Origin: Fimbriimonadaceae bacterium
Lineage (GTDB): Bacteria > Armatimonadota > Fimbriimonadia > Fimbriimonadales > Fimbriimonadaceae
NCBI GenBank assembly: GCA_026129685.1
Contig: JAHCHO010000005.1
Coordinates: forward strand, 248,001-312,000
Direction: 5' to 3'
Length of the DNA stretch: 64,000 bases
Shown here one piece after another: positions 1-64,000 of the stretch. Every line of letters begins with the position of its first letter. Positions within the stretch are counted from its first letter, which is position 1. A program made the translations under genes and the position numbers. The notes beneath the pieces are model-generated. The model was not told where the DNA came from. It saw nothing but the letters and a program-made list of their open reading frames with translations, and made no database searches.

Positions 1-674
1 TCCAAGATGCCGTGGCGGAGGGAAAGCGCGTGCTGTTCGAGGGCGCGCAGGGCGCCCTGCTCGATCTCGACAGCGGGACCTACCCCTTTGTGACGAGCAG
101 CCACCCGGTCGCCGGAGGGGCGTGCCTCGGGACGGGGGTTGGGCCGCGCGCGATCGACCAGGTGCTCGGCGTCGCCAAGGCCTACACGACCCGCGTCGGG
201 ACCGGCCCCTTCCCGACCGAGTTGGCCGACGCGACGGGCGACCGAATCCGCGAAGTCGGCAAGGAGTACGGGACCACGACGGGCCGTGGGCGCCGGTGCG
301 GCTGGCTCGACCTGGTCGTGCTGCGCCAGAGTTGCCGGCTGAACTCCCTGAGCGGACTCGTGTTGACCCGGCTGGACGTGCTGAGCGGGCTCGATGAACT
401 CAAAGTGGCGACGGCCTACCGCTTCCGGGGCGAGACGATTCGGCACATCCCCGCGAACACCTGGGAACTGGACGAACTCGAGCCGGTCTACGAGACGCTC
501 CCCGGGTGGAGCGAGGACCTGACCGGGGCGCGGTCGCTCGACGACCTTCCGAAAAACGCATGGGACTACATGCGGTTCATCGAGGAGTTCACCGGAACGC
601 CCATCGCCATCCTGAGCATCGGCCCGGCGCGCGACCAAACGATCGTGATCCGTGAAGACCTGATCTGGGGCTAG
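1..674 (+). CDS. purA: Adenylosuccinate synthase, C-terminal part (cut by window edge)
   Basis: Adenylosuccinate synthase joins IMP and aspartate using GTP, the first committed step from IMP to AMP in the cytoplasm. The frame is open from base 3 and runs to TAG at 672-674, so only about 224 C-terminal residues are visible; the N-terminal P-loop lies outside the window. Visible family signatures are [20 protein letters not shown] near the left edge, the GTGVGP turn, [13 protein letters not shown] and the C-terminal [10 protein letters not shown]. There is a GTG at 12, but it lies inside the conserved core and is not the start. The gene converges on rodA and the two stop codons share one CTAG. 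Identity is secure; only the left boundary is unknown. Confidence 0.96.
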
Positions 675-1801
675 AACTCCAGCGGCTTCTCGCGCATCCG
701 GATGCTGAGAAGCAGTCCGACGCAGGACAGGCACAACCATAGGGCGGTGCCGCCGTAGCTGAGGAACGGCAACCAGAGGCCCACCACCGGACCCATCTGG
801 AGGTTCATAAACAGGTTGACCGTCATGTGGAAGCCGATGAGCGCCAGAATCCCGCCCACGACCATCTTGTTGAAGGGCTCCACCGCCTGGAAGCCGATCA
901 GCCAGACCCGGTAGAAGAAGAGCCCGAATGCGGCCAAGACGAGGGTGCAACCGATCAGGCCGCCTTCCTCGCCGACCACGGAGAAGATGAAATCGGTGTC
1001 TTGCTCGGGAATGAAGCCGCTCTGCTTCTGCTGTCCCTTGAGGTAACCGGTACCCATCACGCTGCCGACGCCGTAAGCGATCTCGGCGCGCGAGGTCTGG
1101 TAGTCGCTGCCCTCGACGTCGTGGACGAAGAGGGCCTTGATGCGCTCCTTCTGATAATCCTTGAGAATGCCCGGCACGAAGTAGCCGCCCACCAGAACAA
1201 GGGATACCGCGAGCACCGATCCGCCGAGGTAGCGCAGCGGAACCCCCGCGTAGAGGGAAATGGCCAGCCAAGTGAAGAGGATCACAAGGGTCGCGCCGAG
1301 GTGAGGCTGCTTGAAGACGAGGAGCAGGGGAACGAGGACGTGCAGAAACGACAGGGCGAAGGTCGATGGCTTGCGAATCTCGTCCGCGCGGGAGGCGAAG
1401 AAGGCGGACAGCGTGAGCACGGTGAAGAGCTTCGCCATCTCGCTCGGCTGAAACTGCAACGGCCCGAGTTCGATCCACCGTCGAGCGCCGTTCACGTTGG
1501 TGCCGACCAACAGCACCGCCACGAGGAACACGAGGTTCAGGCCGTAAAGGGTGTGGGCCGCTTTGCGCCAGGTGTGCGGCCTCACAAAGGCGAAGATCGA
1601 GAACGGCACCATCCCGACGAGAAGGTTCAGCACTTGGCGGCCGAACCGGGAGTCGGTGCGCTGGTACCCGACGCTGTAGAGCGCCATCAGGCCCACCAGC
1701 AACAGGACCATGGTGGCGGCGATGAGTCCGAGGTCCAGTCCGTGGCGACGGGCGCGCTCCCGCTCTTTCTGAAGGTCGGCCCCGAAGGCGAACGGCGACA
1801 T
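671..1801 (-). CDS. rodA: RodA/FtsW family peptidoglycan polymerase (SEDS)
   Basis: Predicted 376-residue polytopic inner-membrane glycosyltransferase that polymerises lipid II, most likely the elongation enzyme RodA. About ten hydrophobic segments are visible. Family signatures include FQPSEMAKL in the middle and the C-terminal [13 protein letters not shown] start at the ATG at 1801 (MSPFAFG); the frame is open for 15 more codons upstream, but those overlap the preceding lipoprotein gene, which stops four bases before this ATG. It is the last gene of a leftward operon whose other members are small exported proteins. RodA versus FtsW cannot be fully separated from sequence alone; the genomic context gives no division gene to favour FtsW. 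Confidence 0.92.
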
Positions 1802-1805
1802 CGGC

Positions 1806-2450
1806 CTAGCGTGGCTCCGCCGGCTGGCGCGCGTAGATCGGGCCAAGCTGCCGCTTGACGATGCCCTTACCGGCGACGAACCAGAACGTCAGTTCTCGCT
1901 TCGTCGCCTCCGGGCGGGTTTCCATGACGAGTTCGACGTCGACGCGCAACGTTTCGGAGTACGGCGCGGGGAGGTTGGTGGTTTCCTCTTTCGTTTGAAG
2001 CGCCGCCCACGCGTTGTAGGGTTGGTCCCCCTCCCGCACCTGTCCCTTCCATTCCGGAACCTTGGCGCCCACCCGCATCGGGAAGCGGAGGAGTTCGATC
2101 GGGGGGTCGAACCGCAGATCGTTCGTGGACACGAACGAGAACGCCTCCGGCCGACCTTCGGGGTCGCTTCGAACCGCGTACGTCTCGGAATCGAGGACCT
2201 GGCCGTGCGCCACCAGGTTGAACACGACGTTGTCGCCGTCGGTCTCGCGGCTGACTTCGACGGGCAGGGGGATGCCTTCGATGACGAGTTCGGCGTTCGT
2301 GTAGGGCAGAGCGGCCGGGTCGAATCCTTGGTCGGCCTCGATCAGCTTTCCGGACGGGGCGGGCTCGACGGGTTCCGAGGGATCGCAACCCACGAGGACG
2401 ACCACGGCGGCGACCCAACCGAGAACCGGGAGGAGGCGGATGGCGGTCAC
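1806..2450 (-). CDS. Predicted lipoprotein of unknown function
   Basis: A 214-residue protein with a clear lipoprotein signal: hydrophobic stretch, then the lipobox VLVGC with Cys22, so it should be lipid-anchored in the periplasm. The mature part has no recognised catalytic motif. It is rich in beta-strand-like alternation and charged loops. It overlaps the preceding gene by ATGA (2447-2450) and ends four bases before rodA, so the genes are translationally coupled. It is one of four consecutive small exported proteins of similar size and style; I infer a shared role at the cell surface, but the function is unknown. Confidence 0.8.
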   Translation of the reverse strand: MTAIRLLPVLGWVAAVVVLVGCDPSEPVEPAPSGKLIEADQGFDPAALPYTNAELVIEGIPLPVEVSRETDGDNVVFNLVAHGQVLDSETYAVRSDPEGRPEAFSFVSTNDLRFDPPIELLRFPMRVGAKVPEWKGQVREGDQPYNAWAALQTKEETTNLPAPYSETLRVDVELVMETRPEATKRELTFWFVAGKGIVKRQLGPIYARQPAEPR

Positions 2451-3070
2451 GGGGCGTCCGGTTTGCCGGGCTCAAACTGCACGAGGCGCATGGTGTACTT
2501 GCTGGAGTTCTTGCCGACCTTGCCCTCGTTGGTCATTTCCACCAGTCCGATGCCGCGCGCGTAGACGGCGGATTGCTTGACGACGGTGGCGGTTCCCGGT
2601 CCGTCCACGTCCGGCGGACGGTGCATCAGAGTCCCCTCGTAGCTCGACTCCCACGTCTCGACCTCTTTGCCGAGAATCTTGCGCTTGCGCCCCTTTTGGC
2701 TGCGCGCCTTCATCGTCAGCGGGGCGGCGGCGCCCATGAAGTCGGTCACACCGTAGTAGTCCCACTTCTCCGCGCGGTCGGTGATCTTGAGAATCGGAAT
2801 CGGAGATTCGAGCGGCCGCTTGGGCGAGTATCCCACCAGGTAGACCGTGTCGCCCTCGACCCGATAGTAGGTGGGAGGGCCCGTGGAAGACTCGATCGGA
2901 ACGGCCGACTTGCCGCCGAACTCGACGGCCTTGCCAACCACGTCGCGAGACGGATAGCCGCCGCCCTGGCCGCTGATCTGGTAGTGCCACACGGTCCCCG
3001 GGACCAAGGGGAAGAAGTCCTCGGCGGGGGGAGCGAGGGCGAGGGAGCAGGCGACGAGGACGGCGATCAT
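2447..3070 (-). CDS. Secreted protein of unknown function
   Basis: A 207-residue protein with a short N-terminal signal segment (MIAVLVACSLALAPPAEDFF), probably cleaved after the Ala-rich region; the Cys at position 8 is too early for a normal lipobox. The mature part begins FFPLVPGTVWHYQ, closely resembling the LFPFKVGNKWVFE stretch of the neighbour at 3813-4565, which suggests a shared fold. Lys and Arg are frequent around 120-135. It begins three bases after the upstream gene's stop and its end overlaps the next start by four bases. No function can be assigned. Confidence 0.78.
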   Translation of the reverse strand: MIAVLVACSLALAPPAEDFFPLVPGTVWHYQISGQGGGYPSRDVVGKAVEFGGKSAVPIESSTGPPTYYRVEGDTVYLVGYSPKRPLESPIPILKITDRAEKWDYYGVTDFMGAAAPLTMKARSQKGRKRKILGKEVETWESSYEGTLMHRPPDVDGPGTATVVKQSAVYARGIGLVEMTNEGKVGKNSSKYTMRLVQFEPGKPDAP

Positions 3071-3072
3071 GG

Positions 3073-3816
3073 TTACTTCACCCGTTCGATGGTGGTCGAG
3101 TTGGTCTGGCCCTTCTCGTCCGTGATGGACATCTCCATCTTGACCGCGCCCTCGCCCTTCGCGTACCAGCCTTTCATGGCCATCTTGATCGGCTTGCCGT
3201 TGTGGGTTCCGGGTCCGGATGACTCGATCCGAATCGCGTCATAGGTCCCGGACTTGGTCTTGACCTTCTCGATCGCGACCGCCTTCATGGTGGCCTTGTA
3301 CTTCAGGTCGCTCCCCGAGGCTTCCAGCTTGAAGTCCACCGTCCAGGTCTTGCCGGGGGCGAGGTCGGCGGGGAGTTCGATCGAGCGTGAAACCGTGCCG
3401 AGCGAGGAACCGACGGCGTAGACCCCGTCTTTTTCAAGCGAATAGTCGCCGCTCCCGAGCATTGCGATGCCGCCGGTGCGATCGACGTGGAAGGACGCCT
3501 TGCCGTTCTCGATCTTCTCGAGCGTCGTGGTCTGGGTTCCCGTGTGCACGTTGGTGCCGCTCACGATCTCGAGTTCGACCTGCTTCGGGTTGCCGAGGCC
3601 GTAGTAGTCGTAGCCGGCGTGCTTGAGATCGGCGGGGAGGGCGGCCAGATCCGGCTTGGGCGCCTCCGACGTCGCTTCGTTCGGCTTGGTCTCGCCCGCG
3701 CTGGCCGGGGCTTCGGTGGGCGCGTTGGCCGCGTCCTTCGGTGCGGAGGGCTGGCAACCGAACGTGCTTAGACCGAGAACGGCGATCAGGACCAGGAGAG
3801 TCCGGGAGTTCCTCAT
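3073..3816 (-). CDS. Predicted lipoprotein of unknown function
   Basis: A 247-residue lipoprotein: signal peptide with lipobox ending at Cys21 (LSTFGC), followed by a low-complexity Ala/Pro/Glu/Lys linker of about 40 residues that would lift the folded domain away from the membrane. The folded part has repeated beta-type segments (for example KTWTVDFKLEASGSD) and no catalytic motif. I chose the ATG at 3816 because it overlaps the upstream stop as ATGA and gives a perfect signal peptide; the frame is open for hundreds of bases further, but that stretch reads as an Arg/Gly-rich shadow of the upstream gene. Confidence 0.8.
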   Translation of the reverse strand: MRNSRTLLVLIAVLGLSTFGCQPSAPKDAANAPTEAPASAGETKPNEATSEAPKPDLAALPADLKHAGYDYYGLGNPKQVELEIVSGTNVHTGTQTTTLEKIENGKASFHVDRTGGIAMLGSGDYSLEKDGVYAVGSSLGTVSRSIELPADLAPGKTWTVDFKLEASGSDLKYKATMKAVAIEKVKTKSGTYDAIRIESSGPGTHNGKPIKMAMKGWYAKGEGAVKMEMSITDEKGQTNSTTIERVK

Positions 3817-4565
3817 TGCAGTTTGTGCTCCTTCAGCCTCAGCGTTTGGTACGCCGACGCACCCTCGGTGGCGAGTTCGGTGCGAATGCGGACGGGACCG
3901 ATCTTCGGGGCGAACCACACCATGTAGCCGAACTTGCCCTTCACCGTTTTGCCCTTGTCGTCCGGGCCGGACCAGTCCCCGGCCATCTGGCAGGCGATCG
4001 CGGACAAGCGACCACCGCCCGTGTCCACCTCCTGTGGACCCAATACCTCGGTATAGCCAGACAGGGTTCCCGCCGCTTTGGTGGCGACCGCGCCGGTTCC
4101 CTTGTACTGAACGCGCTTGCCCTTCTCGGCCGGGAACGGCAAAATCGGTTGCGGAGGGTTGAAGGGAATCTCGTTGACCCCGGCCAAGAGCTGGAAGATG
4201 CCCTTGTCGTTTACCCGCCACTTCTGGTTCGTGGAACGCTTTTCCCCGTTCTGCGCCTCCGTGGTGACCTTGATCGTGGCGTCCTTGCCGTTCGGCCCGT
4301 CCACGATCCCCGTGACCTGGAACGTCACGCTGGACCGCGTCATCGCCTTGGCCTGGGTGGTCAAGGTCTCGCCCTCGACCTCGAAGACCCACTTGTTGCC
4401 AACCTTGAAGGGGAAGAGGGACGCCTCGTCGCCGGGGGCGACGGTGGCGGGGGCGACCTTCGCCTCGGGGCGAGGCTTGTAGTTGCCGCCCCCGCCCGAT
4501 CCGCATCCGACGAGGAGGGCGCCCGCCAGGAGCGTCCACGTTGCGCGCACAAAGTTACCGGTCAT
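3813..4565 (-). CDS. Predicted lipoprotein of unknown function
   Basis: A 250-residue lipoprotein with signal peptide and lipobox LVGC (Cys21) followed by a Ser/Gly-rich stretch. The mature domain opens with LFPFKVGNKWVFEVEGE, a pattern also seen in the 207-residue neighbour, then alternates short beta-like strands to the C terminus. Start chosen at the ATG at 4565, 14 bases after the SecD-like gene ends; an upstream extension in the same frame is a shadow of that gene. The four exported proteins here look like a locally expanded family. Function unknown. Confidence 0.8.
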   Translation of the reverse strand: MTGNFVRATWTLLAGALLVGCGSGGGGNYKPRPEAKVAPATVAPGDEASLFPFKVGNKWVFEVEGETLTTQAKAMTRSSVTFQVTGIVDGPNGKDATIKVTTEAQNGEKRSTNQKWRVNDKGIFQLLAGVNEIPFNPPQPILPFPAEKGKRVQYKGTGAVATKAAGTLSGYTEVLGPQEVDTGGGRLSAIACQMAGDWSGPDDKGKTVKGKFGYMVWFAPKIGPVRIRTELATEGASAYQTLRLKEHKLQ

Positions 4566-4579
4566 AGCTTCCGTCGCTT

Positions 4580-5707
4580 TCAGCCTTGCCCTTTCAGACG
4601 CGCGATCAGGTCGACCGCGTCCTTGACGAGCGTCTCGTCGGGCAACCCCTTTATTGTGACTTGCCCGCCGGACAACTCGGTGTCCACTTGCGGGGCGGCG
4701 ATCGGGATTCCGTCCACGACGAGGAGGAGCTGGGAGCCGAGCTTGCCGGGCTTGCGGCTGTACTGCCACAAGCGCAAACGACCTTCCTCGGTCAAGTCGA
4801 GGCGCAGGTTGAACCGGCGGTCGTTGCCCGCCCCGGGCACCTCTTCGTACGAGGCTCCCCGCAAATGGTCCTCGTTGATGACGAACTCCGCGCTTTCGAT
4901 GATCCGTCGCGGTCCCGCCTCGAGTTGCTTCAACTCACGAGGGGCGATCCGGCTTTCGAGCTGTCCCCGCACGTTCTCGCCCTTCTGCTCGCCGTCCCAG
5001 ATCGGTTGGGCGAGTTCGCGGTAGTAGCCGCCGAGCACGCCGTCGTTCAGGTCGCCCTTCTCTTCGATCTGCTTTTCGAGGGTCCGCAGGATGCCGGGGC
5101 GATAGGGTTGCCGCACGTAGCCGACCAGTTCGGTCTCCTTGCCGCCCGCGATGACCTTCATCGTGACCGGGGTGCGGATCACGATGCCATCGAACAGCGC
5201 GTTTCGGTCGAGTTGGCGAAGGGGCTGGCCGTCGAAGGTGACGTTCAGGGCGCGGGTCAGACGATCGGCCATCGTCGCGTCGCCCTCGAGGGCCTTTCGG
5301 ATGTCGGCGGCGTCCCAGATGCGGTCGGGCGGGGGCAGCGTCTCCTCCTGAAGGTCGTTCATCTTCATGAGGAGCTTGGTAAACGCATCCCGATCGCCCT
5401 GCAGGGAGAGGATGAGCTCTCGGATCGGAACGCGCTTGCGGCCGCCCGTCTCGCCGGTGTCGGTGTCCTTGTTCGGCGCCTCGAAGCTGGCGGTTTCGCC
5501 GTAAGTGAGGGCGGCGACCTGGTTCGCCACGATGATCTGGTAGTTCTGCCCCGGCGCGATGCCGATGATGTTGACCTTCTTCGGCAGAATCGGATCGAGT
5601 TTCGTCGCGAACGCCTGGGCGTCCGCCCACTTGTGGTAGCCGAAATACACCCCGGCGACGATGGCGACGAATCCGATGGCGATTTGGGTGGATTTGCGGA
5701 GCTTCAT
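4580..5707 (-). CDS. Membrane-anchored protein with SecD-head-like domain
   Basis: A 375-residue protein with one N-terminal membrane anchor (about residues 8-25) and a large periplasmic part. The last 100 or so residues (FNLRLDLTEEGRLRLWQ, then LLLVVDGIPIAAPQV, then GGQVTIKGL) resemble the head (P1) domain of SecD, where the same order of strands and the DG-x(4)-AP turn occur. Unlike SecD it lacks the six-helix membrane channel, so it is not a translocase motor by itself. It heads an operon with four exported proteins, and a role in handling exported proteins is a reasonable but untested inference. Start at the ATG at 5707, before a divergent intergenic region. Confidence 0.7.
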   Translation of the reverse strand: MKLRKSTQIAIGFVAIVAGVYFGYHKWADAQAFATKLDPILPKKVNIIGIAPGQNYQIIVANQVAALTYGETASFEAPNKDTDTGETGGRKRVPIRELILSLQGDRDAFTKLLMKMNDLQEETLPPPDRIWDAADIRKALEGDATMADRLTRALNVTFDGQPLRQLDRNALFDGIVIRTPVTMKVIAGGKETELVGYVRQPYRPGILRTLEKQIEEKGDLNDGVLGGYYRELAQPIWDGEQKGENVRGQLESRIAPRELKQLEAGPRRIIESAEFVINEDHLRGASYEEVPGAGNDRRFNLRLDLTEEGRLRLWQYSRKPGKLGSQLLLVVDGIPIAAPQVDTELSGGQVTIKGLPDETLVKDAVDLIARLKGQG

Positions 5708-5864
5708 ACCTTGACGCCGATACTCGGGAAACGCCGCGCGGCGGGCGGCTCGTTCCCGCGCCGGCCTCGCCAAGTCTACCGCTCGCTCGCGAGCCGCAAA
5801 GGAATCGGTCGGTCGGGCGGCGAACCGATTGATTCGCACACCACCGTGCCGCCACCGAACGACA

Positions 5865-7916
5865 ATGTCCAAACGGCACAACGCCGCCCGCGTCGAACGC
5901 CTCGACGAACGACTCCGGTACCTCGCCCTGAGTACCCAAGACGGCCTGTACGACTGGGACGTCAAGCGTCGGGTCCTGTGGCACAACGAGGCCATGTCCG
6001 CCCTTTTTGGGGAGGAAGTCTCCATCGACAAGGACTGGTGGTACCGGCACATCCACCCGGACGACCACGATCGGCTCGACGCGAGCCTTGAGGCCGCCTA
6101 CGAGGCGCAGAGTCCCGTCTGGCACGCGCACTACCGCATCGTCCGGCGCGACGGGTCGGTCCGGCAGCTGTCCGCGCACGTTCAGATTCTCTACGACGAC
6201 GACGGGAAGCCCGAGCGGTTGGTCGGCGCCCTGCGCGACATCACGGAGGAAAAGCGGACGCAGGCGGAGGTGAGCGCAAGTCGAGACTGGCTTGACTTGG
6301 CCGTCTGGGGCGGCGAACTGGGAGTGTGGGACTGGCGCGTCGGAGAGGGCTCCATCTACCGCAACGAGCGATGGGCGCGCGCGCTCGGCCTTCCGACCTT
6401 GGATCGCGTCGCCGACGAATCCGATTGGCGGGCTTTGGTCCACCCCGACGATTACGACAAGGCGAGCGAAACGTGGTCCGCGCACGTCCGGGGAGTCCTG
6501 CCGCTCTTCGAGGTGGAGATGCGCCTGAAGCGGGGGGACGGCGCCTACCAGTGGGTGCTCTCACGGGGCAAGATCGTCGAACGAGACGCCGACGGAAGCC
6601 CGGTGCGCGCGACCGGGACGCACGTCAACATCGACGCCCAGAAGCGAAGCGAACTCGGTCTCGCCTTCCGGCTGGAGTGCGAACGCCTGGTTTCCTCGAT
6701 CTCCCTGCGCGTCCTTACCACACCGCCCGAAGAAATGCCGGAAGCCGCGTCGGCCTCCCTGGGAGCGTTGGTGCGCTTCCTGGGGGCGGACCAAGCCTCC
6801 ATCTATGAGGTCACCGACCAGACCGCGACCGTCCTGGCCGAGTGGTCGTGGGGCCAGCCCTGGACCCCGTGCGGAGAGCGCGTGACCCCGGCGGACATTC
6901 CGTGGCTCTGGCGTCATCTCTCGGAGCACTCGGGCCCCGTGCTGTTCCGCAGCCCGGACGAACTCCCGGCGGAAGCGGAGCGCGAACGGGCCTTCTTCGA
7001 AGAGGGCGGCATCCTCTCTTGGGCGGCCATCCCGTTTTCGACCCGCGGCGAGTTGCGGGGAGCCTTGCGCCTGATCTGGAAGCAGCGTCCGGTGGAAGTG
7101 GCGGCCGAAGACATCTTCGCGTTCGCCGGTCTTTCGGAGTTGCTCCTGCTGTCCGTCCGGCACGCCCGAACCACCGCCGAACTCCGGCGCCTGAACGCAG
7201 AGCTGGAGGAGCGTGTCGCCGAGCGCACCGCGCATCTGGAGGCCGCGAACGACGAGCTTCGGTCCTTCAGCTACAGCCTGTCGCACGACCTGCGCGCGCC
7301 CATCCGCTCGATCATGGGGTTCGCCAGGGTGCTGGAAGACGACTGGGCCCCCCAGTTGGGGGTCGACGGCAAAGACGCGGTGGCGCGCATCGTGCGGGCG
7401 ACCGACAACCTGAACCGATTGCTGGAAGGACTCCTGGTCCTTTCGCGCGTCTCCCAAGCCGAACTCGAAACGACGAGCATCGACCTCTCCGCGATGGCCC
7501 AGCGGATCGCGGAAGACCTCTGGGTGGCGCACCCGCACCATTGCCCCGACGTGGTCTTCGACGCCGGGCTCTCGTGCACGGGCGACCAGCGGCTGGCCGA
7601 GTTGGTCCTGACGAATCTGCTCGACAACGCCTGGAAGTTCACGGTGGGGCGCCCCGGCCCGCTCGTGACGGTGCGCGCCCGCCCCGACCTTGGGGGCAAC
7701 GTCGTGGCGATCGCCGACAACGGGATCGGGTTCGACATGCGCTATGTGGACCGGCTGTTCCGACCGTTCGAGCGCCTCCATCGGGACGAGACCCACGCCG
7801 GAACCGGCATCGGCCTCGCGACGGTCCGGCGCGCGATCGCCCGGATGGGCGGCGACGTCTGGGCCGAGGGCGAGGTCGGCGTGGGCGCGACGTTCTTCGT
7901 CCGGTTTCCCGTCTGA
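5865..7916 (+). CDS. PAS-PAS-GAF sensor histidine kinase
   Basis: A 683-residue cytoplasmic sensor kinase with no membrane segment. Order: PAS about 20-125 and PAS about 140-262 (each ending in a PAC-type segment), GAF-like region about 275-425, a short coiled coil about 440-465, then the HisKA domain with the phospho-accepting His474 in SHDLRAP, and the ATPase domain with N box NLLDN (Asn584), G1 DNGIGF (about 617) and G2 GTGIGLATVRR (about 647). This is the phytochrome-like HisKA layout (FSYSLSHDLRAPIRSI). No response regulator is adjacent, so it is an orphan; the HD-GYP regulator at 13.4 kb is a possible partner. Start at the ATG at 5865; a TTG 12 codons upstream is possible. Confidence 0.92.
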   Translation: MSKRHNAARVERLDERLRYLALSTQDGLYDWDVKRRVLWHNEAMSALFGEEVSIDKDWWYRHIHPDDHDRLDASLEAAYEAQSPVWHAHYRIVRRDGSVRQLSAHVQILYDDDGKPERLVGALRDITEEKRTQAEVSASRDWLDLAVWGGELGVWDWRVGEGSIYRNERWARALGLPTLDRVADESDWRALVHPDDYDKASETWSAHVRGVLPLFEVEMRLKRGDGAYQWVLSRGKIVERDADGSPVRATGTHVNIDAQKRSELGLAFRLECERLVSSISLRVLTTPPEEMPEAASASLGALVRFLGADQASIYEVTDQTATVLAEWSWGQPWTPCGERVTPADIPWLWRHLSEHSGPVLFRSPDELPAEAERERAFFEEGGILSWAAIPFSTRGELRGALRLIWKQRPVEVAAEDIFAFAGLSELLLLSVRHARTTAELRRLNAELEERVAERTAHLEAANDELRSFSYSLSHDLRAPIRSIMGFARVLEDDWAPQLGVDGKDAVARIVRATDNLNRLLEGLLVLSRVSQAELETTSIDLSAMAQRIAEDLWVAHPHHCPDVVFDAGLSCTGDQRLAELVLTNLLDNAWKFTVGRPGPLVTVRARPDLGGNVVAIADNGIGFDMRYVDRLFRPFERLHRDETHAGTGIGLATVRRAIARMGGDVWAEGEVGVGATFFVRFPV

Positions 7917-7985
7917 ACCCCGGGGGAATTCCGCGGACGATGTGTCGCGTATTCTGCGAGGAGCCACCCGTCAGCCGTCCCCACC

Positions 7986-9143
7986 ATGTCCACCTCCGTC
8001 GCCTTTCTGACCCTCGCCTTGCTCGCCTCGCCCCAAGCCGACGACTTCGGCAAGGTCTGGGACGACTGCGCCCGCTCGATCCGCCGGCGGTACTTCGCGC
8101 GCGAGTCTCGCAAAGACCGGATGGAGTCGTTGCTAGGCAAGTACGGACCCCGCGCGAAAACCGCGAAAAGCCGCCGCGAGTTCGCGGATGCGGTGAACGC
8201 CATGATCGTCGAGTTCGGCGACTCGCACTTCGCCCTTCTGACGCCAGAGGATCAGGGCTACGCGCTCATGGACAACTTGGCGGGTGGATCGGCGACGATC
8301 CCCCACGTTGGCGCCTGGTTCCGAAAGGGGGGTGACGGCTACACCGTGCAGATGGTCCTGGACGGAACGCCCGCGATGGAGGCGGGGTTGCGCCCGGGAG
8401 ACCTGATCCTGACCGTCAACGGCAAGCCGTTCACCCCGGTGTCCTCCCTGGCGGGGCTCGAGGGGGAGTCGGTCGAACTGTCGTACCGTCGCGGAGGCGA
8501 GACGCGGCGGGCCAAGACCCGGGTCGAAACCCAGACCCCGCTCGACATGTTCTTGGACGCAACCCGTGAAAGCGCCCGGGTGATCGAGCGCGACGGCAAG
8601 CGCTTCGGCTACGTCCACCTTTGGACGATGGCCAACGACCGGTTTCGAACGGCCCTGCACGGGTTGATCGCGGGCAAACTCGCGGACACCGACGGCTTCG
8701 TTCTCGATCTGCGGGACGGGTTTGGAGGACGGCCCGAGGGGTTCGCCGACCCGTTCTTCCGGCCCGACGTCCAACTCGAGTGGAAGTTCGCCGAGGGCGC
8801 CCCGGGCATGAAGCAGTCCTTCGGGTACGGCAAGCCCCTCGTGACGATCATCAACGGCGGGTCGCGCTCCGCAAAGGAGGTGCTGGCGTTCGTGCTGAAG
8901 CGATCGAAACGGGCGACCCTGCTCGGGGCGACGACGGCGGGGCACGTCCTCGGCACGACGCCCTACCGGATCGCCGACTGGGCGTTCCTGGAGATCCCGA
9001 TGGTGGACGTGATCGCGGACGGCGTGCGCCTTGAGGGCAAGGGGGTCGCGCCGGACATCGTCCTGCCGATCGAATTCGGGCCGGATGGAAGCGACCTGTA
9101 CCTCGAGCGGTCGCTCGCGCTTCTTGCTTCGGGAGCCCGGTAG
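7986..9143 (+). CDS. Secreted S41-like protease with PDZ domain
   Basis: A 385-residue exported protein with a signal peptide (about 1-18, ending LLASPQA). A PDZ domain lies around 115-180 (TPAMEAGLRPGDLILTVNG). The C-terminal part matches the tail-specific (S41) protease core: GFVLDLRDGFGG, then NGGSRSAKEVL with the nucleophile candidate Ser295, then LLGATTAGH. In CtpA-type members a catalytic Lys follows in GxxTxGKG; here the aligned residue is His (TAGH), so a Ser-Lys dyad is not evident and it may use another arrangement or be weakly active. Stands alone between the kinase and aspS. Confidence 0.82.
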   Translation: MSTSVAFLTLALLASPQADDFGKVWDDCARSIRRRYFARESRKDRMESLLGKYGPRAKTAKSRREFADAVNAMIVEFGDSHFALLTPEDQGYALMDNLAGGSATIPHVGAWFRKGGDGYTVQMVLDGTPAMEAGLRPGDLILTVNGKPFTPVSSLAGLEGESVELSYRRGGETRRAKTRVETQTPLDMFLDATRESARVIERDGKRFGYVHLWTMANDRFRTALHGLIAGKLADTDGFVLDLRDGFGGRPEGFADPFFRPDVQLEWKFAEGAPGMKQSFGYGKPLVTIINGGSRSAKEVLAFVLKRSKRATLLGATTAGHVLGTTPYRIADWAFLEIPMVDVIADGVRLEGKGVAPDIVLPIEFGPDGSDLYLERSLALLASGAR

Positions 9144-9180
9144 GTCCCTTGGGTTCGGGCAGGTATCCTCGGTGCCTCCA

Positions 9181-11001
9181 ATGAGCTTCGTCAAGCGCGA
9201 TCGCGACAATGGCACCCTGCGCATGGCCGACGTAGGGCGCGAGGTCACCCTGAACGGATGGGCGCACAAGGTGCGCGACCTCGGGGGGCTGTGCTTCGTC
9301 GATCTGCGCGACCGGACGGGGCTGATCCAACTCGTGTTCAACCCCAGCGTCTTCCCGAACCTCGAGGACGTCCGCGCCGAAACGTGCTTGAGCGTCACCG
9401 GCTTTGTGCGCGCCCGGGCGCCGGAGGCCGCGAATCCGAAACTGCCGACCGGCGAGGTCGAGGTCGAGGTCCGCTCGTACTCGGTCCTGGGTCCTTCCAA
9501 GCCCCTCCCGTTTCCCGTGAGCGACGAAGAGCAGATGCGGTCCGTCAACGAGGAGTTGCGGATCAAATACCGCTACCTCGACCTGCGTCGCCCGAGCATG
9601 TACCGGAAACTGGCGCTCCGCGCGGCGGCCCTGCGCAAAATCCGCGACTTCCTCGCCGGCGAAGGGTTCGTCGAGGTGGAAACCCCGATCATCACCAAGA
9701 GCACGCCGGAAGGAGCTCGCGACTATCTGGTGCCCTACCGCTTGGAGCCGGGCCACTTTTACGCGCTGCCGCAGAGTCCGCAGCAGTACAAGCAACTGCT
9801 GATGGTCGGCGGCATCGAACGGTACTACCAGATCGCCAAGTGTTTCCGCGACGAAAGCCAGCGGGCCGACCGCCAGCCCGAGTTCACGCAACTCGACCTT
9901 GAAATGTCGTTCGTGGAGCAGGAGGACATCTTGCGGCTGATGGAGACCCTCACCCTGAAGGTCGTGAACGAGTTGATCGAGGAGTTCGGCCTGGACCTCG
10001 CCCCGGTCCAGCCGTTCGCCAGGCTCACCTACGACGAGTCGGTGGACCTCTACGGGTGCGACAAGCCCGACCTCCGCTTCGGCCTGCCGCTGTTCGACGT
10101 GACCGACGCGGTCGGGGAGTCCGGCTTCGGCGTGTTCCGCGCCACCGTCGAGGCGGGCGGAAGGGTTCGAGGGATTCGGTACCCCGGCGGCGCGAACCTT
10201 TCGCGCAAGGAGATTGGTCAGCTCGAGGAGTTCTGCAAGGAGTTTGGGGCGAAGGGAATGGCCTCGCTGGCCGTCGTCACCGCGGACGAAGCGGGGGAAT
10301 CCCCGTACGTCTCGCCGCGCGGGCTGGCCGTGCGCGGCTCGATCGCGAAGTTCTTCGGGCCGGACGAGCTCGAAGCGATCCTCGCCCGTTCGGCCGCCGA
10401 ACCAGGGGACCTGCTCTGCTTCGTCGCGGACGCCTACATGGTCGGGAACAACGTGCTGGCCCGCCTGCGCAACGAGGTCGGCCGACGATGCGGGCTTCGG
10501 GATCCCCGGGCGCTCAAATTCGCCTGGGTCCTCGACTTCCCGCTCTTCGAGTGGAGTCCCGAATCCCGGTCCTGGACGCCGTCGCACCATCCCTTCACCG
10601 CGCCGAAGACGGCGGACATGGTGTTCTTCGAGAGCGACCCGGGACGCGTCCGCGCCGACTGTTACGACGTGGTCTGCAACGGGATGGAGTGGGCGTCCGG
10701 TTCGATCCGTATTCACCGCCCCGACGTGCAGGCGCGGATCTTCACGATGTTGGGGATCGACGAGGCCACCCAGAAGGACCGGTTCGGCCACATGCTCGAG
10801 GCCTTCCAGTACGGGGCCCCGCCGCACGGCGGGATCGCCCCGGGGATCGACCGGCTGGTGATGTTGCTGCTCGGCGAGGACAACATCCGAGAGGTTATCG
10901 CGTTCCCAAAGGTCGCCCAGGGCTACGATCCGATGATGGACGCGCCGAGCGTGATCGACCCTCAGCAGTGGGCCGAACTCGGCCTGCGGCTGTCCCGCTG
11001 A
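9181..11001 (+). CDS. aspS: Aspartate--tRNA ligase
   Basis: A 606-residue class II aminoacyl-tRNA synthetase charging tRNA-Asp (or Asp and Asn tRNAs if non-discriminating). Order: OB-fold anticodon-binding domain (about 1-105), class II catalytic core with ITKSTPEGARDYLVP and the motif 2 region YYQIAKCFRDES, the bacterial GAD insertion (about 295-420), and motif 3 GGIAPGIDRLVMLL near 545-560. Length is typical of bacterial AspRS. I start at the ATG at 9181; a much longer open frame upstream overlaps the S41 gene and is not conserved sequence. A TATCCT hexamer at 9164-9169 is a candidate -10. Substrate range cannot be told by eye. Confidence 0.96.
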   Translation: MSFVKRDRDNGTLRMADVGREVTLNGWAHKVRDLGGLCFVDLRDRTGLIQLVFNPSVFPNLEDVRAETCLSVTGFVRARAPEAANPKLPTGEVEVEVRSYSVLGPSKPLPFPVSDEEQMRSVNEELRIKYRYLDLRRPSMYRKLALRAAALRKIRDFLAGEGFVEVETPIITKSTPEGARDYLVPYRLEPGHFYALPQSPQQYKQLLMVGGIERYYQIAKCFRDESQRADRQPEFTQLDLEMSFVEQEDILRLMETLTLKVVNELIEEFGLDLAPVQPFARLTYDESVDLYGCDKPDLRFGLPLFDVTDAVGESGFGVFRATVEAGGRVRGIRYPGGANLSRKEIGQLEEFCKEFGAKGMASLAVVTADEAGESPYVSPRGLAVRGSIAKFFGPDELEAILARSAAEPGDLLCFVADAYMVGNNVLARLRNEVGRRCGLRDPRALKFAWVLDFPLFEWSPESRSWTPSHHPFTAPKTADMVFFESDPGRVRADCYDVVCNGMEWASGSIRIHRPDVQARIFTMLGIDEATQKDRFGHMLEAFQYGAPPHGGIAPGIDRLVMLLLGEDNIREVIAFPKVAQGYDPMMDAPSVIDPQQWAELGLRLSR

Positions 11002-11003
11002 CG

Positions 11004-11020
11004 ATCGGTGGAAAACCGAT
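11004..11020 (+). terminator. Possible weak terminator hairpin after aspS
   Basis: Immediately after the aspS stop, ATCGGT (11004-11009) and ACCGAT (11015-11020) form a six-base stem around a five-base purine loop, followed by GAAGGTTTTGG. The T-run is only four bases, so this is a weak or partial terminator. A second inverted repeat, CCGGCA/TGCCGG at 11041-11062 with a ten-base loop, follows. Confidence 0.35.
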
Positions 11021-11152
11021 GAAGGTTTTGGCCGTTCGGACCGGCATATCGGGGATTGCCGGTGTATGATGAGTCTCGGGAGGTTCGTATCGCGTTCTCG
11101 TCCGGACTTGGCGAGGCGGCGGAAGAAAGCAACGACTTTTTTCGGGTTCGCC

Positions 11153-11181
11153 TTGACAGCACGGGCAAAGCGTGATAGAAT
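11153..11181 (+). promoter_or_regulatory. Sigma-70 type promoter for the PEP-CTERM gene
   Basis: A perfect -35 TTGACA (11153-11158) is followed after exactly 17 bases by a -10 TAGAAT (11176-11181). Transcription should begin near 11188, giving a leader of about 120 bases before the ATG at 11311. A strong ribosome binding site GGGAGG (11298-11303) sits seven bases before that ATG. This is the best consensus promoter in the window and implies high expression. The rest of the 309-base gap between aspS and this gene holds only the two weak hairpins noted after aspS. Confidence 0.88.
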
Positions 11182-11310
11182 CCCCTTGAGCGTAATACGC
11201 GCGTCGTGTCGCCGGGCAATGGTTGGAAAGGTTGGGCCCGCTTCACAGAGAAGGCGCAAGTAGAGCGCGGTTTGAGGATATTCACAACCCCTCGGTTGGG
11301 AGGTTACAAC

Positions 11311-12096
11311 ATGAACTCGGTTAGGTTTTACGCATGGTCGGCGGCGTTGGGCGCCACGTCTCTCGCCTCGGCCCAGTCCCAAGTCAACTTCAGCGAGCTC
11401 GTCCGCGACAGCGGCCGGATCGACAACTCGAACTGGCAGTTCGTCGAACTCAAGGCCTCGGCCGGTCAGAATCTCTCGAATCTGACCATCCTCGAGATCT
11501 CGGGCTCGGGAGCGGAGGCCGGCACGATCACCGGCGCGCTCTCGCTCGACAACATCTCGGCGGGCGACAACGGCCTTCTGCTCCTGCAGAACATGACCCA
11601 CGACATGAGTGCCGGCGCCAGCGCCAGCACGACCGTCGAGTCGGGCATGGCCTTCTCCCTCAATACGGGCACGAGCACCTACCTCGTCGTCCAGAACTTC
11701 CAGGGCCAGATCGGCAACAGCATCGATACGAACCTTGACGGCAACATCGACGCCACCTTCTGGTCGGCGATCGACGACGCGGTCGGCTTCGGCGACGGCA
11801 CGTCCGGCGCGCTCACCTACGGTGCCGAGTTCGGCGGCGTGGACTTCGGTGCGTTCGGCGCGAACAACTCGGCCGACGCGTACGTCGTCCTCGGCGACGG
11901 CAACAAGGTCGCCTTTGAAGTGGCGGCCGATGGTTCCGCGCTGTCCGGTGTGGACGGCGGCGGTTCGAGCGGCGGGCCTCTCCCCAGCGACTTCAAGATC
12001 ACCCCGGGCGACATCAACCCGGTTCCCGAACCCGCTTCGATCATCGCTCTCGGCGCCGGCCTCGGCGCGGCGATGCTCCGACGGCGCCGCAAGTAA
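11311..12096 (+). CDS. PEP-CTERM sorted exported protein
   Basis: A 261-residue exported protein. It has a signal peptide (cleavage near ASAQSQ, about residue 20) and a C-terminal PEP-CTERM tail: PVPEPAS, a short hydrophobic helix, and the basic cluster RRRRK. Exosortase (EpsH/XrtA type) recognises such tails and transfers the protein to the cell surface or matrix; no exosortase is in this window. The mature part is acidic, rich in Asn, Ser, Asp and Gly, and begins VNFSELVRDSG...WQFVELKA, somewhat like lamin-tail-type surface domains. It stands alone with its own strong promoter, ribosome site and terminator, suggesting an abundant surface protein. Confidence 0.9.
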   Translation: MNSVRFYAWSAALGATSLASAQSQVNFSELVRDSGRIDNSNWQFVELKASAGQNLSNLTILEISGSGAEAGTITGALSLDNISAGDNGLLLLQNMTHDMSAGASASTTVESGMAFSLNTGTSTYLVVQNFQGQIGNSIDTNLDGNIDATFWSAIDDAVGFGDGTSGALTYGAEFGGVDFGAFGANNSADAYVVLGDGNKVAFEVAADGSALSGVDGGGSSGGPLPSDFKITPGDINPVPEPASIIALGAGLGAAMLRRRRK

Positions 12097-12101
12097 CTCC
12101 G

Positions 12102-12164
12102 CGAGCCGTAAGGCTCGTTCGCCGAGTTCGCAGGAGGAAGTCCAACCACTTCCTCCTGCCTTGT
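12102..12164 (+). terminator. Terminator hairpins after the PEP-CTERM gene
   Basis: Two hairpins follow the stop codon. The first pairs CGAGCC (12102-12107) with GGCTCG (12112-12117). The second is strong: GCAGGAGGAAG (12130-12140) pairs perfectly over 11 bases with CTTCCTCCTGC (12149-12159) around an eight-base loop and is followed by CTTGT. This would isolate the gene from the deacetylase gene downstream. Confidence 0.75.
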
Positions 12165-12219
12165 CGCGTTTGGGCGATCGGTTTTAGGACTTGCGCGACG
12201 GTATCCTGACCCCATCCCC

Positions 12220-13305
12220 GTGGTCCCCAACTTCTTCTACCATCCGCGCATGCTCGAGTACGACTTCGGGCCGCACCATCCCCTCAAGCCGGAGCGCCTC
12301 GAACGGACGGTGCGACTGCTGACCGCGATGGGAGGCACCGAGGTCCTCGACCCCGGCCTGGGCGAACGAGAGGACGTCCTCAGGGTCCACGACGCCGAGT
12401 ACGTCGCCGCCGTCGAGACGATCGGATGCGGGATGCCCGTCCCAGGCGGGTTCGAGCAGCGCTACGGATTCGGGTCGCTCGACAACCCCGCGTTCCTCGG
12501 AATGTACGAGGCGTCCCTCGCCTACTGCGCCGGAACCGTCGAAGCGGCGAAACGGGTCCGGGACGGGGCACCGCTGGCCTTTGGGATGGCGGGAGGTCTC
12601 CACCACGCCCATCGGGCCAGGGCGAGCGGCTTCTGCATCTTCAACGATGCGGCGATCGCGCTCACCATCCTGCGGGAGCGGTTCGGGCGCGTCGCCTACG
12701 TGGACATCGATCTCCACCACGGGGACGGCGTTCAGTGGCTGTTCTACGAGGACCCCACGGTGCTCACCTGCAGCATCCACCAGGAGGGGAGCCACTTCTA
12801 CCCCGGCACGGGGTGGGTCACCGAAGCCGGCCCGGCTCATACGTCCGTGAACGTTCCGCTGGCCGCAGGAACCACCGGCGACGTGTGGCTCGACGCCTTT
12901 GAGCGAGGAATTCTGCGCGCGCTCGAACGCTTCGAACCGGAGGCGATCGTGCTCCAGATGGGGTGCGACCCGCACGAACTCGATCCGCTTGGGCAGTTGC
13001 GGCTCTCGGTCCAAGAGTGGCTGGGAGCGGTCGAGCGAGTCCGCGACCTCGAGCGGCCGATCGTCGCGGTCGGCGGGGGCGGCTACCGGATCACCAACGT
13101 TCCCAGGATGTGGGTTGCCGCGTGCCTGGCCCTGGCAAGGAAGCCGCACGACGATCGAGTCCCCGAGCCGTTCGCCGGCGAGTGGAGGATGCCGAGGTTC
13201 TTCGACCCCGAACTTCCCGGGCCGCGCGAAGGGGGAAGGGCCTACGCCGAGCGAACCTTGCACGACCTGACCCAGGACGTCCTCCCGAACATCCCGCGTT
13301 CCTGA
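12220..13305 (+). CDS. Histone-deacetylase family (AcuC-like) deacetylase
   Basis: A 361-residue zinc-dependent deacetylase of the HDAC/AcuC/acetylpolyamine amidohydrolase family. The catalytic set is complete: GGLHHAH with tandem His128-His129, the zinc-binding DIDLHHGDG (Asp164, His166), the second zinc-ligand region GCDPHELDPLG (Asp255) and the transition-state Tyr289 in GGGGYR. In AcuC systems the substrate is acetylated acetyl-CoA synthetase, but no acs or acetyltransferase is nearby, so the substrate here is open (protein lysine or acetylated small molecule). Start is GTG at 12220; a TATCCT hexamer (12202-12207) lies 12 bases before it. Confidence 0.9.
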   Translation: MVPNFFYHPRMLEYDFGPHHPLKPERLERTVRLLTAMGGTEVLDPGLGEREDVLRVHDAEYVAAVETIGCGMPVPGGFEQRYGFGSLDNPAFLGMYEASLAYCAGTVEAAKRVRDGAPLAFGMAGGLHHAHRARASGFCIFNDAAIALTILRERFGRVAYVDIDLHHGDGVQWLFYEDPTVLTCSIHQEGSHFYPGTGWVTEAGPAHTSVNVPLAAGTTGDVWLDAFERGILRALERFEPEAIVLQMGCDPHELDPLGQLRLSVQEWLGAVERVRDLERPIVAVGGGGYRITNVPRMWVAACLALARKPHDDRVPEPFAGEWRMPRFFDPELPGPREGGRAYAERTLHDLTQDVLPNIPRS

Positions 13306-13344
13306 ACAACCTGAACGGAGATTCTAAACAGCGTCTGGCAAGGG

Positions 13345-13373
13345 TTGGCAACGGTGGAAAACCGGTCTATAAC
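13345..13373 (+). promoter_or_regulatory. Sigma-70 type promoter for the HD-GYP gene
   Basis: TTGGCA (13345-13350), a 17-base spacer and TATAAC (13368-13373) make a good -35/-10 pair with a predicted start near 13380. It lies inside what would be the N-terminal extension if translation began at TTG 13345, which is why I place the start codon at ATG 13399. Confidence 0.65.
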
Positions 13374-13398
13374 GAAGGAGTCGGCGTTCGCGCCGGGC

Positions 13399-14559
13399 AT
13401 GGGAGGCACGACGTTGCTAGCGCAACCACACGACGCCAAAGCGCGCATCCTAATCATCGACGACGATGAGGACAACCACCTTCTGATACGGAGAGCCCTC
13501 AAGCAGAATCCAAACCTCTTGATCGAGAGCGTCACGGACTCGCGATTGGCCCTTGCCACCTCGATCGCCTTCTGCCCCGACATCATCCTGCTGGACCTGC
13601 ACATGATGCCCTACGACGGGTACGAAGTCATGGAGCAAATTCTTGGCGATCTGCCAGACTCCGTCTACCTGCCGATCCTCGTCCTCACCGGAGACGATTC
13701 GAACGAGGCGAAGCGGCGAGCACTCACCGCCGGCGCGAAGGACTTCGTCAGCAAGTACGCGAGTCTCGACGAGATCTATCTGCGCACCCGCAACCTCTTG
13801 CACACGCGACTGCTCTATCAGGAGCTTGAGCGGCGAAAGGCGGGACTAGAAGAGCGCGTTCGCGAGCGAACCGCCGAACTGGAGCAGGCCCAGCGGGAAA
13901 TCCTGCAACGACTTGCCCTCGCGGCCGAGTACCGCGACGACGATACGGGCGCCCACACGCGTCGGGTCGGCAACCTCGCGGCCCTGATCGCCTTGGCCAT
14001 GGGGTTGCCCAAAGACCGGGCCGAGGTGCTTCGAACGGCGGCGCCCCTTCACGATCTTGGCAAAATCGGCATACCGGATGGCATCCTGCTCAAGCCGGGA
14101 GCCCTGACTCCGGCGGAGCGAGAATCGATGCGCCGCCATGCGGTCGTCGGCGCGAACATCCTGAGCGGCAGTTCGGCGGAGCTGCTTCGATGCGCCGAGG
14201 AGATCGCCCGGACCCACCACGAGCGTTGGGACGGGCTTGGCTATCCGGATGGGCTCTCGGGCGATCGGATACCCTTGGTCGGCCGCATCGTCGCCGTGGC
14301 CGACGTGTTCGACGCTCTGACCCACCCCCGTCCGTACAAGTCCGCTTGGGAGATCCCGGACGCGGTGCGCGAAATCCAAGACAAGTCGGGGACGCAGTTC
14401 GACCCGGCGGCCGTGAACGCTTTTCTGACCGTGGTCGAACGCCTCGACCTGTCGGTAAGTGACGACCTTGACGGCGCGCTCGCGGCGGCCTTCCGCCCGA
14501 ACGGATGCGCCGAGGCGAGTTGGGAATCCGCGTCTTGGTCCGAAGCGGCCGTTCTGTAG
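13399..14559 (+). CDS. Response regulator with HD-GYP domain
   Basis: About 386 residues: receiver domain (acidic pocket IIDDDED, phospho-accepting Asp66 in LLDLHMM, Thr in LVLTGDD, Lys in FVSK), a coiled-coil linker of about 45 residues, and an HD-GYP phosphodiesterase domain with HDLGK (His218, Asp219) and the [11 protein letters not shown] signature. HD-GYP enzymes hydrolyse cyclic di-GMP, so the protein links a phosphorelay to second-messenger turnover (RpfG-type architecture). The start is placed at ATG 13399, downstream of a good promoter; TTG 13345 and GTG 13354 are open in frame but precede the predicted transcript. No kinase is adjacent. A 30-residue tail after the HD-GYP core is low complexity. 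Confidence 0.9.
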
Positions 14560-14590
14560 ATCGCTCGTATTCGAGTACCCTTCCGAGCGA

Positions 14591-15028
14591 ATGGTCCGGC
14601 ACGAGAACGGCGAATATCGGTGGCAAGGGGTCGAGGTCCTGCCCTACAAAGAGAGCGGCAGTCACTTCCGCGCCATCACGCGGCAGACCCTTTTTCGCGG
14701 CGAGGGCGATCTTCCCGTCGAGTTCCGCTACTTCGAAATCGCCGCCGGCGGGCACTCCACGCTCGAGCGCCACGATCATCGGCACGCCGTGATGGTCGTG
14801 CGCGGGGGCGGGCACGTCCTCGTCGGGGACACCGTCACCGCGATCGGAGTCCACGACTTGGTCCATGTCCCGCCGATGACGTGGCACCAGTTTCGGGCGA
14901 CCGGCGATCAGCCGCTGGGGTTCCTGTGCGTCGTGGCGTGTGAACGCGACCGGCCGCAGCGACCGGGCGACCAGGACTTGGACGCCCTGCGCGCGAACCC
15001 GGTCGTGTCCGCCTTCATTCGGGTGTAG
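14591..15028 (+). CDS. Small cupin-domain protein
   Basis: A 145-residue single-domain cupin. Cupin motif 1 is visible as HSTLERHDHRHAVMVVRG (three His candidates and an acidic residue for a metal) and motif 2 as VHVPPMTWHQF. Small cupins are metal-dependent isomerases, oxygenases or sugar-binding sensors; nothing here fixes the activity. The gene ends just six bases before metY and probably shares its transcript. The ATG at 14591 gives a normal-length domain; a longer open frame upstream overlaps the HD-GYP gene and is not used. Confidence 0.8.
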   Translation: MVRHENGEYRWQGVEVLPYKESGSHFRAITRQTLFRGEGDLPVEFRYFEIAAGGHSTLERHDHRHAVMVVRGGGHVLVGDTVTAIGVHDLVHVPPMTWHQFRATGDQPLGFLCVVACERDRPQRPGDQDLDALRANPVVSAFIRV

Positions 15029-15033
15029 CTACC

Positions 15034-16323
15034 ATGGACGGTTTGCACAAGTTCGGCTTCGAGACCCGGATGCTTCACGCCGGCCAGATTCCCGACCCGT
15101 TTGTCGGGGCACGGGCCGCGCCAATCTACCAGACGACGTCCTACGTGTTCGCCGACGCCGACGAGGCCGCGCACCTCTTTGAACTCAAGCAGTACGGGAA
15201 CATCTACTCGCGGATCAGCAACCCGACCACGGCCGTGCTCGAGGAGCGCATGGCGTCGCTCGAGGGAGGAACCGGAGCGGTCGCGGCGGCGAGCGGGATG
15301 GCGGCGGAGTTCGGCGTCTTCATGACCCTGTGCTCACCCGGAGACCATCTGGTGGCGTCGACCCAGCTGTACGGGGGAAGCCTGACCCTCCTCGCCCATA
15401 CCCTCAAGAAGCTGTCGCTGGACGTAACGTTCGTGAGCCCCGACGACGTCGCGCTCTGGGAATCCGCGATCACGCCGAAAACGAAGGCCCTTTTCGTCGA
15501 AATCGTCGGGAATCCCGTGAACAGCGTCCCGGACCTCGAAGGGCTGGCCGATCTGGCGAAGAGCAAGGGATTGCCGCTGATCGTGGACTCGACCTTCGCC
15601 ACCCCCTTTCTATGTCGACCGATCGAGTGGGGGGCGACGCTCGTCGTCCACTCGGCCACCAAGTTCATCGGCGGGCACGGGACCAGCATCGGGGGCGTGG
15701 TCGTGGACTCGGGCGACTTCGACTTCTCGTCGTACCCGACGATCGCCGACCCCTCGCCGTCGTACCACGGACTCCGATTCTACGACACCTTCGGGCACTA
15801 CGGGTTCCTCATGAAGTTGCGCGCGGAGACCTTGCGCGATACCGGCGCGTGCCTAGCCCCGATGAACGCGTTCCTCTTGCTACAGGGTCTCGAAACCTTG
15901 TCGCTTCGGATGGAGCGCCACGTCCAGAACGCGCTCGCGGTCGCCGAATTCCTCGAGCGGCATCCCAAGGTGGAGCGGGTGCATTACGCCGGCCTTCCAA
16001 GCCATCCGCACCACGATCGGGCAAGGCGACTCATGCCGAAGGGACCAGGGGCGGTGCTGTCCTTCGAGATCAAGGCCTCGACGGGCGACGAGCGCGCCGC
16101 CGGGAAGCGGTTCATCGAGTCCCTGCAACTGTTCTCCCACCTGGCCAACGTCGGGGACGCGAAGAGCCTCGTCATCCATCCCGCTTCGACAACCCATCAG
16201 CAGCTGTCCGACGCCGAAATGCGCGCGGGAGGGGTCACTCCGGCGATGGTTCGGCTGTCGGTCGGACTCGAGACGATCGAGGACCTCCTCTGGGATCTTG
16301 ACCAGGCCCTCTCGGACCAGTAG
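15034..16323 (+). CDS. metY: O-acetylhomoserine sulfhydrylase
   Basis: A 429-residue PLP enzyme of the Cys/Met metabolism family. The PLP-binding lysine is Lys210 in HSATKFIGGHG; other family marks are YSRISNPT, the GGTGAVAAASGMAA glycine-rich stretch and the C-terminal RLSVGLETIEDL. The length (about 430, longer than cystathionine synthases at about 380-400) and the insert around SSYPTIADPSPSYHG fit O-acetylhomoserine (thiol)-lyase, which makes homocysteine from O-acetylhomoserine and sulfide. No met regulon riboswitch is visible upstream. An O-succinylhomoserine substrate cannot be excluded. Confidence 0.92.
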   Translation: MDGLHKFGFETRMLHAGQIPDPFVGARAAPIYQTTSYVFADADEAAHLFELKQYGNIYSRISNPTTAVLEERMASLEGGTGAVAAASGMAAEFGVFMTLCSPGDHLVASTQLYGGSLTLLAHTLKKLSLDVTFVSPDDVALWESAITPKTKALFVEIVGNPVNSVPDLEGLADLAKSKGLPLIVDSTFATPFLCRPIEWGATLVVHSATKFIGGHGTSIGGVVVDSGDFDFSSYPTIADPSPSYHGLRFYDTFGHYGFLMKLRAETLRDTGACLAPMNAFLLLQGLETLSLRMERHVQNALAVAEFLERHPKVERVHYAGLPSHPHHDRARRLMPKGPGAVLSFEIKASTGDERAAGKRFIESLQLFSHLANVGDAKSLVIHPASTTHQQLSDAEMRAGGVTPAMVRLSVGLETIEDLLWDLDQALSDQ

Positions 16324-16349
16324 ATATGGCCATGTTATAATGGCCATAT
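16324..16349 (+). promoter_or_regulatory. Palindromic operator enclosing a leaderless promoter
   Basis: ATATGGCCAT (16324-16333) and ATGGCCATAT (16340-16349) are a perfect ten-base inverted repeat around a six-base spacer. A consensus -10 TATAAT (16336-16341) lies between the arms, and the antitoxin ATG (16348) begins exactly six bases after it, so the transcript should start at or next to the start codon. This is the expected layout for autorepression by a Phd/YefM-type antitoxin. Confidence 0.82.
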
Positions 16350-16587
16350 GAAGACGGTCACCGCGACGGAGTACAAGCACAACGCGTTGCGCCTTCTGGA
16401 GGAGGTTCACCGAACCGGTCAAGCGATCCGCATCACCAAGCGCGGAAAGGCCTATGCGGTGTTGACGCCCTTGGGCAATGGCGAGCGCCCACCCTTACGC
16501 TTCGGTCAGTTCGAGGGAACGGCCACGATTGTCGGCGACCTGATCCAGATCATCGACCCCTCGGACTGGAGCGAATGGAAGTGGTGA
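16348..16587 (+). CDS. Phd/YefM-type antitoxin
   Basis: A 79-residue protein starting MKTVTATEYKHNALRLLEEV, the classic Phd/YefM DNA-binding fold (the beta strand VTATE, then a helix, then ITKRGKAYAVLTP). The C-terminal part, about residues 50-79, is Trp-rich (DWSEWKW) and should be the flexible toxin-binding tail. Its start codon lies in the palindromic operator and its end overlaps the PIN toxin by 13 bases. Known family role: it neutralises the toxin and, with it, represses the operon. Confidence 0.88.
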   Translation: MKTVTATEYKHNALRLLEEVHRTGQAIRITKRGKAYAVLTPLGNGERPPLRFGQFEGTATIVGDLIQIIDPSDWSEWKW

Positions 16588-16967
16588 TCCTCGATACGCA
16601 CGTGTGGATCTGGTCCCAAGTTCAGCCAGATCGGATACGACCGGCGACCCTCAAGATCATGTCGCGCCAGCTTGAAGTGGTCATCTGCGCGTTGAGCCTC
16701 TACGAGGCCGTGACGGCGATCGACAAGGGGAAGCTTGGACCCGGTCCGCGAGCGACCGACCGCACCGACGCCTGGCTGAACGCCATGCCCACGACGTTGT
16801 TGCCCCTCACCGCAGAAGTCGCGCGGCTCGCTCGGACGCTTCCTTTCGAGCACGCCGATCCGTTCGATCGGCTGATCGCCGCCACTGCGTTTCACGAGAA
16901 CTGCCCCCTCGTCACCGCCGATGCCAACCTCCTCGGCCTGTCCTGGCTCAAGACGCATCCCGCCTGA
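16575..16967 (+). CDS. PIN-domain ribonuclease toxin
   Basis: A 130-residue PIN-domain protein. Acidic active-site candidates are Asp7 in LDTHVWIW, Glu44 in LSLYEAV, Asp95 and Asp99 in HADPFDRLIAATA, and Asp115 in LVTADANL. The LDTHvWlW start and the DPFDR motif are typical of the group of PIN toxins that pair with Phd-type antitoxins. Substrates of such toxins are usually tRNA or rRNA sites; none can be read from sequence. It overlaps the antitoxin gene by 13 bases, so the two are co-translated. Confidence 0.88.
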   Translation: MEVVILDTHVWIWSQVQPDRIRPATLKIMSRQLEVVICALSLYEAVTAIDKGKLGPGPRATDRTDAWLNAMPTTLLPLTAEVARLARTLPFEHADPFDRLIAATAFHENCPLVTADANLLGLSWLKTHPA

Positions 16968-16973
16968 CCGTCG

Positions 16974-16979
16974 TATACT
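16974..16979 (+). promoter_or_regulatory. -10 element placing transcription at the start codon
   Basis: TATACT (16974-16979) is followed by six bases and the GTG at 16986, the leaderless spacing seen repeatedly in this window. No convincing -35 is visible. Confidence 0.55.
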
Positions 16980-16985
16980 GGCCCC

Positions 16986-17519
16986 GTGGCGACCGAACCC
17001 GCGTTGGCCTGCGACATCAGCCTGAACACTCGGCTCACCCCCGAGCAACGAACTCGCTACCAGAACACCAAAGCGATCCGTTCGTTGCTGGCGGAAGCCA
17101 AGACCATCGCCGTCGTCGGCCTTTCGACCGAGACCACCAAAGCGAGCAACATGGTGGCCTCGTACCTGCAGGACGAGGGCTACCGAATCGTGCCGGTACA
17201 TCCCAAAGCGACCGAGATCCTCGGGGAGCCGTGTTACCCGAACGTGGAGAGCATCCCGTTCCCGGTGGACATCGTGGACGTGTTTCGACCGCCGCACGAG
17301 GTGCCCACAATCGTCGAGCAGGCGATTCGAAACGGGGCGAAAGCGGTCTGGACGCAACTCCGTATCGTCAACCTGCCCGCCGCCGACCGTGCGCTGGAAG
17401 CGGGCCTACGGGTCGTCGTGGACAAGTGCATCAAGATGGAACACGGCCGATTCGGAGGAATGCTCCACTGGGCGGGCATGAACACCGAAGTAATCTCGGC
17501 GCGCCGGAGGGGGGCCTGA
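16986..17519 (+). CDS. CoA-binding domain protein (YccU-like)
   Basis: A 177-residue cytoplasmic protein made of one CoA_binding_2 Rossmann domain. The nucleotide-binding region is IAVVGLSTETTKASN and the later segments VPVHPKATEILGEPCYPNVE, VDVFRPPHEVP and the C-terminal VVVDKCIKMEH match the family pattern. Members bind CoA or a CoA-like ligand, but no reaction is established. The GTG at 16986 lies six bases after a -10 hexamer. It sits between two toxin-antitoxin loci without sharing their strand arrangement, so it is most likely a resident gene. Confidence 0.85.
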   Translation: MATEPALACDISLNTRLTPEQRTRYQNTKAIRSLLAEAKTIAVVGLSTETTKASNMVASYLQDEGYRIVPVHPKATEILGEPCYPNVESIPFPVDIVDVFRPPHEVPTIVEQAIRNGAKAVWTQLRIVNLPAADRALEAGLRVVVDKCIKMEHGRFGGMLHWAGMNTEVISARRRGA

Positions 17520-17540
17520 GCGCACGATCTGGCTGCCGGG

Positions 17541-17966
17541 CTAGAAGGGAACCCGGGAGAGCGGAACGATGAACTGGATGCCTGGCACGTTCTTCCGGCT
17601 CAGCCGATCGTCGTTTGTGATGAAGAGGTCGCAACGCGCGATCGCTGCGCAGGCGAGGTGGATAGCGTCAGCAGGACGGATGGAGTTGTCGGCGCGAATC
17701 TCGGCGAACCGACGCGCACCCGCCAGATCGAACGGCGCGATCTCGATCCGAGCCGAAGCAAAGGCGCGTTCGTAACGCCGAGCGAGGACGTCGTTCCCGC
17801 CGGCCAAGGGCCTGACCATCACTTCGCCAAACGTCAGCGCAGAAGCCACGAGTACGTCGCCCCTGGCGCGCATTCGCTTCCAGACCGTCGCCACGACCGG
17901 GCTGAACTCCTCATGCTCTTCGAAGGCGTATAGAAACAGGTTCGAGTCGAAATAGACGCGGCTCAT
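17541..17966 (-). CDS. PIN-domain ribonuclease toxin
   Basis: A 141-residue PIN protein with acidic residues at the expected places: Asp in VYFDSNLFLYAF near the N terminus, Glu in TFGEVMVRP, and a C-terminal IRPADAIHLACA ... LFITNDDRL with the conserved Asp pair. I choose the ATG at 17966, which overlaps the upstream gene's TGA as ATGA, over the GTG two codons earlier. It differs from the other two PIN toxins here, so the three were probably acquired separately. The upstream partner is the 175-residue protein. Confidence 0.85.
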   Translation of the reverse strand: MSRVYFDSNLFLYAFEEHEEFSPVVATVWKRMRARGDVLVASALTFGEVMVRPLAGGNDVLARRYERAFASARIEIAPFDLAGARRFAEIRADNSIRPADAIHLACAAIARCDLFITNDDRLSRKNVPGIQFIVPLSRVPF

Positions 17967-18490
17967 CGCCACCCGTCCCGCATACCGTTGATGAAGTTGT
18001 CCACACCCTCGGGCCAGAGCCCCTTACCTGAGCCGATGAGATCGAGCAATTCCTGGAACGCCTCCGGTTCGGGGCCGGGTTGCTCGTACCTTTGAATGGC
18101 CCACCGAACGAGGTCGTGGTGCTCGGAGGGGACCTGATGCAGATTCGGCCACTTCTTGCCGCCCCTCAGAGGATGTACGACGTCTCCCGGAAGTAGGAGA
18201 CGCCGGCGGGCCTTTGCTGTGGCGAAGAGCATCTGGTAGGCGCCTGGATTGGGCGGCAGGTTCGCTACGCAGTGTTGCCGAACGTGCACCGCCACTCCTG
18301 GTCGTAGAGAGCCGCTCAGGTTCAGGCGACTGGCGTGGTTCAGGATTTCCGAAACCGAAAAGTCCTCACGGTCCGGATTCCTCCGATGCAGGTCTGCCAT
18401 GACCAAGAACACTTCGTCGGCGACCTTCAGGTTCACAGTAGTCGGGGCGGGTGCGCTCAATTGGTCAAGTATACACGAATCGCGCACCAT
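17963..18490 (-). CDS. Putative antitoxin-like partner of the PIN toxin
   Basis: A 175-residue protein that I do not recognise as a named antitoxin family. It begins with about 20 residues of leader, then LKVADEVFLVMADLHRRNPDREDFSVSEIL, which looks like a winged-helix-type start (DREDFSVSEI then a basic RLNLSG stretch), followed by VHVRQHCVANLPPNPGAYQML and a Lys/Arg-rich middle. Its stop overlaps the PIN toxin start by ATGA, the standard antitoxin-toxin order, so an antitoxin or regulator role is inferred from position. It is much larger than a normal VapB. The start ATG 18490 is preceded by an AT-rich TATACATACA stretch likely to hold a -10. Confidence 0.6.
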   Translation of the reverse strand: MVRDSCILDQLSAPAPTTVNLKVADEVFLVMADLHRRNPDREDFSVSEILNHASRLNLSGSLRPGVAVHVRQHCVANLPPNPGAYQMLFATAKARRRLLLPGDVVHPLRGGKKWPNLHQVPSEHHDLVRWAIQRYEQPGPEPEAFQELLDLIGSGKGLWPEGVDNFINGMRDGWR

Positions 18491-18517
18491 TGTATGTATA
18501 GGTTGGCGACGTTACGA

Positions 18518-19867
18518 CTACGGAACCATGGCAAGCGACCCCATCGGATCCCAGGGCTCGAGGCCGATCGGCTCCCGCTCCAAGAGCGCTTCGCACCCCT
18601 CCGGTAGGTAATGGCGATGGACGACCACCTCGTACAGGAACTGGTCGAACCAGGTGTCCGCCATGCCGTAGAAGCCCTTGTCGCCGCCCTTCTCGCCCCA
18701 TGAGTTCTCGACCCGCCACTTCCGGGGCTTCCCGTCGTCACCGAGATCGACCCCGGTGAACACCATCGCATGGGTCATGAGCGACTCGCCGTAGTCGAGC
18801 CGAGAGGCCTTGTCGAGCGTCGAACGCGATCCGTACACCAGATCGAAGTCGAACAAGCCGTCGTCCATCCAACCCAGGTCGCGATCCAGGTACTTGCCCA
18901 CGTCGCATCCGAACCAGACGGGCTCTCCGTTCTGCAGTTGCTGGATCGCCGCCTGCTTGATGACGTCGAGAGACACGTTGAGGTACTTGATCGGCTCGCC
19001 GCCCACCACATTGCCAAGGAACTTGATCGTGTACACCTCGTCGAACCGCTTGCTCGCCTGCGGGCAGTGGATCAGGCACACCATGTCGGCGAGGTTCACG
19101 TCGATATGGCGTCGATAGAACTCCTGCGGGGTGAGAACCCCATCGCGATGGAAGGCCTTGTCCTTGTCGCGCCACTGCCACTCGAACTCCGTCGGGGGTT
19201 CGCCGAGGTGGATGCACAGCATCCGGTACACCGTCTCCAGCATCGCGGGCTTCATGCCGCGCAGTTCGTCGAGGGACGCGCCGTTCGCGTGCGCCTCGCG
19301 CAAACGGCATCCGAACTCGCGCAGACGAAGCGTGACGTGCCAGTTCATCTGGCCGGTGCTCGAACTGCTTTCGGTCTCGGGCATCACCGTCTTCGGGACC
19401 AAGCCGTGCTTGGCGACGAGGTTGGTGAACATGTGCCACTGGCCGCCGTCCTGGATGGGCGCCTGGAACAGATGCGCGATCAGTCGCCCGTCCGTGGGTT
19501 CGTCGAGGGTCTGGAGGACGGACTCGAGAAAGTAGTTCGCCTTCTCGAACTTGTCCCAAAACATCGTGTGGTTCTGGGAGATCTCGAAGTCGTCGCCCAG
19601 GTTCATGTTCTTGATGGCGACGCCCCGGAGCGTGTTCAGGGCCGCGAACAGCCAGCAACGTCCGCTCCCGTTCTGCGAGGTGATCTTGTTCTCCGGAAGT
19701 TGCACGCTGAACGTCATCGGCGTACAGGTGAGCTTCCGACGCGATAGGGCGACCTTCGAGACGGGCGTCGTGCAGACCGCGTTCATCGCCTGGCGGTTGC
19801 GGGGGTCCGCGTCGAACGCGCGCTGCATCGCGGCGATCTGCTCGGGGGTCACTTCGGGAGAGGCCAT
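18518..19867 (-). CDS. pepC: Aminopeptidase C (bleomycin hydrolase family)
   Basis: A 449-residue cytoplasmic papain-like cysteine aminopeptidase. The catalytic triad is Cys71 in QNGSGRCWLFA, His366 in LMTHAMVF and Asn388 in VENSWGEKGG, each with the family's surrounding residues. Length matches PepC/bleomycin hydrolase (about 445), which form hexameric barrels that trim peptides from the N terminus. The last residues extend past the usual end (GSLAMVP); in this family the C terminus enters the active site and sets aminopeptidase specificity, so this tail may matter. ATG 19867 follows a TAGAAT hexamer by six bases. Confidence 0.94.
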   Translation of the reverse strand: MASPEVTPEQIAAMQRAFDADPRNRQAMNAVCTTPVSKVALSRRKLTCTPMTFSVQLPENKITSQNGSGRCWLFAALNTLRGVAIKNMNLGDDFEISQNHTMFWDKFEKANYFLESVLQTLDEPTDGRLIAHLFQAPIQDGGQWHMFTNLVAKHGLVPKTVMPETESSSSTGQMNWHVTLRLREFGCRLREAHANGASLDELRGMKPAMLETVYRMLCIHLGEPPTEFEWQWRDKDKAFHRDGVLTPQEFYRRHIDVNLADMVCLIHCPQASKRFDEVYTIKFLGNVVGGEPIKYLNVSLDVIKQAAIQQLQNGEPVWFGCDVGKYLDRDLGWMDDGLFDFDLVYGSRSTLDKASRLDYGESLMTHAMVFTGVDLGDDGKPRKWRVENSWGEKGGDKGFYGMADTWFDQFLYEVVVHRHYLPEGCEALLEREPIGLEPWDPMGSLAMVP

Positions 19868-19873
19868 GGGCGG

Positions 19874-19879
19874 ATTCTA
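19874..19879 (-). promoter_or_regulatory. -10 element for pepC at leaderless spacing
   Basis: On the minus strand TAGAAT (19879 to 19874) is followed by six bases and the pepC ATG at 19867. No good -35 is visible at 17 bases. Confidence 0.58.
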
Positions 19880-19969
19880 GCTCAAGCGAATCGGGAAGCG
19901 TTGCGCCGGCGCGGCGTATGGGTAGCCGTCCCCAATGGCGCCGTATTCTCGCCCATAATGCATACGGCA

Positions 19970-20221
19970 ATGAAGGCAACGATCAACATCCCGGATGATC
20001 TGCTGCGGAACGCCAAGCAGCGAGCGCTCGACGGGGGCACGACCCTGACCGCCGTCGTGGCGGAGGCCCTCGCCCGGTACCTCGAGCCTGGCCCCGCGCG
20101 CGACGCGCCGTTTCGACTGGCGGACGGCGCCTTCAAGGGGCCGCTCGGACTCGTGCCCGGCGTGGACCCGACCGACTGGTCTGGCATTCGCGACCTGATC
20201 TACGAAGGACGCGGGGCATGA
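19970..20221 (+). CDS. VapB-type antitoxin
   Basis: An 83-residue protein: MKATINIPDDLLRNAKQRAL is a ribbon-helix-helix DNA-binding start, followed by a helix and a C-terminal tail rich in Asp, Gly and Pro that ends IRDLIYEGRGA. The tail is where VapB proteins wrap the toxin. Its end overlaps the toxin start by ATGA (20218-20221). An alternative ATG at 19958 adds four residues; the region just upstream contains TATTCT and CATAAT hexamers, either of which could be the -10. Confidence 0.85.
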   Translation: MKATINIPDDLLRNAKQRALDGGTTLTAVVAEALARYLEPGPARDAPFRLADGAFKGPLGLVPGVDPTDWSGIRDLIYEGRGA

Positions 20222-20649
20222 CGGCGGTCGACACGAACATCCTCGTCTACGCGCACCGTCCCGACTGCCCGTTCCATGATCGGGCGGTCTCGGCTGTCGC
20301 GTCTCTGGCCGAAGGTCGAGAACCATGGGCGATCCCCTGGCCCGTCATCCACGAGTTTCTCGCGATCGTCAGCAACCCCAGGATCTTCGCGACCCCGACG
20401 CCGATTCGGGACGCCGTGCTGCAGATCGGGTTCTGGTCGGCTTCGCCGGGACTGCGCCTCATCGGCGAAGGGCCCGGCTACTTGTCCATCCTGACCGGCC
20501 TGCTGGAGCGAGGGCGTGTCTCCGGCCCGAGAGTTCACGACGCGAGGATCGCGGCGATCTGCCTCGCGAACGGTGTTTCGAGGCTGCTGTCGGCGGATCG
20601 AGACTTCTCCCGGTTCGCCGACGCCCTGCCCATCCTGAACCCCCTCTGA
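20218..20649 (+). CDS. VapC-type PIN toxin
   Basis: A 143-residue PIN ribonuclease. The active-site acidic residues sit in AVDTNILVYAH (Asp5), the WPVIHEFLAIV helix (Glu), RVHDARIAAIC (Asp) and LLSADRDFSRF (Asp pair). This is the standard VapC layout; known VapCs cut tRNAs or the 23S sarcin-ricin loop. It is coupled to the antitoxin by a four-base overlap. Confidence 0.9.
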   Translation: MTAVDTNILVYAHRPDCPFHDRAVSAVASLAEGREPWAIPWPVIHEFLAIVSNPRIFATPTPIRDAVLQIGFWSASPGLRLIGEGPGYLSILTGLLERGRVSGPRVHDARIAAICLANGVSRLLSADRDFSRFADALPILNPL

Positions 20650-20729
20650 CGAGCCCCAATCCACAAGACTCACAAATGGTAGACATAACTCTACCTCCGT
20701 GTGATATCATGGCGCTGGAGCGATCCGCC

Positions 20730-21203
20730 ATGAACTATCAACGCTACATCGTCGACGCCACCCGCGAGGCGGCCCAGGAAGTGTTTCGCTACGCGCACAA
20801 AGTGCCGGAGGACAAGCTCGACTGGGCGCCCTCCGAGACCGCCCGCACCCCACTTTCGATCCTGCGCGAAGTCGCCTGGACCTGCGAATGGGCCACCGAC
20901 ATCATCTCCGGCAAGCCGATGGAGTGGAACGAGGAGGCGATCGCCAAAATGAGGGAGGTCGAAAGCGCCTGGAAGACCGTCGCCGACTGCGAGGCGCAGT
21001 TCCAGACGAGGTTCGACAGCTTCGCCGCCCTGTGCGCCGGCATCGGCGACGAGCGTCTCACCGAGACCAAGTGGCTCCCGTTCGACGGCGGGCGGGACTT
21101 CACGATGGTCGAGATGATGGGCTATCCCCGCTGGAACTTCACCTACCACCTTGGCCAGATCGCCTACATCCAGACGATCTACGGCGACAAGGAAATGTAC
21201 TGA
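20730..21203 (+). CDS. DinB-superfamily protein (paralogue of 61187-61660)
   Basis: A 157-residue four-helix-bundle protein of the DinB/YfiT superfamily. The C-terminal half contains WNFTYHLGQIAYIQTIYGDK, where the Tyr-His-Leu-Gly-Gln segment carries the usual metal-ligand His. A paralogue of identical length at 61187-61660 has WNMTYHLGQINYVQLMLGDK at the same place. Members may be thiol-dependent transferases, but no activity is established. The ATG at 20730 is preceded by GGAG (20717-20720) at nine bases and by a TATCAT -10 candidate (20705-20710), and aligns with the start of the paralogue; upstream in-frame ATGs exist at 20676 and 20709. Confidence 0.8.
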   Translation: MNYQRYIVDATREAAQEVFRYAHKVPEDKLDWAPSETARTPLSILREVAWTCEWATDIISGKPMEWNEEAIAKMREVESAWKTVADCEAQFQTRFDSFAALCAGIGDERLTETKWLPFDGGRDFTMVEMMGYPRWNFTYHLGQIAYIQTIYGDKEMY

Positions 21204-21228
21204 GCGAGGGTCGCCCGACGGCCGTCGC

Positions 21229-21825
21229 TCAGGGGCGGCCGTCGGGCGCAGTGGAACCGAAACTCGCCTCGATCCGGCGGTCGGGAACGATCCAGATAAG
21301 GGCCACGAGGGCGTAAATGCCGACGGCGAGCCAGCGTTCGAGCAGCGCGAGTCCGATCGCCGCGAGGTAAAGAAGCACCGACAACTTGCCCTTGACGTCA
21401 CGCCCGATCGCCCTCGCCAGGCGCGAATCGGGTCCCTCCACCGCCACGATGGTCCACTGAAGGATGAAGTAGGCGATCGCCGCCATCAGGAGCACGAATC
21501 CGTACGCCGCGACGGGCGCCGTGCCGAAGCCGTTCTCCCCCATCCAACCCGTCACGAAGGGCACGAGCGACAGCCAGAACAGCAGGTGGAGGTTCGCCCA
21601 AAGCACGCCTCCCGTGATGCGGCCCGCCATGTGGAGCATGTGGTGGTGGTTGTTCCAGTAGATGCCGATGTAGACGAAGCTCATCAGGTAACTGAGGAAC
21701 ACCGGGAGGATCGGCCGTAGGGCCGTCCACGACCCGTCGTGCGGGACCCGCATCTCGAGCACCATGATCGTGATGATAATCGCGAGGACGCCGTCGCTGA
21801 ACGCTTCGAGCCGGTTCTTCTGCAT
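21229..21825 (-). CDS. TMEM175-family potassium channel-like protein
   Basis: A 198-residue membrane protein with about six transmembrane helices. The first helix holds the family hallmark RLEAFSDGVLAIIITI, matching the FSDxxFAI filter motif of bacterial TMEM175 (DUF1211) potassium channels, which assemble as tetramers. HHHMLHMAGRITGG and WANLHLLFWLSLVPF are other typical segments. The ATG at 21825 gives a start directly before the first helix; the open frame continues about 50 codons upstream in non-conserved sequence. Not in an operon. Confidence 0.86.
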   Translation of the reverse strand: MQKNRLEAFSDGVLAIIITIMVLEMRVPHDGSWTALRPILPVFLSYLMSFVYIGIYWNNHHHMLHMAGRITGGVLWANLHLLFWLSLVPFVTGWMGENGFGTAPVAAYGFVLLMAAIAYFILQWTIVAVEGPDSRLARAIGRDVKGKLSVLLYLAAIGLALLERWLAVGIYALVALIWIVPDRRIEASFGSTAPDGRP

Positions 21826-21911
21826 GGCGATTCCGAGACTGGTGGCGGATGATACTACGACCCGTGCAACCGATCGCCCGCGCTTGCCAGATTTGTTGAT
21901 CTCATGCTCCT

Positions 21912-21928
21912 CCCAATGGCCCATTGGG
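21912..21928. repeat. Seven-base palindrome between divergent genes
   Basis: CCCAATG (21912-21918) and CATTGGG (21922-21928) are a perfect inverted repeat with a three-base centre, in the 212-base divergent region between the TMEM175-like gene and the NfnA-like gene. A near copy, CCAATTGGCCCAT, sits across the NfnA start at 22033-22045. Looks like a regulator site; unproven. I see no gene in the rest of this gap. Confidence 0.45.
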
Positions 21929-22022
21929 TCGGCGCGCCTAGGTAACCTTGCTCCAAACTCCGCCGACCGTTTCACGACGACGTGACGGTCTGGGCTCCGC
22001 TCGGGCCGCTCGCCGCCGTTCC

Positions 22023-22028
22023 AGGAGG
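22023..22028 (+). promoter_or_regulatory. Ribosome binding site deciding a TTG start
   Basis: AGGAGG lies nine bases before the TTG at 22038. It fixes the start of the NfnA-like gene, since the frame is open further upstream and no ATG fits the conserved N terminus. Confidence 0.8.
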
Positions 22029-22037
22029 CGTTACCAA

Positions 22038-22949
22038 TTGGCCCATGTGACCGACTTCCGCTATTCCATCGTCGCCCGCGAGGATTACTCCGACGTCACC
22101 TTCATGCTGGAGGTGTGCCATCCTCTGATGGCGCGCGCGGCGAGGCCCGGCCAGTTCGTGATCGTGATGTCCCACGCGGACGGCGAGCGCATTCCCCTCA
22201 CCATCGCAGACTTCGACGCCGAGGCGGGCACCGTCACCCTGGTCATCCAGGCCGTCGGAAAGACGACGAAAGAGATGCAACGGACGTGCCGCGTCGGCGC
22301 CGAGTTGTACGGCATCGCCGGTCCGATGGGCATCCCGAGTCCGCTCGGGCACGCCAAGAAGGTGGTCTGCGTCGGCGGCGGCCTCGGCGTCGCGCCCGTG
22401 TTCCCTCAAGCGCGAGGCTTCAAAGAGGCGGGCGCCTACGTTATCGGCGTGCTCGGATTCCGGAATCGCGACCTGATCTTCTGGGAGGACAAGTTCCGAG
22501 CCGTTTGCGACGAACTCATCCTCTGCACGGACGACGGCTCCGCCGGAATGAAGGGGTTCGTCAGCCAGGGCGTCCTGCGCGCGATCTCCGACCACGCCGA
22601 CATCGAGGAGGTGGTCGCCATCGGCCCTCCCCTCATGATGAAGGCGTGCGCCGACGCGACCCGGCCTTTCGGCATCAAGACGATGGTGAGCCTGAACCCG
22701 ATCATGGTGGACGGCACCGGAATGTGCGGCGGGTGTCGCGTCAAGATCGGCGACAAGGTCAAGTTCGCTTGCGTGGACGGACCCGACTTCGACGGTCACC
22801 AGGTGGACTTCGACGACTTGCTCGTTCGGCTCCGCCGGTACAAGGAAGAGGAGCGGGTCGCCTTGGAGCGCTTCAACGAGGACTGCCGGATGCGCACGGT
22901 TCCGGAGGGGGCGAAGGTCGTCAGCGATCTGCCCAGGGCCCGAGGCTGA
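22038..22949 (+). CDS. NfnA-like ferredoxin/NAD(P) reductase small subunit
   Basis: A 303-residue FAD/NAD(P)-binding protein. The N-terminal beta barrel binds flavin (RPGQFVIVMS), the middle is a Rossmann domain (VVCVGGGLGVAPVFPQAR) and the C-terminal MVDGTGMCGGCRV ... FACVDGPDFDGHQVDF holds the [2Fe-2S] ligands. This matches NfnA, the small subunit of NADH-dependent reduced ferredoxin:NADP oxidoreductase; sulfide dehydrogenase and GltB-associated reductases share the fold. The large-subunit gene starts two bases after its stop. Begins with TTG after a strong ribosome site. Confidence 0.87.
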   Translation: MAHVTDFRYSIVAREDYSDVTFMLEVCHPLMARAARPGQFVIVMSHADGERIPLTIADFDAEAGTVTLVIQAVGKTTKEMQRTCRVGAELYGIAGPMGIPSPLGHAKKVVCVGGGLGVAPVFPQARGFKEAGAYVIGVLGFRNRDLIFWEDKFRAVCDELILCTDDGSAGMKGFVSQGVLRAISDHADIEEVVAIGPPLMMKACADATRPFGIKTMVSLNPIMVDGTGMCGGCRVKIGDKVKFACVDGPDFDGHQVDFDDLLVRLRRYKEEERVALERFNEDCRMRTVPEGAKVVSDLPRARG

Positions 22950-22951
22950 CC

Positions 22952-24436
22952 ATGGCGAAGAAGCGAACGATCCGAAGCATCCCGCAGGAGCGCACCCCGG
23001 TTCGAGAACTCGACCCCGTCGAGCGCGCGACCAACTTCGAAGAGGTGAACTGCGGCTACGACGAGTCCGAGGCCCTCCTCGAAGCCGAGCGGTGCCTGTT
23101 CTGTCCGGAGCCAAGGTGCGTCCAGGGGTGCCCGGTCGGCATCGACATCCCGACGTTCATCCAAAAGCTGGGGGCCAAGGACTACCGCGGAGCCTACGAC
23201 ACGATCGCGAACACCAACCTCCTGCCCGCCGTCTGCGGACGGGTCTGCCCGCAGGAAAACCAGTGCGAAGGCGTCTGTATCGTCGGCGAATCGCTCGCCC
23301 CGGTCGCGATCGGCCGCCTGGAGCGATTCGTCGGCGACCGCGCGATCGCCGAAGGCTGGGTGAACGTCCCGCTCGTCGAACCGAACGGATTCCGCGTCGG
23401 TGTCGTGGGTTCGGGACCGGCGGGAATGGCCTGCGCGGCCGACATGGCGAAGGCGGGGTGCGAGGTGACCGTGTTCGAGGCGTTCCACCAACCGGGGGGT
23501 GTGCTTCGATACGGGATTCCCGATTTCCGGCTGCCGAACTCGGTCGTGGACGCGGAGATCGAGAACCTCAAGAAGCTCGGGGTTCGGTTCCAGTGCAACA
23601 CGCTCGTGGGTCGGCTGTTCACGATCGAGCAGATGATCGAGGAACTCGGGTTCCACGCGGTGTTCGTCGGAACCGGGGCCGGGTACCCGACCATGCTGGG
23701 GATACCGGGGGACTCGCTGAACGGGGTGCTCTCCGCCAACGAGTTGCTGACCCGGTGCAACCTCATGCGGGCACGCGACTTTCCGAACGTGGACACGCCG
23801 CTCCCCCTCGGCAAGCACGTCGCGGTGGTCGGTGCGGGGAACACCGCGATGGACGCCTTGCGCGTCTGTCTGCGCCTCGGCGCGGAGAAGGTCTCGTGCG
23901 TCTACCGCCGGACCCGCGCCGAAGCCCCCGCCCGGGCCGAGGAGATTCACCACGCCGAGCAGGAGGGAATCGAGTTTCACTGGCTCACGAACCCGGTCGA
24001 GGTCCTCGGGGACGATCAGGGCAACGTGCGCGGCATGCGCTGCGTGCGGATGGAACTCGCGGAACCGGACGCCTCCGGACGGCGGCGGCCGGTCCCCGTC
24101 GCCGGGAGCGAGTTCGACTTCGAGGTGGACGAGGTGGTCTACGCGATCGGGACGAACGCGAACCCGATCATCGGGCAGACGTCCTCGATTCGTCTCAACC
24201 GGTGGGGGTACCTCGAGGCCGACGCCGATCTCGCGACCTCCCTCGCAGGCGTCTTCGCGGGCGGCGACATCGTGACCGGTGCCGCCACCGTCATCGAAGC
24301 GATGGGCGCCGGCAGGAAGGCGGCCGTCGGCATGAAACGATATCTTGGTCTCCCGAGCGAGGAGGACGCCGCCGCCGAGACCGAGTTCGGTATTCCCGGT
24401 GGCCGACGCAACTTTGCCCGCGTGCGGGTGGCGTAG
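22952..24436 (+). CDS. NfnB-like large subunit / NADPH glutamate synthase-like flavoprotein
   Basis: A 494-residue flavoprotein. N-terminal Cys-rich segments AERCLFCPEPRCVQGCPVG and CGRVCPQENQCEGVC bind two [4Fe-4S] clusters, followed by an FAD site (VGVVGSGPAGMACA) and an NADP site (VAVVGAGNTAMDAL). This is the GltD/NfnB family. Immediately following an NfnA-like gene, the pair fits the electron-bifurcating NfnAB complex that couples reduced ferredoxin plus NADH to NADPH formation. A true glutamate synthase would need a GltB large subunit, and none is present. Confidence 0.88.
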   Translation: MAKKRTIRSIPQERTPVRELDPVERATNFEEVNCGYDESEALLEAERCLFCPEPRCVQGCPVGIDIPTFIQKLGAKDYRGAYDTIANTNLLPAVCGRVCPQENQCEGVCIVGESLAPVAIGRLERFVGDRAIAEGWVNVPLVEPNGFRVGVVGSGPAGMACAADMAKAGCEVTVFEAFHQPGGVLRYGIPDFRLPNSVVDAEIENLKKLGVRFQCNTLVGRLFTIEQMIEELGFHAVFVGTGAGYPTMLGIPGDSLNGVLSANELLTRCNLMRARDFPNVDTPLPLGKHVAVVGAGNTAMDALRVCLRLGAEKVSCVYRRTRAEAPARAEEIHHAEQEGIEFHWLTNPVEVLGDDQGNVRGMRCVRMELAEPDASGRRRPVPVAGSEFDFEVDEVVYAIGTNANPIIGQTSSIRLNRWGYLEADADLATSLAGVFAGGDIVTGAATVIEAMGAGRKAAVGMKRYLGLPSEEDAAAETEFGIPGGRRNFARVRVA

Positions 24437-24462
24437 CGAGCCGACGACGAGCAGGACACCCG

Positions 24463-26376
24463 ATGGACAAAGCCGCAACTCCAAGGTTACCGAAAGCCGC
24501 GACCCGCGAAACCAAGCCCCGGAAGACCGTCCGGCGTCTGTCCGAGCACGTGATCGAGATCATCAGCGACTCTGGAGAAGGGGCCCAGCGGTGCGGTCAG
24601 TCCCTCGGGGCGATCGCCGCTCGGATGGGCAACGGGGTCTGGACGGTCGAGATCATCCCTGCGGAAATCCGTCCGCCCGCGCGAAGCGTTGCGGGGGCGA
24701 GCGGCAACCGCATCCGCATCGGCGCGGGACGGGTCACGAACGGCGGGAACGAATCGGACCTCGTCGTGGCCTTCAACGAACAGGTGCTGCTCGGACGGGT
24801 TCAGGCCAGGGAACTGAAGCCGGACTGCCGCATTCTCCTCGAATCCATGTGGCGCGAAGACCGAGACCCGCGGGTCGCCGCGTCCTACAAGGAAACGTAC
24901 GACCGGCTGGTCGCGGCCGGCTATCGGGTGACCGAAATCCCGATGGAGCGGGAGTGTCACAAACTCGTGAGCGACTCCCGCCGCGGCAAGAACATGTTCG
25001 CGCTGGGCCTGCTCTGCAGCCTGTACAGCCTCGACCTTGGGTTGGCCCGCGATCAGATCGCGATCACCTTCGGCAAGAAGGCGGAATCGGTGATCCGGAC
25101 CAACGTGCTTCTGCTTGAGGCGGGCTACGCATGGGCCGAAGAGAACCTCGACTTCAAGTTCGAGATTCCCGCCACGCGCAGCGATCGCCCCCAGATCGTT
25201 GTGAACGGGAACACCGCGCTCGCTTTGGGAACCATCGCCTCCGGCATCGAGATCTGCGCGATGTACCCGATCACCCCCGCCACGTCCGCGTCGCACTACT
25301 TGAGCGAGGCCTTCGCCCGCGTGGGAGGCGTGGTGCACCAGGCCGAGGACGAGATCGCGGCGTGCGCCTTCGCCATCGGCGCCTCCTACGCGGGCAAGTG
25401 CGCGCTCACGATCACGAGCGGACCCGGCTACTCCCTGAAGCAGGAGGCCATCGGGCTGGCGGTGATGGCCGAGATACCCCTCGTCGTCGTGAACGTCCAG
25501 AGGGGCGGGCCGAGCACCGGGCAACCGACGAAGGTGGAACAGGGCGACCTGTTGACCACGATCTTCGGCAGTCACGGCGACGCGCCGAAGGTGGTGATCG
25601 CTCCCAGCACGATCGAGGAGTGCTTCTACGCCGTGATCACCGCCCGCAAAATCGCGGAGACCTTCAACATGGTCGTCGTGATCCTGTCCGACGCGAACCT
25701 GTCGTCCTCGCAACAGCCCTTCCCGCGCCCGGTGTTCCAGGAGTCCTGGTTGGCGCCTCCGCTCGATCAGAGTCCCGTCCCGGAGGGCGCGAAGCCTTAC
25801 GAATGGGACCCGGAGACCGGCCTGGCGGAGCGGTTGATCCCCGGTAGACCGGGCGGGATGCACACGGTGACCGGGTTGGCCCACGACACCGCGAGCCACG
25901 TCGCCTACGACCCCGATATCAACCACCAGGGTCTTCGGGCGCGGAGCCTCAAACTGGCGAGCCTCCAAAGGACCCTGAAACCACCCCCCTTGTTCGGCGA
26001 CCCGACGGGCGATCTGCTCGTGATCGGCTGGGGCAGCACCCGGGGGGCGATCGAAGAAGCGGTCGCCGCGATGCGGGAAAACGGGTACCGGGTCTCGTCC
26101 ATGCACCTCACCTTCCTTCAGCCGATGCCGCCCGGCATCAAGGAAGCGATGGCCGGGTTCAAGAAGGTTGTGACGATCGAAGGCAACTGGAGCGACGACC
26201 CCAACGACGCGATGATCGACGAATCGAACCGTCGGCTGTCCGCGTTGGCGATGCTCCTCCGCGCCCGCTACCTCGTCGACATCGAATGCTGGACCGAGGT
26301 GAAAGGGCAACCGATTAAGCCTAACACGATACGCAGGGTGCTGATGGAGAAACTGCAGGAAGTGGGCAAGCCATGA
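24463..26376 (+). CDS. korA: 2-oxoacid:ferredoxin oxidoreductase, fused gamma-alpha subunit
   Basis: A 637-residue subunit. Residues about 25-205 are the gamma domain (GEGAQRCGQSLGAIAARMG), and about 225-600 the alpha domain (VNGNTALALGTIASGIEICAMYPITPATS, later RGGPSTGQPTKVEQGDL). The gamma-alpha fusion with a separate beta is the pattern of 2-oxoglutarate:ferredoxin oxidoreductases (KorAB/OorAB) and related enzymes that oxidise a 2-oxoacid with CoA to acyl-CoA while reducing ferredoxin. The ATG at 24463 follows GCAGGA by nine bases. The exact 2-oxoacid cannot be read from sequence; symbol given by family. Confidence 0.9.
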   Translation: MDKAATPRLPKAATRETKPRKTVRRLSEHVIEIISDSGEGAQRCGQSLGAIAARMGNGVWTVEIIPAEIRPPARSVAGASGNRIRIGAGRVTNGGNESDLVVAFNEQVLLGRVQARELKPDCRILLESMWREDRDPRVAASYKETYDRLVAAGYRVTEIPMERECHKLVSDSRRGKNMFALGLLCSLYSLDLGLARDQIAITFGKKAESVIRTNVLLLEAGYAWAEENLDFKFEIPATRSDRPQIVVNGNTALALGTIASGIEICAMYPITPATSASHYLSEAFARVGGVVHQAEDEIAACAFAIGASYAGKCALTITSGPGYSLKQEAIGLAVMAEIPLVVVNVQRGGPSTGQPTKVEQGDLLTTIFGSHGDAPKVVIAPSTIEECFYAVITARKIAETFNMVVVILSDANLSSSQQPFPRPVFQESWLAPPLDQSPVPEGAKPYEWDPETGLAERLIPGRPGGMHTVTGLAHDTASHVAYDPDINHQGLRARSLKLASLQRTLKPPPLFGDPTGDLLVIGWGSTRGAIEEAVAAMRENGYRVSSMHLTFLQPMPPGIKEAMAGFKKVVTIEGNWSDDPNDAMIDESNRRLSALAMLLRARYLVDIECWTEVKGQPIKPNTIRRVLMEKLQEVGKP

Positions 26377-27347
26377 CGACCGGCGCGACGGAGTGTCTGC
26401 TCCAACTCTATTCGGATCGCCACGAACTCGAGGACTATCAGAAGGGCGTCCCGCGATGGTGCCCGGGATGCGGCGACAACGCGATCCTCGCCGCCGTGCA
26501 ACGGCTCTGCCGCGACGAGGGCTTGCGGCCGGAAAAGACCGTGTTCGTCTCCGGCATCGGCTGTTCGAGCCGGTTGCCGCACTACATGCGAACCTACGGG
26601 TTCCACGGGATCCACGGACGCGCCCTTCCCCTGGCGGAAGGAGTTCGGATGTCGCGACCCGACCTCGACGTGTTCGTGAACATGGGCGACGGCGACTGCT
26701 GCAGCATCGGCGCGGCGCACTGGATCCACGCCATTCGCTACAACATGAACATGACCGTGATGCTGCACGACAACCAGATCTACGGCCTTACCAAGAAGCA
26801 AGCCTCGCCGACCTCGCCGATCGGGTTGCGGAGCAACACGACCCCGGGAGGGGCGGTGCTCGAAGCCCTGAACCCGCTGACCGTCACCCTTGGCGTGCAG
26901 AACGCCTCCTTCGTGGCCCAGGCGGTGGACTGGATTCCGGACGTGCTGTACCAGATCGTGTCGGCGGCCTTCCATCACCGCGGGTTTTCGTTCATCCGCA
27001 TCGTGCAGCGCTGTCCCGAGTGGCTGCCCAAGATGATGGACCCATGGCTCCAAGACCCCTCTCGGGTGCTGATGCTCGATCACGAGGACGGGATTCGGCT
27101 GGGGCCGGACCTTGCGCGCGTGTACAAGAATCAGGAGAAGCACGACCCGTCGAACATCCACCGCGCGCGCGAAATCGCGTCCACCCTCGACCCGATTCCG
27201 GTGGGCGTCCTGTTTCGGAACGACTCGGTCCCGTGCTACGAGGACCTCCGCCACGACGACCGGCTCCGGACGGCCGAGCTTATTGGCAAGGGCCTCGATG
27301 CCGAGTTCGACAAGTTCACGGTCTGGCCAGAGGGACGCGAGGCGTGA
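26373..27347 (+). CDS. korB: 2-oxoacid:ferredoxin oxidoreductase, beta subunit
   Basis: A 324-residue thiamine-diphosphate subunit. RWCPGCGDNAIL near residue 28 and later Cys residues supply an iron-sulfur cluster; GDGDCCSIGAAHWIHAIRYN is the TPP/Mg motif (GDG...N) and SGIGCSSR is typical of the beta family. It overlaps korA by ATGA, so the two are translated together as the (gamma-alpha)2-beta2 core enzyme. Its end overlaps the following 711-residue gene by GTGA. Confidence 0.92.
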   Translation: MTTGATECLLQLYSDRHELEDYQKGVPRWCPGCGDNAILAAVQRLCRDEGLRPEKTVFVSGIGCSSRLPHYMRTYGFHGIHGRALPLAEGVRMSRPDLDVFVNMGDGDCCSIGAAHWIHAIRYNMNMTVMLHDNQIYGLTKKQASPTSPIGLRSNTTPGGAVLEALNPLTVTLGVQNASFVAQAVDWIPDVLYQIVSAAFHHRGFSFIRIVQRCPEWLPKMMDPWLQDPSRVLMLDHEDGIRLGPDLARVYKNQEKHDPSNIHRAREIASTLDPIPVGVLFRNDSVPCYEDLRHDDRLRTAELIGKGLDAEFDKFTVWPEGREA

Positions 27348-29479
27348 GAGACGGTGCGCCCCTCGTCGCCTTTGCCCTCTCCGGCCTGCGCCCGGAGGGG
27401 TCGCCCACCGCCGAAGGGATGCGGCCGGTGGCCCTCGCGCGCTACCACGATCTGCCGGGCCTTCGCCATGATCTGCCGGTCGTGCTGGTCGGTGCGTCCC
27501 GGACGGAAGAAGCGGTGAGATCCCTCAGCGACGTCATCGACGCGACGGCGGCCAAGGTCGGCGCGAACGCTGACGGCGCGAAGTTGGCCGTCCACGCCCG
27601 CCGGATCGAAGAGGCCGTTCGCCGTCGCGTCGCGGCGAGAGAGGCCGGCCGACTGACCGAACTGGTCGAGCGCACCGCCCAGGAGTCTGAGGACCCCGAC
27701 TTCCAGTCTTCAGCTCGTGCGCTCAAGGCGGGCCTTGTCGCGGACGGCGAGGTGGTCGATGCCGGCCCCGATCTGGCGACGAGCCTGATGCGGCACCTTT
27801 GGCGAACGGCCGAAGCGGGCAAGACGCGGCGGTTCGTCCAAGACGCCGAACGGCTCGCCTTTCGGCTCGACGGCGTCTTGCGCGCGGCCTTGGTCCACAC
27901 CGAGGCCGCCCGCGCCCCAGATGCTTTGCGCGCGAGCGTCGGCACCGCCTTCGAAGAGGCCTTCGATTTTGCCTCCCTGTCGCGCGTGGTCGCATCGTCC
28001 GCGACGCCGACCACGGTGAGCGAGGCGCGCCGGCATCGGATCGAGGGGCTGCTGGCGACGATTCGGGGGCAGCGCTTCTTCACGAACGCCACCGCCTCGA
28101 ATGGCCAAGCGGCCCACGAGTTCGAGTTCGACCGGGTGGAGGCGGCGTTGCAGGCCGTCCGGATGCGCGAGCACGAGGCCGTCGTCCTGAGCAAGGCGAT
28201 GGCGATGGCGGAACTGGAGTCGGAAGGGCGCTACGACGAGCACCGTCACGACCCCGTTTTTGCCGCCTACGGGCACGGTGGCCTGGAGGGCCCCGACCAG
28301 GAGCGCTTCCCGACCCCGTTCGTGGCGGTCGGCGCCGCCGCCATGACCGCCGACGAGGCCGAGGCCCTCCTCGACGTGCTGGGGGCGGGCGTTCCGATCA
28401 AGATCGTCGTGCAAACCGACGACCTGCTTGGCCGAGGCGGGGAGGGACTTCGACGGGTCGCCGACCTGGCGTTCGCCGCGTTGCGGCTTGGGAACGTGTT
28501 CGTCGTCCAAGCCACCGCTTCCGGGTTGTACCGTATGCGCGACCGACTCGCCCGCGCGATGGCTTCGCCCGGCCCCGCCCTTATCTGCGTCTACTCGGGC
28601 GGAGCCGGCACCCCGAAGGTCGCGCCCTACCTCGCGGCCGAGGCGGCGGTCGAGGCGCGCGCGCTCCCCGTCTACTGCTACGACCCGACGGCGGGCTCGG
28701 ACTGGCGCTCAAGGTTTTCGGTGGCCGACAACCCCCATCCCGAGCGGGATCGAGTCCCCCACCGCTTCGAGTACGAGGAACCCGGCCTGGCAAGGAAGTC
28801 GGGGGAAGCGGATTTCGGCTGGATCGAACTGGTGGCGTTGGACGGCCGTTTTGCCGACTCGTTCTGGCCCGTCCCGGCCGCCGAGGAGGTCGCCGCCATG
28901 GTGCCGGCGTCGGACTGCCTCGACCATGCCGAGTTCCGGCCCCCCGATCACTTGCCGTTCGTGTTTCTGATCGACGATGAGGATCGCTTGTACCGCGCGG
29001 TGGTCGAGAGCCGGCTGATCGCGGAAGCGGCGCGCTGCGCGGAGCGGTGGCGACTCCTGCGAGAGTTGGGCGGCGTGGAGAACTCGCACGTTCGCGCCGC
29101 CGTCGCCGAGCGGGAGCGCGCGTGGGAAGAGCGATCCCACGAACCGAGGACTCCACCGAAGGTCGAGGAAGACCCGGCCGAGCCGACGAAAGTCGCGCCG
29201 ATCGAGTCGCCATCCCCAACCGAACCGAGTTCCGACGAGCCCTACATTGAGACCCCCCGTTGCACGACCTGCAACGAGTGCGTTGCGATCAACAAGCGTA
29301 TGTTCGCCTACAACGCCAACAACCAGGCCTACATTGCCGACGCCACCGCCGGCTCGTTCCGCGAGTTGGTGGAAGCGGCGGAAGGCTGTCCGGTGGCGAT
29401 CATCCACCCCGGCAAGCCCCGCGACCCGAGCGAGGAGGGCCTGGCCGGTCTCCTCGAGCGGGCGGCGGCCTTTGGGTAG
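27344..29479 (+). CDS. Large ferredoxin-domain protein of the 2-oxoacid oxidoreductase operon
   Basis: A 711-residue protein that I do not recognise as a standard subunit. Residues about 1-250 are helical and Arg/Ala-rich. From about 300 to 560 there is a conserved-looking core (FVAVGAAAMTADEAEALLDV, PALICVYSGGAG, then AVEARALPVYCYDPTAGSDW) that resembles parts of pyruvate:ferredoxin oxidoreductase-like proteins. After a Pro/Glu linker (about 590-630) comes a ferredoxin domain with Cys640, Cys643 and Cys646 (CTTCNEC) and Cys682 (GCP), enough for one [4Fe-4S] cluster. It overlaps korB by GTGA (start GTG 27344). I infer an electron-transfer or docking subunit for the Kor and Nfn enzymes. Confidence 0.75.
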   Translation: MRDGAPLVAFALSGLRPEGSPTAEGMRPVALARYHDLPGLRHDLPVVLVGASRTEEAVRSLSDVIDATAAKVGANADGAKLAVHARRIEEAVRRRVAAREAGRLTELVERTAQESEDPDFQSSARALKAGLVADGEVVDAGPDLATSLMRHLWRTAEAGKTRRFVQDAERLAFRLDGVLRAALVHTEAARAPDALRASVGTAFEEAFDFASLSRVVASSATPTTVSEARRHRIEGLLATIRGQRFFTNATASNGQAAHEFEFDRVEAALQAVRMREHEAVVLSKAMAMAELESEGRYDEHRHDPVFAAYGHGGLEGPDQERFPTPFVAVGAAAMTADEAEALLDVLGAGVPIKIVVQTDDLLGRGGEGLRRVADLAFAALRLGNVFVVQATASGLYRMRDRLARAMASPGPALICVYSGGAGTPKVAPYLAAEAAVEARALPVYCYDPTAGSDWRSRFSVADNPHPERDRVPHRFEYEEPGLARKSGEADFGWIELVALDGRFADSFWPVPAAEEVAAMVPASDCLDHAEFRPPDHLPFVFLIDDEDRLYRAVVESRLIAEAARCAERWRLLRELGGVENSHVRAAVAERERAWEERSHEPRTPPKVEEDPAEPTKVAPIESPSPTEPSSDEPYIETPRCTTCNECVAINKRMFAYNANNQAYIADATAGSFRELVEAAEGCPVAIIHPGKPRDPSEEGLAGLLERAAAFG

Positions 29480-29482
29480 GTG

Positions 29483-30037
29483 ATGGAACGCGCCCGGCTG
29501 ATCGCGGCCATCCTCGAGCCGGGAGCGAGCGCCGCCGAGGCCCGGCGCTTGGCGGCCGAAGTCTCGTCCCAACCGGAGTTGCTCGGAACCGTGGTCGAAC
29601 TCAGCGGCGACGCGACCACCGGCGGAAGGACGGTGGCCTTCGCGGTGTTCAAGTCGCTGGCCGAAACGCGTCCCGACCTCCTCGGCCCCGCCCGGAAAGC
29701 GATCCTGGCGTTCGGCGGACCCGAGGAACCCTGGGTGGTGCCGTTGCTGGCCGGGCAGGCCGCCGCGCGGATGGCGTGGCCCGACGATTGGAGGGAAAGG
29801 GTGCGGGCCGCGTTCCTGCCCTACCTCGAGTCGTCCAACCGGTTCGTGCGGGCCTGGGCGCTGAGCGCGCTCTGGCGGGTGACCGGCCCCGACGATCCCT
29901 TCGCCTCGCGTCTCGAAGAGGAGATCGACCGGTGCTTGGGGGCGGGCGGCGCACTCGCGGCCCGGGCCCGGGCCTTGCTCGCCGAGCGCGAGGAGTCCGC
30001 TAACCGTAGCGGCAATCGGCGTCCACGATCTCGATGA
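29483..30037 (+). CDS. HEAT-repeat-like protein of unknown function
   Basis: A 184-residue, strongly helical protein rich in Ala, Arg, Leu and Glu, with repeated helix pairs that look like HEAT/ARM repeats (VRAAFLPYLESSNRFVRAWALSALWRV is one, residues split by a turn). No catalytic motif. It starts just after the 711-residue gene (GTG 29480 and ATG 29483 both fit) and is probably the last gene of the Nfn-Kor operon; a scaffold role for that complex is possible. Its 3' end overlaps the convergent UroD-like gene by 38 bases. Confidence 0.6.
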   Translation: MERARLIAAILEPGASAAEARRLAAEVSSQPELLGTVVELSGDATTGGRTVAFAVFKSLAETRPDLLGPARKAILAFGGPEEPWVVPLLAGQAAARMAWPDDWRERVRAAFLPYLESSNRFVRAWALSALWRVTGPDDPFASRLEEEIDRCLGAGGALAARARALLAEREESANRSGNRRPRSR

Positions 30038-31076
30038 GCCAACGGAGGGACTCCAAGCGCGTGCCTGCCGCGATCGAGCCCGCCGTCGTCACCACCAGCC
30101 CGCCGTCCGATCCGACCGCCCGGAAGTCGCGAAGCACCTCGGCCCGAACCGTCTCGCGCGTGCCGTTCCGGAGGGTGAAGGGGGCGAGCTGCCCGTGGAT
30201 CACCGTGCGCGGCATCGCCGCCCGAATCGCCACCACCCCGACGGTCGGCCCGAAATTGCACCCGTGGAGGCCATATCGCGCAAGGACCGGGAGCAGATGC
30301 TCCATCGCCGAATCGGAGTGCTGGAAGCGATAGTCATCGGCCCGTGGGCAGAACGCCTCGAACACGCGCCGCATCGCCGGATAGGCATAGCGCTCGTACA
30401 GGTCGGGAGAAAGGAGGGCGCAGTTGTCGTCCAACCAGGCGAACCCGCGCACGTCGGCGCCCTGGGCGGCGGCCAGAACGCGGTGGTACCGAATCAGGGT
30501 GGTCGCCAGCACGTCGTAGAATCGTCCCATCAGGTCGGGCTCGTCGAGAAGGAGCATGAGGAACTCGGTCGTCCCCAGCGCCGATGTTCCAACCGTGGTC
30601 GGGCCACGGGACCACGCCACCCGACTCCCCGGAGAGGATTCAAGGATCGCGCCGGTGCTCAGCACCAGGGCGAGGAGCGCGTCGTCGCTCAGGGCTTCGA
30701 CCTCGTCCAACTTGGCCGCCAGTTCTTCGGCCGTGCCGAGGGTGGGTTCGAGCCAGGGGGTTCCTCCTTCGAGAAGCTCCTGGCGGCACCCGAACACCTC
30801 CTCGATCCGAAGTGGCGGGATCCTGGGCGGGCGCTCGTCAAACGGCCGAAGGCCGATCGCGCCGTCGATTCGGTTGTTCGCCTCCACGTTCGCGGCAACC
30901 CGGTACCCGGGATCGCGGTAGTAGCGGACGGTGCTCTCGAGCGCGAGTTCCTCGAACAGCCAGTGCTCGTCGAACCCGAGCGTAAGGCCCGCCCGGGGCT
31001 TGTCGGTGCGGAACGGACGGGCGAGGCAGACCTCGTTCTCCGCCAAGAAGCGCGCAAAGTCCATCGACGAGACCAT
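30000..31076 (-). CDS. Uroporphyrinogen decarboxylase-family protein
   Basis: A 358-residue TIM-barrel protein of the URO-D superfamily. The C-terminal half carries the typical pattern: FAWLDDNCALLSPDLYERY, FQHSDSAMEHLLP, YGLHGCNFGP and IHGQLAPFTLRNGT. Other members of this superfamily are corrinoid or coenzyme M methyltransferases, and the catalytic Arg/Asp set of true HemE is not evident at the N terminus, so I do not call it hemE. Start ATG 31076 is chosen; ATG 31064 gives a protein four residues shorter. It diverges from corA over a 49-base gap. Confidence 0.78.
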   Translation of the reverse strand: MVSSMDFARFLAENEVCLARPFRTDKPRAGLTLGFDEHWLFEELALESTVRYYRDPGYRVAANVEANNRIDGAIGLRPFDERPPRIPPLRIEEVFGCRQELLEGGTPWLEPTLGTAEELAAKLDEVEALSDDALLALVLSTGAILESSPGSRVAWSRGPTTVGTSALGTTEFLMLLLDEPDLMGRFYDVLATTLIRYHRVLAAAQGADVRGFAWLDDNCALLSPDLYERYAYPAMRRVFEAFCPRADDYRFQHSDSAMEHLLPVLARYGLHGCNFGPTVGVVAIRAAMPRTVIHGQLAPFTLRNGTRETVRAEVLRDFRAVGSDGGLVVTTAGSIAAGTRLESLRWLIEIVDADCRYG

Positions 31077-31113
31077 TCGTGACCAGTTTGTTGCATTGCG
31101 CCGAGCAAACGGG

Positions 31114-31119
31114 CAAGAT
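31114..31119 (+). promoter_or_regulatory. -10-like element for corA at leaderless spacing
   Basis: CAAGAT (31114-31119) is followed by exactly six bases and the corA ATG at 31126. It matches the -10 consensus less well than the other cases here, so support comes mostly from the spacing. Confidence 0.4.
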
Positions 31120-31125
31120 TGGGCC

Positions 31126-32136
31126 ATGAGCGCCGAGCCGACCGCCATCCCCGAGTCCGTGGTTCCGCCCTACGTGCTGACGGGCCTGCAGCGTCACGAC
31201 GGGGCGGCCTGCCGCCGCCTCGGTGCCGAGGACACCCTGGAGGCCATCCGCAACGCCCGCGACGAAGTCGTGTGGGCGCACCTTCGGGTCCACGATCGCG
31301 AGGCGGCGACCATCCTCCTCACCGAGGGGTTCGGCTACCACCCGGTCGCCGTCGAGGACGCCCTTCACGATCACGAGCGCCCCAGCCTGTTCGTGGAAGA
31401 TGAGTGGCTCTTCCTCAGCGCCCCCATCCTCTTCGAGCAAGGCGACCGCTGGCGGTTCGGCGAGGTGGGCTTCTTCCTCGGCGCGGGCTACGTGCTGTCC
31501 GTGTCCTCGCACGAGGTCAAGGCGCTCAAGCCCTGGTTCGACCGGTTCGAGCGAAGGCCCGACCGGATCGCCCCCACCGCGGCCATGCTCCTTCACTCCC
31601 TCGTGGATGCCGTCGTCGACGACTACTTCCCGGCGATGGACCGCATGCAGGACGCCCTCGATCGGATGGAGCAGAAAGTTTTCACCAACGTCAGCCTCGG
31701 CCATCGCGAGACCCTGCGCCTCAAGCGCACGATGGTGGACGTGCGGCGCCACGTGTCGCCGTTGCGCGACGAGATCAACAGCCTCTTGCGACGCGACGTC
31801 ACCCTCGTTCCCCCCGAGGTTAAACCTTACTTCCAGGACGTGTACGATCACACGATCCGGATCCTCGAATCGGTGGACCTCAGCCGGGACATGCTGGCCA
31901 CGATCCTCGACACCCGACTCAACGTCATCTCGAACCGGCTCAACGAGGTCATGAAGATGCTGACGGTGGCGGCGACCATCCTCATGTCGGTGACGTTGGT
32001 TTCCAGCATCTACGGGATGAACTTCGTCCACATGCCGGAGCTCCGCTCGCCCTGGGGGTACCCGTTGGCCCTCCTCTCCATGGTGGCCATCGCCCTGGGC
32101 GAGATTTGGGTGTTCAAGCGCAAAGGACTGCTCTGA
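31126..32136 (+). CDS. corA: CorA-family magnesium transporter
   Basis: A 336-residue divalent-cation channel forming pentamers in the inner membrane. The N-terminal 230 residues are the cytoplasmic funnel with a long acidic helix; the C terminus has two transmembrane helices with the pore signature SIYGMNF (Gly297-Met298-Asn299), and ends with a basic KRKGLL tail. Mg2+ uptake is the usual role; Co2+ and Ni2+ are possible. ATG 31126 is placed six bases after a CAAGAT hexamer. The gene stands alone. Confidence 0.93.
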   Translation: MSAEPTAIPESVVPPYVLTGLQRHDGAACRRLGAEDTLEAIRNARDEVVWAHLRVHDREAATILLTEGFGYHPVAVEDALHDHERPSLFVEDEWLFLSAPILFEQGDRWRFGEVGFFLGAGYVLSVSSHEVKALKPWFDRFERRPDRIAPTAAMLLHSLVDAVVDDYFPAMDRMQDALDRMEQKVFTNVSLGHRETLRLKRTMVDVRRHVSPLRDEINSLLRRDVTLVPPEVKPYFQDVYDHTIRILESVDLSRDMLATILDTRLNVISNRLNEVMKMLTVAATILMSVTLVSSIYGMNFVHMPELRSPWGYPLALLSMVAIALGEIWVFKRKGLL

Positions 32137-32171
32137 GCGACGTCATGGTCCCGTTCAGTCCGGCGTAAGGT

Positions 32172-32198
32172 CGGCCCAAGGTATCCTCTCTTGGGCCG
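32172..32198. repeat. Nine-base inverted repeat upstream of the wbpA-like gene
   Basis: CGGCCCAAG (32172-32180) and CTTGGGCCG (32190-32198) pair perfectly around a nine-base loop that contains TATCCT (32182-32187). GGTATCCT also precedes aspS and the deacetylase gene, so this may be a -10 set within an operator, or else a terminator for corA; there is no T-run after it. Confidence 0.55.
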
Positions 32199-32258
32199 GG
32201 CGCGGTGACGCGCGAAGCCCAATCTGAACTCCACTCCGGTGGGAACGGTTTCGCGTCT

Positions 32259-33581
32259 ATGTCTCTTCAACAAGCGTTTTTTGACAAGATTGCCGATCGG
32301 TCGCTCAAGGTCGGCGTCGTCGGCCTCGGGTACGTCGGTCTGCCCTTCGCGGTCGAAAAGGCCAAGATGGGCTTCTCGGTCATCGGCATCGAGCAGAACC
32401 CGCGACGGGCCGACATGGTCAACCGTGGCGAAAACTACATCGGCGACGTGGACGACGCCGAGCTCAAGGAACTCGTCGAGAGCGGGAAGCTCCGGGCGGT
32501 CGTGGGTTTCGACGTGACCCCGGGACTGGACGCGATCGTGATCGCGGTCCCGACCCCCCTGAACAAGAACCTCGCGCCGGACCTGCAGTTCATCGAAAGC
32601 GTGACCACCCAACTCGCGCCCCGGATCCGCAAAGGCCAGCTGATCAGCCTGGAGTCCACCACGTTCCCCGGCACGACCGAAGAGGTCATGCTGCCGATCC
32701 TGGCCAAGTCCGGCCTCACGGTTGACGAGGACTACTGGCTCGCCCACTCGCCCGAGCGAGTCGATCCGGGCAACCAGCGCTACTCGACCAAGAACACGAA
32801 CAAGGTGGTCGGCGGGGTTGGACCAAACTCGCTCGAGGTCGCCGTCGCGTTCTACCGCGCCACCCTCGACTATGTCGTCCCCGTTTCCAGCGCCAAAGCC
32901 GCCGAACTGGTGAAGGTCTTCGAGAACACCTTCCGCGCGGTCAACATCGCCCTCGTCAACGAGCTGCTCAAGCTGTGCGACCGGATGGGGATCGATGTCT
33001 GGGAAGTGCTGGAGGCCGCCAACACGAAGCCGTTCGGCATCATGCGCTTCATGCCCGGCCCCGGCGTCGGCGGGCACTGCATCCCGCTCGACCCCCACTA
33101 CCTTGAGTGGAAGGCGCGCGAGTACAACTTCACCACCCGCTTCATCGCGCTCGCGGGCGAGATCAACCGATCGATGCCCGAGTTCGTCCGCTCCAAGGCG
33201 ATGCGCGTCCTCAACAAGTACAAGAAGTCCATCAACGGTTCCAAGATCCTCGTGCTTGGGGTCGCCTACAAGAAGGACATCGACGACTGGCGCGAGTCGC
33301 CCGCCCTCGACGTCATGAAACTGCTGATGGACTCGGGTGCGGAACTGACCTACCACGACCCGTTTGTGCCGTCCTTTGACGACGTCTACCACACGCACCT
33401 CAAGATGTCGAGCGTCCCGCTCACGCCCGAACGGCTCGCCGAGCAAGACTTGGTCGTCATTACGACCGACCACACGACCGTGGACTACGAATTGGTGGCG
33501 AAGCACGCGCCCGCGATCTTCGACACGCGAAACGCCACGAAGAACCTGGCCGCGAACAAGGACAAGGTGACGGTCCTTTGA
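32259..33581 (+). CDS. wbpA: UDP-N-acetylglucosamine 6-dehydrogenase (WbpA-like)
   Basis: A 440-residue nucleotide-sugar dehydrogenase. The NAD site is VGVVGLGYVGLPFA near the N terminus, the catalytic Cys lies in GPGVGGHCIPLDP, and the C-terminal domain begins VLGVAYKKDIDDWRESPA. Length and the FMPGPGVGGHCIPLDPHYL form match WbpA/WbpO-type UDP-GlcNAc or UDP-GalNAc dehydrogenases rather than UDP-glucose dehydrogenase. It is followed by WbpB- and WbpD-like genes with a four-base TTGA overlap, so UDP-GlcNAc to UDP-GlcNAcA is the likely reaction. Start ATG 32259. Confidence 0.87.
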   Translation: MSLQQAFFDKIADRSLKVGVVGLGYVGLPFAVEKAKMGFSVIGIEQNPRRADMVNRGENYIGDVDDAELKELVESGKLRAVVGFDVTPGLDAIVIAVPTPLNKNLAPDLQFIESVTTQLAPRIRKGQLISLESTTFPGTTEEVMLPILAKSGLTVDEDYWLAHSPERVDPGNQRYSTKNTNKVVGGVGPNSLEVAVAFYRATLDYVVPVSSAKAAELVKVFENTFRAVNIALVNELLKLCDRMGIDVWEVLEAANTKPFGIMRFMPGPGVGGHCIPLDPHYLEWKAREYNFTTRFIALAGEINRSMPEFVRSKAMRVLNKYKKSINGSKILVLGVAYKKDIDDWRESPALDVMKLLMDSGAELTYHDPFVPSFDDVYHTHLKMSSVPLTPERLAEQDLVVITTDHTTVDYELVAKHAPAIFDTRNATKNLAANKDKVTVL

Positions 33582-34498
33582 AGTGCGCGGTGATCGGCGC
33601 GGGTCGTTTCGGCAAGAATCACGTCCGAACCCTTCATGAGATGGGGTTGCTGGCGGCGGTCGCCGAACTCAACGACGGCGTCCGCGAGGCTTGCGCCAAG
33701 GACTACGGCGTGCCCGTGTTCGCCGACTACCGAGAGATGCTGGCGACCGACGTCGAGGCGGTCGCGGTCGCGACGCCGGCTTCCACCCACCATGCGATCG
33801 CCAAGGACGCGATTCGGGCGGGCAAGCACGTCCTGGTCGAGAAGCCGATGACCCTCGACGTGGCGGAGGGTGAAGAACTTATCGCTCTGGCCAAGGAGAA
33901 GGGCGTCACCCTCATGGTGGGTCACCTGCTGATCTACCAGCCGGCGATCCAGTTCATCCGGGGCGCCATCCGCGAAGGGAAGATCGGCAAGGTCGTCAGT
34001 CTGCATCAGGAGCGACTGAACCTGGGCAAGGCTCGCGACACCGAAAACGCCCTTTGGAGCCTGGGCGTCCACGACGTGGCCGTCGCCTTGTACCTGCTCG
34101 GCGAGGCGCCCGCCTCGTCCACGCTCTCCGGCCTCGCGGCCCTGACGCCGGGAGTCGAGGACGACACCTACGTCCACATGAGCTTCCCGTCGGGCGCCAA
34201 GGCGCACATCCACTCCTCGTGGCTATGGCCGGTGTTGAGGCGGCATCTGGTGATCGTGGGAACCGAGGGAATGCTCGTGTTCGACGAACCCTCGAAGCAG
34301 GTGACCCTCCACCGCAAGCGGATCGACGACAAACTGAACAATGTCGACGAAGGGTCGGAAGTCGTCTTCGAAGGCGACGGCCAACCCCTTCGCCTCGAAT
34401 TGCAGCACTTCCTGGATTGCGCCGCGTCCGGCGACACGCCGAACTCGGACGGCCAAAGCGGGGTGGACGTGCTGCGCGTGCTGGCGTCCGCGAGCTGA
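33578..34498 (+). CDS. wbpB: Gfo/Idh-family UDP-GlcNAcA 3-dehydrogenase (WbpB-like)
   Basis: A 306-residue NAD-dependent oxidoreductase with Rossmann motif VIGAGRFGKNHVR and the family signature GKHVLVEKPMTL (Lys of EKP is catalytic in the family). The downstream GVHDVAVALYLLGE carries the usual His-Asp. In the WbpA-B-E-D-I pathway WbpB oxidises C3 of UDP-GlcNAcA. It starts at TTG 33578, overlapping the dehydrogenase stop as TTGA. The next gene is the acetyltransferase, but no aminotransferase (WbpE) is in this window, so the pathway assignment is inferred from flanking genes. Confidence 0.8.
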   Translation: MKCAVIGAGRFGKNHVRTLHEMGLLAAVAELNDGVREACAKDYGVPVFADYREMLATDVEAVAVATPASTHHAIAKDAIRAGKHVLVEKPMTLDVAEGEELIALAKEKGVTLMVGHLLIYQPAIQFIRGAIREGKIGKVVSLHQERLNLGKARDTENALWSLGVHDVAVALYLLGEAPASSTLSGLAALTPGVEDDTYVHMSFPSGAKAHIHSSWLWPVLRRHLVIVGTEGMLVFDEPSKQVTLHRKRIDDKLNNVDEGSEVVFEGDGQPLRLELQHFLDCAASGDTPNSDGQSGVDVLRVLASAS

Positions 34499-34533
34499 GA
34501 CTCGCCCGCCGAACCCCGCGAAAGAGAACCGAC

Positions 34534-35115
34534 ATGCCCGACTATTTCGTTCACGAATCCGCCTATGTCGACGAGGGCGCCGAAATCGGCGAAGGCACCA
34601 AAATCTGGCACTTCTCCCACGTCATGCCGAAAGCCAAAATCGGCAAGAAGTGCATCATCGGCCAAAACTGCGTCGTCATGCCCAACGTCGTGATGGGCGA
34701 CTACATCAAGGTCCAGAACAACGTCTCCCTCTACGAGGGCGTCATCCTTGAGGACTACGTCTTCTGCGGGCCGAGCATGGTGTTCACCAACGTGCTCACC
34801 CCGAGGTGTGAGTACCCGAGGAACACCAGCGCCGACTACCACACGACCCTGGTCAAGCGAGGCTCCAGCATCGGAGCGAACGCGACCATCGTGTGCGGCG
34901 TCACCCTCCACGAGTGCGCGTTCGTCGCCGCCGGAGCGGTCGTCACGAAAGACGTCCCCGCCTACGCCATGGTGGCGGGCGTTCCGGCCAAGATCATGGG
35001 CTGGATGTCCGCCTTCGGAGACGTGATGGACTTCTCTAGGAGCGACACCTTCGTGGACAGCCAGGGCCACGAGTACAAGAAGGTCTCCGAAAGGGAAGTC
35101 GTCCGCCTCAAGTAG
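34534..35115 (+). CDS. wbpD: Left-handed beta-helix acetyltransferase (WbpD-like)
   Basis: A 193-residue acyltransferase of hexapeptide repeats. The N-terminal half runs through AEIGEGTKIWHFSHVMPKAKIG, IGQNCVVMPNVVMGDYIKVQ, NNVSLYEGVILEDYVFCGPS, and the C-terminal YAMVAGVPAKIMGWMSA closes the domain. Length matches WbpD (about 192), which N-acetylates the 3-amino group of the diacetamido sugar. Acetyl-CoA would be the donor. It lies 35 bases after the WbpB-like gene and precedes lpxK, linking sugar synthesis to lipid A. Confidence 0.82.
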   Translation: MPDYFVHESAYVDEGAEIGEGTKIWHFSHVMPKAKIGKKCIIGQNCVVMPNVVMGDYIKVQNNVSLYEGVILEDYVFCGPSMVFTNVLTPRCEYPRNTSADYHTTLVKRGSSIGANATIVCGVTLHECAFVAAGAVVTKDVPAYAMVAGVPAKIMGWMSAFGDVMDFSRSDTFVDSQGHEYKKVSEREVVRLK

Positions 35116-35142
35116 CGTGGATCGCGCCGACGCGGGAGCGCC

Positions 35143-36132
35143 ATGCACTGGAGCGAGGTCTGGTTCGGATCGAACCCGCGCGCGGCGCTCGCGCGGACGC
35201 TTCTGACCCCCGCTTCGTGGCTCTATGCCGCCGGCTGGTCGGCTTACCTGGCGACCTACCGCTCGGGGTTCAAGAAGGCCGCATCCCCCCATGCGCCCAT
35301 CCTGTGCGTCGGCAACCTGGTCGTCGGCGGGAGCGGAAAAACGCCCCTGACGATGCACCTCGTCGAGGTCCTTCTCCGGCTGGGGCGGACGGTGGTGGTC
35401 TCGTGCTCGGGCTATGGCGCGCCGCGATCCGAGGCGGCGAGCGTCTCGCCGGACGGTGACTTGGACCCGGCCGAATGGGGCGACGAGCCGGCGCTCTTCC
35501 GAGCGACCTTCCCGGATCTGCCCCTGATCGTCGGTCGGCGCCGCGTCTTGGCGGCGGCGCGGTGCCACGAACGCTTCCCGGATTCCGTCCTCTTGCTGGA
35601 CGACGGATTTCAACATCTGCCCCTCCGGAAGGACCTGGCGATCCTGCTCGACGAACCGACTCCGGAGAACGCGCGCTGCCTTCCCGCCGGTCCGTACCGC
35701 GAGCCTCGGTCCTCGCTCGATCGGGCGGACCTCGTGTTGCCGGCGCCCGAGTTCGAGGTGGTGTTCGAGACCAGCCTTCGCGATGCGAGCGGGAGTTCGG
35801 TCGAGCCGGCTGGGCGCGAGGCGGACGTCCTGTGCGCCATCGGGCGGCCGGACCGCCTGCTCGCATCGCTGCGGGGGTTGGGGCTCGAGGTCGGCAACGT
35901 TCGGGCGCTCCCGGACCACGCGGCCCTGACCGGAAGGTATCTTGAGGGTTCGGCGAGCGCCCGTCGGCCCGTGATCGTGACGGAAAAGGACTGGGTCAAG
36001 CTTCGGCGCGAGGCGTTGCCCTCGGGTTCCGAGGTCTGGGTCGCCCGCCGAACCGCGCGCGTCGTCCCGGAAGACGCGTTCATGGGGTGGATCTCCAATC
36101 GGCTCGCAGCAATCCCGACGAAAACGGTTTGA
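35143..36132 (+). CDS. lpxK: Tetraacyldisaccharide 4'-kinase
   Basis: A 329-residue membrane-associated kinase that phosphorylates the 4' position of the lipid A disaccharide. It has an N-terminal hydrophobic helix (about 20-40), a Walker A motif NLVVGGSGKTPLT, and the family signature LLLDDGFQHLPLRKDL where Asp residues help coordinate Mg. Start ATG 35143. It shows that the organism builds a lipid A-type outer membrane. Next in line is an LpxL/HtrB-like gene, so the two form a lipid A block. Confidence 0.9.
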   Translation: MHWSEVWFGSNPRAALARTLLTPASWLYAAGWSAYLATYRSGFKKAASPHAPILCVGNLVVGGSGKTPLTMHLVEVLLRLGRTVVVSCSGYGAPRSEAASVSPDGDLDPAEWGDEPALFRATFPDLPLIVGRRRVLAAARCHERFPDSVLLLDDGFQHLPLRKDLAILLDEPTPENARCLPAGPYREPRSSLDRADLVLPAPEFEVVFETSLRDASGSSVEPAGREADVLCAIGRPDRLLASLRGLGLEVGNVRALPDHAALTGRYLEGSASARRPVIVTEKDWVKLRREALPSGSEVWVARRTARVVPEDAFMGWISNRLAAIPTKTV

Positions 36133-36139
36133 GGCCCGC

Positions 36140-37009
36140 TTGGGCGCCCTTGCTTTCCGGGCGCTCCAACGTTGGGCGCTCCGCATGACCCCGAACCGGG
36201 CGGAGCGGTGGGGCGAGCGCCTGGGTCGCCTCGGATTCCGGTTGTCCCGCAAGTACCGGGAACGCACACTCTCCAACCTCGAACTCGCTTTTCCGGACAA
36301 GACGGCCGACGAGCGGCGGACCATCGCCGTGCGCATGTTCGAGCACTTCGGGCGCGGGGCGATCGAGTTCTTCCGGGTGAGTCGCCGGACCACCGAAGAC
36401 GTGATGGCCTCGGTCGTCGAAGTCGAGGGTCTCGAATACGTCGACCAGGCGCGCGCCGAGGGCAAGGGCGCGCTTCTCATCGGAGGGCACTTCGGAGACT
36501 GGGAACTCGCGGCGCACTACGTCGCGGCGCGCGGATACCCTCTGACCGTCGTCGCCCGCGACGCCAACCAGCCCGAAATCACCGAGGCGATGGCCGAACT
36601 GCGCCGGGCGTCCGGCGTCGAACTCCTCGCCCGGGGTGGCGCCGCCCGCGACATCCTCCGAAAACTCAAAGCGAACGAACTGGTGGGCATTCTGCCCGAC
36701 CAGAACGACGACGAGGTGTTCGTACCCTTCTTCGGCAAGCCGGTTGGGACGGTGATGGGGCCGGGCGTCCTGCACGTGCGCACCGGGGCGCCCGTGATTC
36801 CGCTCTACATGGTGCGCTTGGGTTCAGGACGGTACCGGCTGATCTTCGAGCCCCCCCTCGCCCCCGACGCCGACGCGCCGAATCCTGCCGAGGGCATCAT
36901 GCGGGCGATCAACCGGTCGCTGGAAGCCGTCGTCCGCGCCCATCCCGAGCAGTACCTGTGGCTCCACGATCGCTGGAAGTCCGCCCGAAAGCGGGGGTTT
37001 CTAGAATGA
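36140..37009 (+). CDS. Lipid A acyltransferase (LpxL/HtrB-like)
   Basis: A 289-residue membrane-associated acyltransferase. The catalytic HX4D motif is GGHFGDWELAA; other family marks are GILPDQN, GPGVLHVRTGAPVIPLY and the C-terminal WLHDRWK. It transfers an acyl chain from ACP to lipid A intermediates (late acylation). I start at TTG 36140, seven bases after the lpxK stop; an ATG at 36185 is the alternative but would remove part of the conserved first helix. Its stop overlaps the next start by ATGA. Confidence 0.85.
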   Translation: MGALAFRALQRWALRMTPNRAERWGERLGRLGFRLSRKYRERTLSNLELAFPDKTADERRTIAVRMFEHFGRGAIEFFRVSRRTTEDVMASVVEVEGLEYVDQARAEGKGALLIGGHFGDWELAAHYVAARGYPLTVVARDANQPEITEAMAELRRASGVELLARGGAARDILRKLKANELVGILPDQNDDEVFVPFFGKPVGTVMGPGVLHVRTGAPVIPLYMVRLGSGRYRLIFEPPLAPDADAPNPAEGIMRAINRSLEAVVRAHPEQYLWLHDRWKSARKRGFLE

Positions 37010-38025
37010 CGGAGTCGTTCCCCGGACGGCGCGACCCCGGCCCGCGCCACCCCGCCGCCGGGGATCCGACGTTTCTGATCGTCCGCTTCTCTGCGATCGG
37101 CGACTGCGTGATGGCGGCGCACGCGGTGACCGCGATCCGTCTCAAGCACCCGAACGCCCGGATCGTGTGGGCGGTCGAACCCTTCTGCGTCCCCGTCCTC
37201 GATACCGCGCGGCTGGTGGACGATATCGTGGAATGTCCGCGCCGACGGTGGAAGGAGGCCCGGTGGTCGCCCGCTACCTGGCGCGACCAACTTCGAACCT
37301 ACCTGAGCCTGCGGCGCTATCGGCCCGATATCGCCCTCGACTTCCAGGGGCACAGCAAGACGGCCCTCGCCGTTCGCCTGTCCGGGGCGAAGCGTCGACT
37401 CGCGGTCGACGCGACCGACGCCTTCGCGCGCCGGTTGGTGCGGCCGTCGAACCTGACCCAAGGGAAGAAGCACTGGGTCGAGCGTCACCAGGCCCTGCTC
37501 GCCGAGCTGGGCGACTACCCCTTTGTGACGCGCCCGATCGTGCCGGAGTTGTTCGAGGAGCGTGGACGGGTCGCCGAAGAACGCCCGGCCGGCCCGGTCG
37601 CGACCCTGTCGGTCGGCTCCAGCGAAGAGGACAAGCGGTACCCGATCTCGCAGTGGCGGACCGTCGCCGAGTCTCTCCTGGCCCACGGCGTCTCCGTGGT
37701 CGCGTTGGGCGGCCCGGGGGACCCGCCGATCGAGACGCCCGGAACGCTCGACCGGATCGGCAAGACCGGCCTCCGCGAGTCGATGGCCTGGATCGCCGCT
37801 TCCGACGTGCACCTCGCGGCGGATACCGGCACCGGGCACATCGCGGCGGCCTACTCGGTGCCCGTGGTTTCCGTGTTTGGGCGCACCAACCCGGCGAAGT
37901 TCCGCCCGTACACGGACCAAGGGACCGCCCTGCGCGCCCCCTCGAAACGTCCCGGCGACGTCTCGCCGTCCGAGGTCGTCGCCGCCGCTCTCTCGTGGCT
38001 GGAGGGCGCGTGCCCCGGTTCTTGA
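37006..38025 (+). CDS. Family 9 glycosyltransferase (heptosyltransferase-like)
   Basis: A 339-residue GT-B enzyme. The N-terminal half begins FLIVRFSAIGDCVMA (the ADP-heptose-type start), and the C-terminal half has TLSVGSSEEDKRYPISQW and LAADTGTGHIAAAYSVPVVSVFG, the donor-binding region with Asp-Thr-Gly. It would add a heptose-like sugar to the LPS core at the inner membrane; the actual sugar is unknown. Starts at ATG 37006 overlapping the acyltransferase as ATGA. Confidence 0.87.
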   Translation: MTESFPGRRDPGPRHPAAGDPTFLIVRFSAIGDCVMAAHAVTAIRLKHPNARIVWAVEPFCVPVLDTARLVDDIVECPRRRWKEARWSPATWRDQLRTYLSLRRYRPDIALDFQGHSKTALAVRLSGAKRRLAVDATDAFARRLVRPSNLTQGKKHWVERHQALLAELGDYPFVTRPIVPELFEERGRVAEERPAGPVATLSVGSSEEDKRYPISQWRTVAESLLAHGVSVVALGGPGDPPIETPGTLDRIGKTGLRESMAWIAASDVHLAADTGTGHIAAAYSVPVVSVFGRTNPAKFRPYTDQGTALRAPSKRPGDVSPSEVVAAALSWLEGACPGS

Positions 38026-39011
38026 TCGCCCGGCTCTCGTCGCTCGGGGACGTCGTGTGCGGCCTCCCGGTGGCGGCGGCGCTCAAGGCGGGCTACCCCG
38101 ACGCCGTGATCGACTGGGCCGTGGACCCGCGTTTCGCGGGTCTCGTGGAGTGTTGCGGGACGGTGGATCGGGTGCTTCCCGTGCGACCCGGCTTCGCGCC
38201 CTCGACTTGGCCACGGCTCGAGGAGGAGTACGACGCGGCCCTCGATCTCCAGGGTCTTGCCAAGAGCGCGTGGGTCGTCGCTCGCGCCCGAGCCAAGCGG
38301 AAACTGGGCTACCACTGGCAACGCGAAGGATCGTGGCTCGTGTCCGAGCGCATCCTCCCCGATCCCAGTTCCTACCATGTGGTGGACCAGTACGTGGACG
38401 TCGCCCGCGCGGCGGGCGGCATCGCGGACGTCGCCGAGTTCGCCCTGTCTCCCGACCCCGCGACCACCGGCGTCCTGCGCGACACCCTGAACGCGACCCC
38501 GGGCCTCGACGCCTCGCGCATGGTCGTGCTCAACGCCGGCGCCGGGTGGGAGACCAAGCGGTGGCCCGCCGCCTCCTTCGCGTTCGTCGCCGAACGCTTG
38601 GCGGAGGAGGGCTATTCGCCGGTGTTCGTCGGCGGAAAGCAGGAGAACGCCTTGGACGAGGTCCTGCGCACAACTTCCAACCCGTCTCGGCAGAGGGTCA
38701 TCGACTTCCGGGGCCGAACCGACGTCAAGCAACTCGTGTCCCTGGTCTCCATAGCCCAGGCGACCGTCGCCGGCGACACCGGCGTCAGCCACTTGGCCGC
38801 CGCCCTTGGCGTTCCCGCCGTCTCCATGTACGCGATCACCCGCCCCCAGCGGTGTTGCCCGTACGGGCAGGCCGAACTCTGTCACTACAACCCGGCGGGC
38901 CTCGCCGGCATCGCGCCGGAGGAAGTTTGGAGTACCCTTCGGAGGGTCCTTGCCGACGATCCTTTGGCCTGGTCCGCGCATCGTTCGCCTGGGTCGCGAC
39001 GTATGCCGTAA
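38010..39011 (+). CDS. Family 9 glycosyltransferase (second heptosyltransferase-like)
   Basis: A 333-residue GT-B protein related to the upstream gene but not a recent duplicate. It starts FLIARLSSLGDVVCGLPVA and ends in TVAGDTGVSHLAAALGVP and RPQRCCPYGQAELCHYNP. Start GTG 38010 overlaps the end of the preceding gene by 16 bases, with GGAGGG just ahead. The Cys-rich CCPYGQ stretch near the C terminus is unusual for family 9. Likely a second LPS core transferase. Confidence 0.84.
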   Translation: MPRFLIARLSSLGDVVCGLPVAAALKAGYPDAVIDWAVDPRFAGLVECCGTVDRVLPVRPGFAPSTWPRLEEEYDAALDLQGLAKSAWVVARARAKRKLGYHWQREGSWLVSERILPDPSSYHVVDQYVDVARAAGGIADVAEFALSPDPATTGVLRDTLNATPGLDASRMVVLNAGAGWETKRWPAASFAFVAERLAEEGYSPVFVGGKQENALDEVLRTTSNPSRQRVIDFRGRTDVKQLVSLVSIAQATVAGDTGVSHLAAALGVPAVSMYAITRPQRCCPYGQAELCHYNPAGLAGIAPEEVWSTLRRVLADDPLAWSAHRSPGSRRMP

Positions 39012-39018
39012 GAAGCGA

Positions 39019-40107
39019 ATGGCGCGAAGAGATAGCTCACCCTGGTCGTTCCGTGTCGCCACCGTCTCGGGTATCCCGATTCGGATTCACTTCACGTTCC
39101 TGCTGTTCCTGGTCTGGCTCGGCTGGCCCAGCCGGGGTTCCGAGGGGCGCTTCGCCCTCTTGCTGGTGCCCGCGATCTTCTTCTGCGTGCTGCTGCACGA
39201 ACTGGGCCACGCCCTGACCGCGAAGCGCTTCGGAATCGGCATCAAGGACATCACCCTCTATCCGATCGGCGGAATCGCCATGCTCACCGGACGGCCCAAC
39301 GCGCGCCAGGAGTTCTGGATCACCGTCGCCGGCCCGGCGGTCAACCTCGTCATCGCGGGCATCCTGTTCCCGATCCTTCTGGCTCTGCGGCATCCTATGC
39401 CGAGCCTGGGGACCGACATGCAGGAGCAAGGGTTGCTGACCGCCCTGCTCGAGGCGAATCTGCTGCTCTTCGCCTTCAACATGATCCCCGCGTTCCCAAT
39501 GGACGGCGGCCGCATCCTCCGGTCGCTTCTCGCGATGCGCATGGACCCCGCCAAGGCGACCCGGATCGCGGGCGGGATCGGCCAAGCGTTGGCGTTCGTG
39601 ATCTTCCTCGCCGGGCTGCTGTTGCCGCACGCCGGCCTCATGCTGATCGCGGTGTTCGTGTTCCTCGGCGCCGGACAGGAAGTGGCGTCGTCCGTCGGGT
39701 TTTCGCTGGTCTCGAACCGGCGTGCGCTCGACGCAATGATGACCCAGTTCCGCACGATCCCCAGCGGCGCGTCCTTGGCGACCGCGTCCGGCTATCTGCT
39801 CGAGGGCTCGCAACACGATTTCCCGGTCGTCTGGGAAGGCGACGTGCAAGGGTTGCTGGCCCGGGACGACATTGTGCGAGGACTGACGACCGAAGGACCC
39901 GCCGCCTACGTCGCCGGGCTGATGCGACGCGAATACCGGACCGTTCTGCCCGACGCGCCCCTCGACGCGGTGATGGAGATGTTCACCCAGGGCGATCGGT
40001 CGCCGATCCTCGTGATGGTCGAGCGGAGACTCCTCGGCATGATCACCGCCGAGAACCTCAGCGAGTTCTTGATGCTCGAACAGGCGCGGGTTCGCCGTCT
40101 GGCCTAG
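39019..40107 (+). CDS. Site-2 protease family membrane metalloprotease with CBS domains
   Basis: A 362-residue intramembrane protease. Zinc ligands are His60 and His64 in LLHELGHAL (Glu61 catalytic) and Asp162 in FNMIPAFPMDGGR, the two S2P hallmarks. Around six membrane helices precede a C-terminal pair of CBS-like segments (about 240-355), the SpoIVFB/CBS-type class where the CBS part may sense nucleotides. The substrate is probably a membrane-bound regulator such as an anti-sigma factor, but none is adjacent. It starts eight bases after the glycosyltransferase stop. Confidence 0.92.
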   Translation: MARRDSSPWSFRVATVSGIPIRIHFTFLLFLVWLGWPSRGSEGRFALLLVPAIFFCVLLHELGHALTAKRFGIGIKDITLYPIGGIAMLTGRPNARQEFWITVAGPAVNLVIAGILFPILLALRHPMPSLGTDMQEQGLLTALLEANLLLFAFNMIPAFPMDGGRILRSLLAMRMDPAKATRIAGGIGQALAFVIFLAGLLLPHAGLMLIAVFVFLGAGQEVASSVGFSLVSNRRALDAMMTQFRTIPSGASLATASGYLLEGSQHDFPVVWEGDVQGLLARDDIVRGLTTEGPAAYVAGLMRREYRTVLPDAPLDAVMEMFTQGDRSPILVMVERRLLGMITAENLSEFLMLEQARVRRLA

Positions 40108-40892
40108 GCGGGGGCGTCGGCGGCCACGCTCTTCTTCCTCGCCCCCGACGGCACGTACTCCACGGCCTCGAGGTCGGGCATCTGGCTCAACTTGTCGCGG
40201 GCGTCGATCGGGTTCTCGATCACCTCGTCGAACACCACCCGGCCGTCCCGGAACCGGACGCTGCGCTTGCAGTGATGAGCGATATCGTCCTCGTGCGTGA
40301 CCAGTACGATCGTCTTGCCCTGCCGGTTCAACTCCTGGAACAGGGCCATAATCTCTTCGGAGGTGCGCGAGTCGAGGTTGCCCGTCGGCTCGTCGGCGAA
40401 GATCACCATCGGGTCGTTCACGATCGCCCGCGCGATCGCCACCCGCTGTTGCTGGCCGCCCGACATCTCGTTCGGCTTGTGGTGCGCGCGCTGGGCGAGC
40501 CCGACCTTCTCGATCGCCGCCATCGCCTGGGCGTGCCGGTTCCGCGAACCGGCGTAGATGAGGGGCAACTCGACGTTCTTCAGGGCCGACGTGCGCGGCA
40601 ACAGGTTGAACTGCTGAAACACGAAACCGATGTACTTGTTCCGAATCTCCGCGAGCTGGTTGTCGTCCAGGCCCGCCACGTTGCGGCCCGCCAGCACGAA
40701 CTTGCCCGCCGTCGGCCGGTCCAGGCACCCGAGCAGGTTCATGAAAGTGGACTTGCCCGAGCCCGACGGTCCCATGATGGCGAGGAACTCGCCCTCGTGG
40801 ATCGTTATCGAAACGTCGCGCAACGCGTGGACGACCATGTCGCCCATCACGTAATCCTTGGAAAGACCTTCGACTTCGAGAATCGGTTTCAC
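40104..40892 (-). CDS. MacB-type ABC transporter ATPase
   Basis: A 262-residue ATP-binding subunit with Walker [10 protein letters not shown], signature [14 protein letters not shown] and Walker [10 protein letters not shown], in the LolD/MacB/FtsE class. It would power the permease at 40889. A C-terminal extension of about 40 residues follows the usual end. Start GTG 40892 overlaps the permease stop as GTGA; an upstream in-frame extension is a shadow. It is the last gene of a leftward efflux operon (TolC, MacA, permease, ATPase), transcribed in that order. Confidence 0.9.
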
Positions 40893-42100
40893 TCGGACCT
40901 CAACGCCACCATCGGCTGCAAACGACTCGCCCGCATGGCGGGATAGAGGCCGAAGAAGATGCCCACCATGGCGGAAAAGCCGAACGCGGTGATAATGGCA
41001 GGCGTGTGGACCTCCGGCGGGACTTGTAGGGCTTTCGATATGGCGATCACGCTCGTCCATCCCAGGGCGATGCCCAGCACCCCGCCGACCAGGCACATCA
41101 CGACGCTCTCCAGCAGGAACTGCGAGAGGATGCTGCCGCGCTTCGCGCCGATGGCCTTGCGCAGGCCGATCTCACGGGTGCGTTCGGTGACCGACACGAG
41201 CATGATGTTCATAATGCCGATGCCTCCGACCAGAAGGGAGACGGACGCGATCCCCGCGAGCAGGATGCTCAGGAGGCGGGTTTGGGTCTCGATCTGCTCG
41301 ATCGCCTCGCCCTGGTTCATGACCCGGAAGAGCGGCTCGCCCATCGCCGAACCGCGCGTCTTCATCAGGGTGTCCTCGACCTGCCCCTGGGTGAGGATCA
41401 TCAGGTCGGTATGGGTCGCCTGGATCTGGATCATGTCCAGGTTGGTCTTGCCCATCAGGCGGGTCTTCGCCGTCGAAAGCGGGATGTAGATTTGGTCGTC
41501 CGGGTTCCACATGCCCGAACCGCCCTTGAAGTCCACGACCCCGACGACCTCGAAGTTCTGGTTCTTCAGGCGGATGTTGGTGCCGACCGCGTTGTTGCCG
41601 TCGTACAGCTCTTGCCAGACCTGGTAGCCGATGACCGCCTTCTGCGCCGAGAAAACCTCGTCCTCGTCCGTGTACCAACCGCCTTCCAGCATCTTGTTGA
41701 GGTTGCGGATGTCCTTCACGATCGGCAGCGCGCCGAACACCGAGGTCGAGTGGGTCTTGTTGCCGTGCTTCGCCATCACCCCCTGGCGCACCGTCCCCGT
41801 GATGTTCTTGATCAGGGGCACCTCGCGCTTGAGCATCTCGACGTCGCTGTCCCGCAGGGTCATGCCCGCGTCGGAACCCATGCTCATCCCGCCGCGCCGC
41901 CAGTTCGGGAAGACGGTGAGCAGGTTGGAGCCCATGATCTCGAGGTTCTCGATCGACTTCTTCTTCGTGCCCTCGCCGATGCCGATCATCGCGATAACCG
42001 ATCCGACGCCGATCACGACGCCGAGCATCGTGAGGAACGATCGCAATTTGTTGGCGACGATCGCCCGCAGCGCGCTCTCGAAGCTGTCCCAGGGCCTCAA
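40889..42100 (-). CDS. MacB/FtsX-type ABC permease
   Basis: A 403-residue inner-membrane permease. It has one N-terminal helix (LRSFLTMLGVVIGVGSVIAM), a periplasmic domain of about 210 residues, and three C-terminal helices including LVGGIGIMNIMLVSVTERTREIGLRKAIGA, the classic MacB coupling region. Start TTG 42100 overlaps the MacA stop as TTGA. Together with the neighbouring ATPase and MacA-like adaptor it would form a tripartite export machine with the TolC protein. Confidence 0.92.
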   Translation of the reverse strand: MRPWDSFESALRAIVANKLRSFLTMLGVVIGVGSVIAMIGIGEGTKKKSIENLEIMGSNLLTVFPNWRRGGMSMGSDAGMTLRDSDVEMLKREVPLIKNITGTVRQGVMAKHGNKTHSTSVFGALPIVKDIRNLNKMLEGGWYTDEDEVFSAQKAVIGYQVWQELYDGNNAVGTNIRLKNQNFEVVGVVDFKGGSGMWNPDDQIYIPLSTAKTRLMGKTNLDMIQIQATHTDLMILTQGQVEDTLMKTRGSAMGEPLFRVMNQGEAIEQIETQTRLLSILLAGIASVSLLVGGIGIMNIMLVSVTERTREIGLRKAIGAKRGSILSQFLLESVVMCLVGGVLGIALGWTSVIAISKALQVPPEVHTPAIITAFGFSAMVGIFFGLYPAMRASRLQPMVALRSE

Positions 42101-43875
42101 CGTCCGCCTCCGCCCGCCCCACCGCCGCGACCGGCGCCGCCGCCCGCGCCGCCTTGGCCGCTCGCGCCCAGACCCGCCGCCGAACGGTTGTTGGGTCCGG
42201 CGGGCCGGTTGCCGGTAAGACCGCCGCCCTGCATCGCCTCTTGCATCCGTTGCTGGCGCTCCTTCATTTCCGTCAGGTTGATCTCGGCGATCACGATCTC
42301 CTCGCCCACCTTCAGCCCTTCGAGCACCTCGACCCCGTCGTTGCCCGTTTCACCGAGCTTGACCTCGCGCTTCTCGGGCTTCTTCGGGTCGGCGGTCTTG
42401 ATCCGAACGTACGACTTTCCCTCCTCGCGCAGGATGGCCTGGCCGGGAATCATGATCACGTCGGGCTTCGAAAGCGTGATGAACTCGCAGTTGGCGTTCA
42501 GCCCCGGCATCAGCGCCACCTTGTCCGTCGGCAGGACCTTGACGCGGACCTTGACGGCGGTGATGTTGTTCGCGGTCTCCGCCGCCGGGTTCACCCGTTC
42601 CACTTTGCCCATGATGGGCTTGCCCGGAAACGCCTCGAGCGTGATGCGAACGTTCTGGCCCTGCCGGACCTGCGAAATATCGGCTTCGTCCACCGCGCAC
42701 TCGACGAACATCGTCGTGACGTCGCTGATCTGGGCGATGCTCGTCCCCTGGGCGAAGGTCGAAGTGCCCGCCGGGATGATCGTGCCCTCCTCGATGTACT
42801 TCATCGTCACGACGCCGTCGCGCGGGGCGACCACCGTCGTCGAATCCAGTTGGACCTTCGCGTTGTCGAGCGACACTTTGCTGCGCACCGAACCCGCCTC
42901 CGCCTGGGCGATCTCTTCGCGCCGCAACGAGGCTTGAATCTTCGCGTCCTTCGCGCGCTTCAAAGCGATCTCGGCCTGGGTGACGGCGCGCTTGGCCTCT
43001 TGCAGGCTCTTCTCCGAAATCGGCACCTGGCTCTTGTTGGCCTCCGCCTCCCGGAGGGCCGCTTGGGCGCGGAGCACGCTCAGCCGCTCCGCCTCCGCCA
43101 GCGCGCGAATCTCGGCCTCGAGGGTGTCGAGTTTCTGCCGCGCCGTCGAATAGGCGGACCTCGCCGCTTCCAGTTGCGAACGGGCGCGGTCCACCGCCGC
43201 CCCGGAGACGTAACCCGACTTCAGAAGGTCCTGCTGGCGTTCGAACTCGGCTTGGGCGGTGTCGAGTTCGGATTTCGTGCGGTTGAGCGCCCCGTCCGCG
43301 TCGCGCCGCATCTGGGGGGCAGTGACGTCGTGGAATCGACGCTGGGAGGCGCTCGCCGATTCGAGCGCCGCCCGGGCGGTCGCCACCCCGGCCTCGGAGA
43401 CCGCCGGTTTCGTGGCGTACTCCAGCTGGGCCCGTTGGAGCCGGAGACCAGCGGCCTCCAAGGCGGCTTCCGCGTTCTGGATATCGTTGTCGACGTTCGC
43501 CTCCGTCAGGTTCAAGTTCTGGCGGGCGGCCGTCGCGCGGGACGTGGCGGAACGGACGTCGGCGGCGGCTTGATCGTACAGCGCCTGGGTGTCCCGAGGG
43601 TCGATGACCGCGATCAGGTCGCCCGCCTTCACGCGGGTCCCCTCGTCGACCGCAAGCTTCGTCACGATGCCGCCCGCCTTCGACTTGACGTCCACCTGGG
43701 TGAGCGCCTTGAGCACTCCCGGGGCGTTGTTGGACCGAATCAACTCGGCCTTGGCCACCGGTGCATACCGGTACTCGATTTCGGCCTCGCCCTCGCCGCC
43801 TCTCATCTTGAGGACGGCCCAGCCGATGCCGCCCACGACGGCCACGCCGATGATGCCAACGATCGCCTTGTTCAT
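42097..43875 (-). CDS. MacA/HlyD-type periplasmic adaptor
   Basis: A 592-residue adaptor, long for MacA (about 370). It has an N-terminal anchor, a split biotinyl-lipoyl domain (TKLAVDEGTRVKAGDLIAVI and, after the hairpin, VAPRDGVVTMKYIEEGTI), a very long alpha-helical coiled-coil hairpin (about 100-340) and beta-barrel and membrane-proximal domains. The C terminus is a low-complexity Gln/Gly/Arg tail (GGGAGRGGGAGGGGR). The long hairpin suggests a reach across a deep periplasm to TolC. Co-translated with the permease. Confidence 0.88.
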   Translation of the reverse strand: MNKAIVGIIGVAVVGGIGWAVLKMRGGEGEAEIEYRYAPVAKAELIRSNNAPGVLKALTQVDVKSKAGGIVTKLAVDEGTRVKAGDLIAVIDPRDTQALYDQAAADVRSATSRATAARQNLNLTEANVDNDIQNAEAALEAAGLRLQRAQLEYATKPAVSEAGVATARAALESASASQRRFHDVTAPQMRRDADGALNRTKSELDTAQAEFERQQDLLKSGYVSGAAVDRARSQLEAARSAYSTARQKLDTLEAEIRALAEAERLSVLRAQAALREAEANKSQVPISEKSLQEAKRAVTQAEIALKRAKDAKIQASLRREEIAQAEAGSVRSKVSLDNAKVQLDSTTVVAPRDGVVTMKYIEEGTIIPAGTSTFAQGTSIAQISDVTTMFVECAVDEADISQVRQGQNVRITLEAFPGKPIMGKVERVNPAAETANNITAVKVRVKVLPTDKVALMPGLNANCEFITLSKPDVIMIPGQAILREEGKSYVRIKTADPKKPEKREVKLGETGNDGVEVLEGLKVGEEIVIAEINLTEMKERQQRMQEAMQGGGLTGNRPAGPNNRSAAGLGASGQGGAGGGAGRGGGAGGGGR

Positions 43876-43882
43876 AGAGTGT

Positions 43883-45172
43883 CTATTCGCCCGGGATCGG
43901 CCTGCCCGTCGCCAGACGGAGCCGGATTTCGGAAACGTACGTGTCGTAGATCGCTTCGATGTGGTTCGATTCCGCCGTCACGAGGCTCACCTGGGCGGTC
44001 AGAACCGCCAGCAGGTCGGACGCGCCCTTTCGGAAGCTCCCGTCGGCGGCCTCGTAGTTGAGCTTGGCCGCCTGGAAAGCAAGGTCCGAGGCCTTGAGTC
44101 GGCGCACCGCCTGCGTGTACGCCTTGTAGGCCGACTCGATCTCGGCGCTTGCCGTGCGTCGGGCCTGCTCCAAGTCGCGCTCCGAGGCGTCGCGGCTGAG
44201 ACGTATCTCCCGGGCCGCCTCCTTCGAGCGATTCCCGTCGTACAGCGGAACGGAGACGAGGGCGGTTAGGTTCGTGGTTTGTTGCACCGTCGGACCAAAG
44301 CGCTTCTCGTAGTTGGCGTCCACCGTCCAAGTGACGCCGGATTCGCGCAGGGCTCTCTTGAAGCTGAAGTCGGTCGCCTCGATCTGAAGCGCGCGCGCCT
44401 GGAGATCGGGGCGCTCGGCGAGGCCCGCCGCCAGCGCTTGGCCAAGCGGGGCCGGATCGGCGGCGATCGGCGTGGAGACGTCCTCCAACGACGGCAGGGG
44501 CCGATCCTCGGGCCAGGCGATCAGGGCGCGCAAGGTGGCCTCCGCATTGTTCACCCCGTTCTCCGTGTTGAGCAGGCCGACCTCCGCGTTCAAGAGGTCG
44601 GCCCGTGCCTGAAGCTCTTCCTTTTCGGCGAGATCGCGGACCTGGATGCGCCGCACCACCTGATCGAGGGTGGTTTGGGCTCGTTTCACCGTGGACTGGG
44701 CGACGTCCCTCAGCTTGCGGGAGCGCAACACTTCGAAGTACGCCTCATGAACGCGCACGAGCGTGCTGCGCAACGTCTGGAGGCTGTTCAGCTCCTGGGC
44801 CCGGAAACTGGCGCGGCTGGAGAGGAACCCGAACTGCCGTTGGCCCGCGTCCAGAAGCCGCCAGTTCGCCTGGATGCCGGTGGTGAAGTCGTCGGTCTTG
44901 AACGTCGAGCGAAGCCCCGTCTGCACCTCCTGGTTACGGTAGGTGTAACCCGCGTCGGGGGTGACGGTGGGAAGAAACCCCGCGCGCGCCTGGTTCACCC
45001 GGCTGCGCGCCGCTTGCACGTCGAGGGCGGCCGCCTGAATGGTGCCGTTGTTCTGGCGGGCCAGTTTCAGGGCTTCCTCGAGCGAAAGCGTGTCCTGAGC
45101 GGACGCGAGGACGCCGGACGCACCCGCGACCAGAACCGACGCGAGACGGAAGAACGCGAACTTGGGAGCCAT
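43883..45172 (-). CDS. TolC-family outer-membrane efflux protein
   Basis: A 429-residue outer-membrane channel protein with an N-terminal signal peptide (about 1-25, ending VLASAQ) and two long helical repeats with typical coiled-coil content (TLRSTLVRVHEAYFEV, QVRDLAEKEELQARADLL and their mirror in the second half). TolC trimers form the exit duct for tripartite pumps. I start at ATG 45172, which has GGAG four bases upstream and a clean signal peptide; ATG 45202 is the alternative. First gene of the efflux operon; the adaptor begins seven bases after it. Confidence 0.9.
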   Translation of the reverse strand: MAPKFAFFRLASVLVAGASGVLASAQDTLSLEEALKLARQNNGTIQAAALDVQAARSRVNQARAGFLPTVTPDAGYTYRNQEVQTGLRSTFKTDDFTTGIQANWRLLDAGQRQFGFLSSRASFRAQELNSLQTLRSTLVRVHEAYFEVLRSRKLRDVAQSTVKRAQTTLDQVVRRIQVRDLAEKEELQARADLLNAEVGLLNTENGVNNAEATLRALIAWPEDRPLPSLEDVSTPIAADPAPLGQALAAGLAERPDLQARALQIEATDFSFKRALRESGVTWTVDANYEKRFGPTVQQTTNLTALVSVPLYDGNRSKEAAREIRLSRDASERDLEQARRTASAEIESAYKAYTQAVRRLKASDLAFQAAKLNYEAADGSFRKGASDLLAVLTAQVSLVTAESNHIEAIYDTYVSEIRLRLATGRPIPGE

Positions 45173-45293
45173 GGCGCTCCACACCTTACCGTTGAGGTTC
45201 ATCGTTAGCCGGTCCAAGGACTCAACACTTTCGCCAAGCGTTGCTACGCATCCTTGTACCCGGATGTTCGCTCCCGATGCGTCCGAAGATTCG

Positions 45294-46355
45294 CTAGCCG
45301 GCTTCCGCGGCCTTTTCGCCGACCGCCACCGCCGGCACCGCCGATCCCGGCTCGAGCGCTTTGGCGTCGCCGAAAGCCTTCGCGAGTTGCGGGACGGCCC
45401 GCATCGCGTCGATCACTTCGACCGGGATCGCCATCACCACCGTGTTGGAGGCCGAGGACCCGAGGCCGTCCAGCGTCTGCAACGTTCGCAGTTGGAGCGC
45501 ACCGGGCGAGGCCAGCATCGTGTGGGCCGCGGCCGCGAGGTTCGCCGCCGCCTCCCGGTCGCCTTCCGACTTCGTGATGTTCGCCCGCTTCTCGCGCTCG
45601 GCCGAGGCCTGCCGGGCCATGACGCGCTTGAGGTCCTCTGGCAACTCGATGTCCTGAATCCGGATGGCCGCGACTTCGAGTCCCCATCCGTCCGTTTCCG
45701 TCTCGACCATCGCCTGGATTCGCTCGCCGATGATCTCCCGTTCGTTCAGAATTTCGTCCAGGCTCATGTTGCCGATCACGTCGCGCAACGCCGTCTGCGC
45801 GTACTGGCGGATGGCGTGCCGATAGTCCTGGACCCGGATCACCGCGTCGGCGGGGTTGTTCACCCGCATGAAGATGACGCCGTCGATCGAGACGGGAACG
45901 TTATCCTTCGTGATCGCCTGCTGGCGGGGGATGTCGAGCGTCACGATCCGCGTGTCCACCAGCCGAACGTTGTCGAAAACCGGGATGACGAAGAACGGCC
46001 CGGGACCCTTCACCGCGTGGTACTTGCCAAGCCGAAAGACCAGCGCCTTCTCCCACTGTGCGGCGATCCGGATGGTCGACGCGATAAGCGAACCCAGCAC
46101 CACCGTTCCCGCCATCCGCAGCGCCGACCCCCCCGGATCGGCCTCGAGCGTCTTGCCGAACAGGAGGTAGGCCGCCGCGACGGACAGCAGCATGATGACG
46201 GTGGGAAGGGGATTCGAAAAACGCATCGAACGCTCCGAGGGCAACGGAGGCGGGCTGGGGCGACGGACCGAACTCACGGAAATCCCCTGCGTCTGCGCGA
46301 ACTGCGCCAACGCGGGTGGAAGTCCGGTGAAATCGTTGTCCGAGGAATCCGCCAT
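45294..46355 (-). CDS. SPFH/stomatin-family membrane protein
   Basis: A 353-residue protein of the stomatin/prohibitin (SPFH) group. An N-terminal Pro/Ser-rich segment (about 1-45) is followed by two hydrophobic stretches (about 50-95) and the SPFH domain: QWEKALVFRLGKYHAVKGPG, then PVSIDGVIFMRVNNPADAV, and RDVIGNMSLDEILNEREIIG. The C-terminal coiled region (EREKRANITKSEGDREAAANL) ends in a hydrophobic patch. Such proteins organise membrane microdomains and sometimes partner an NfeD protease; none is adjacent. It has its own good promoter. Confidence 0.9.
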   Translation of the reverse strand: MADSSDNDFTGLPPALAQFAQTQGISVSSVRRPSPPPLPSERSMRFSNPLPTVIMLLSVAAAYLLFGKTLEADPGGSALRMAGTVVLGSLIASTIRIAAQWEKALVFRLGKYHAVKGPGPFFVIPVFDNVRLVDTRIVTLDIPRQQAITKDNVPVSIDGVIFMRVNNPADAVIRVQDYRHAIRQYAQTALRDVIGNMSLDEILNEREIIGERIQAMVETETDGWGLEVAAIRIQDIELPEDLKRVMARQASAEREKRANITKSEGDREAAANLAAAAHTMLASPGALQLRTLQTLDGLGSSASNTVVMAIPVEVIDAMRAVPQLAKAFGDAKALEPGSAVPAVAVGEKAAEAG

Positions 46356-46378
46356 CGCTCGCCTGCCGGGGCCCTTCC

Positions 46379-46407
46379 ATTCTATGCGAATTCACCTCGT
46401 TTGGCAA
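46379..46407 (-). promoter_or_regulatory. Sigma-70 type promoter for the SPFH gene
   Basis: On the minus strand, TTGCCA (46407-46402), 17 bases, then TAGAAT (46384-46379) forms a near-consensus promoter reading leftward, with a predicted leader of about 17 bases before the ATG at 46355. The divergent WecA-like gene starts at 46479. Confidence 0.75.
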
Positions 46408-46478
46408 GGACCGCGCGAAAGACGTCGGGACCGAGCAACGCGTACGGACGGACGGACGTCCGGTATCGTGGGAACCGC

Positions 46479-47570
46479 GTGACGTTCGGACTCTTCTGGC
46501 TCGCCGACGCGAGCGGCAAAGTGTTGCAGGGATTCCGCGCCCCGCTTTTCGCGGGCGTGATCGCCCTCGCCGTCACCTACCTGTTGACCCCCTTCGTCCG
46601 AAAGGTGGCGATCCGAAAGGGAGCGGTGGACGATCCGAAGCGGGACGATCGGCGCGTGCACACCGAACCCACCCCCCGCTGGGGCGGGCTCGCGATTTAC
46701 GCGGGGATCGCGGCCGCCTTGCTGATCGTCCTGCCCTTCGCCTATCCCATCAATCCCTATCCCGTCTATCTGATCGGGTTGCTCCTCGTGGGCGCGGGCA
46801 TCGTGGTGATGGGCGCCCTCGACGACCTCTACCAGTTCAGCGCCCTCAAGCAGCTCCTGATCGTGCTGGCCTTCGCCGTCGCGATCCAGTTCTTTCAGGG
46901 ACCGGGGGGCGCGGTTCGGGTCGGGGGCATCGGCTACGCGGAGCGCTGGATCCCCTTCGGGGTCTGGGCCGTCCCCATCACCGCGATCTACATCTTCGTC
47001 GTGACCAAGACCATGGACACGATCGACGGCATCGACGGCCTGACCGCCGGCATCGCCGCGATCGCCGGCGCCACCCTCTCCGTCGTGGCGACCCAAGAGG
47101 TCCTCCAGATGCTGGAGTTTCGGCAGCACTACCAAGGACCGCTCGGGCCGGAGAAGTTCGTGATCGGCGAACAACCGCGCGTCGCCCTCGTCGCCGCGGC
47201 GATCGCCGGCTCCGCGATCGGATTCCTTCGCCACAACTACAACCCGGCCAAGATTTTCATGGGGACCGGAGGGGCGCAGCTCCTCGGTTTCCTCCTCGCG
47301 TGCATCAGCATCGTCGGAGCGATGAAAACCGCTACGGCCGTCGCGATTTTCATACCGATATTTGTCTTCGGAGTCCAGATTTTCGACGCGTTCTTCGTGG
47401 TCGTTCGCCGTCTGCGCAGCGGATCGCCGATCACCCAGGCGGACAAGCGTCACCTGCACCACACGCTCCTGCGCAAGGGGCTGTCCCAACGCCAAGCGGT
47501 GTGGGTGCTGTATCTGGCCGCGCTCGCGTTGAGCGGGGTGCTCCTGCTGGTGGTGAAATACTTTGGCTAA
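46479..47570 (+). CDS. Undecaprenyl-phosphate sugar-1-phosphate transferase (WecA/MraY family)
   Basis: A 363-residue polytopic enzyme that loads a sugar-1-phosphate, usually GlcNAc-1-P, onto undecaprenyl phosphate at the cytoplasmic face. About ten helices are present. Mg-binding Asp pairs appear in MGALDDLYQ and in TMDTIDGIDGLTAG, and the C-terminal KRHLHHTLLRKG carries the WecA-type HxH. Start GTG 46479. It overlaps the WecB-like gene by 8 bases, supporting a GlcNAc-based glycan pathway. WecA versus TagO cannot be separated here. Confidence 0.9.
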   Translation: MTFGLFWLADASGKVLQGFRAPLFAGVIALAVTYLLTPFVRKVAIRKGAVDDPKRDDRRVHTEPTPRWGGLAIYAGIAAALLIVLPFAYPINPYPVYLIGLLLVGAGIVVMGALDDLYQFSALKQLLIVLAFAVAIQFFQGPGGAVRVGGIGYAERWIPFGVWAVPITAIYIFVVTKTMDTIDGIDGLTAGIAAIAGATLSVVATQEVLQMLEFRQHYQGPLGPEKFVIGEQPRVALVAAAIAGSAIGFLRHNYNPAKIFMGTGGAQLLGFLLACISIVGAMKTATAVAIFIPIFVFGVQIFDAFFVVVRRLRSGSPITQADKRHLHHTLLRKGLSQRQAVWVLYLAALALSGVLLLVVKYFG

Positions 47571-48699
47571 ACCGATCGTTGCCTGCGTCGTCGGCACCCG
47601 TCCCGACACGATCAAGACCGCTCCCGTCGTTCTCGAACTCCAGAAGTACCGCGACGTCTGCGAACCGATGCTGATCGCCACGGGCCAGCACCGCGAGATG
47701 CTCGACCAGGCCCTCCACGCCTTCGGCATCCGGCCGGACGTGGACCTCGACATCATGCGCGTCGGGCAAACCCTCTCCGAAGTGACCTCGCGCGCCCTCG
47801 ACGGCCTCGAACGGACCTTCAAAGAGCGCAAGCCCGACTTCCTTCTGGCCCAGGGCGACACCGCCACCACCTTCGTCGCCTCCCTCGCCGCCTTCTACCA
47901 CCGCATCCCCTTCGGTCACATCGAGGCCGGCCTGCGAACCCCGACCATCGACGATCCCTTCCCCGAGGAGTTCTACCGGCGCGCCACCGCCCTCGTCTCC
48001 GGCCAGCACTACCCGCCGACCCACTGGGCCAAGGAGAACCTCATCCGTGAGGGACACCCCACGGAGAGCGTGTTCGTCACCGGCAACACCGGCATCGACG
48101 CCGTCCTGCGCATCGCCGAACAAGTGCCTCAGGACTGGCTCCCCGACCACCAGGGCCGCGTGTTCCTCGTGACGACCCACCGGCGCGAAAACTGGGGCGA
48201 ACCGCAGAAGCGGATCGCCCAGGCCTGTCGCATTCTCGTGGACCGCTACGAGGACGCGGTGATGGTGGTCGCCATGCACCGCAACCCGATCGTCCGCGAG
48301 ACCCTCGAGTCGGTCCTCGGCGGCCATCCGCGGGTCCGGCTGATCGAGCCGCCCGAATACGCCCGCTTCGTCAAGCTGATCCAGCGCGCCACCCTCATCC
48401 TCACCGACTCCGGTGGGGTACAAGAGGAGGCGCCCGCGTTCGGCATTCCGGTGCTGGTTCTGCGGGAGACCACCGAGCGGCCCGAAGGCGTCGAACGAGG
48501 CAACGCCAAACTCGTCGGCACCGACAAGGACCTGATCGTGCAAGAGGCGATTCGCCTCATGGAGGATCCGGCGGCCTACGAAGCGATGTCGAAATCGGCC
48601 AGTCCCTACGGGGACGGCTTGGCCGCGCCGCGCATCCGCTTCTTGGCGCTGGGCGCTCTCGGGGTTGAAACGCCCGAGGTGCCCATGTGGGAATCGTAG
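47563..48699 (+). CDS. wecB: UDP-N-acetylglucosamine 2-epimerase (WecB/WbpI-like)
   Basis: A 378-residue non-hydrolysing 2-epimerase. The N-terminal GTRPDTIKTAPVVLEL, the FGHIEAGLRT motif, TTHRRENWG, and the C-terminal DSGGVQEEAPAFGIPVLVLRETTERPEG are all present. It interconverts UDP-GlcNAc and UDP-ManNAc; in a WbpA-B-D type pathway a related enzyme (WbpI) makes UDP-ManNAc3NAcA, so this gene may supply the last step to the 32-35 kb sugar block. The start is TTG 47563, inside the end of the transferase gene. Confidence 0.9.
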   Translation: MAKPIVACVVGTRPDTIKTAPVVLELQKYRDVCEPMLIATGQHREMLDQALHAFGIRPDVDLDIMRVGQTLSEVTSRALDGLERTFKERKPDFLLAQGDTATTFVASLAAFYHRIPFGHIEAGLRTPTIDDPFPEEFYRRATALVSGQHYPPTHWAKENLIREGHPTESVFVTGNTGIDAVLRIAEQVPQDWLPDHQGRVFLVTTHRRENWGEPQKRIAQACRILVDRYEDAVMVVAMHRNPIVRETLESVLGGHPRVRLIEPPEYARFVKLIQRATLILTDSGGVQEEAPAFGIPVLVLRETTERPEGVERGNAKLVGTDKDLIVQEAIRLMEDPAAYEAMSKSASPYGDGLAAPRIRFLALGALGVETPEVPMWES

Positions 48700-49613
48700 A
48701 AGCCGTTTTGATCGGGATCGTGCAGGGACTCACCGAGTTCCTGCCGATCAGCAGCACCGCGCACGTGCGCATCGTCCCCGCCCTCTTCGGATGGGCCGAC
48801 CCCGGCGCGGCCTTCACCGCCGTCATCCAGCTCGGAACGCTGCTCGCCGTCCTGATCTTCTTCTGGAAAGACCTCGCCCGCATCTTAGTGGCCTGGCTGC
48901 GCGGCCTTGCGGGCGGCGCGGCGGCCAAGGAGCAGGACGCCAAGCTCGGTTGGGGCATCTTCATCGGCACCCTCCCGATCGTGGTTCTCGGACTGATGTT
49001 CAAGAACCGGATCGAGAACGAGTGGCGCTCGCTCCAGATCATTGCCTGGACCCTGATCGGCCTTGGCCTCCTGATGGCCCTTGCCGAAAAGGTGGGTGCG
49101 CGCAAGCGCGGGATGGAGAGGGTCACCGTATGGGACGGGTTGCTGATCGGCTTCTGGCAAGCCCTCGCGCTCGTGCCGGGCGCGTCGCGCAGCGGTTCGA
49201 CCATCACCGGCGGTCTGTTCTCCGGGCTGGACCGCTCGACCGCCGCCCGCTTTTCGTTCCTGTTGTCCGTCCCCTCCATCTTGGCGGCGGCGGTCCTGGC
49301 CCTGAAGGAGCATAAGGACGTTCTGCTCGGTCCCGAGCGAACCCCCGTCCTGGTCGCGACCCTAGCCGCCTTCGTGAGCGGATACTGGGCGATCGGGTTC
49401 CTCCTCAAGTTCCTGCAGAGGCACAGCGTCTACGCCTTCACCGTCTACCGGGTGGCCCTCGGGTTGCTGTTGCTCGGGCTGCTCCAGTCCGGAAGGCTCA
49501 GTCCGATGACCGGGATTTCCGACGTGCCGAAGACCAAGAAGGAGACGGCTCGCCTCGAGCGCTCGCCGGCGGCGCCCGGGCACCCGGGGAGGTCGCACCT
49601 TCTTTCGTCGTAG
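48687..49613 (+). CDS. uppP: Undecaprenyl-diphosphatase
   Basis: A 308-residue integral membrane phosphatase that recycles undecaprenyl diphosphate to the monophosphate carrier. Family signatures are VQGLTEFLPISSTAH and PGASRSGSTITGG (the catalytic Ser/Arg/Glu region). About eight helices. A hydrophilic C-terminal tail of some 30 residues (KTKKETARLERSPA) is longer than usual. The GTG start at 48687 overlaps the epimerase end. It fits with the glycan genes just upstream. Confidence 0.92.
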   Translation: MGIVEAVLIGIVQGLTEFLPISSTAHVRIVPALFGWADPGAAFTAVIQLGTLLAVLIFFWKDLARILVAWLRGLAGGAAAKEQDAKLGWGIFIGTLPIVVLGLMFKNRIENEWRSLQIIAWTLIGLGLLMALAEKVGARKRGMERVTVWDGLLIGFWQALALVPGASRSGSTITGGLFSGLDRSTAARFSFLLSVPSILAAAVLALKEHKDVLLGPERTPVLVATLAAFVSGYWAIGFLLKFLQRHSVYAFTVYRVALGLLLLGLLQSGRLSPMTGISDVPKTKKETARLERSPAAPGHPGRSHLLSS

Positions 49614-49653
49614 GAAGCCCGATGGACCACGGCCGGAGTGGCTGATCGTCGGC

Positions 49654-50187
49654 TTGGGCAATCCCGGCCCGAACTACGCCGGGACGCGGCACAACGTCGG
49701 TTTCGAAGTGGTCGAAGAACTGGCCAGGCGGCACCGCCTCCCCCTGAACCGCAGCAAGCATTCGGGCCTGTGCGGGTCGGGAGCGATCGAGGGAACGCCC
49801 GTCGTGTTGCTCAAACCCCTCACCTACATGAACCTGAGCGGACGTTCCGTCGTCGCCCACGCTCGCGACCATGAACTCGCCCCCGACCGAATCCTCGTCG
49901 TGGCCGACGACCTTGACCTACCCACCGGCAAGGTGAGGATGCGTCCAAAGGGTAGCGCGGGCGGGCACAACGGCCACAAGTCCGTGATCGAGAAGCTGGG
50001 CACCACCGAGTACCCGCGCCTTCGCATCGGGATCGGGTGCGAGGGTCCCGCCATCGACCACGTGCTGAGCCGCTTCGATCCCGAGGAGCGTCCCCTCATC
50101 CGCGACGCGGTCGCTCGCGCCGCCGACAGCGTCGAAGTGCTGTTGCGCGACGGCCTCGAGAAGGCGATCTCGTTCGCGAACGGCTGA
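49654..50187 (+). CDS. pth: Peptidyl-tRNA hydrolase, with an apparent frameshift at its start
   Basis: Catalytic core of Pth, which frees tRNA from prematurely released peptidyl-tRNA. GNPGPNYAGTRHNVGF (catalytic His), YMNLSG, VADDLDLPTG and GGHNGHKS are all present to the normal C terminus. The usual N-terminal strand (LIVGL) is encoded in frame just upstream (about 49642-49656), but there is no ATG, GTG or TTG to start it; the first canonical start is TTG 49654, which would delete the strand. An ATG at 49622 with AGGAAG four bases before it reads MDHGRSG and stops. One extra G in the GG pair at 49635-49636 would restore MDHGREWLIVGLGNPG. Thus the gene is either frameshifted, shifted by sequencing error, or starts at a rare codon. 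Confidence 0.85.
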   Translation: MGNPGPNYAGTRHNVGFEVVEELARRHRLPLNRSKHSGLCGSGAIEGTPVVLLKPLTYMNLSGRSVVAHARDHELAPDRILVVADDLDLPTGKVRMRPKGSAGGHNGHKSVIEKLGTTEYPRLRIGIGCEGPAIDHVLSRFDPEERPLIRDAVARAADSVEVLLRDGLEKAISFANG

Positions 50188-50233
50188 GACCCCGGGCGGC
50201 AGGATTCCGAAGGCGCGCGACGTATTGGTGGGT

Positions 50234-53200
50234 ATGCGACGCCCCCTCCTTCGGTTCGGTTGGGCGGCGTGCCTGTGCCTCGCCGCCCTGTCCAGGGCCC
50301 AAACCGACGAGGAGTCGCTCGTCGAGTACCGGAAGTTGCGCGCTTTGGTGTCTCCGGACGAAATCGCCCGGACGTACCGCGAGGTGGACGCCTTCGGCGG
50401 GCGGTTCCCCGGCTCCGAGGGCGAACGTCGCGCGATGGACTACGCGGAGGAGCGGTTCCGTGCCCTCGGTTACCAGGACATCGTCCGCGAGCCCTTCAAG
50501 GTCACCGTCCCCGACCCGGAGGCGACCGGTCGCTTCGAAACGAAGGGCGGCCGCCTCACGATCCTGCCGATGTGGCCGAACCTCGTTCGGACCTCGACCT
50601 GCGACGTGGAGGGGCCGGTCGTCTATGTGGGCAGGGGAAGCCTGGAAGAGCTGAACGGCAAGACGATCGACGGCGCGATCGTCCTGCTGGAGGTCGGCGG
50701 CGGCGCGAACTGGAAGGCGGCCGCCGCACTTGGGGCCAAGGCCATCCTCTTCCTCGAGCCGGCGGAAACCTCGCGCGCCGAAGTGGACCGCACCTACCTG
50801 AACGTCCCCATCCGAACGCCCCGCTTCTGGGTTCCCATCCAAAACGCCAAGTTGGCCCTCGACGCCGCCCGAAACGGGGACCGTGCCCGCATCGTGTGTC
50901 GTCAGGACTGGGTCGTGCGGGAGTCCTGCAACCTCGTGGTTAACCGCCCCGCCGGCGACCCGAAGTTCCGGCGAGAACGGGTCGTGCTCTTCGGGTACCT
51001 CGACTCGATGAGCGTCGTGCCGAAGTTGGCGCCGGGCGCGGAGGCGATCGGCAACCTCGCGCTCATGCTGGAAACCGCCCGCATTTGGCGCGACCGCTCC
51101 CATCGGCGGCCGATCCAGTACGTGGTCTCGGGGGCGCACTCCTTGGCCCTTCAGGGCGCCCGCGAGTTCGTCGCCAAGCGCTTGGAGTCCACCGACAACG
51201 AGCAGATTCTTACCCTCACCCTCGACATCACCGGCGGCAGCCGGGCCCTCGGCTCCTACGCCGAGGGCTACTTCTACGACTACCGTTGGGAGGCGATGGA
51301 CCCGGTTCGGCAGATGAGCCGGACCCTGCGCCTCCACGCCGATCAATACGCGAAGGTCGAGGGCGTCGCCATCCCGAGGATGATCCTGACCGACGCCGTC
51401 AACAACTCTGACAACCGGACCTGGAAGAACAACATCCCCGGCCGCTTCGCGTTCGACTGCGAGCCGTTCACCATGGGCGGCTACAACGCCCTGACCCTCG
51501 CCACCATCGAGGACAGCCGAGAGCGAGTGGACACCCCCTTCGACCGGCTCGACCGGGTGGACCTGGCCAACGTCGCCCGCCAGGCGCGAACCCTCACCGT
51601 CATGCTGTGGCACGTCCTCAACGACCCGACGGAGGCGCGCGGCGACTCCCGCTTCCGGGTCGCGCTGACGCCGACCGGGCCGAGCCGCATGCGGTTGACC
51701 GGCGGCTTCGCGCGGATCGAGGGCCGGGTCGTCGAGTTCGACCCCAACCAGAGCTTCATCCCCGACATCTCGCAACCGAACTCCCTCGTCGTTAAGATCG
51801 ACAAACTGCCGTCCTACATGGGGGTGCGGGCCAACCTGATCGCGATGACCGAAGGCGACAAGGCGGAGTTTCGCCTCGAGGGACTCGTCCCGATCAACGC
51901 CTACCCCTGGTGGATGCGCGACCGCATCACCGTCAGCGCGTTTCGGGTCAACCCGGCCTCGGGCGAGATCGAGCGCGCGATCCAACAAGGGTCTTTCGCT
52001 TCGGAGGAGTATCACAGCCGCTTCGAACTCAAAACCTCGTACAAGTCCACCTCGCTGGTCGTGTTCCCGTGCGTCGCCATCGACCTCTTCGACCTGGTGG
52101 ACCCGAAACGGCTGGTGGCCCTCCAGTTCTTCAACGTGTTCGACGCCCGCGACGACGGCCCGCCCCTCGACTACGGCTTTTTCAAGGCGTGGAAGCAGAA
52201 CCTCCAGACCAGCGAGGTCGAGGACACCGCCGTGCTCTTCACCCCGCCCGAACTGCGCTGGAAGCTGCTCATGTCGAGCGACTTCAGCCCGTCCCTCGTT
52301 CTGGTCAACTCGACCAAAGACGACCCGGACGGGGCGGGCTACCTGGCCCCCGGGGCGAGTGCGCAGGGCCGGCCGATCGGACGGGCGACGATCACCCTGG
52401 GCGGTCGCATGCCGAACCTTCCGCTCCAGGTCGCTCGAGACATCGTCTCGATCAACCAGGATCGAATGGACCGGTTCGCCAAGTACCGGATCGTGGGGCA
52501 AGGGGTCGACGAACTCCAATCTCAGGCGCGAGACGAGATGCGCCTCGCCGAAGAGGCGGAAGGGACCAAGACCTGGAGCGCGGTGAAGCGCCACGCCCGC
52601 GCCGCGTGGGGGCTGGCCCTGCGCGCCCACCCGGTGCTCCAGAAGACGGCGGGCGACGTCGTGAACGGAGTCCTCTTCTACCTGTTCCTGCTCATCCCGT
52701 TCAGCTACTACGTCGAGCGGCTCGTGTTCGGAAACCGGATGCTGGTCCGCCAGTTGCTCGTCAGCATCGCGATCTTTATCGGGTCCTTCCTGCTGTTGCG
52801 CTACATCCATCCCGCGTTCGAGATCGTGGAAAACCCCTTCATGATCTTCATCGCCTTCGTGATGGGGGTCCTCAGCCTGATCGTGATCGCCTTCATCCTC
52901 GGCAAATTCGAGAGTTCGCTCAAAACCCTGAAGCAGACGCAGAGCGGCATTCACGAGGTGGACATCGGGCGCACCAGCGTGGCGATGGCCGCGTTCAACC
53001 TGGGCATCAGCAACATGCGACGCCGCAAGGCCCGGACGTTCCTCACCACCCTGACCCTCGTGGTCATGACGTTCATCGTCCTGAGCTTCACCTCGATCGT
53101 GCCCGAGTTGGCCTTCAACGAAGTCGGAACCGACTTCGTTGGGAGTTACCCCGGCGTGCTTGTGCGCGGGCCGGGCTTGGAGCCGCTCGAATCGTCCGTG

Positions 53201-54742
53201 TACAAGACGCTCGAGAACGAGTACCACGGGAAGGCCACCATCGTCCGCCGGGCCTGGTACTACGGAGCCGACATCCAGGAGCAGAGCAACCTCACCCTGA
53301 GCCGCGCCGATCGGTCCTTCGACGCCCGTGGCCTCGTCGGGCTCGATCCCGGCGAGGCGAAGGTGACCCGCGCCGACCGCGCCCTGCTTCCGGGGGGCCG
53401 CTGGTTCGAACCGGGCGAGGGCAACGTCGTCATCCTGCCGCAGCCCGTCGCGGACCAACTGAAAGTGGCGCGCGAAGACGTGGGCAAGGCCTCGGTCCTC
53501 TTCGCGGGCGTGCCCTACACCGTGATCGGCATTCTCGACACGTCGGAACTGCGCGGCATCACCGACCTCGACGGCGAGGTGTTCCTCCCCGCCGACTTCA
53601 CCCTTTCGAACCGCATGCAGTCCGAGAACCAGAGCCTGACCGAGGACTTCCGCGAGTTCATCCGCCTTGACCCCGCCACCGTCTTCTTCATCCCGGCGGA
53701 TCGGGCCTTGGCCCTCGGCGCGGACATCCGGTCGGTCGCGGTCGGTTTCGCCGATCCGAACGCGACGAGGCCCGCTCTCAAGAAGCTCATGCCGCGTCTG
53801 ACCATGAACCTCTACGCGGCCGTACCCAACGAAAGCGACCCGAAGGGTCCCCTTCAAGTACGTCGGTTCAGCGCCTTCCACCGGTCCAAGGGCACCGGTC
53901 TCGGTCTCGTGATCGTGCAGATGCTCATCGCGGCCGTCTTCGTGTTCAACACGATGGTGGCGAGCGTGTTCGAGCGCAAACGCGAAATCTCGATCTTCAG
54001 CTCCATCGGCCTCGCGCCGAACCACATCGCGATGCTGTTCTTCGCCGAGTCCCTCGTGTACGGGGTTCTCGGCGCGGTCTTCGGCTACTTTGCCGCCCAG
54101 ATCGCCGCCAAGGTCATCGTGGCCACCGGCTCGTTCCAGGGCCTCTACCTCAACTTCAGTTCGGTGTCGGCCGTCCTGTCCGCCGGAATCGTGATGGCGA
54201 TCGTCTTGCTCAGCACGATCTACCCGGCGAAAGTCGCGAGCAAGATCGCCGCCCCCGCTTTGAACGAGGCGATGTGGGACACCGACCCGGACGGCGACGA
54301 ATGGGACCTGCAACTCCCCTTCAGCGTCAACGCGAACGAGGCGATGCCGCTCGTCGAGTTCCTAGGCGAGTGGTTCCGGGCGTACGAGGAGTACACGATC
54401 GGTACCTTCGTCACGAGCGAAACGACCCTCTACCGGCGCGCCTCCGAGTTCGGAGACGCCTTCTGCACCGAGACCACCGCGTGGGTCGCGCCGTACGACC
54501 TCGGCGTGTCCCAGCGCCTGGTGCTGTCGGCCGTCCCGACCGCCCTCCCCGACGTGGTGCAGCTTCGGCTTCATCTGAGCCGTCTCTCCGGAGAACCCGA
54601 GAACTGGGTGAACGTGAACCGCCGGTTCCTGACGAACCTGCGCAAGCAGTTCCTCACTTGGCGGACCCTCGAACAGAGCCAGCGCGCCGAATACGGTGTC
54701 CGCGCGTCCGTCACCTTCGCCGCCGAGCCCGTCCCCGCCTGA
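50234..54742 (+). CDS. Pseudo-M28 peptidase fused to FtsX/MacB-type permease
   Basis: A single 1502-residue gene. After a signal peptide (about 1-25), residues about 30-460 align by eye to an M28 aminopeptidase: PGSEGERRAMDYAEERF, FGYLDS, ALMLETARIW, SGAHSLALQGAREF and LDITGG. The metal ligands are changed: the His of the HxDS motif is Tyr255, the DDN Asp is missing in GAEAIGN, and the Glu-Glu pair is His302-Ser303, so it is probably catalytically dead. From about 770 onward there are several membrane helices, then a permease core with NLGISNMRRRKARTFLTTLT, an extracytoplasmic domain, and closing helices (FNTMVASVFERKREIS, FAESLVYGVLGAVFG) of FtsX/MacB style. No ATPase gene is adjacent. The role is unknown; a sensor or substrate-binding permease is one idea. 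Confidence 0.82.
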   Translation: MRRPLLRFGWAACLCLAALSRAQTDEESLVEYRKLRALVSPDEIARTYREVDAFGGRFPGSEGERRAMDYAEERFRALGYQDIVREPFKVTVPDPEATGRFETKGGRLTILPMWPNLVRTSTCDVEGPVVYVGRGSLEELNGKTIDGAIVLLEVGGGANWKAAAALGAKAILFLEPAETSRAEVDRTYLNVPIRTPRFWVPIQNAKLALDAARNGDRARIVCRQDWVVRESCNLVVNRPAGDPKFRRERVVLFGYLDSMSVVPKLAPGAEAIGNLALMLETARIWRDRSHRRPIQYVVSGAHSLALQGAREFVAKRLESTDNEQILTLTLDITGGSRALGSYAEGYFYDYRWEAMDPVRQMSRTLRLHADQYAKVEGVAIPRMILTDAVNNSDNRTWKNNIPGRFAFDCEPFTMGGYNALTLATIEDSRERVDTPFDRLDRVDLANVARQARTLTVMLWHVLNDPTEARGDSRFRVALTPTGPSRMRLTGGFARIEGRVVEFDPNQSFIPDISQPNSLVVKIDKLPSYMGVRANLIAMTEGDKAEFRLEGLVPINAYPWWMRDRITVSAFRVNPASGEIERAIQQGSFASEEYHSRFELKTSYKSTSLVVFPCVAIDLFDLVDPKRLVALQFFNVFDARDDGPPLDYGFFKAWKQNLQTSEVEDTAVLFTPPELRWKLLMSSDFSPSLVLVNSTKDDPDGAGYLAPGASAQGRPIGRATITLGGRMPNLPLQVARDIVSINQDRMDRFAKYRIVGQGVDELQSQARDEMRLAEEAEGTKTWSAVKRHARAAWGLALRAHPVLQKTAGDVVNGVLFYLFLLIPFSYYVERLVFGNRMLVRQLLVSIAIFIGSFLLLRYIHPAFEIVENPFMIFIAFVMGVLSLIVIAFILGKFESSLKTLKQTQSGIHEVDIGRTSVAMAAFNLGISNMRRRKARTFLTTLTLVVMTFIVLSFTSIVPELAFNEVGTDFVGSYPGVLVRGPGLEPLESSVYKTLENEYHGKATIVRRAWYYGADIQEQSNLTLSRADRSFDARGLVGLDPGEAKVTRADRALLPGGRWFEPGEGNVVILPQPVADQLKVAREDVGKASVLFAGVPYTVIGILDTSELRGITDLDGEVFLPADFTLSNRMQSENQSLTEDFREFIRLDPATVFFIPADRALALGADIRSVAVGFADPNATRPALKKLMPRLTMNLYAAVPNESDPKGPLQVRRFSAFHRSKGTGLGLVIVQMLIAAVFVFNTMVASVFERKREISIFSSIGLAPNHIAMLFFAESLVYGVLGAVFGYFAAQIAAKVIVATGSFQGLYLNFSSVSAVLSAGIVMAIVLLSTIYPAKVASKIAAPALNEAMWDTDPDGDEWDLQLPFSVNANEAMPLVEFLGEWFRAYEEYTIGTFVTSETTLYRRASEFGDAFCTETTAWVAPYDLGVSQRLVLSAVPTALPDVVQLRLHLSRLSGEPENWVNVNRRFLTNLRKQFLTWRTLEQSQRAEYGVRASVTFAAEPVPA

Positions 54743-54752
54743 TCGGGAACGC

Positions 54753-54758
54753 TACAAT
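54753..54758 (+). promoter_or_regulatory. -10 element for the rhodanese gene at leaderless spacing
   Basis: TACAAT (54753-54758) is followed by six bases and the ATG at 54765. No clear -35 precedes it. Confidence 0.55.
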
Positions 54759-54764
54759 CCACCC

Positions 54765-55094
54765 ATGAGCGACGCCTCTCGCGAGATCACCGTCCAGGAA
54801 CTGCGCGACGCCCTGGCCGGCCCCAACCCGCCCGTCCTCGTGGACGTGCGCGAACCCCACGAACTCCGTATCAGCGCCCTCGCCTACGACGTCCATATCC
54901 CGAGCGACGACCTTCCCAACCGGTTGGACGAACTCGATCGGAACGCCGACCTCGTGATCTACTGCCGAACCGGCAACCGGAGCGGCGTCATCACCGAGTA
55001 CCTGGTCGGCCTGGGCTACCCACGGGTGAGCAACCTCGTCGGCGGCATCAACGCCTGGGCCAAGAAGATCGACCGCACCATGCGGCAGTACTAG
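54765..55094 (+). CDS. Rhodanese-domain sulfurtransferase
   Basis: A 109-residue single-domain rhodanese. The active-site loop is YCRTGNRS with Cys67 as the persulfide carrier; VLVDVREPHEL and GYPRVSNLVGGINAWAKK are family hallmarks. The active loop YCRTGNRS has the six-residue length of sulfur-selective rhodaneses. Probable role is sulfur transfer or persulfide handling. It starts six bases after a TACAAT hexamer and ends one base before the oxidoreductase gene. Confidence 0.88.
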   Translation: MSDASREITVQELRDALAGPNPPVLVDVREPHELRISALAYDVHIPSDDLPNRLDELDRNADLVIYCRTGNRSGVITEYLVGLGYPRVSNLVGGINAWAKKIDRTMRQY

Positions 55095-55095
55095 C

Positions 55096-56220
55096 ATGGC
55101 CCTTCGCATCGGCATCGTCGGCAAACGAGGTCTGGCTTTCGCGGCCGGGTTCCGCGCCTCCCCCGAGTGCGTCCTCACCGCGTTCTGCGAACTGGACGCG
55201 GAGGTCCTCCATCGGGAAGCCGACGAGCACGGCGTTCCCAAGCGCTTCGCTCGCTACGAGGACCTGCTCGGCGAAGTGGACGCGGTCGTCGTCGCCACCC
55301 CCATGCCCTGCCACGCCGCCCAAGTGATCCTCGCCCTCGAAGCGGGAAAGCACGTCATGAGCGAGGTGACCGCCGCCGTGACCCTCGACGAGTGCTGGCG
55401 CATCGCCCTCGCCGCCGAGCGTTCCGACGCCACCTACTTCATGGCCGAGAACTACCTCTTCTTCCGATCGAACGTGCTGGTGTCCGAACTGGTGAAGCAG
55501 GGGCTTTTCGGCGAACTCTACTACGGCGAGGGGGAGTACCTCCACGAGGTCCGGAACTACCACCACGATGCCGAAGGAAGGCCCACTTGGCGCTACGACT
55601 GGCAAGTCGGCACGAGCGGCAACACCTATGGCACCCACAGCTTGGGTCCCGTGATGCACTGGTTCCAAGTGGCCGACCCCGACGAGCGCGTCGAATCCGT
55701 GGTCTGCCTCGGCAGCGGCGTCCACACCGATCCCGAACATCCCCACGAGGACACGTCGATCACCCTCCGCAAACTGCGGAGCGGAAAGCTGGTCCGGTTG
55801 CGCCTCGACATGATGTCCAACCGGCCCCACCTGCCCGACTACTACTCGCTCCAGGGCACTTGCGGCGTCTACGAGGCCCCCCGATGCGGCGGCGACCCCA
55901 AGGTCTGGTTCGGCGACAGTGCGGACGGCGCGCACCGGGAATGGCGGTCGCTTTGGGATTTCGAGGAGCAACTGCCCGCCGCCTGGCGCGATCCCGATTC
56001 GCCCGCTTTCAGGACCGGGCACGGGGGCGGCGACTACTTCGTCGTTCGGGAGTTCCTCGAAGCGATCCTGGACCACCGGACGCCCGTCGTGGACGTGTTC
56101 CGCGCCCTCGAATGGACGGCCGCTGGGCTTTGCAGCCAGACCTCCATCGCCCACGGCGGCGTCCCGATCCGGGTGCCGGACTTTCGGGACGCGACTCAGC
56201 GACCCGTCTGGATTCGCTGA
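55096..56220 (+). CDS. Gfo/Idh-family oxidoreductase resembling GH109
   Basis: A 374-residue NAD-binding protein of the Gfo/Idh/MocA superfamily. The N-terminal Rossmann part starts RIGIVGKRGLAF, with the glycine pattern altered from the usual GxGxxG. Family segments HVMSEVTAAVTLDECWRI, YFMAENYLFFRSNVLV, GLFGELYYGEGEYLHEVR and GNTYGTHSLGPVMHW resemble family GH109 NAD-dependent alpha-N-acetylgalactosaminidases, whose reaction passes through a 3-keto sugar. Substrate is not established. Located directly after the rhodanese gene and before tRNA-Leu. Confidence 0.82.
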   Translation: MALRIGIVGKRGLAFAAGFRASPECVLTAFCELDAEVLHREADEHGVPKRFARYEDLLGEVDAVVVATPMPCHAAQVILALEAGKHVMSEVTAAVTLDECWRIALAAERSDATYFMAENYLFFRSNVLVSELVKQGLFGELYYGEGEYLHEVRNYHHDAEGRPTWRYDWQVGTSGNTYGTHSLGPVMHWFQVADPDERVESVVCLGSGVHTDPEHPHEDTSITLRKLRSGKLVRLRLDMMSNRPHLPDYYSLQGTCGVYEAPRCGGDPKVWFGDSADGAHREWRSLWDFEEQLPAAWRDPDSPAFRTGHGGGDYFVVREFLEAILDHRTPVVDVFRALEWTAAGLCSQTSIAHGGVPIRVPDFRDATQRPVWIR

Positions 56221-56230
56221 GAAAAGGAGT

Positions 56231-56316
56231 TGGTGCGCGGGAAAAGACTCGAACTTTCACGCCTTGTGGGCACTACCACCTCAAGGTAGCGTGTCTACCA
56301 ATTTCACCACCCGCGC
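56231..56316 (-). tRNA. tRNA-Leu (anticodon GAG)
   Basis: On the minus strand a full tRNA folds: acceptor GCGCGGG/CCCGCGC, a D-arm with GTAGACAC, anticodon stem CTACC/GGTAG with loop TTGAGGT, a long variable arm of the leucine type (GCC...GGC), and a T-arm GAAAG with TTCGAGT. The anticodon GAG (plus-strand 56280-56282) reads CUC and CUU. The discriminator A and an encoded CCA (56231-56233) are present. Class II size (86 bases) and long variable arm support leucine. Confidence 0.94.
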
Positions 56317-56330
56317 AACGGGCCTTCGGA

Positions 56331-57167
56331 TTATAGCACCACGTCCGAAACCGGCTCAAGGGCGTCCACCCGCACGATCATGACCGTGCAGTTGTCGCTC
56401 CCTCCGCCGACCAGGGCGTGGGCGACCAGCCGCCAAGCCGCTTCGGAAGGGGCGTACGACGACAGGATACGGTGAATCTCCTCGTCCGTCGCGTGGTTCA
56501 AAAGTCCGTCCGAGCACAACAGGAACGTGTCCCCCACCATCGCCACGTCCGGCTCGACGTCTGGCTCGCAGACGTCCTCCGCCCCGATCGCTCGCAACAG
56601 CATGTGACGGTTGGGGTGGGCCGCCGCCAAGGCCGGGCTCAGCATGTGTGTCCGGACCACCTCCTCGAGCCAGGTGTGGTCGCGCGTCAGGCGCGTCAGT
56701 TCGCCGTCCCGCAACCGGTACACCCGCGAGTCCCCGACCTGCACGATCCAGGCGGCGTCTTGGACGAGGAGCAAGGCGGAAAGCGTCGTCCCCATCCCCC
56801 GCCGCTGCGAAACCGTCCGCCCCACGTCCAGTACGAAACGGTTGGCCGCGATCACCGCGCTCGTCGCCGCCTCGGCGATGTCCGCCGAAGGGTGGTGCAG
56901 GTAGACGTCGATAAAGGTCTTCGCCGCGATCTCGCTCGCGATCTGCCCCGCCGCGTGGCCCCCCATCCCGTCGCAAACGACGAACACCTGGCCCCGCGAG
57001 GCGAGGGTCCGATCGTCCTCGGGCAGGAAGTACTCGAATTTGTCCTCGTTGTTCTCGCGCACACGGCCGAGGTCCGTCTTGCAGGCGATCGTGACCCGAG
57101 GACGGAACCGCAATGGCACCTCGGCGGCAAGATCGGCAACGGTGAACTCGGCGGTGGTTTCTTCCAT
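56331..57167 (-). CDS. PP2C-type Ser/Thr protein phosphatase
   Basis: A 278-residue metal-dependent phosphatase (PPM/PP2C). Metal-binding Asp residues sit in FVVCDGMGGHAAG, VQVGDSRVYRLRDGEL, LLCSDGLLNHA and GGGSDNCTVMIV, in the family order; the N-terminal KTDLGRVRENNEDKFEYF is also conserved. It would reverse Ser/Thr phosphorylation of the FHA protein encoded just upstream (7 bases apart). No Ser/Thr kinase lies in the window. Divergent partner on the other side is the tRNA. Confidence 0.92.
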   Translation of the reverse strand: MEETTAEFTVADLAAEVPLRFRPRVTIACKTDLGRVRENNEDKFEYFLPEDDRTLASRGQVFVVCDGMGGHAAGQIASEIAAKTFIDVYLHHPSADIAEAATSAVIAANRFVLDVGRTVSQRRGMGTTLSALLLVQDAAWIVQVGDSRVYRLRDGELTRLTRDHTWLEEVVRTHMLSPALAAAHPNRHMLLRAIGAEDVCEPDVEPDVAMVGDTFLLCSDGLLNHATDEEIHRILSSYAPSEAAWRLVAHALVGGGSDNCTVMIVRVDALEPVSDVVL

Positions 57168-57174
57168 GCGGGAA

Positions 57175-58053
57175 CTACTCGCCGCCGACGAGGCGGACGC
57201 GGAAACTGAGGCTACCCAACCGGATCACGTCGTCGGGCTTGAGAAGCGTGCGTTGGTGCGCGGCGAGTTTGGCATCGTTCAGGACCGTGCCATTGGTGCT
57301 GCCCGTGTCCGTTAGATACACCCCGTCGTCCTCGACCTCGATCAGGCCGTGGCGCCCCGAAACGTACGGGTCCACGATCGAAACCTGATTGTCGCTCTTG
57401 CGCCCAAAGGTGTTCGGCCCGGGAGTCAACGGATACTCGCGTTCTTCCCCAACCAGCAGGGCGGCCGCCCGGTCCGCCCGCGGGGGCGCCGCCATCGCCG
57501 CCGTCTTGTTCGTCGAGACCACCGCCGTCTTTTGGCCCTCTCCCGGGAGGCTCACTCGAAGCGCGTAGCCCCCAAACGCCACCGTGTCGCCCGCCGCCAG
57601 CGCGACGGTGGCCCCGGGTTCGACCCGCGCGTCGTTGTGGGTCGTGCCGTTCGTGCTGCCGAGGTCCTCGAGGCTCAGGGCCCCGTTCGTCATCGTGATC
57701 TGGGCGTGCCGGCGGCTGACCCGGGGGTCGGGCAGCGCCACGTCCCCTTCCCGGCCCACCACGTTGGCGCCCGGGCGCAGAGGATGCTCGCGACCCGAGC
57801 TTTCGACCAGACACGGCAACTGGATCGCGGGTGCGCCGAACGCGTCGTCCGGCAACGCGCGGTCGAAAATCAGCCCGCACTCGACGCAAAACATCACCCC
57901 CGCCGGGTTGAACGTCTTGCACACCGGACATTGGATCGGCTTGATCGTGATCGTCGCCTCGAACGTCGAACCGTCACGGACGGTCGGCGCGCCGATCATC
58001 TGCGTGCGGTTCGGATCGGTCGACAGCAGTTGGGTTCGGTTGGGGTCGCTCAT
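57175..58053 (-). CDS. Zinc-ribbon protein with two FHA domains
   Basis: A 292-residue cytoplasmic protein. A short N-terminal segment holds a tandem DPNRTQ repeat (residues 3-8 and 13-18), then a four-Cys zinc ribbon (Cys42, Cys45, Cys56, Cys59), then two FHA domains (about 80-165 and 205-290) with the core SRRHAQI, GSTNGTTHN and SGRHGLIE, GSTNGTVLN. FHA domains bind phospho-threonine. The repeated Thr-Gln peptides could be targets bound by the protein's own FHA domains, as in GarA. It is first in a two-gene operon with the PP2C phosphatase. Confidence 0.9.
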   Translation of the reverse strand: MSDPNRTQLLSTDPNRTQMIGAPTVRDGSTFEATITIKPIQCPVCKTFNPAGVMFCVECGLIFDRALPDDAFGAPAIQLPCLVESSGREHPLRPGANVVGREGDVALPDPRVSRRHAQITMTNGALSLEDLGSTNGTTHNDARVEPGATVALAAGDTVAFGGYALRVSLPGEGQKTAVVSTNKTAAMAAPPRADRAAALLVGEEREYPLTPGPNTFGRKSDNQVSIVDPYVSGRHGLIEVEDDGVYLTDTGSTNGTVLNDAKLAAHQRTLLKPDDVIRLGSLSFRVRLVGGE

Positions 58054-58130
58054 GGCTTCGATTAGCGCATTCTAACGTCAACGCCTAGTATAGAGCCGAC
58101 GCCGTCGGGCCGTTCCCCGTTCGCGGTGAG

Positions 58131-58136
58131 CTAACA
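58131..58136 (+). promoter_or_regulatory. -10 element upstream of a lipoprotein gene
   Basis: TAACAT (58131-58136) lies seven bases before the GTG at 58144, near the leaderless spacing seen at other genes. Confidence 0.45.
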
Positions 58137-58143
58137 TCGGGGA

Positions 58144-58917
58144 GTGAGATTGAACTTGACTCGATCGTCGATCGCCGTCGTCGCTTTCGCGGCCCTGCTG
58201 GGCTCTTGGGCTTGTGGCGGAGCCGGCGCGGAGACGGGCGGCAACGGACTGAACGGCGTGTACGCCGGCCAGTTGAGCGCGGGCCGGGCCGGCGCCGCCA
58301 TCGTGGACCTGCTCGTCGAGTTCGAGGACGGCAAAGGTTCCGCCATCCTGACCGACTCCGCGACCGGCGACCAGGCCTACGCGAGCGTCGCCGACGCGGG
58401 CATCCAGGCCGACGGAAGCGTCGGATTCGTCCTCAAGGAGTTCAGCGACACCCAAACGAAGCGGATCACGTTCCGGGGCGCCGCGTCCGTCGATACGCTC
58501 TCCGGCGACTACACCGTCGAAGAGGAGGACGGTTCGTCCCATCGCGGCGCCTACGTGGTTCAGTACCAGGACGGAGTCGTCCGCCCCGAGGTGGCGGGTG
58601 GCTGGCTCGGCGCGTTGAGTTCCACCATGGGCGGCGTCTCCACCACGGCGGCCGGCGATTGGAGCGGCACGATCTCCCAAACGGGGGCCGCCGTGACCGG
58701 GCTCTTCAACATCGCCACCGGCGACGGCACGATCCCCGCCACCATGGGCGGCAAACTCATCGGGACGCACGGCGCTTGGCGCGTCGCGACCTCGCAAGGC
58801 ACGATGCTCTGGAGCGTCACCCTGGCCACGAACGGAAGGTCGCTGACCGGAACCTACGTCGCCCGTAACCTCGCCGGCGAGGAAACCGACCGGGGAACCG
58901 TCACCGGCAGCCGCTGA
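58144..58917 (+). CDS. Predicted lipoprotein of unknown function
   Basis: A 257-residue exported protein, likely a lipoprotein: hydrophobic signal, a lipobox-like LGSWAC with Cys24, then a Gly/Ala-rich stretch. The mature part has three repeated units of the type NGVYAGQLSAG ... GSVGFVLKEF and GGWLGALSSTMGG, suggesting a beta-rich fold. It resembles the 250-residue lipoprotein at 60144, on the far side of the leuA-like gene, in layout. Start GTG 58144. Function unknown. A GC-rich hairpin follows it. Confidence 0.72.
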   Translation: MRLNLTRSSIAVVAFAALLGSWACGGAGAETGGNGLNGVYAGQLSAGRAGAAIVDLLVEFEDGKGSAILTDSATGDQAYASVADAGIQADGSVGFVLKEFSDTQTKRITFRGAASVDTLSGDYTVEEEDGSSHRGAYVVQYQDGVVRPEVAGGWLGALSSTMGGVSTTAAGDWSGTISQTGAAVTGLFNIATGDGTIPATMGGKLIGTHGAWRVATSQGTMLWSVTLATNGRSLTGTYVARNLAGEETDRGTVTGSR

Positions 58918-58918
58918 C

Positions 58919-58937
58919 CCCGCCCGACGACGGCGGG
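58919..58937 (+). terminator. Possible terminator hairpin after the lipoprotein gene
   Basis: CCCGCC (58919-58924) and GGCGGG (58932-58937) form a six-base GC stem with a seven-base loop. There is no T-run. It precedes a TACAAT (58960-58965) that may be the -10 for the leuA-like gene. Confidence 0.4.
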
Positions 58938-59001
58938 CGCGGTTCGGCGGGAAGTCTCGTACAATAGGGGTCCGGGCGGGCCAACCTCCGCCCCTTCCGC
59001 C

Positions 59002-60147
59002 ATGACGAATCGGGTCCACGTCTTCGATACCACCTTGCGCGACGGGGAGCAAAGCCCGGGGGTGAGGCTCGCGACCGAGCAGAAGCTCGAGATCGGCCGC
59101 GCCCTCGTGGAGATCGGCGTGGACGTGATCGAGGCCGGCTTTCCGATCAGCTCGCCCGGTGACTTTGAAAGCGTCGCCATTCTCTCCCGCGAACTCAAGG
59201 GCGTGACGATCTGCGCCTTGTCGCGAGCCCGCGAACGCGACATCGAGGTGGCGGCGGACGCTCTGAAGTTCGCCGAGCGCGCCCGCATCCACACCGGCCT
59301 CGGGGTCAGCGACAATCACCTGCGGCACAAACTGCGCATGACCCGCGAAGAAGCGCTCGCCGCCGGGGTCGCCGCCGTCCGGTACGCGCGACGGCTCGTG
59401 GACGACGTCGAGTACTTCATGGAGGACTCCGGCCGCGCCGACCGCGACTACGTCTATCGCGTCGTCGAAAGCGTGATCGAGGCCGGGGCGACCGTCATCA
59501 ACGTCCCGGACACCACCGGTTACACCGATCCCGGCGAATACGGGGCGCTCATCAGAGGCATCGTCGAAAACGTGCCGAACAGCGACCGAGCCGTGTTCAG
59601 TTGCCACTGCCACAACGACCTCGGCATGGCCACCGCGAACACCCTGGCGGGCGTCCTGGGCGGGGCGCGCCAGGTCGAGGTGACCGTGAACGGCATCGGC
59701 GAGCGGGCGGGCAACACCGCGCTCGAGGAGGTGGTGATCGCCCTGCATGTCCGCCGGGACCTGTTCGGGTGCGAAACCCGGATCGTCACCAATCGGCTCT
59801 TGCCCCTGAGCCGGCTGGTCGCCCAACATACGGGCATGGTGGTCCAGCGCAACAAGGCGGTCGTCGGCGCGAACGCCTACGCCCATTCGAGCGGCATCCA
59901 TCAGGACGGCGTCCTGAAGGAGCGGTCCACCTACGAGATCATCGATCCCCTGCTCGTCGGCGCCGAGCGCAGCGAGATCGTGCTGACCGCCCGTTCCGGC
60001 CGTCACGGACTGAAGCACCGGCTGGCCGAGATGGGATTCAACTTTGGAGAGGAGCGATTCGAGGAGTTGTACGACCGCTTTCTGACGATGGCCGACATGA
60101 AGACCGAGATCGACGACGACGACCTGCGCGACCTGGTGATCTCGTGA
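59002..60147 (+). CDS. 2-isopropylmalate synthase-like protein without regulatory domain
   Basis: A 381-residue member of the DRE-TIM metallolyase family. The first metal-site region is [13 protein letters not shown] and the later metal-binding segment is [18 protein letters not shown], with the [22 protein letters not shown] motif also present. This is the LeuA signature set for condensing acetyl-CoA with 2-oxoisovalerate. A typical LeuA has about 510 residues with a C-terminal leucine-binding domain; here the sequence stops after the catalytic and linker parts, so leucine feedback control is unlikely. Homocitrate or related synthases remain possible. Confidence 0.84.
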
Positions 60148-60896
60148 AACCGCGCAACGGGTTCGGGTTGGCCCTGGTCGCCGCCCTCGCGATGGCGATC
60201 GGATGCGCGGGCGGCAACACGGACGGTCGACGCTCCGACCCGGCGCTTGCGCCCGCGTACACGGGGACCATCGGCTTGGCGGCGTGCGGCGCGGAGCCCT
60301 GTACCCTGCAACTCGAGCCGACGCTCAACCTCGGCGCGATCGGCGGCACCGTCAGCGTGATCGACGTGAACAACCGCGCCCTCTACCGGGGAAGCTTTGC
60401 GGGCACCCTTTCGGGGGCGAGGATCAACGGAACCGCCGATCTGCCCGATCTCGACGGCAAACTCGCCCTCTCCCTCGACGCGGACGGCGCGACGCTCAAC
60501 GGAGCGTTCGCCTTCACGCCCGATGTCGGCGTTCGCGAGTCCGGCATGATCGAAACCTCCGACGCGCGAACCAAGGCCTTCGACCCGAAAGGGACATGGA
60601 CCGGGTTTGTGGAGTTCTCCGCGAACTTCGACCTGTTCGATACGACCCTGACCGTGAAGGCGCCCGCCGCCGGAACGGCGAGCGGCACGGCGACCTGGGT
60701 CGCCCCGGGCGGCAACGTCGAAGTGCCGTTCTGGCTCCGCGCTCAAGAGGGCGCCGCCGTCTACCTCGATCCCGCCTCCGGCCGATCCTATCTCTCCGAG
60801 ATCGCGACCCACCTTGGCGCCGCGAATCTGCGCCTGGTGATCCTGGAACCGGGGGGCGACTGGACCGCCTTCGACGTGGTGCGAACCGAGCCATGA
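60144..60896 (+). CDS. Predicted lipoprotein of unknown function
   Basis: A 250-residue lipoprotein: signal sequence with lipobox MAIGC (Cys19), then a beta-rich mature part with repeated strands such as TGTIGLAACG, LSGARINGTADLPDLDG and LDADGATLNGAFAF. It overlaps the leuA-like gene by GTGA (start GTG 60144) and the NifU-like gene by ATGA. The layout resembles the lipoprotein at 58144. Its place inside a presumed metabolic operon is curious. Function unknown. Confidence 0.74.
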   Translation: MKPRNGFGLALVAALAMAIGCAGGNTDGRRSDPALAPAYTGTIGLAACGAEPCTLQLEPTLNLGAIGGTVSVIDVNNRALYRGSFAGTLSGARINGTADLPDLDGKLALSLDADGATLNGAFAFTPDVGVRESGMIETSDARTKAFDPKGTWTGFVEFSANFDLFDTTLTVKAPAAGTASGTATWVAPGGNVEVPFWLRAQEGAAVYLDPASGRSYLSEIATHLGAANLRLVILEPGGDWTAFDVVRTEP

Positions 60897-61177
60897 GCCT
60901 CCTCTCCCGGTTGCTCGGCAAACGCGGTCCCGCCCCGACCGAAATGGGTCCGCTCTACGAGCCCGTCCGGGAGGCGATGCGCGAGGTGCAGGCCTATGCC
61001 CGCTCCCACGGCGGTCAGATTCACCTCCTGGGCGTCTCGCCGGAGGGCGACGTGACCATCCGGATGACCGGCACCTGCAGCGGCTGCCCCCTCTCCGACA
61101 TCACCCTGAAAGTCGGGATCGAGCGCCAACTGAGGCTCTTGGTCCCCGGCGTGGGGCGGGTCGTCCAGGTTCAGTAA
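60893..61177 (+). CDS. NifU-like iron-sulfur cluster scaffold protein
   Basis: A 94-residue protein with the NifU C-terminal fold: VSPEGDVTIRMTGTCSGCP and KVGIERQLRLLVPGV. The Cys62-x-x-Cys65 pair binds or delivers an iron-sulfur cluster, in the manner of Nfu proteins. An N-terminal stretch of about 20 residues (LSRLLGKRGPAP) precedes the domain. It begins by ATGA overlap with the lipoprotein gene. Iron-sulfur enzymes in the window (the Nfn and Kor subunits) would be among its possible clients, by inference only. Confidence 0.85.
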   Translation: MSLLSRLLGKRGPAPTEMGPLYEPVREAMREVQAYARSHGGQIHLLGVSPEGDVTIRMTGTCSGCPLSDITLKVGIERQLRLLVPGVGRVVQVQ

Positions 61178-61180
61178 ACT
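61175..61180 (+). promoter_or_regulatory. -10 element for the DinB-like gene at leaderless spacing
   Basis: TAAACT (61175-61180), overlapping the NifU-like stop codon, is six bases ahead of the ATG at 61187. No clear -35 is visible. Confidence 0.5.
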
Positions 61181-61186
61181 GGCCCT

Positions 61187-61660
61187 ATGCGGTACCAGGA
61201 TCAGGTCGTGAAGACGACGATGAAGGCGCTCGACGACGTGTGCCGCGCCGCCCGCGCCGTCCCGCCGGACAAACAGCGATGGAGCCCGCAGGGAGAGGCG
61301 CGATCCACCCTCGACCAAATGCGAGAGATCGCCCTTCAGACGCCCTGGTTCGTTCGCCTCCTACGGGAGAAGGCCCCGCCCGAGGTTCACGACGACACCA
61401 TCCGCGCCGCCATGGCCCAGACCCAGGGATTGACGGTCGAGGAGTGCGTCGAAGCCGCCAGGCGCGCCCTCCCCGAGTTGTGCGAGGCCATCGAGCAGAT
61501 CGCGGACGAGGAACTCGAGCACGAGATCGACATGCCGTTCGGCGGCGGCATGCGCATGACCCTCGCCGACGTGATGCTCCTTCCTTCGTGGAACATGACC
61601 TACCACCTCGGCCAGATCAACTACGTCCAACTGATGCTGGGCGACAAGAAGATGCATTGA
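61187..61660 (+). CDS. DinB-superfamily protein (paralogue of 20730-21203)
   Basis: A 157-residue four-helix protein. It shares length and the C-terminal WNMTYHLGQINYVQLMLGDK segment with the protein at 20730-21203, where the Tyr-His-Leu-Gly-Gln His is a likely metal ligand. The two copies are far apart in the window, so this is an old duplication. Activity unknown. The last codons overlap the next start as TTGA. Confidence 0.8.
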   Translation: MRYQDQVVKTTMKALDDVCRAARAVPPDKQRWSPQGEARSTLDQMREIALQTPWFVRLLREKAPPEVHDDTIRAAMAQTQGLTVEECVEAARRALPELCEAIEQIADEELEHEIDMPFGGGMRMTLADVMLLPSWNMTYHLGQINYVQLMLGDKKMH

Positions 61661-62049
61661 TCCCGCTCGAGCCCACCGACGCCGAAACCGCCCGCCGCGA
61701 TGAGGTGCTCGCTCGCCTGCGGGACTTCGTCGCGCGCGGCGAGCGGATTCTCGTGCCGCCCCCCAACCCCGACCTCCCGCCGCATCTGGCCGCCTTGGGG
61801 AGCGTCGACCCGTCGACCCCGTTCGCCGGATCGGTCGGTCCCTTCGTGTACCAGTTCGAGGGCGAGGACGATCTGCTTCACCTCTTGGTGGCGACGGCGG
61901 ACGGGGGGACCCTTGCGATGGAAGAAGCCCAGCCCGTCGTGTCCTTCCTGGTGCCGATGGTCCCACCGTCCCTGATGTGGGTCAAGCCCGGCGTGCGCTC
62001 CCAGCACTTCTACTTCGGGCACGAAGCGATCCTGGACCCGCCCGACTAG
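61657..62049 (+). CDS. Hypothetical protein of unknown function
   Basis: A 130-residue soluble protein with no recognised motif. An N-terminal helical segment (TDAETARRDEVLARLRDFVA) leads to a Pro-rich turn (PPPNPDLPPHLAALG) and a hydrophobic beta-like core (FVYQFEGEDDLLHLLVATADGG, split by loops) with a Trp-containing end. It starts at TTG 61657 overlapping the DinB-like gene by four bases, so co-translation with it is likely. Could be a small partner of the DinB-like protein. The following 257 bases (62050-62306) show no supportable gene. Confidence 0.55.
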   Translation: MIPLEPTDAETARRDEVLARLRDFVARGERILVPPPNPDLPPHLAALGSVDPSTPFAGSVGPFVYQFEGEDDLLHLLVATADGGTLAMEEAQPVVSFLVPMVPPSLMWVKPGVRSQHFYFGHEAILDPPD

Positions 62050-62306
62050 CACGGGGCGTGCCCGAAGTCCGACGCATTGGGAGCCCGCCGGTCGCCGGTT
62101 TCGACCGCACCAGCGAACGCCTCAACGATGGACCGGGTTGCGGACTCGTCCCCGCATCGTGCACCGGGGCCATCGTCTGCGCCATCGGCGTCGTCCCTTA
62201 GCGTTCCCGGCCTGGTCGCCGCCCGAATGGCAAGAGGTCGCGGCTATGATCATCGCCCGTGACGGAACGCCACCTCCGATCGGAAGCGGCCGTCCCCCGG
62301 CGAACA

Positions 62307-63071
62307 TCAGTCGAGGTCGAACAACTCGTCGGTGGTGAAGTCCCCGTCCCGGTCGAGTTCGCCCAACCGATGGGGAAGGAACCAAGCCGCTTCGAATCCG
62401 TAGCCGAACGAACCGCTTCGCATCTTGGGCGCGACCGCCCTCGCGTGCCCGTCCGCCCAGGCGACCAGTCCCTGCCCGCCGACGGTGCGGCCGTGGAAGC
62501 TCGGAAAGGCGGAACTGGGAGGATCGAGGTAGGCGTTCCCCTCCAGAACCGGTGGGTCGAACGCCCAGTTGTTGATCCGGGCGGCGGTGCCGAAGACCAC
62601 CGTCTCTGCCGGCGCCGCGACCTGTCCATAGGCCACCGGTCGCGGCACCTCCGTCCAGTCCGGCAGGTAGTCGCTCGGGCTCAGGTAGGCGTAGTTGTAG
62701 CCGAAGCCCGTCAGGCCAAGGGCGGTCCGCATCGTCTGGGGGAAGGTCGGGTCGCCGGAGAGGGCCGCGCTCCTGGTGTAGCGGTACAGAAGGCCCTCCT
62801 CGGGTCGGAGGAAGTGCCCATCCCACGAACCCCACCAGTAGAAGGTTCGGTCGGGCGCCTCGATCCGGGCGCGCAAGAGGGTGTCGTCGTAGTCGCCGTT
62901 GTACAGCAGCCAGGCGAGCGAAATCTGCCGAAGGTTGGACAGGCTCGCCGACTTCTGGGCGCCGCTCTTGGCCTGGGCGAATACCGGGAACAGGATCGCC
63001 GCCAGAATGGCCAGGATCGCGACGACGACAAGCAACTCGATGAGCGTGAAGGCTCGTTTGGGGTTTGGCAT
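62307..63071 (-). CDS. Pseudopilin-like protein with type IV prepilin signal
   Basis: A 254-residue protein with a type IV prepilin-type N terminus: [20 protein letters not shown], where a prepilin peptidase would cut before Phe and methylate it. The remaining part is a globular domain ending WADGHA, the His-x-Asp-Gly style end of the DUF1559-type family (SFHGRT ... WADGHARAV). Such proteins are secreted or displayed by pseudopilus machinery; the function is unknown. I start at ATG 63071, which follows GAGG by five bases; ATG 63089 is possible. A cobalamin riboswitch lies upstream on the same strand. Confidence 0.85.
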
Positions 63072-63119
63072 CGATACCTCGTGGGACATAGGAGGTCATC
63101 GACGAGCGGTCTTCCGAGA

Positions 63120-63141
63120 GCCCGAACGGCGCTGTTCGGGC
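63120..63141 (-). terminator. Strong hairpin in the riboswitch leader
   Basis: GCCCGAAC and GTTCGGGC (plus 63120-63127 and 63134-63141) are a perfect eight-base inverted repeat with a six-base loop, 46 bases downstream of the riboswitch core on the transcript. It could be the expression platform acting as an attenuator. No T-run follows it. Confidence 0.55.
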
Positions 63142-63187
63142 GCTCCGTGGTCCTAATGCTCGTAGGTGACGGATCGGACGTATCGCC

Positions 63188-63296
63188 GCGAGGCGGGCAT
63201 TCGGGCTCGGGCGGAGTCGCCCACACCGTTGCGGCACAGCGCCGGAATCGCACCGGCTTTCCCCGTGTTTCCGCGCCACGACGACGCGGACCTCAC
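63188..63296 (-). promoter_or_regulatory. Cobalamin riboswitch
   Basis: On the minus strand the conserved cobalamin riboswitch elements occur in order. GTGAGG (63296-63291) pairs with CCTCGC (63193-63188) to close P1, TCCGCG...CGCGGA forms an inner stem, then GGGGAAAGCCGGTGCGAT, CCGGCGCTGTGCCGCAACGG (the B12-box type core), a stem GGGCG...CGCCC, and finally GAGCCCGAATGCCCGCC, closely matching the 3' end of the btuB riboswitch (AAGCCCGAAGACCUGCC). It should bind cobalamin in the 5' leader of the pseudopilin transcript. The rest of the 335-base gap (63072-63423 on both strands) holds the hairpin at 63120-63141 and a promoter region for the divergent gene. Confidence 0.88.
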
Positions 63297-63423
63297 GACC
63301 TCCCGAGGTTACCGGCTGTTGCCCCTACGGCGGGTCCTTGTCCCCGCCGCTGGCCGTCTCCACGGCCATCGTCTGGGCGTTCCGGCCCACGCCGGGAACC
63401 AACCCTGTGTATGGTGCATCGTC

Positions 63424-64000
63424 GTGCGTACCGTCGCCTTACTGGTCGCTTGTGCCCTTGCCGTTCCCGTCTTCGCGGACCACTCGCGCCGTCTTCCCGC
63501 GCAGAAGATCGCGACGCCCCCGACGATCGACGGCACGATCGGGGCCGAAGAATGGGCGGGCATCGCGCCCACGGCCGGCTTTGTGAACCAGAGCGACGAT
63601 TCCCCCGACCGGTACGGAACGACCGTCTGGGCCGCCTACGACGCCAAGGCCGTCTACCTCGCGTTCCGCCTCGATGATCCAGACCCCAAGGCGATTCGCC
63701 GCGTCGAGTACCGGAGGGGCGCCAACGTCGAGGGCGACGACATGGTCATGTTCGGGTTCAACCCGTTCCGGACGTTCCAGGAAGACGAGTTCACCGTCTT
63801 CCAGGTGGGCGCGGGCGGGGGCTTGGACGTCGACTGGGCGGGAGGCCGCGCCGCCAAGCGGGAGTGGCAGGGCGAATGGGACGCCAAAGTCCGGGTGACC
63901 GACAAAGGGTGGGAGGTCGAAGCGATCATTCCGTGGCGCGTCCTCCAACTGCCGCCCGCGGGCGTCCGCGACATCGAGATCAACTTCGCCCGGAGCGTGC
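63424..64000 (+). CDS. Secreted CBM9/DUF5916-like protein, N-terminal part (cut by window edge)
   Basis: An open frame from GTG 63424 to the end of the window encodes about 192 residues. It has a signal peptide (VRTVALLVACALAVPVFA, cleavage near residue 18) and then the CBM9-like pattern: IATPPTIDGTIGAEEWAGI, VWAAYDAKAVYLAFRLDDPDP, GDDMVMFGF and WEVEAIIPW. This is the N-terminal part typical of carbohydrate-binding family 9 and of large DUF5916 outer-membrane proteins. Because the right end is missing, the downstream barrel, if any, cannot be seen. A TATGGT hexamer lies eight bases before the start. Confidence 0.78.
   Translation, partial: MRTVALLVACALAVPVFADHSRRLPAQKIATPPTIDGTIGAEEWAGIAPTAGFVNQSDDSPDRYGTTVWAAYDAKAVYLAFRLDDPDPKAIRRVEYRRGANVEGDDMVMFGFNPFRTFQEDEFTVFQVGAGGGLDVDWAGGRAAKREWQGEWDAKVRVTDKGWEVEAIIPWRVLQLPPAGVRDIEINFARSV

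Follow-up and report, generated by a model that had tools for sequence, protein, structure and literature searches.

Does a protein that joins an aminopeptidase-like domain to an ABC-type permease still cut peptides, and with which ATPase does it work? This question is raised by a gene in a 64,000-nucleotide stretch of a Fimbriimonadaceae genome (hereafter, the window). The fusion gene occupies 50234..54742 (+) and encodes 1502 amino acids in one uninterrupted open reading frame, with an ATG at 50234 and a stop at 54742, and this frame is the window's best-scoring coding frame in a codon-usage model. The intact frame, Pfam and phmmer matches and a structural model all bear out the preliminary description of a single protein with M28-like and FtsX/MacB-like parts. 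A 1405-aa open frame runs antisense to the gene (50096-54313, −); since the codon model picks the sense frame, the antisense one has probably arisen as a side effect of GC-rich codons. A search for promoters and terminators gave none above chance.

The chain starts with an N-terminal signal peptide recognized by eye (MRRPLLRFGWAACLCLAALSRAQ, approximately residues 1-23; 50234..50302, +), followed by an M28-like domain that carries an inserted PA-type domain (residues 24-465; 50303..51628, +; AlphaFold2 model, VIA/Foldseek and Pfam). The secondary structure of the model then outlines a beta-rich extracytoplasmic region with no assigned family (approximately residues 470-770; 51641..52543, +). 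Family-averaged hydropathy revealed seven transmembrane (TM) helices, namely three extra ones at residues 809-827, 837-855, and 871-889 (52658..52900, +) and then the four of the FtsX core. This odd number of linker helices fits an N-terminal domain lying outside and an FtsX core starting inside. The FtsX/MacB-type core (residues 913-1343; 52970..54262, +; Pfam and VIA) consists of TM1, a long MacB-like periplasmic domain between TM1 and TM2, and TM2-4; within it lies the coupling-helix segment ERKREISIFSSIGLAP (residues 1247-1262; 53972..54019, +). A cytosolic C-terminal domain, delimited by VIA and conservation, completes the protein (residues 1354-1484; 54293..54685, +).

Several comparisons assigned the N-terminal domain to the M28 fold. 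In a phmmer search, residues 56-336 matched the M28 aminopeptidase 2ek8 (E 3e-8). Pfam M28 matched 15 and Pfam PA 11 of 17 N-terminal relatives; the window's own member gave no Pfam M28 match because its N-terminal half is too divergent. The M28 and FtsX/MacB_PCD profiles that had been suggested for searching found FtsX and MacB_PCD in the window protein and M28 in its relatives. An AlphaFold2 model of residues 24-830, built from 17 relatives, had a mean pLDDT of 85.5 and matched the M28 aminopeptidases 2ek8, 2anp, and 1amp with a VIA Z of about 28, with an rmsd of 2.6 over 270 residues to 1amp/2anp; transferrin receptor and GCPII were the next-ranked Foldseek matches after the M28 aminopeptidases. 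The general M28 scaffold is thus kept, as had been proposed by eye. The fusion shares both this fold and the register of the active-site loops with the Aeromonas/Vibrio aminopeptidase (AAP), Bacillus YwaD, and 2ek8, and its PA-type insertion resembles that of YwaD/2ek8-like enzymes.

Unlike these enzymes, every fusion member examined has altered zinc ligands and an altered general base. We set the ligand register by alignment with six genuine M28 enzymes from the same phylum and counted residues in 57 homologues, complete or nearly so, drawn from across the phylum. The position of the first zinc-ligand His is Tyr255 in the window protein (50996..50998, +; Y in 50, F in 6, and N in 1 of the 57), so that the GHxD of M28 enzymes reads [Y/F]xD. 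The bridging Asp position is Glu or Asp after a one-residue deletion (Glu270, 51041..51043, +; E in 43, D in 14). The Glu-Glu pair of the enzymes is His-Phe in the family and His302-Ser303 in the window protein: His302 (51137..51139, +), at the position of the catalytic general-base Glu, is His in 57/57, and position 303, equivalent to Glu152, is Phe in 44/57. Asp331 (51224..51226, +) retains an M28 zinc-ligand Asp in all 57, the last zinc-ligand His position is Asp433 (51530..51532, +; D in 54, N in 2, E in 1), and Glu410 (51461..51463, +) is a family-specific Glu conserved in 57/57. In place of the enzymes' His/Asp/Glu/Asp/His set, the family therefore has Y/F255, E/D270, mostly F303, D331, and D433, the equivalents of His97, Glu152, and His256 being Tyr/Phe, mostly Phe, and Asp, respectively. 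H302, D257, D331, E410, and D437 are invariant in all 57 aligned sequences. A further dozen or so members are more divergent and in part fragmentary; wherever their sequences cover the pocket they fit this pattern, with two exceptions: in one, residue 255 is still His, and another has no Glu410.

The preliminary description had each expected ligand changed, which is right for Tyr255, for His302-Ser303, and for the final His, now Asp433. The bridging position is still acidic; the Asp of the DDN motif, described as lost, aligns with Glu270, is acidic in 57/57, and was thus substituted. Asp331 is retained, and the preliminary description likewise had the Asp of the LDITG motif remaining. The full two-zinc set of the enzymes is missing from every family member examined. 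Judged by the alignment, the pocket is under strong constraint and the family is not decaying, and by its ligands and general base the M28-like domain would fall outside the M28 enzyme family. His302 alone is no proof of inactivity, since the title of PDB entry 2anp describes a Glu151-to-His mutant, made in the Aeromonas enzyme, as functional (Bzymek 2005, cited in PMC3426542); the pseudo-enzyme reading rests mostly on the three other lost ligands.

These substitutions also bear on a different reading, in which a remade site binds a single metal through His302, Glu270, Asp331, Asp433, and possibly Glu410, and the domain serves as another kind of hydrolase or as a metal or amino-acid sensor. 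The residues concerned stand at active-site positions of M28 and show little or no variation among the 57 homologues, a pattern not expected from plain decay, and the title of 2anp points the same way. However, both known zinc sites lose ligands, with Phe at the Glu152 position in 44/57 and the His97 and His256 equivalents gone, and we consider a remade metal site an unlikely but serious alternative. The earlier suggestion that a former peptidase became a binding or sensing module accordingly stands in part: the enzyme's metal set is gone family-wide and binding is the most likely function, but His302 and Asp433 could form a metal site.

Pseudo-M28 ectodomains are also known from eukaryotic membrane complexes. 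Among PDB sequences, nicalin matched the pseudo-M28 core best (E 2.5e-11), on a par with YwaD and AAP. Nicalin and the fusion have an ungapped D-x5-P-x-L-x2-GA segment in common, and nicalin has equivalents of Glu410, Arg429, and Asp437 of the fusion. Pfam Nicastrin matched 11 of 44 fusion members weakly, and nicastrin itself was not significant against the fusion (E ~1). Nicalin and nicastrin are pseudo-M28 ectodomains of membrane complexes, as the fusion's cap would be, but they are not fused to an ABC permease; transferrin receptor is likewise a non-enzymatic M28-fold ectodomain, in its case of a eukaryotic receptor with no transporter core. Common ancestry with nicalin is, at the level of these alignments, a lead and not a result. 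The analogy to E333 of nicastrin as a substrate receptor is disputed (PMC6551803), and for that reason we did not use it as proof.

The membrane half has the features of a type VII ABC permease. Pfam FtsX matched residues 1225-1338 (E 6e-15) and Pfam MacB_PCD residues 1011-1128 (E 2e-7), the order of elements is TM1-PCD-TM2-3-4, and the coupling segment contains E1247, R1248, I1252, G1259, L1260, and P1262, all invariant in the 57 homologues. The better parts of the membrane model matched HrtB, YtrF, MacB, LolC/E, and FtsX by VIA; since this model was poor overall (pLDDT 70, pTM 0.42), the fit of the core rests on sequence plus partial structure. The fusion scored far below the NCBIfam cut-offs for the LolC/E permease equivalog (12.7 bits vs 362) and the MacB equivalog (8.4 bits vs 966), and its chain has no N-terminal ATPase. 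The C-terminal domain matched START/Bet v1 folds modestly in the model (VIA Z 8.6-8.9 over 113-120 residues), with strongly conserved W, R, P, D, and G residues.

A four-TM FtsX core, a MacB-like periplasmic domain, a coupling segment between TM2 and TM3, and a separate LolD-like ATPase, here a candidate partner, are common to this system and the type VII ABCs MacB, LolCDE, FtsEX, BceAB, YbbAP-TesA, and HrtBA. Unlike them, the fusion carries a pseudo-hydrolase in the same chain, ahead of three extra TM helices, and its partner permease has no periplasmic domain. YbbAP also couples a type VII ABC to a hydrolase fold (PMC12646458), and BceB shows a related asymmetry within one chain (PMC5985334).

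The homologous fusions sought after the preliminary description turned out to be widespread. An N-terminal alignment search placed the family in about 190 of 291 Armatimonadota genomes, presence being our own count of matches with E below 1e-40, weaker ones being ordinary M28 enzymes or fragments; the C-terminal domain alone gave a similar distribution. All 40 loci taken outside Fimbriimonadales hold an open frame of 1510-1814 aa. The fusion thus belongs to a conserved system of the phylum and is not one odd protein. A single-protein search of genome contigs returned two near relatives only, and a plasmid search with the fusion found just short FtsX matches covering at most 12% of the query.

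Outside Fimbriimonadales, the fusion mostly leads a same-strand operon whose downstream genes encode a 680-aa membrane protein, a protein of about 330 aa, a PqqD-like protein, an FtsX permease of about 200 aa without a periplasmic domain, and a LolD-like ATPase. Among the loci outside Fimbriimonadales, the 680-aa gene is present in 32 and the short permease in 24, with the ATPase close by. In some lineages (L125, L128, L130, and L131), the genes for the short permease and the ATPase directly precede the fusion instead (L128 4209-5881). Within Fimbriimonadales the fusion gene stands alone, with no conserved neighbours. In two relatives, a gene for a prepilin-like protein precedes it by 37-61 bases (L035:6363-7232 and L036:6573-7439); we rejected this gene as a conserved partner, as it is a common gene type that recurs in these genomes.

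The 680-aa family has about nine TM helices and no clear Pfam or NCBIfam assignment, and it adjoins the fusion in most of the Armatimonadota loci retrieved (for example, L104:10340-12406, +). It is weakly OPT-like: Pfam OPT matched 1 of 12 members (1.5e-5), sub-threshold OPT matches fell in the same region of the protein in G000 (this genome), G010, G019, and G020, and a PDB profile search gave no match. The partner of about 270-330 aa is soluble and of no known family (L141:8028-8828, L104:12448-13425); it has two similar-looking halves around a W-x-G-x-x-x-x-x-P motif, and its Cys pairs occur mainly outside Fimbriimonadales. PDB profile searches with the ~330-aa partner and with the C-terminal domain of the fusion returned chance-like matches only (ribosomal proteins and short stretches of designed proteins).

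Four partner genes were found together in this genome at C16:70027-72489 (L141 8028-10490), encoding the partner of about 270 aa, the PqqD-like protein, the short FtsX permease, and the LolD-like ATPase; the OPT-like 680-aa gene lies at C14:95438-97411, 200 kb from the fusion. The fusion and its partner genes are unlinked here. Their occurrence is nonetheless correlated within the window's own family, where 21 of 85 genomes encode the fusion. Of these 21, 20 also have the ~330-aa partner, which is absent from all 64 others; for the short permease, counted at E below 1e-50, the figures are 19/21 and 0/64. The genomes that break the pattern, G165 and G010, are drafts. The corresponding Fisher p values of 1e-18 and 5e-17 ignore relatedness and are descriptive only. 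A single genus comprises 9 genomes with the set and 11 without it, and among the 37 same-family genomes searched for the 680-aa gene, it was found solely alongside the fusion. The partner genes were lost together with the fusion within this family.

The solitary position of the gene in Fimbriimonadales would suit a stand-alone envelope protein or receptor that works independently of any ATPase and uses its FtsX part just as an anchor. Such a scaffold is very unlikely, given that the coupling segment and TM core are strictly conserved and that the ATPase and the short permease share the fusion's operon elsewhere and were lost along with it here.

No ATPase lies beside the fusion in the window, in agreement with the preliminary description, which had also hinted at the window's MacB-type ATPase (40107-41096) as a partner. 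It is the nearest ATPase on the same contig and belongs to the same broad ABC family; however, its gene is clustered with those for a MacB permease, an HlyD adaptor, and an outer-membrane factor of its own, and it is 44-49% identical to the operon ATPases vs 69-73% for the C16 ATPase. We regard this pairing as extremely improbable and discarded it on account of the ATPase's own cluster and low identity. Operon and co-occurrence instead single out the C16 ATPase as a candidate and probably the cognate partner of the fusion.

The operon ATPase most resembles LolD (E 3e-71), which raises the alternative that the system is the phylum's Lol-like machinery for extracting lipoproteins or lipids, with the pseudo-peptidase as its cap. 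Type VII ABCs do extract molecules from the membrane (PMC12646458), and START/Bet v1 folds, which the cytosolic domain resembles, bind lipids. The operon ATPase, however, scored 239.6 vs a cut-off of 307.75 for the LolD equivalog, the fusion likewise fell below the LolC/E cut-off, and many related genomes within the family lack the system; we consider a Lol-like role improbable.

Together, these results lead us to propose an asymmetric type VII ABC machine, present across Armatimonadota, in which the fusion is probably the larger permease subunit and its pseudo-M28 cap probably binds a ligand without cutting it. The fusion would pair with the short FtsX permease and two copies of the LolD-like ATPase in a physical complex. 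Binding and hydrolysis of ATP would set the transmembrane stalk in motion, and the stalk would pass this movement on to the MacB-like domain and the large cap outside the membrane. Type VII ABCs typically do mechanical work outside the membrane and do not pump through it (PMC5985334; PMC12646458); such mechanotransmission, with no substrate carried through the membrane, is likely here because of the invariant coupling segment, the ATPase supplied in trans, and the core fold. Two features would be unusual: the cap is a peptidase that has probably lost its activity, and the asymmetry is extreme, with some 780 cap residues plus a MacB-like domain on one permease and no outer domain on its counterpart. 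The remodelled, conserved pocket most likely accommodates the end of a peptide, or a ligand like it, uncut; the M28 fold, the PqqD-like partner, and the weak OPT similarity of the 680-aa protein each give a hint of a peptide or protein end. We more tentatively entertain, as a possible but doubtful extension, a bacterial counterpart of nicalin/nicastrin: a phylum-wide type VII ABC whose cap recognizes uncut peptides, with PqqD-like and OPT-like partners and possibly a one-metal pocket.

A full-text search of open papers found no description of the fusion or the six-gene system. This system is real and conserved, a variant of the type VII ABC systems that includes a pseudo-M28 subunit; its mechanism beyond this architecture we infer. 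The six-gene envelope system is retained across most of a little-studied phylum, and it unites mechanotransmission ABC machines with pseudo-peptidase ectodomains such as those of nicalin and nicastrin, themes that are usually apart. Through its operon and co-loss pattern, the orphan fusion becomes one of a set of parts that can be co-expressed and tested, and the pocket poses a simple question: metal or none, bind or cut.

Other features of the window were also recorded. A complete MacA/MacB/outer-membrane-factor-type cluster, comprising an ATPase, a MacB_PCD permease, an HlyD adaptor, and an OEP protein, occupies 40107-45217 (−). An 802-aa open reading frame at 45162-47570 (+) contains a glycosyltransferase-4 domain only at residues 538-719, and its true start may be internal. 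The sole tRNA found in the window is a tRNA-Leu (GAG) at 56231-56316 (−).
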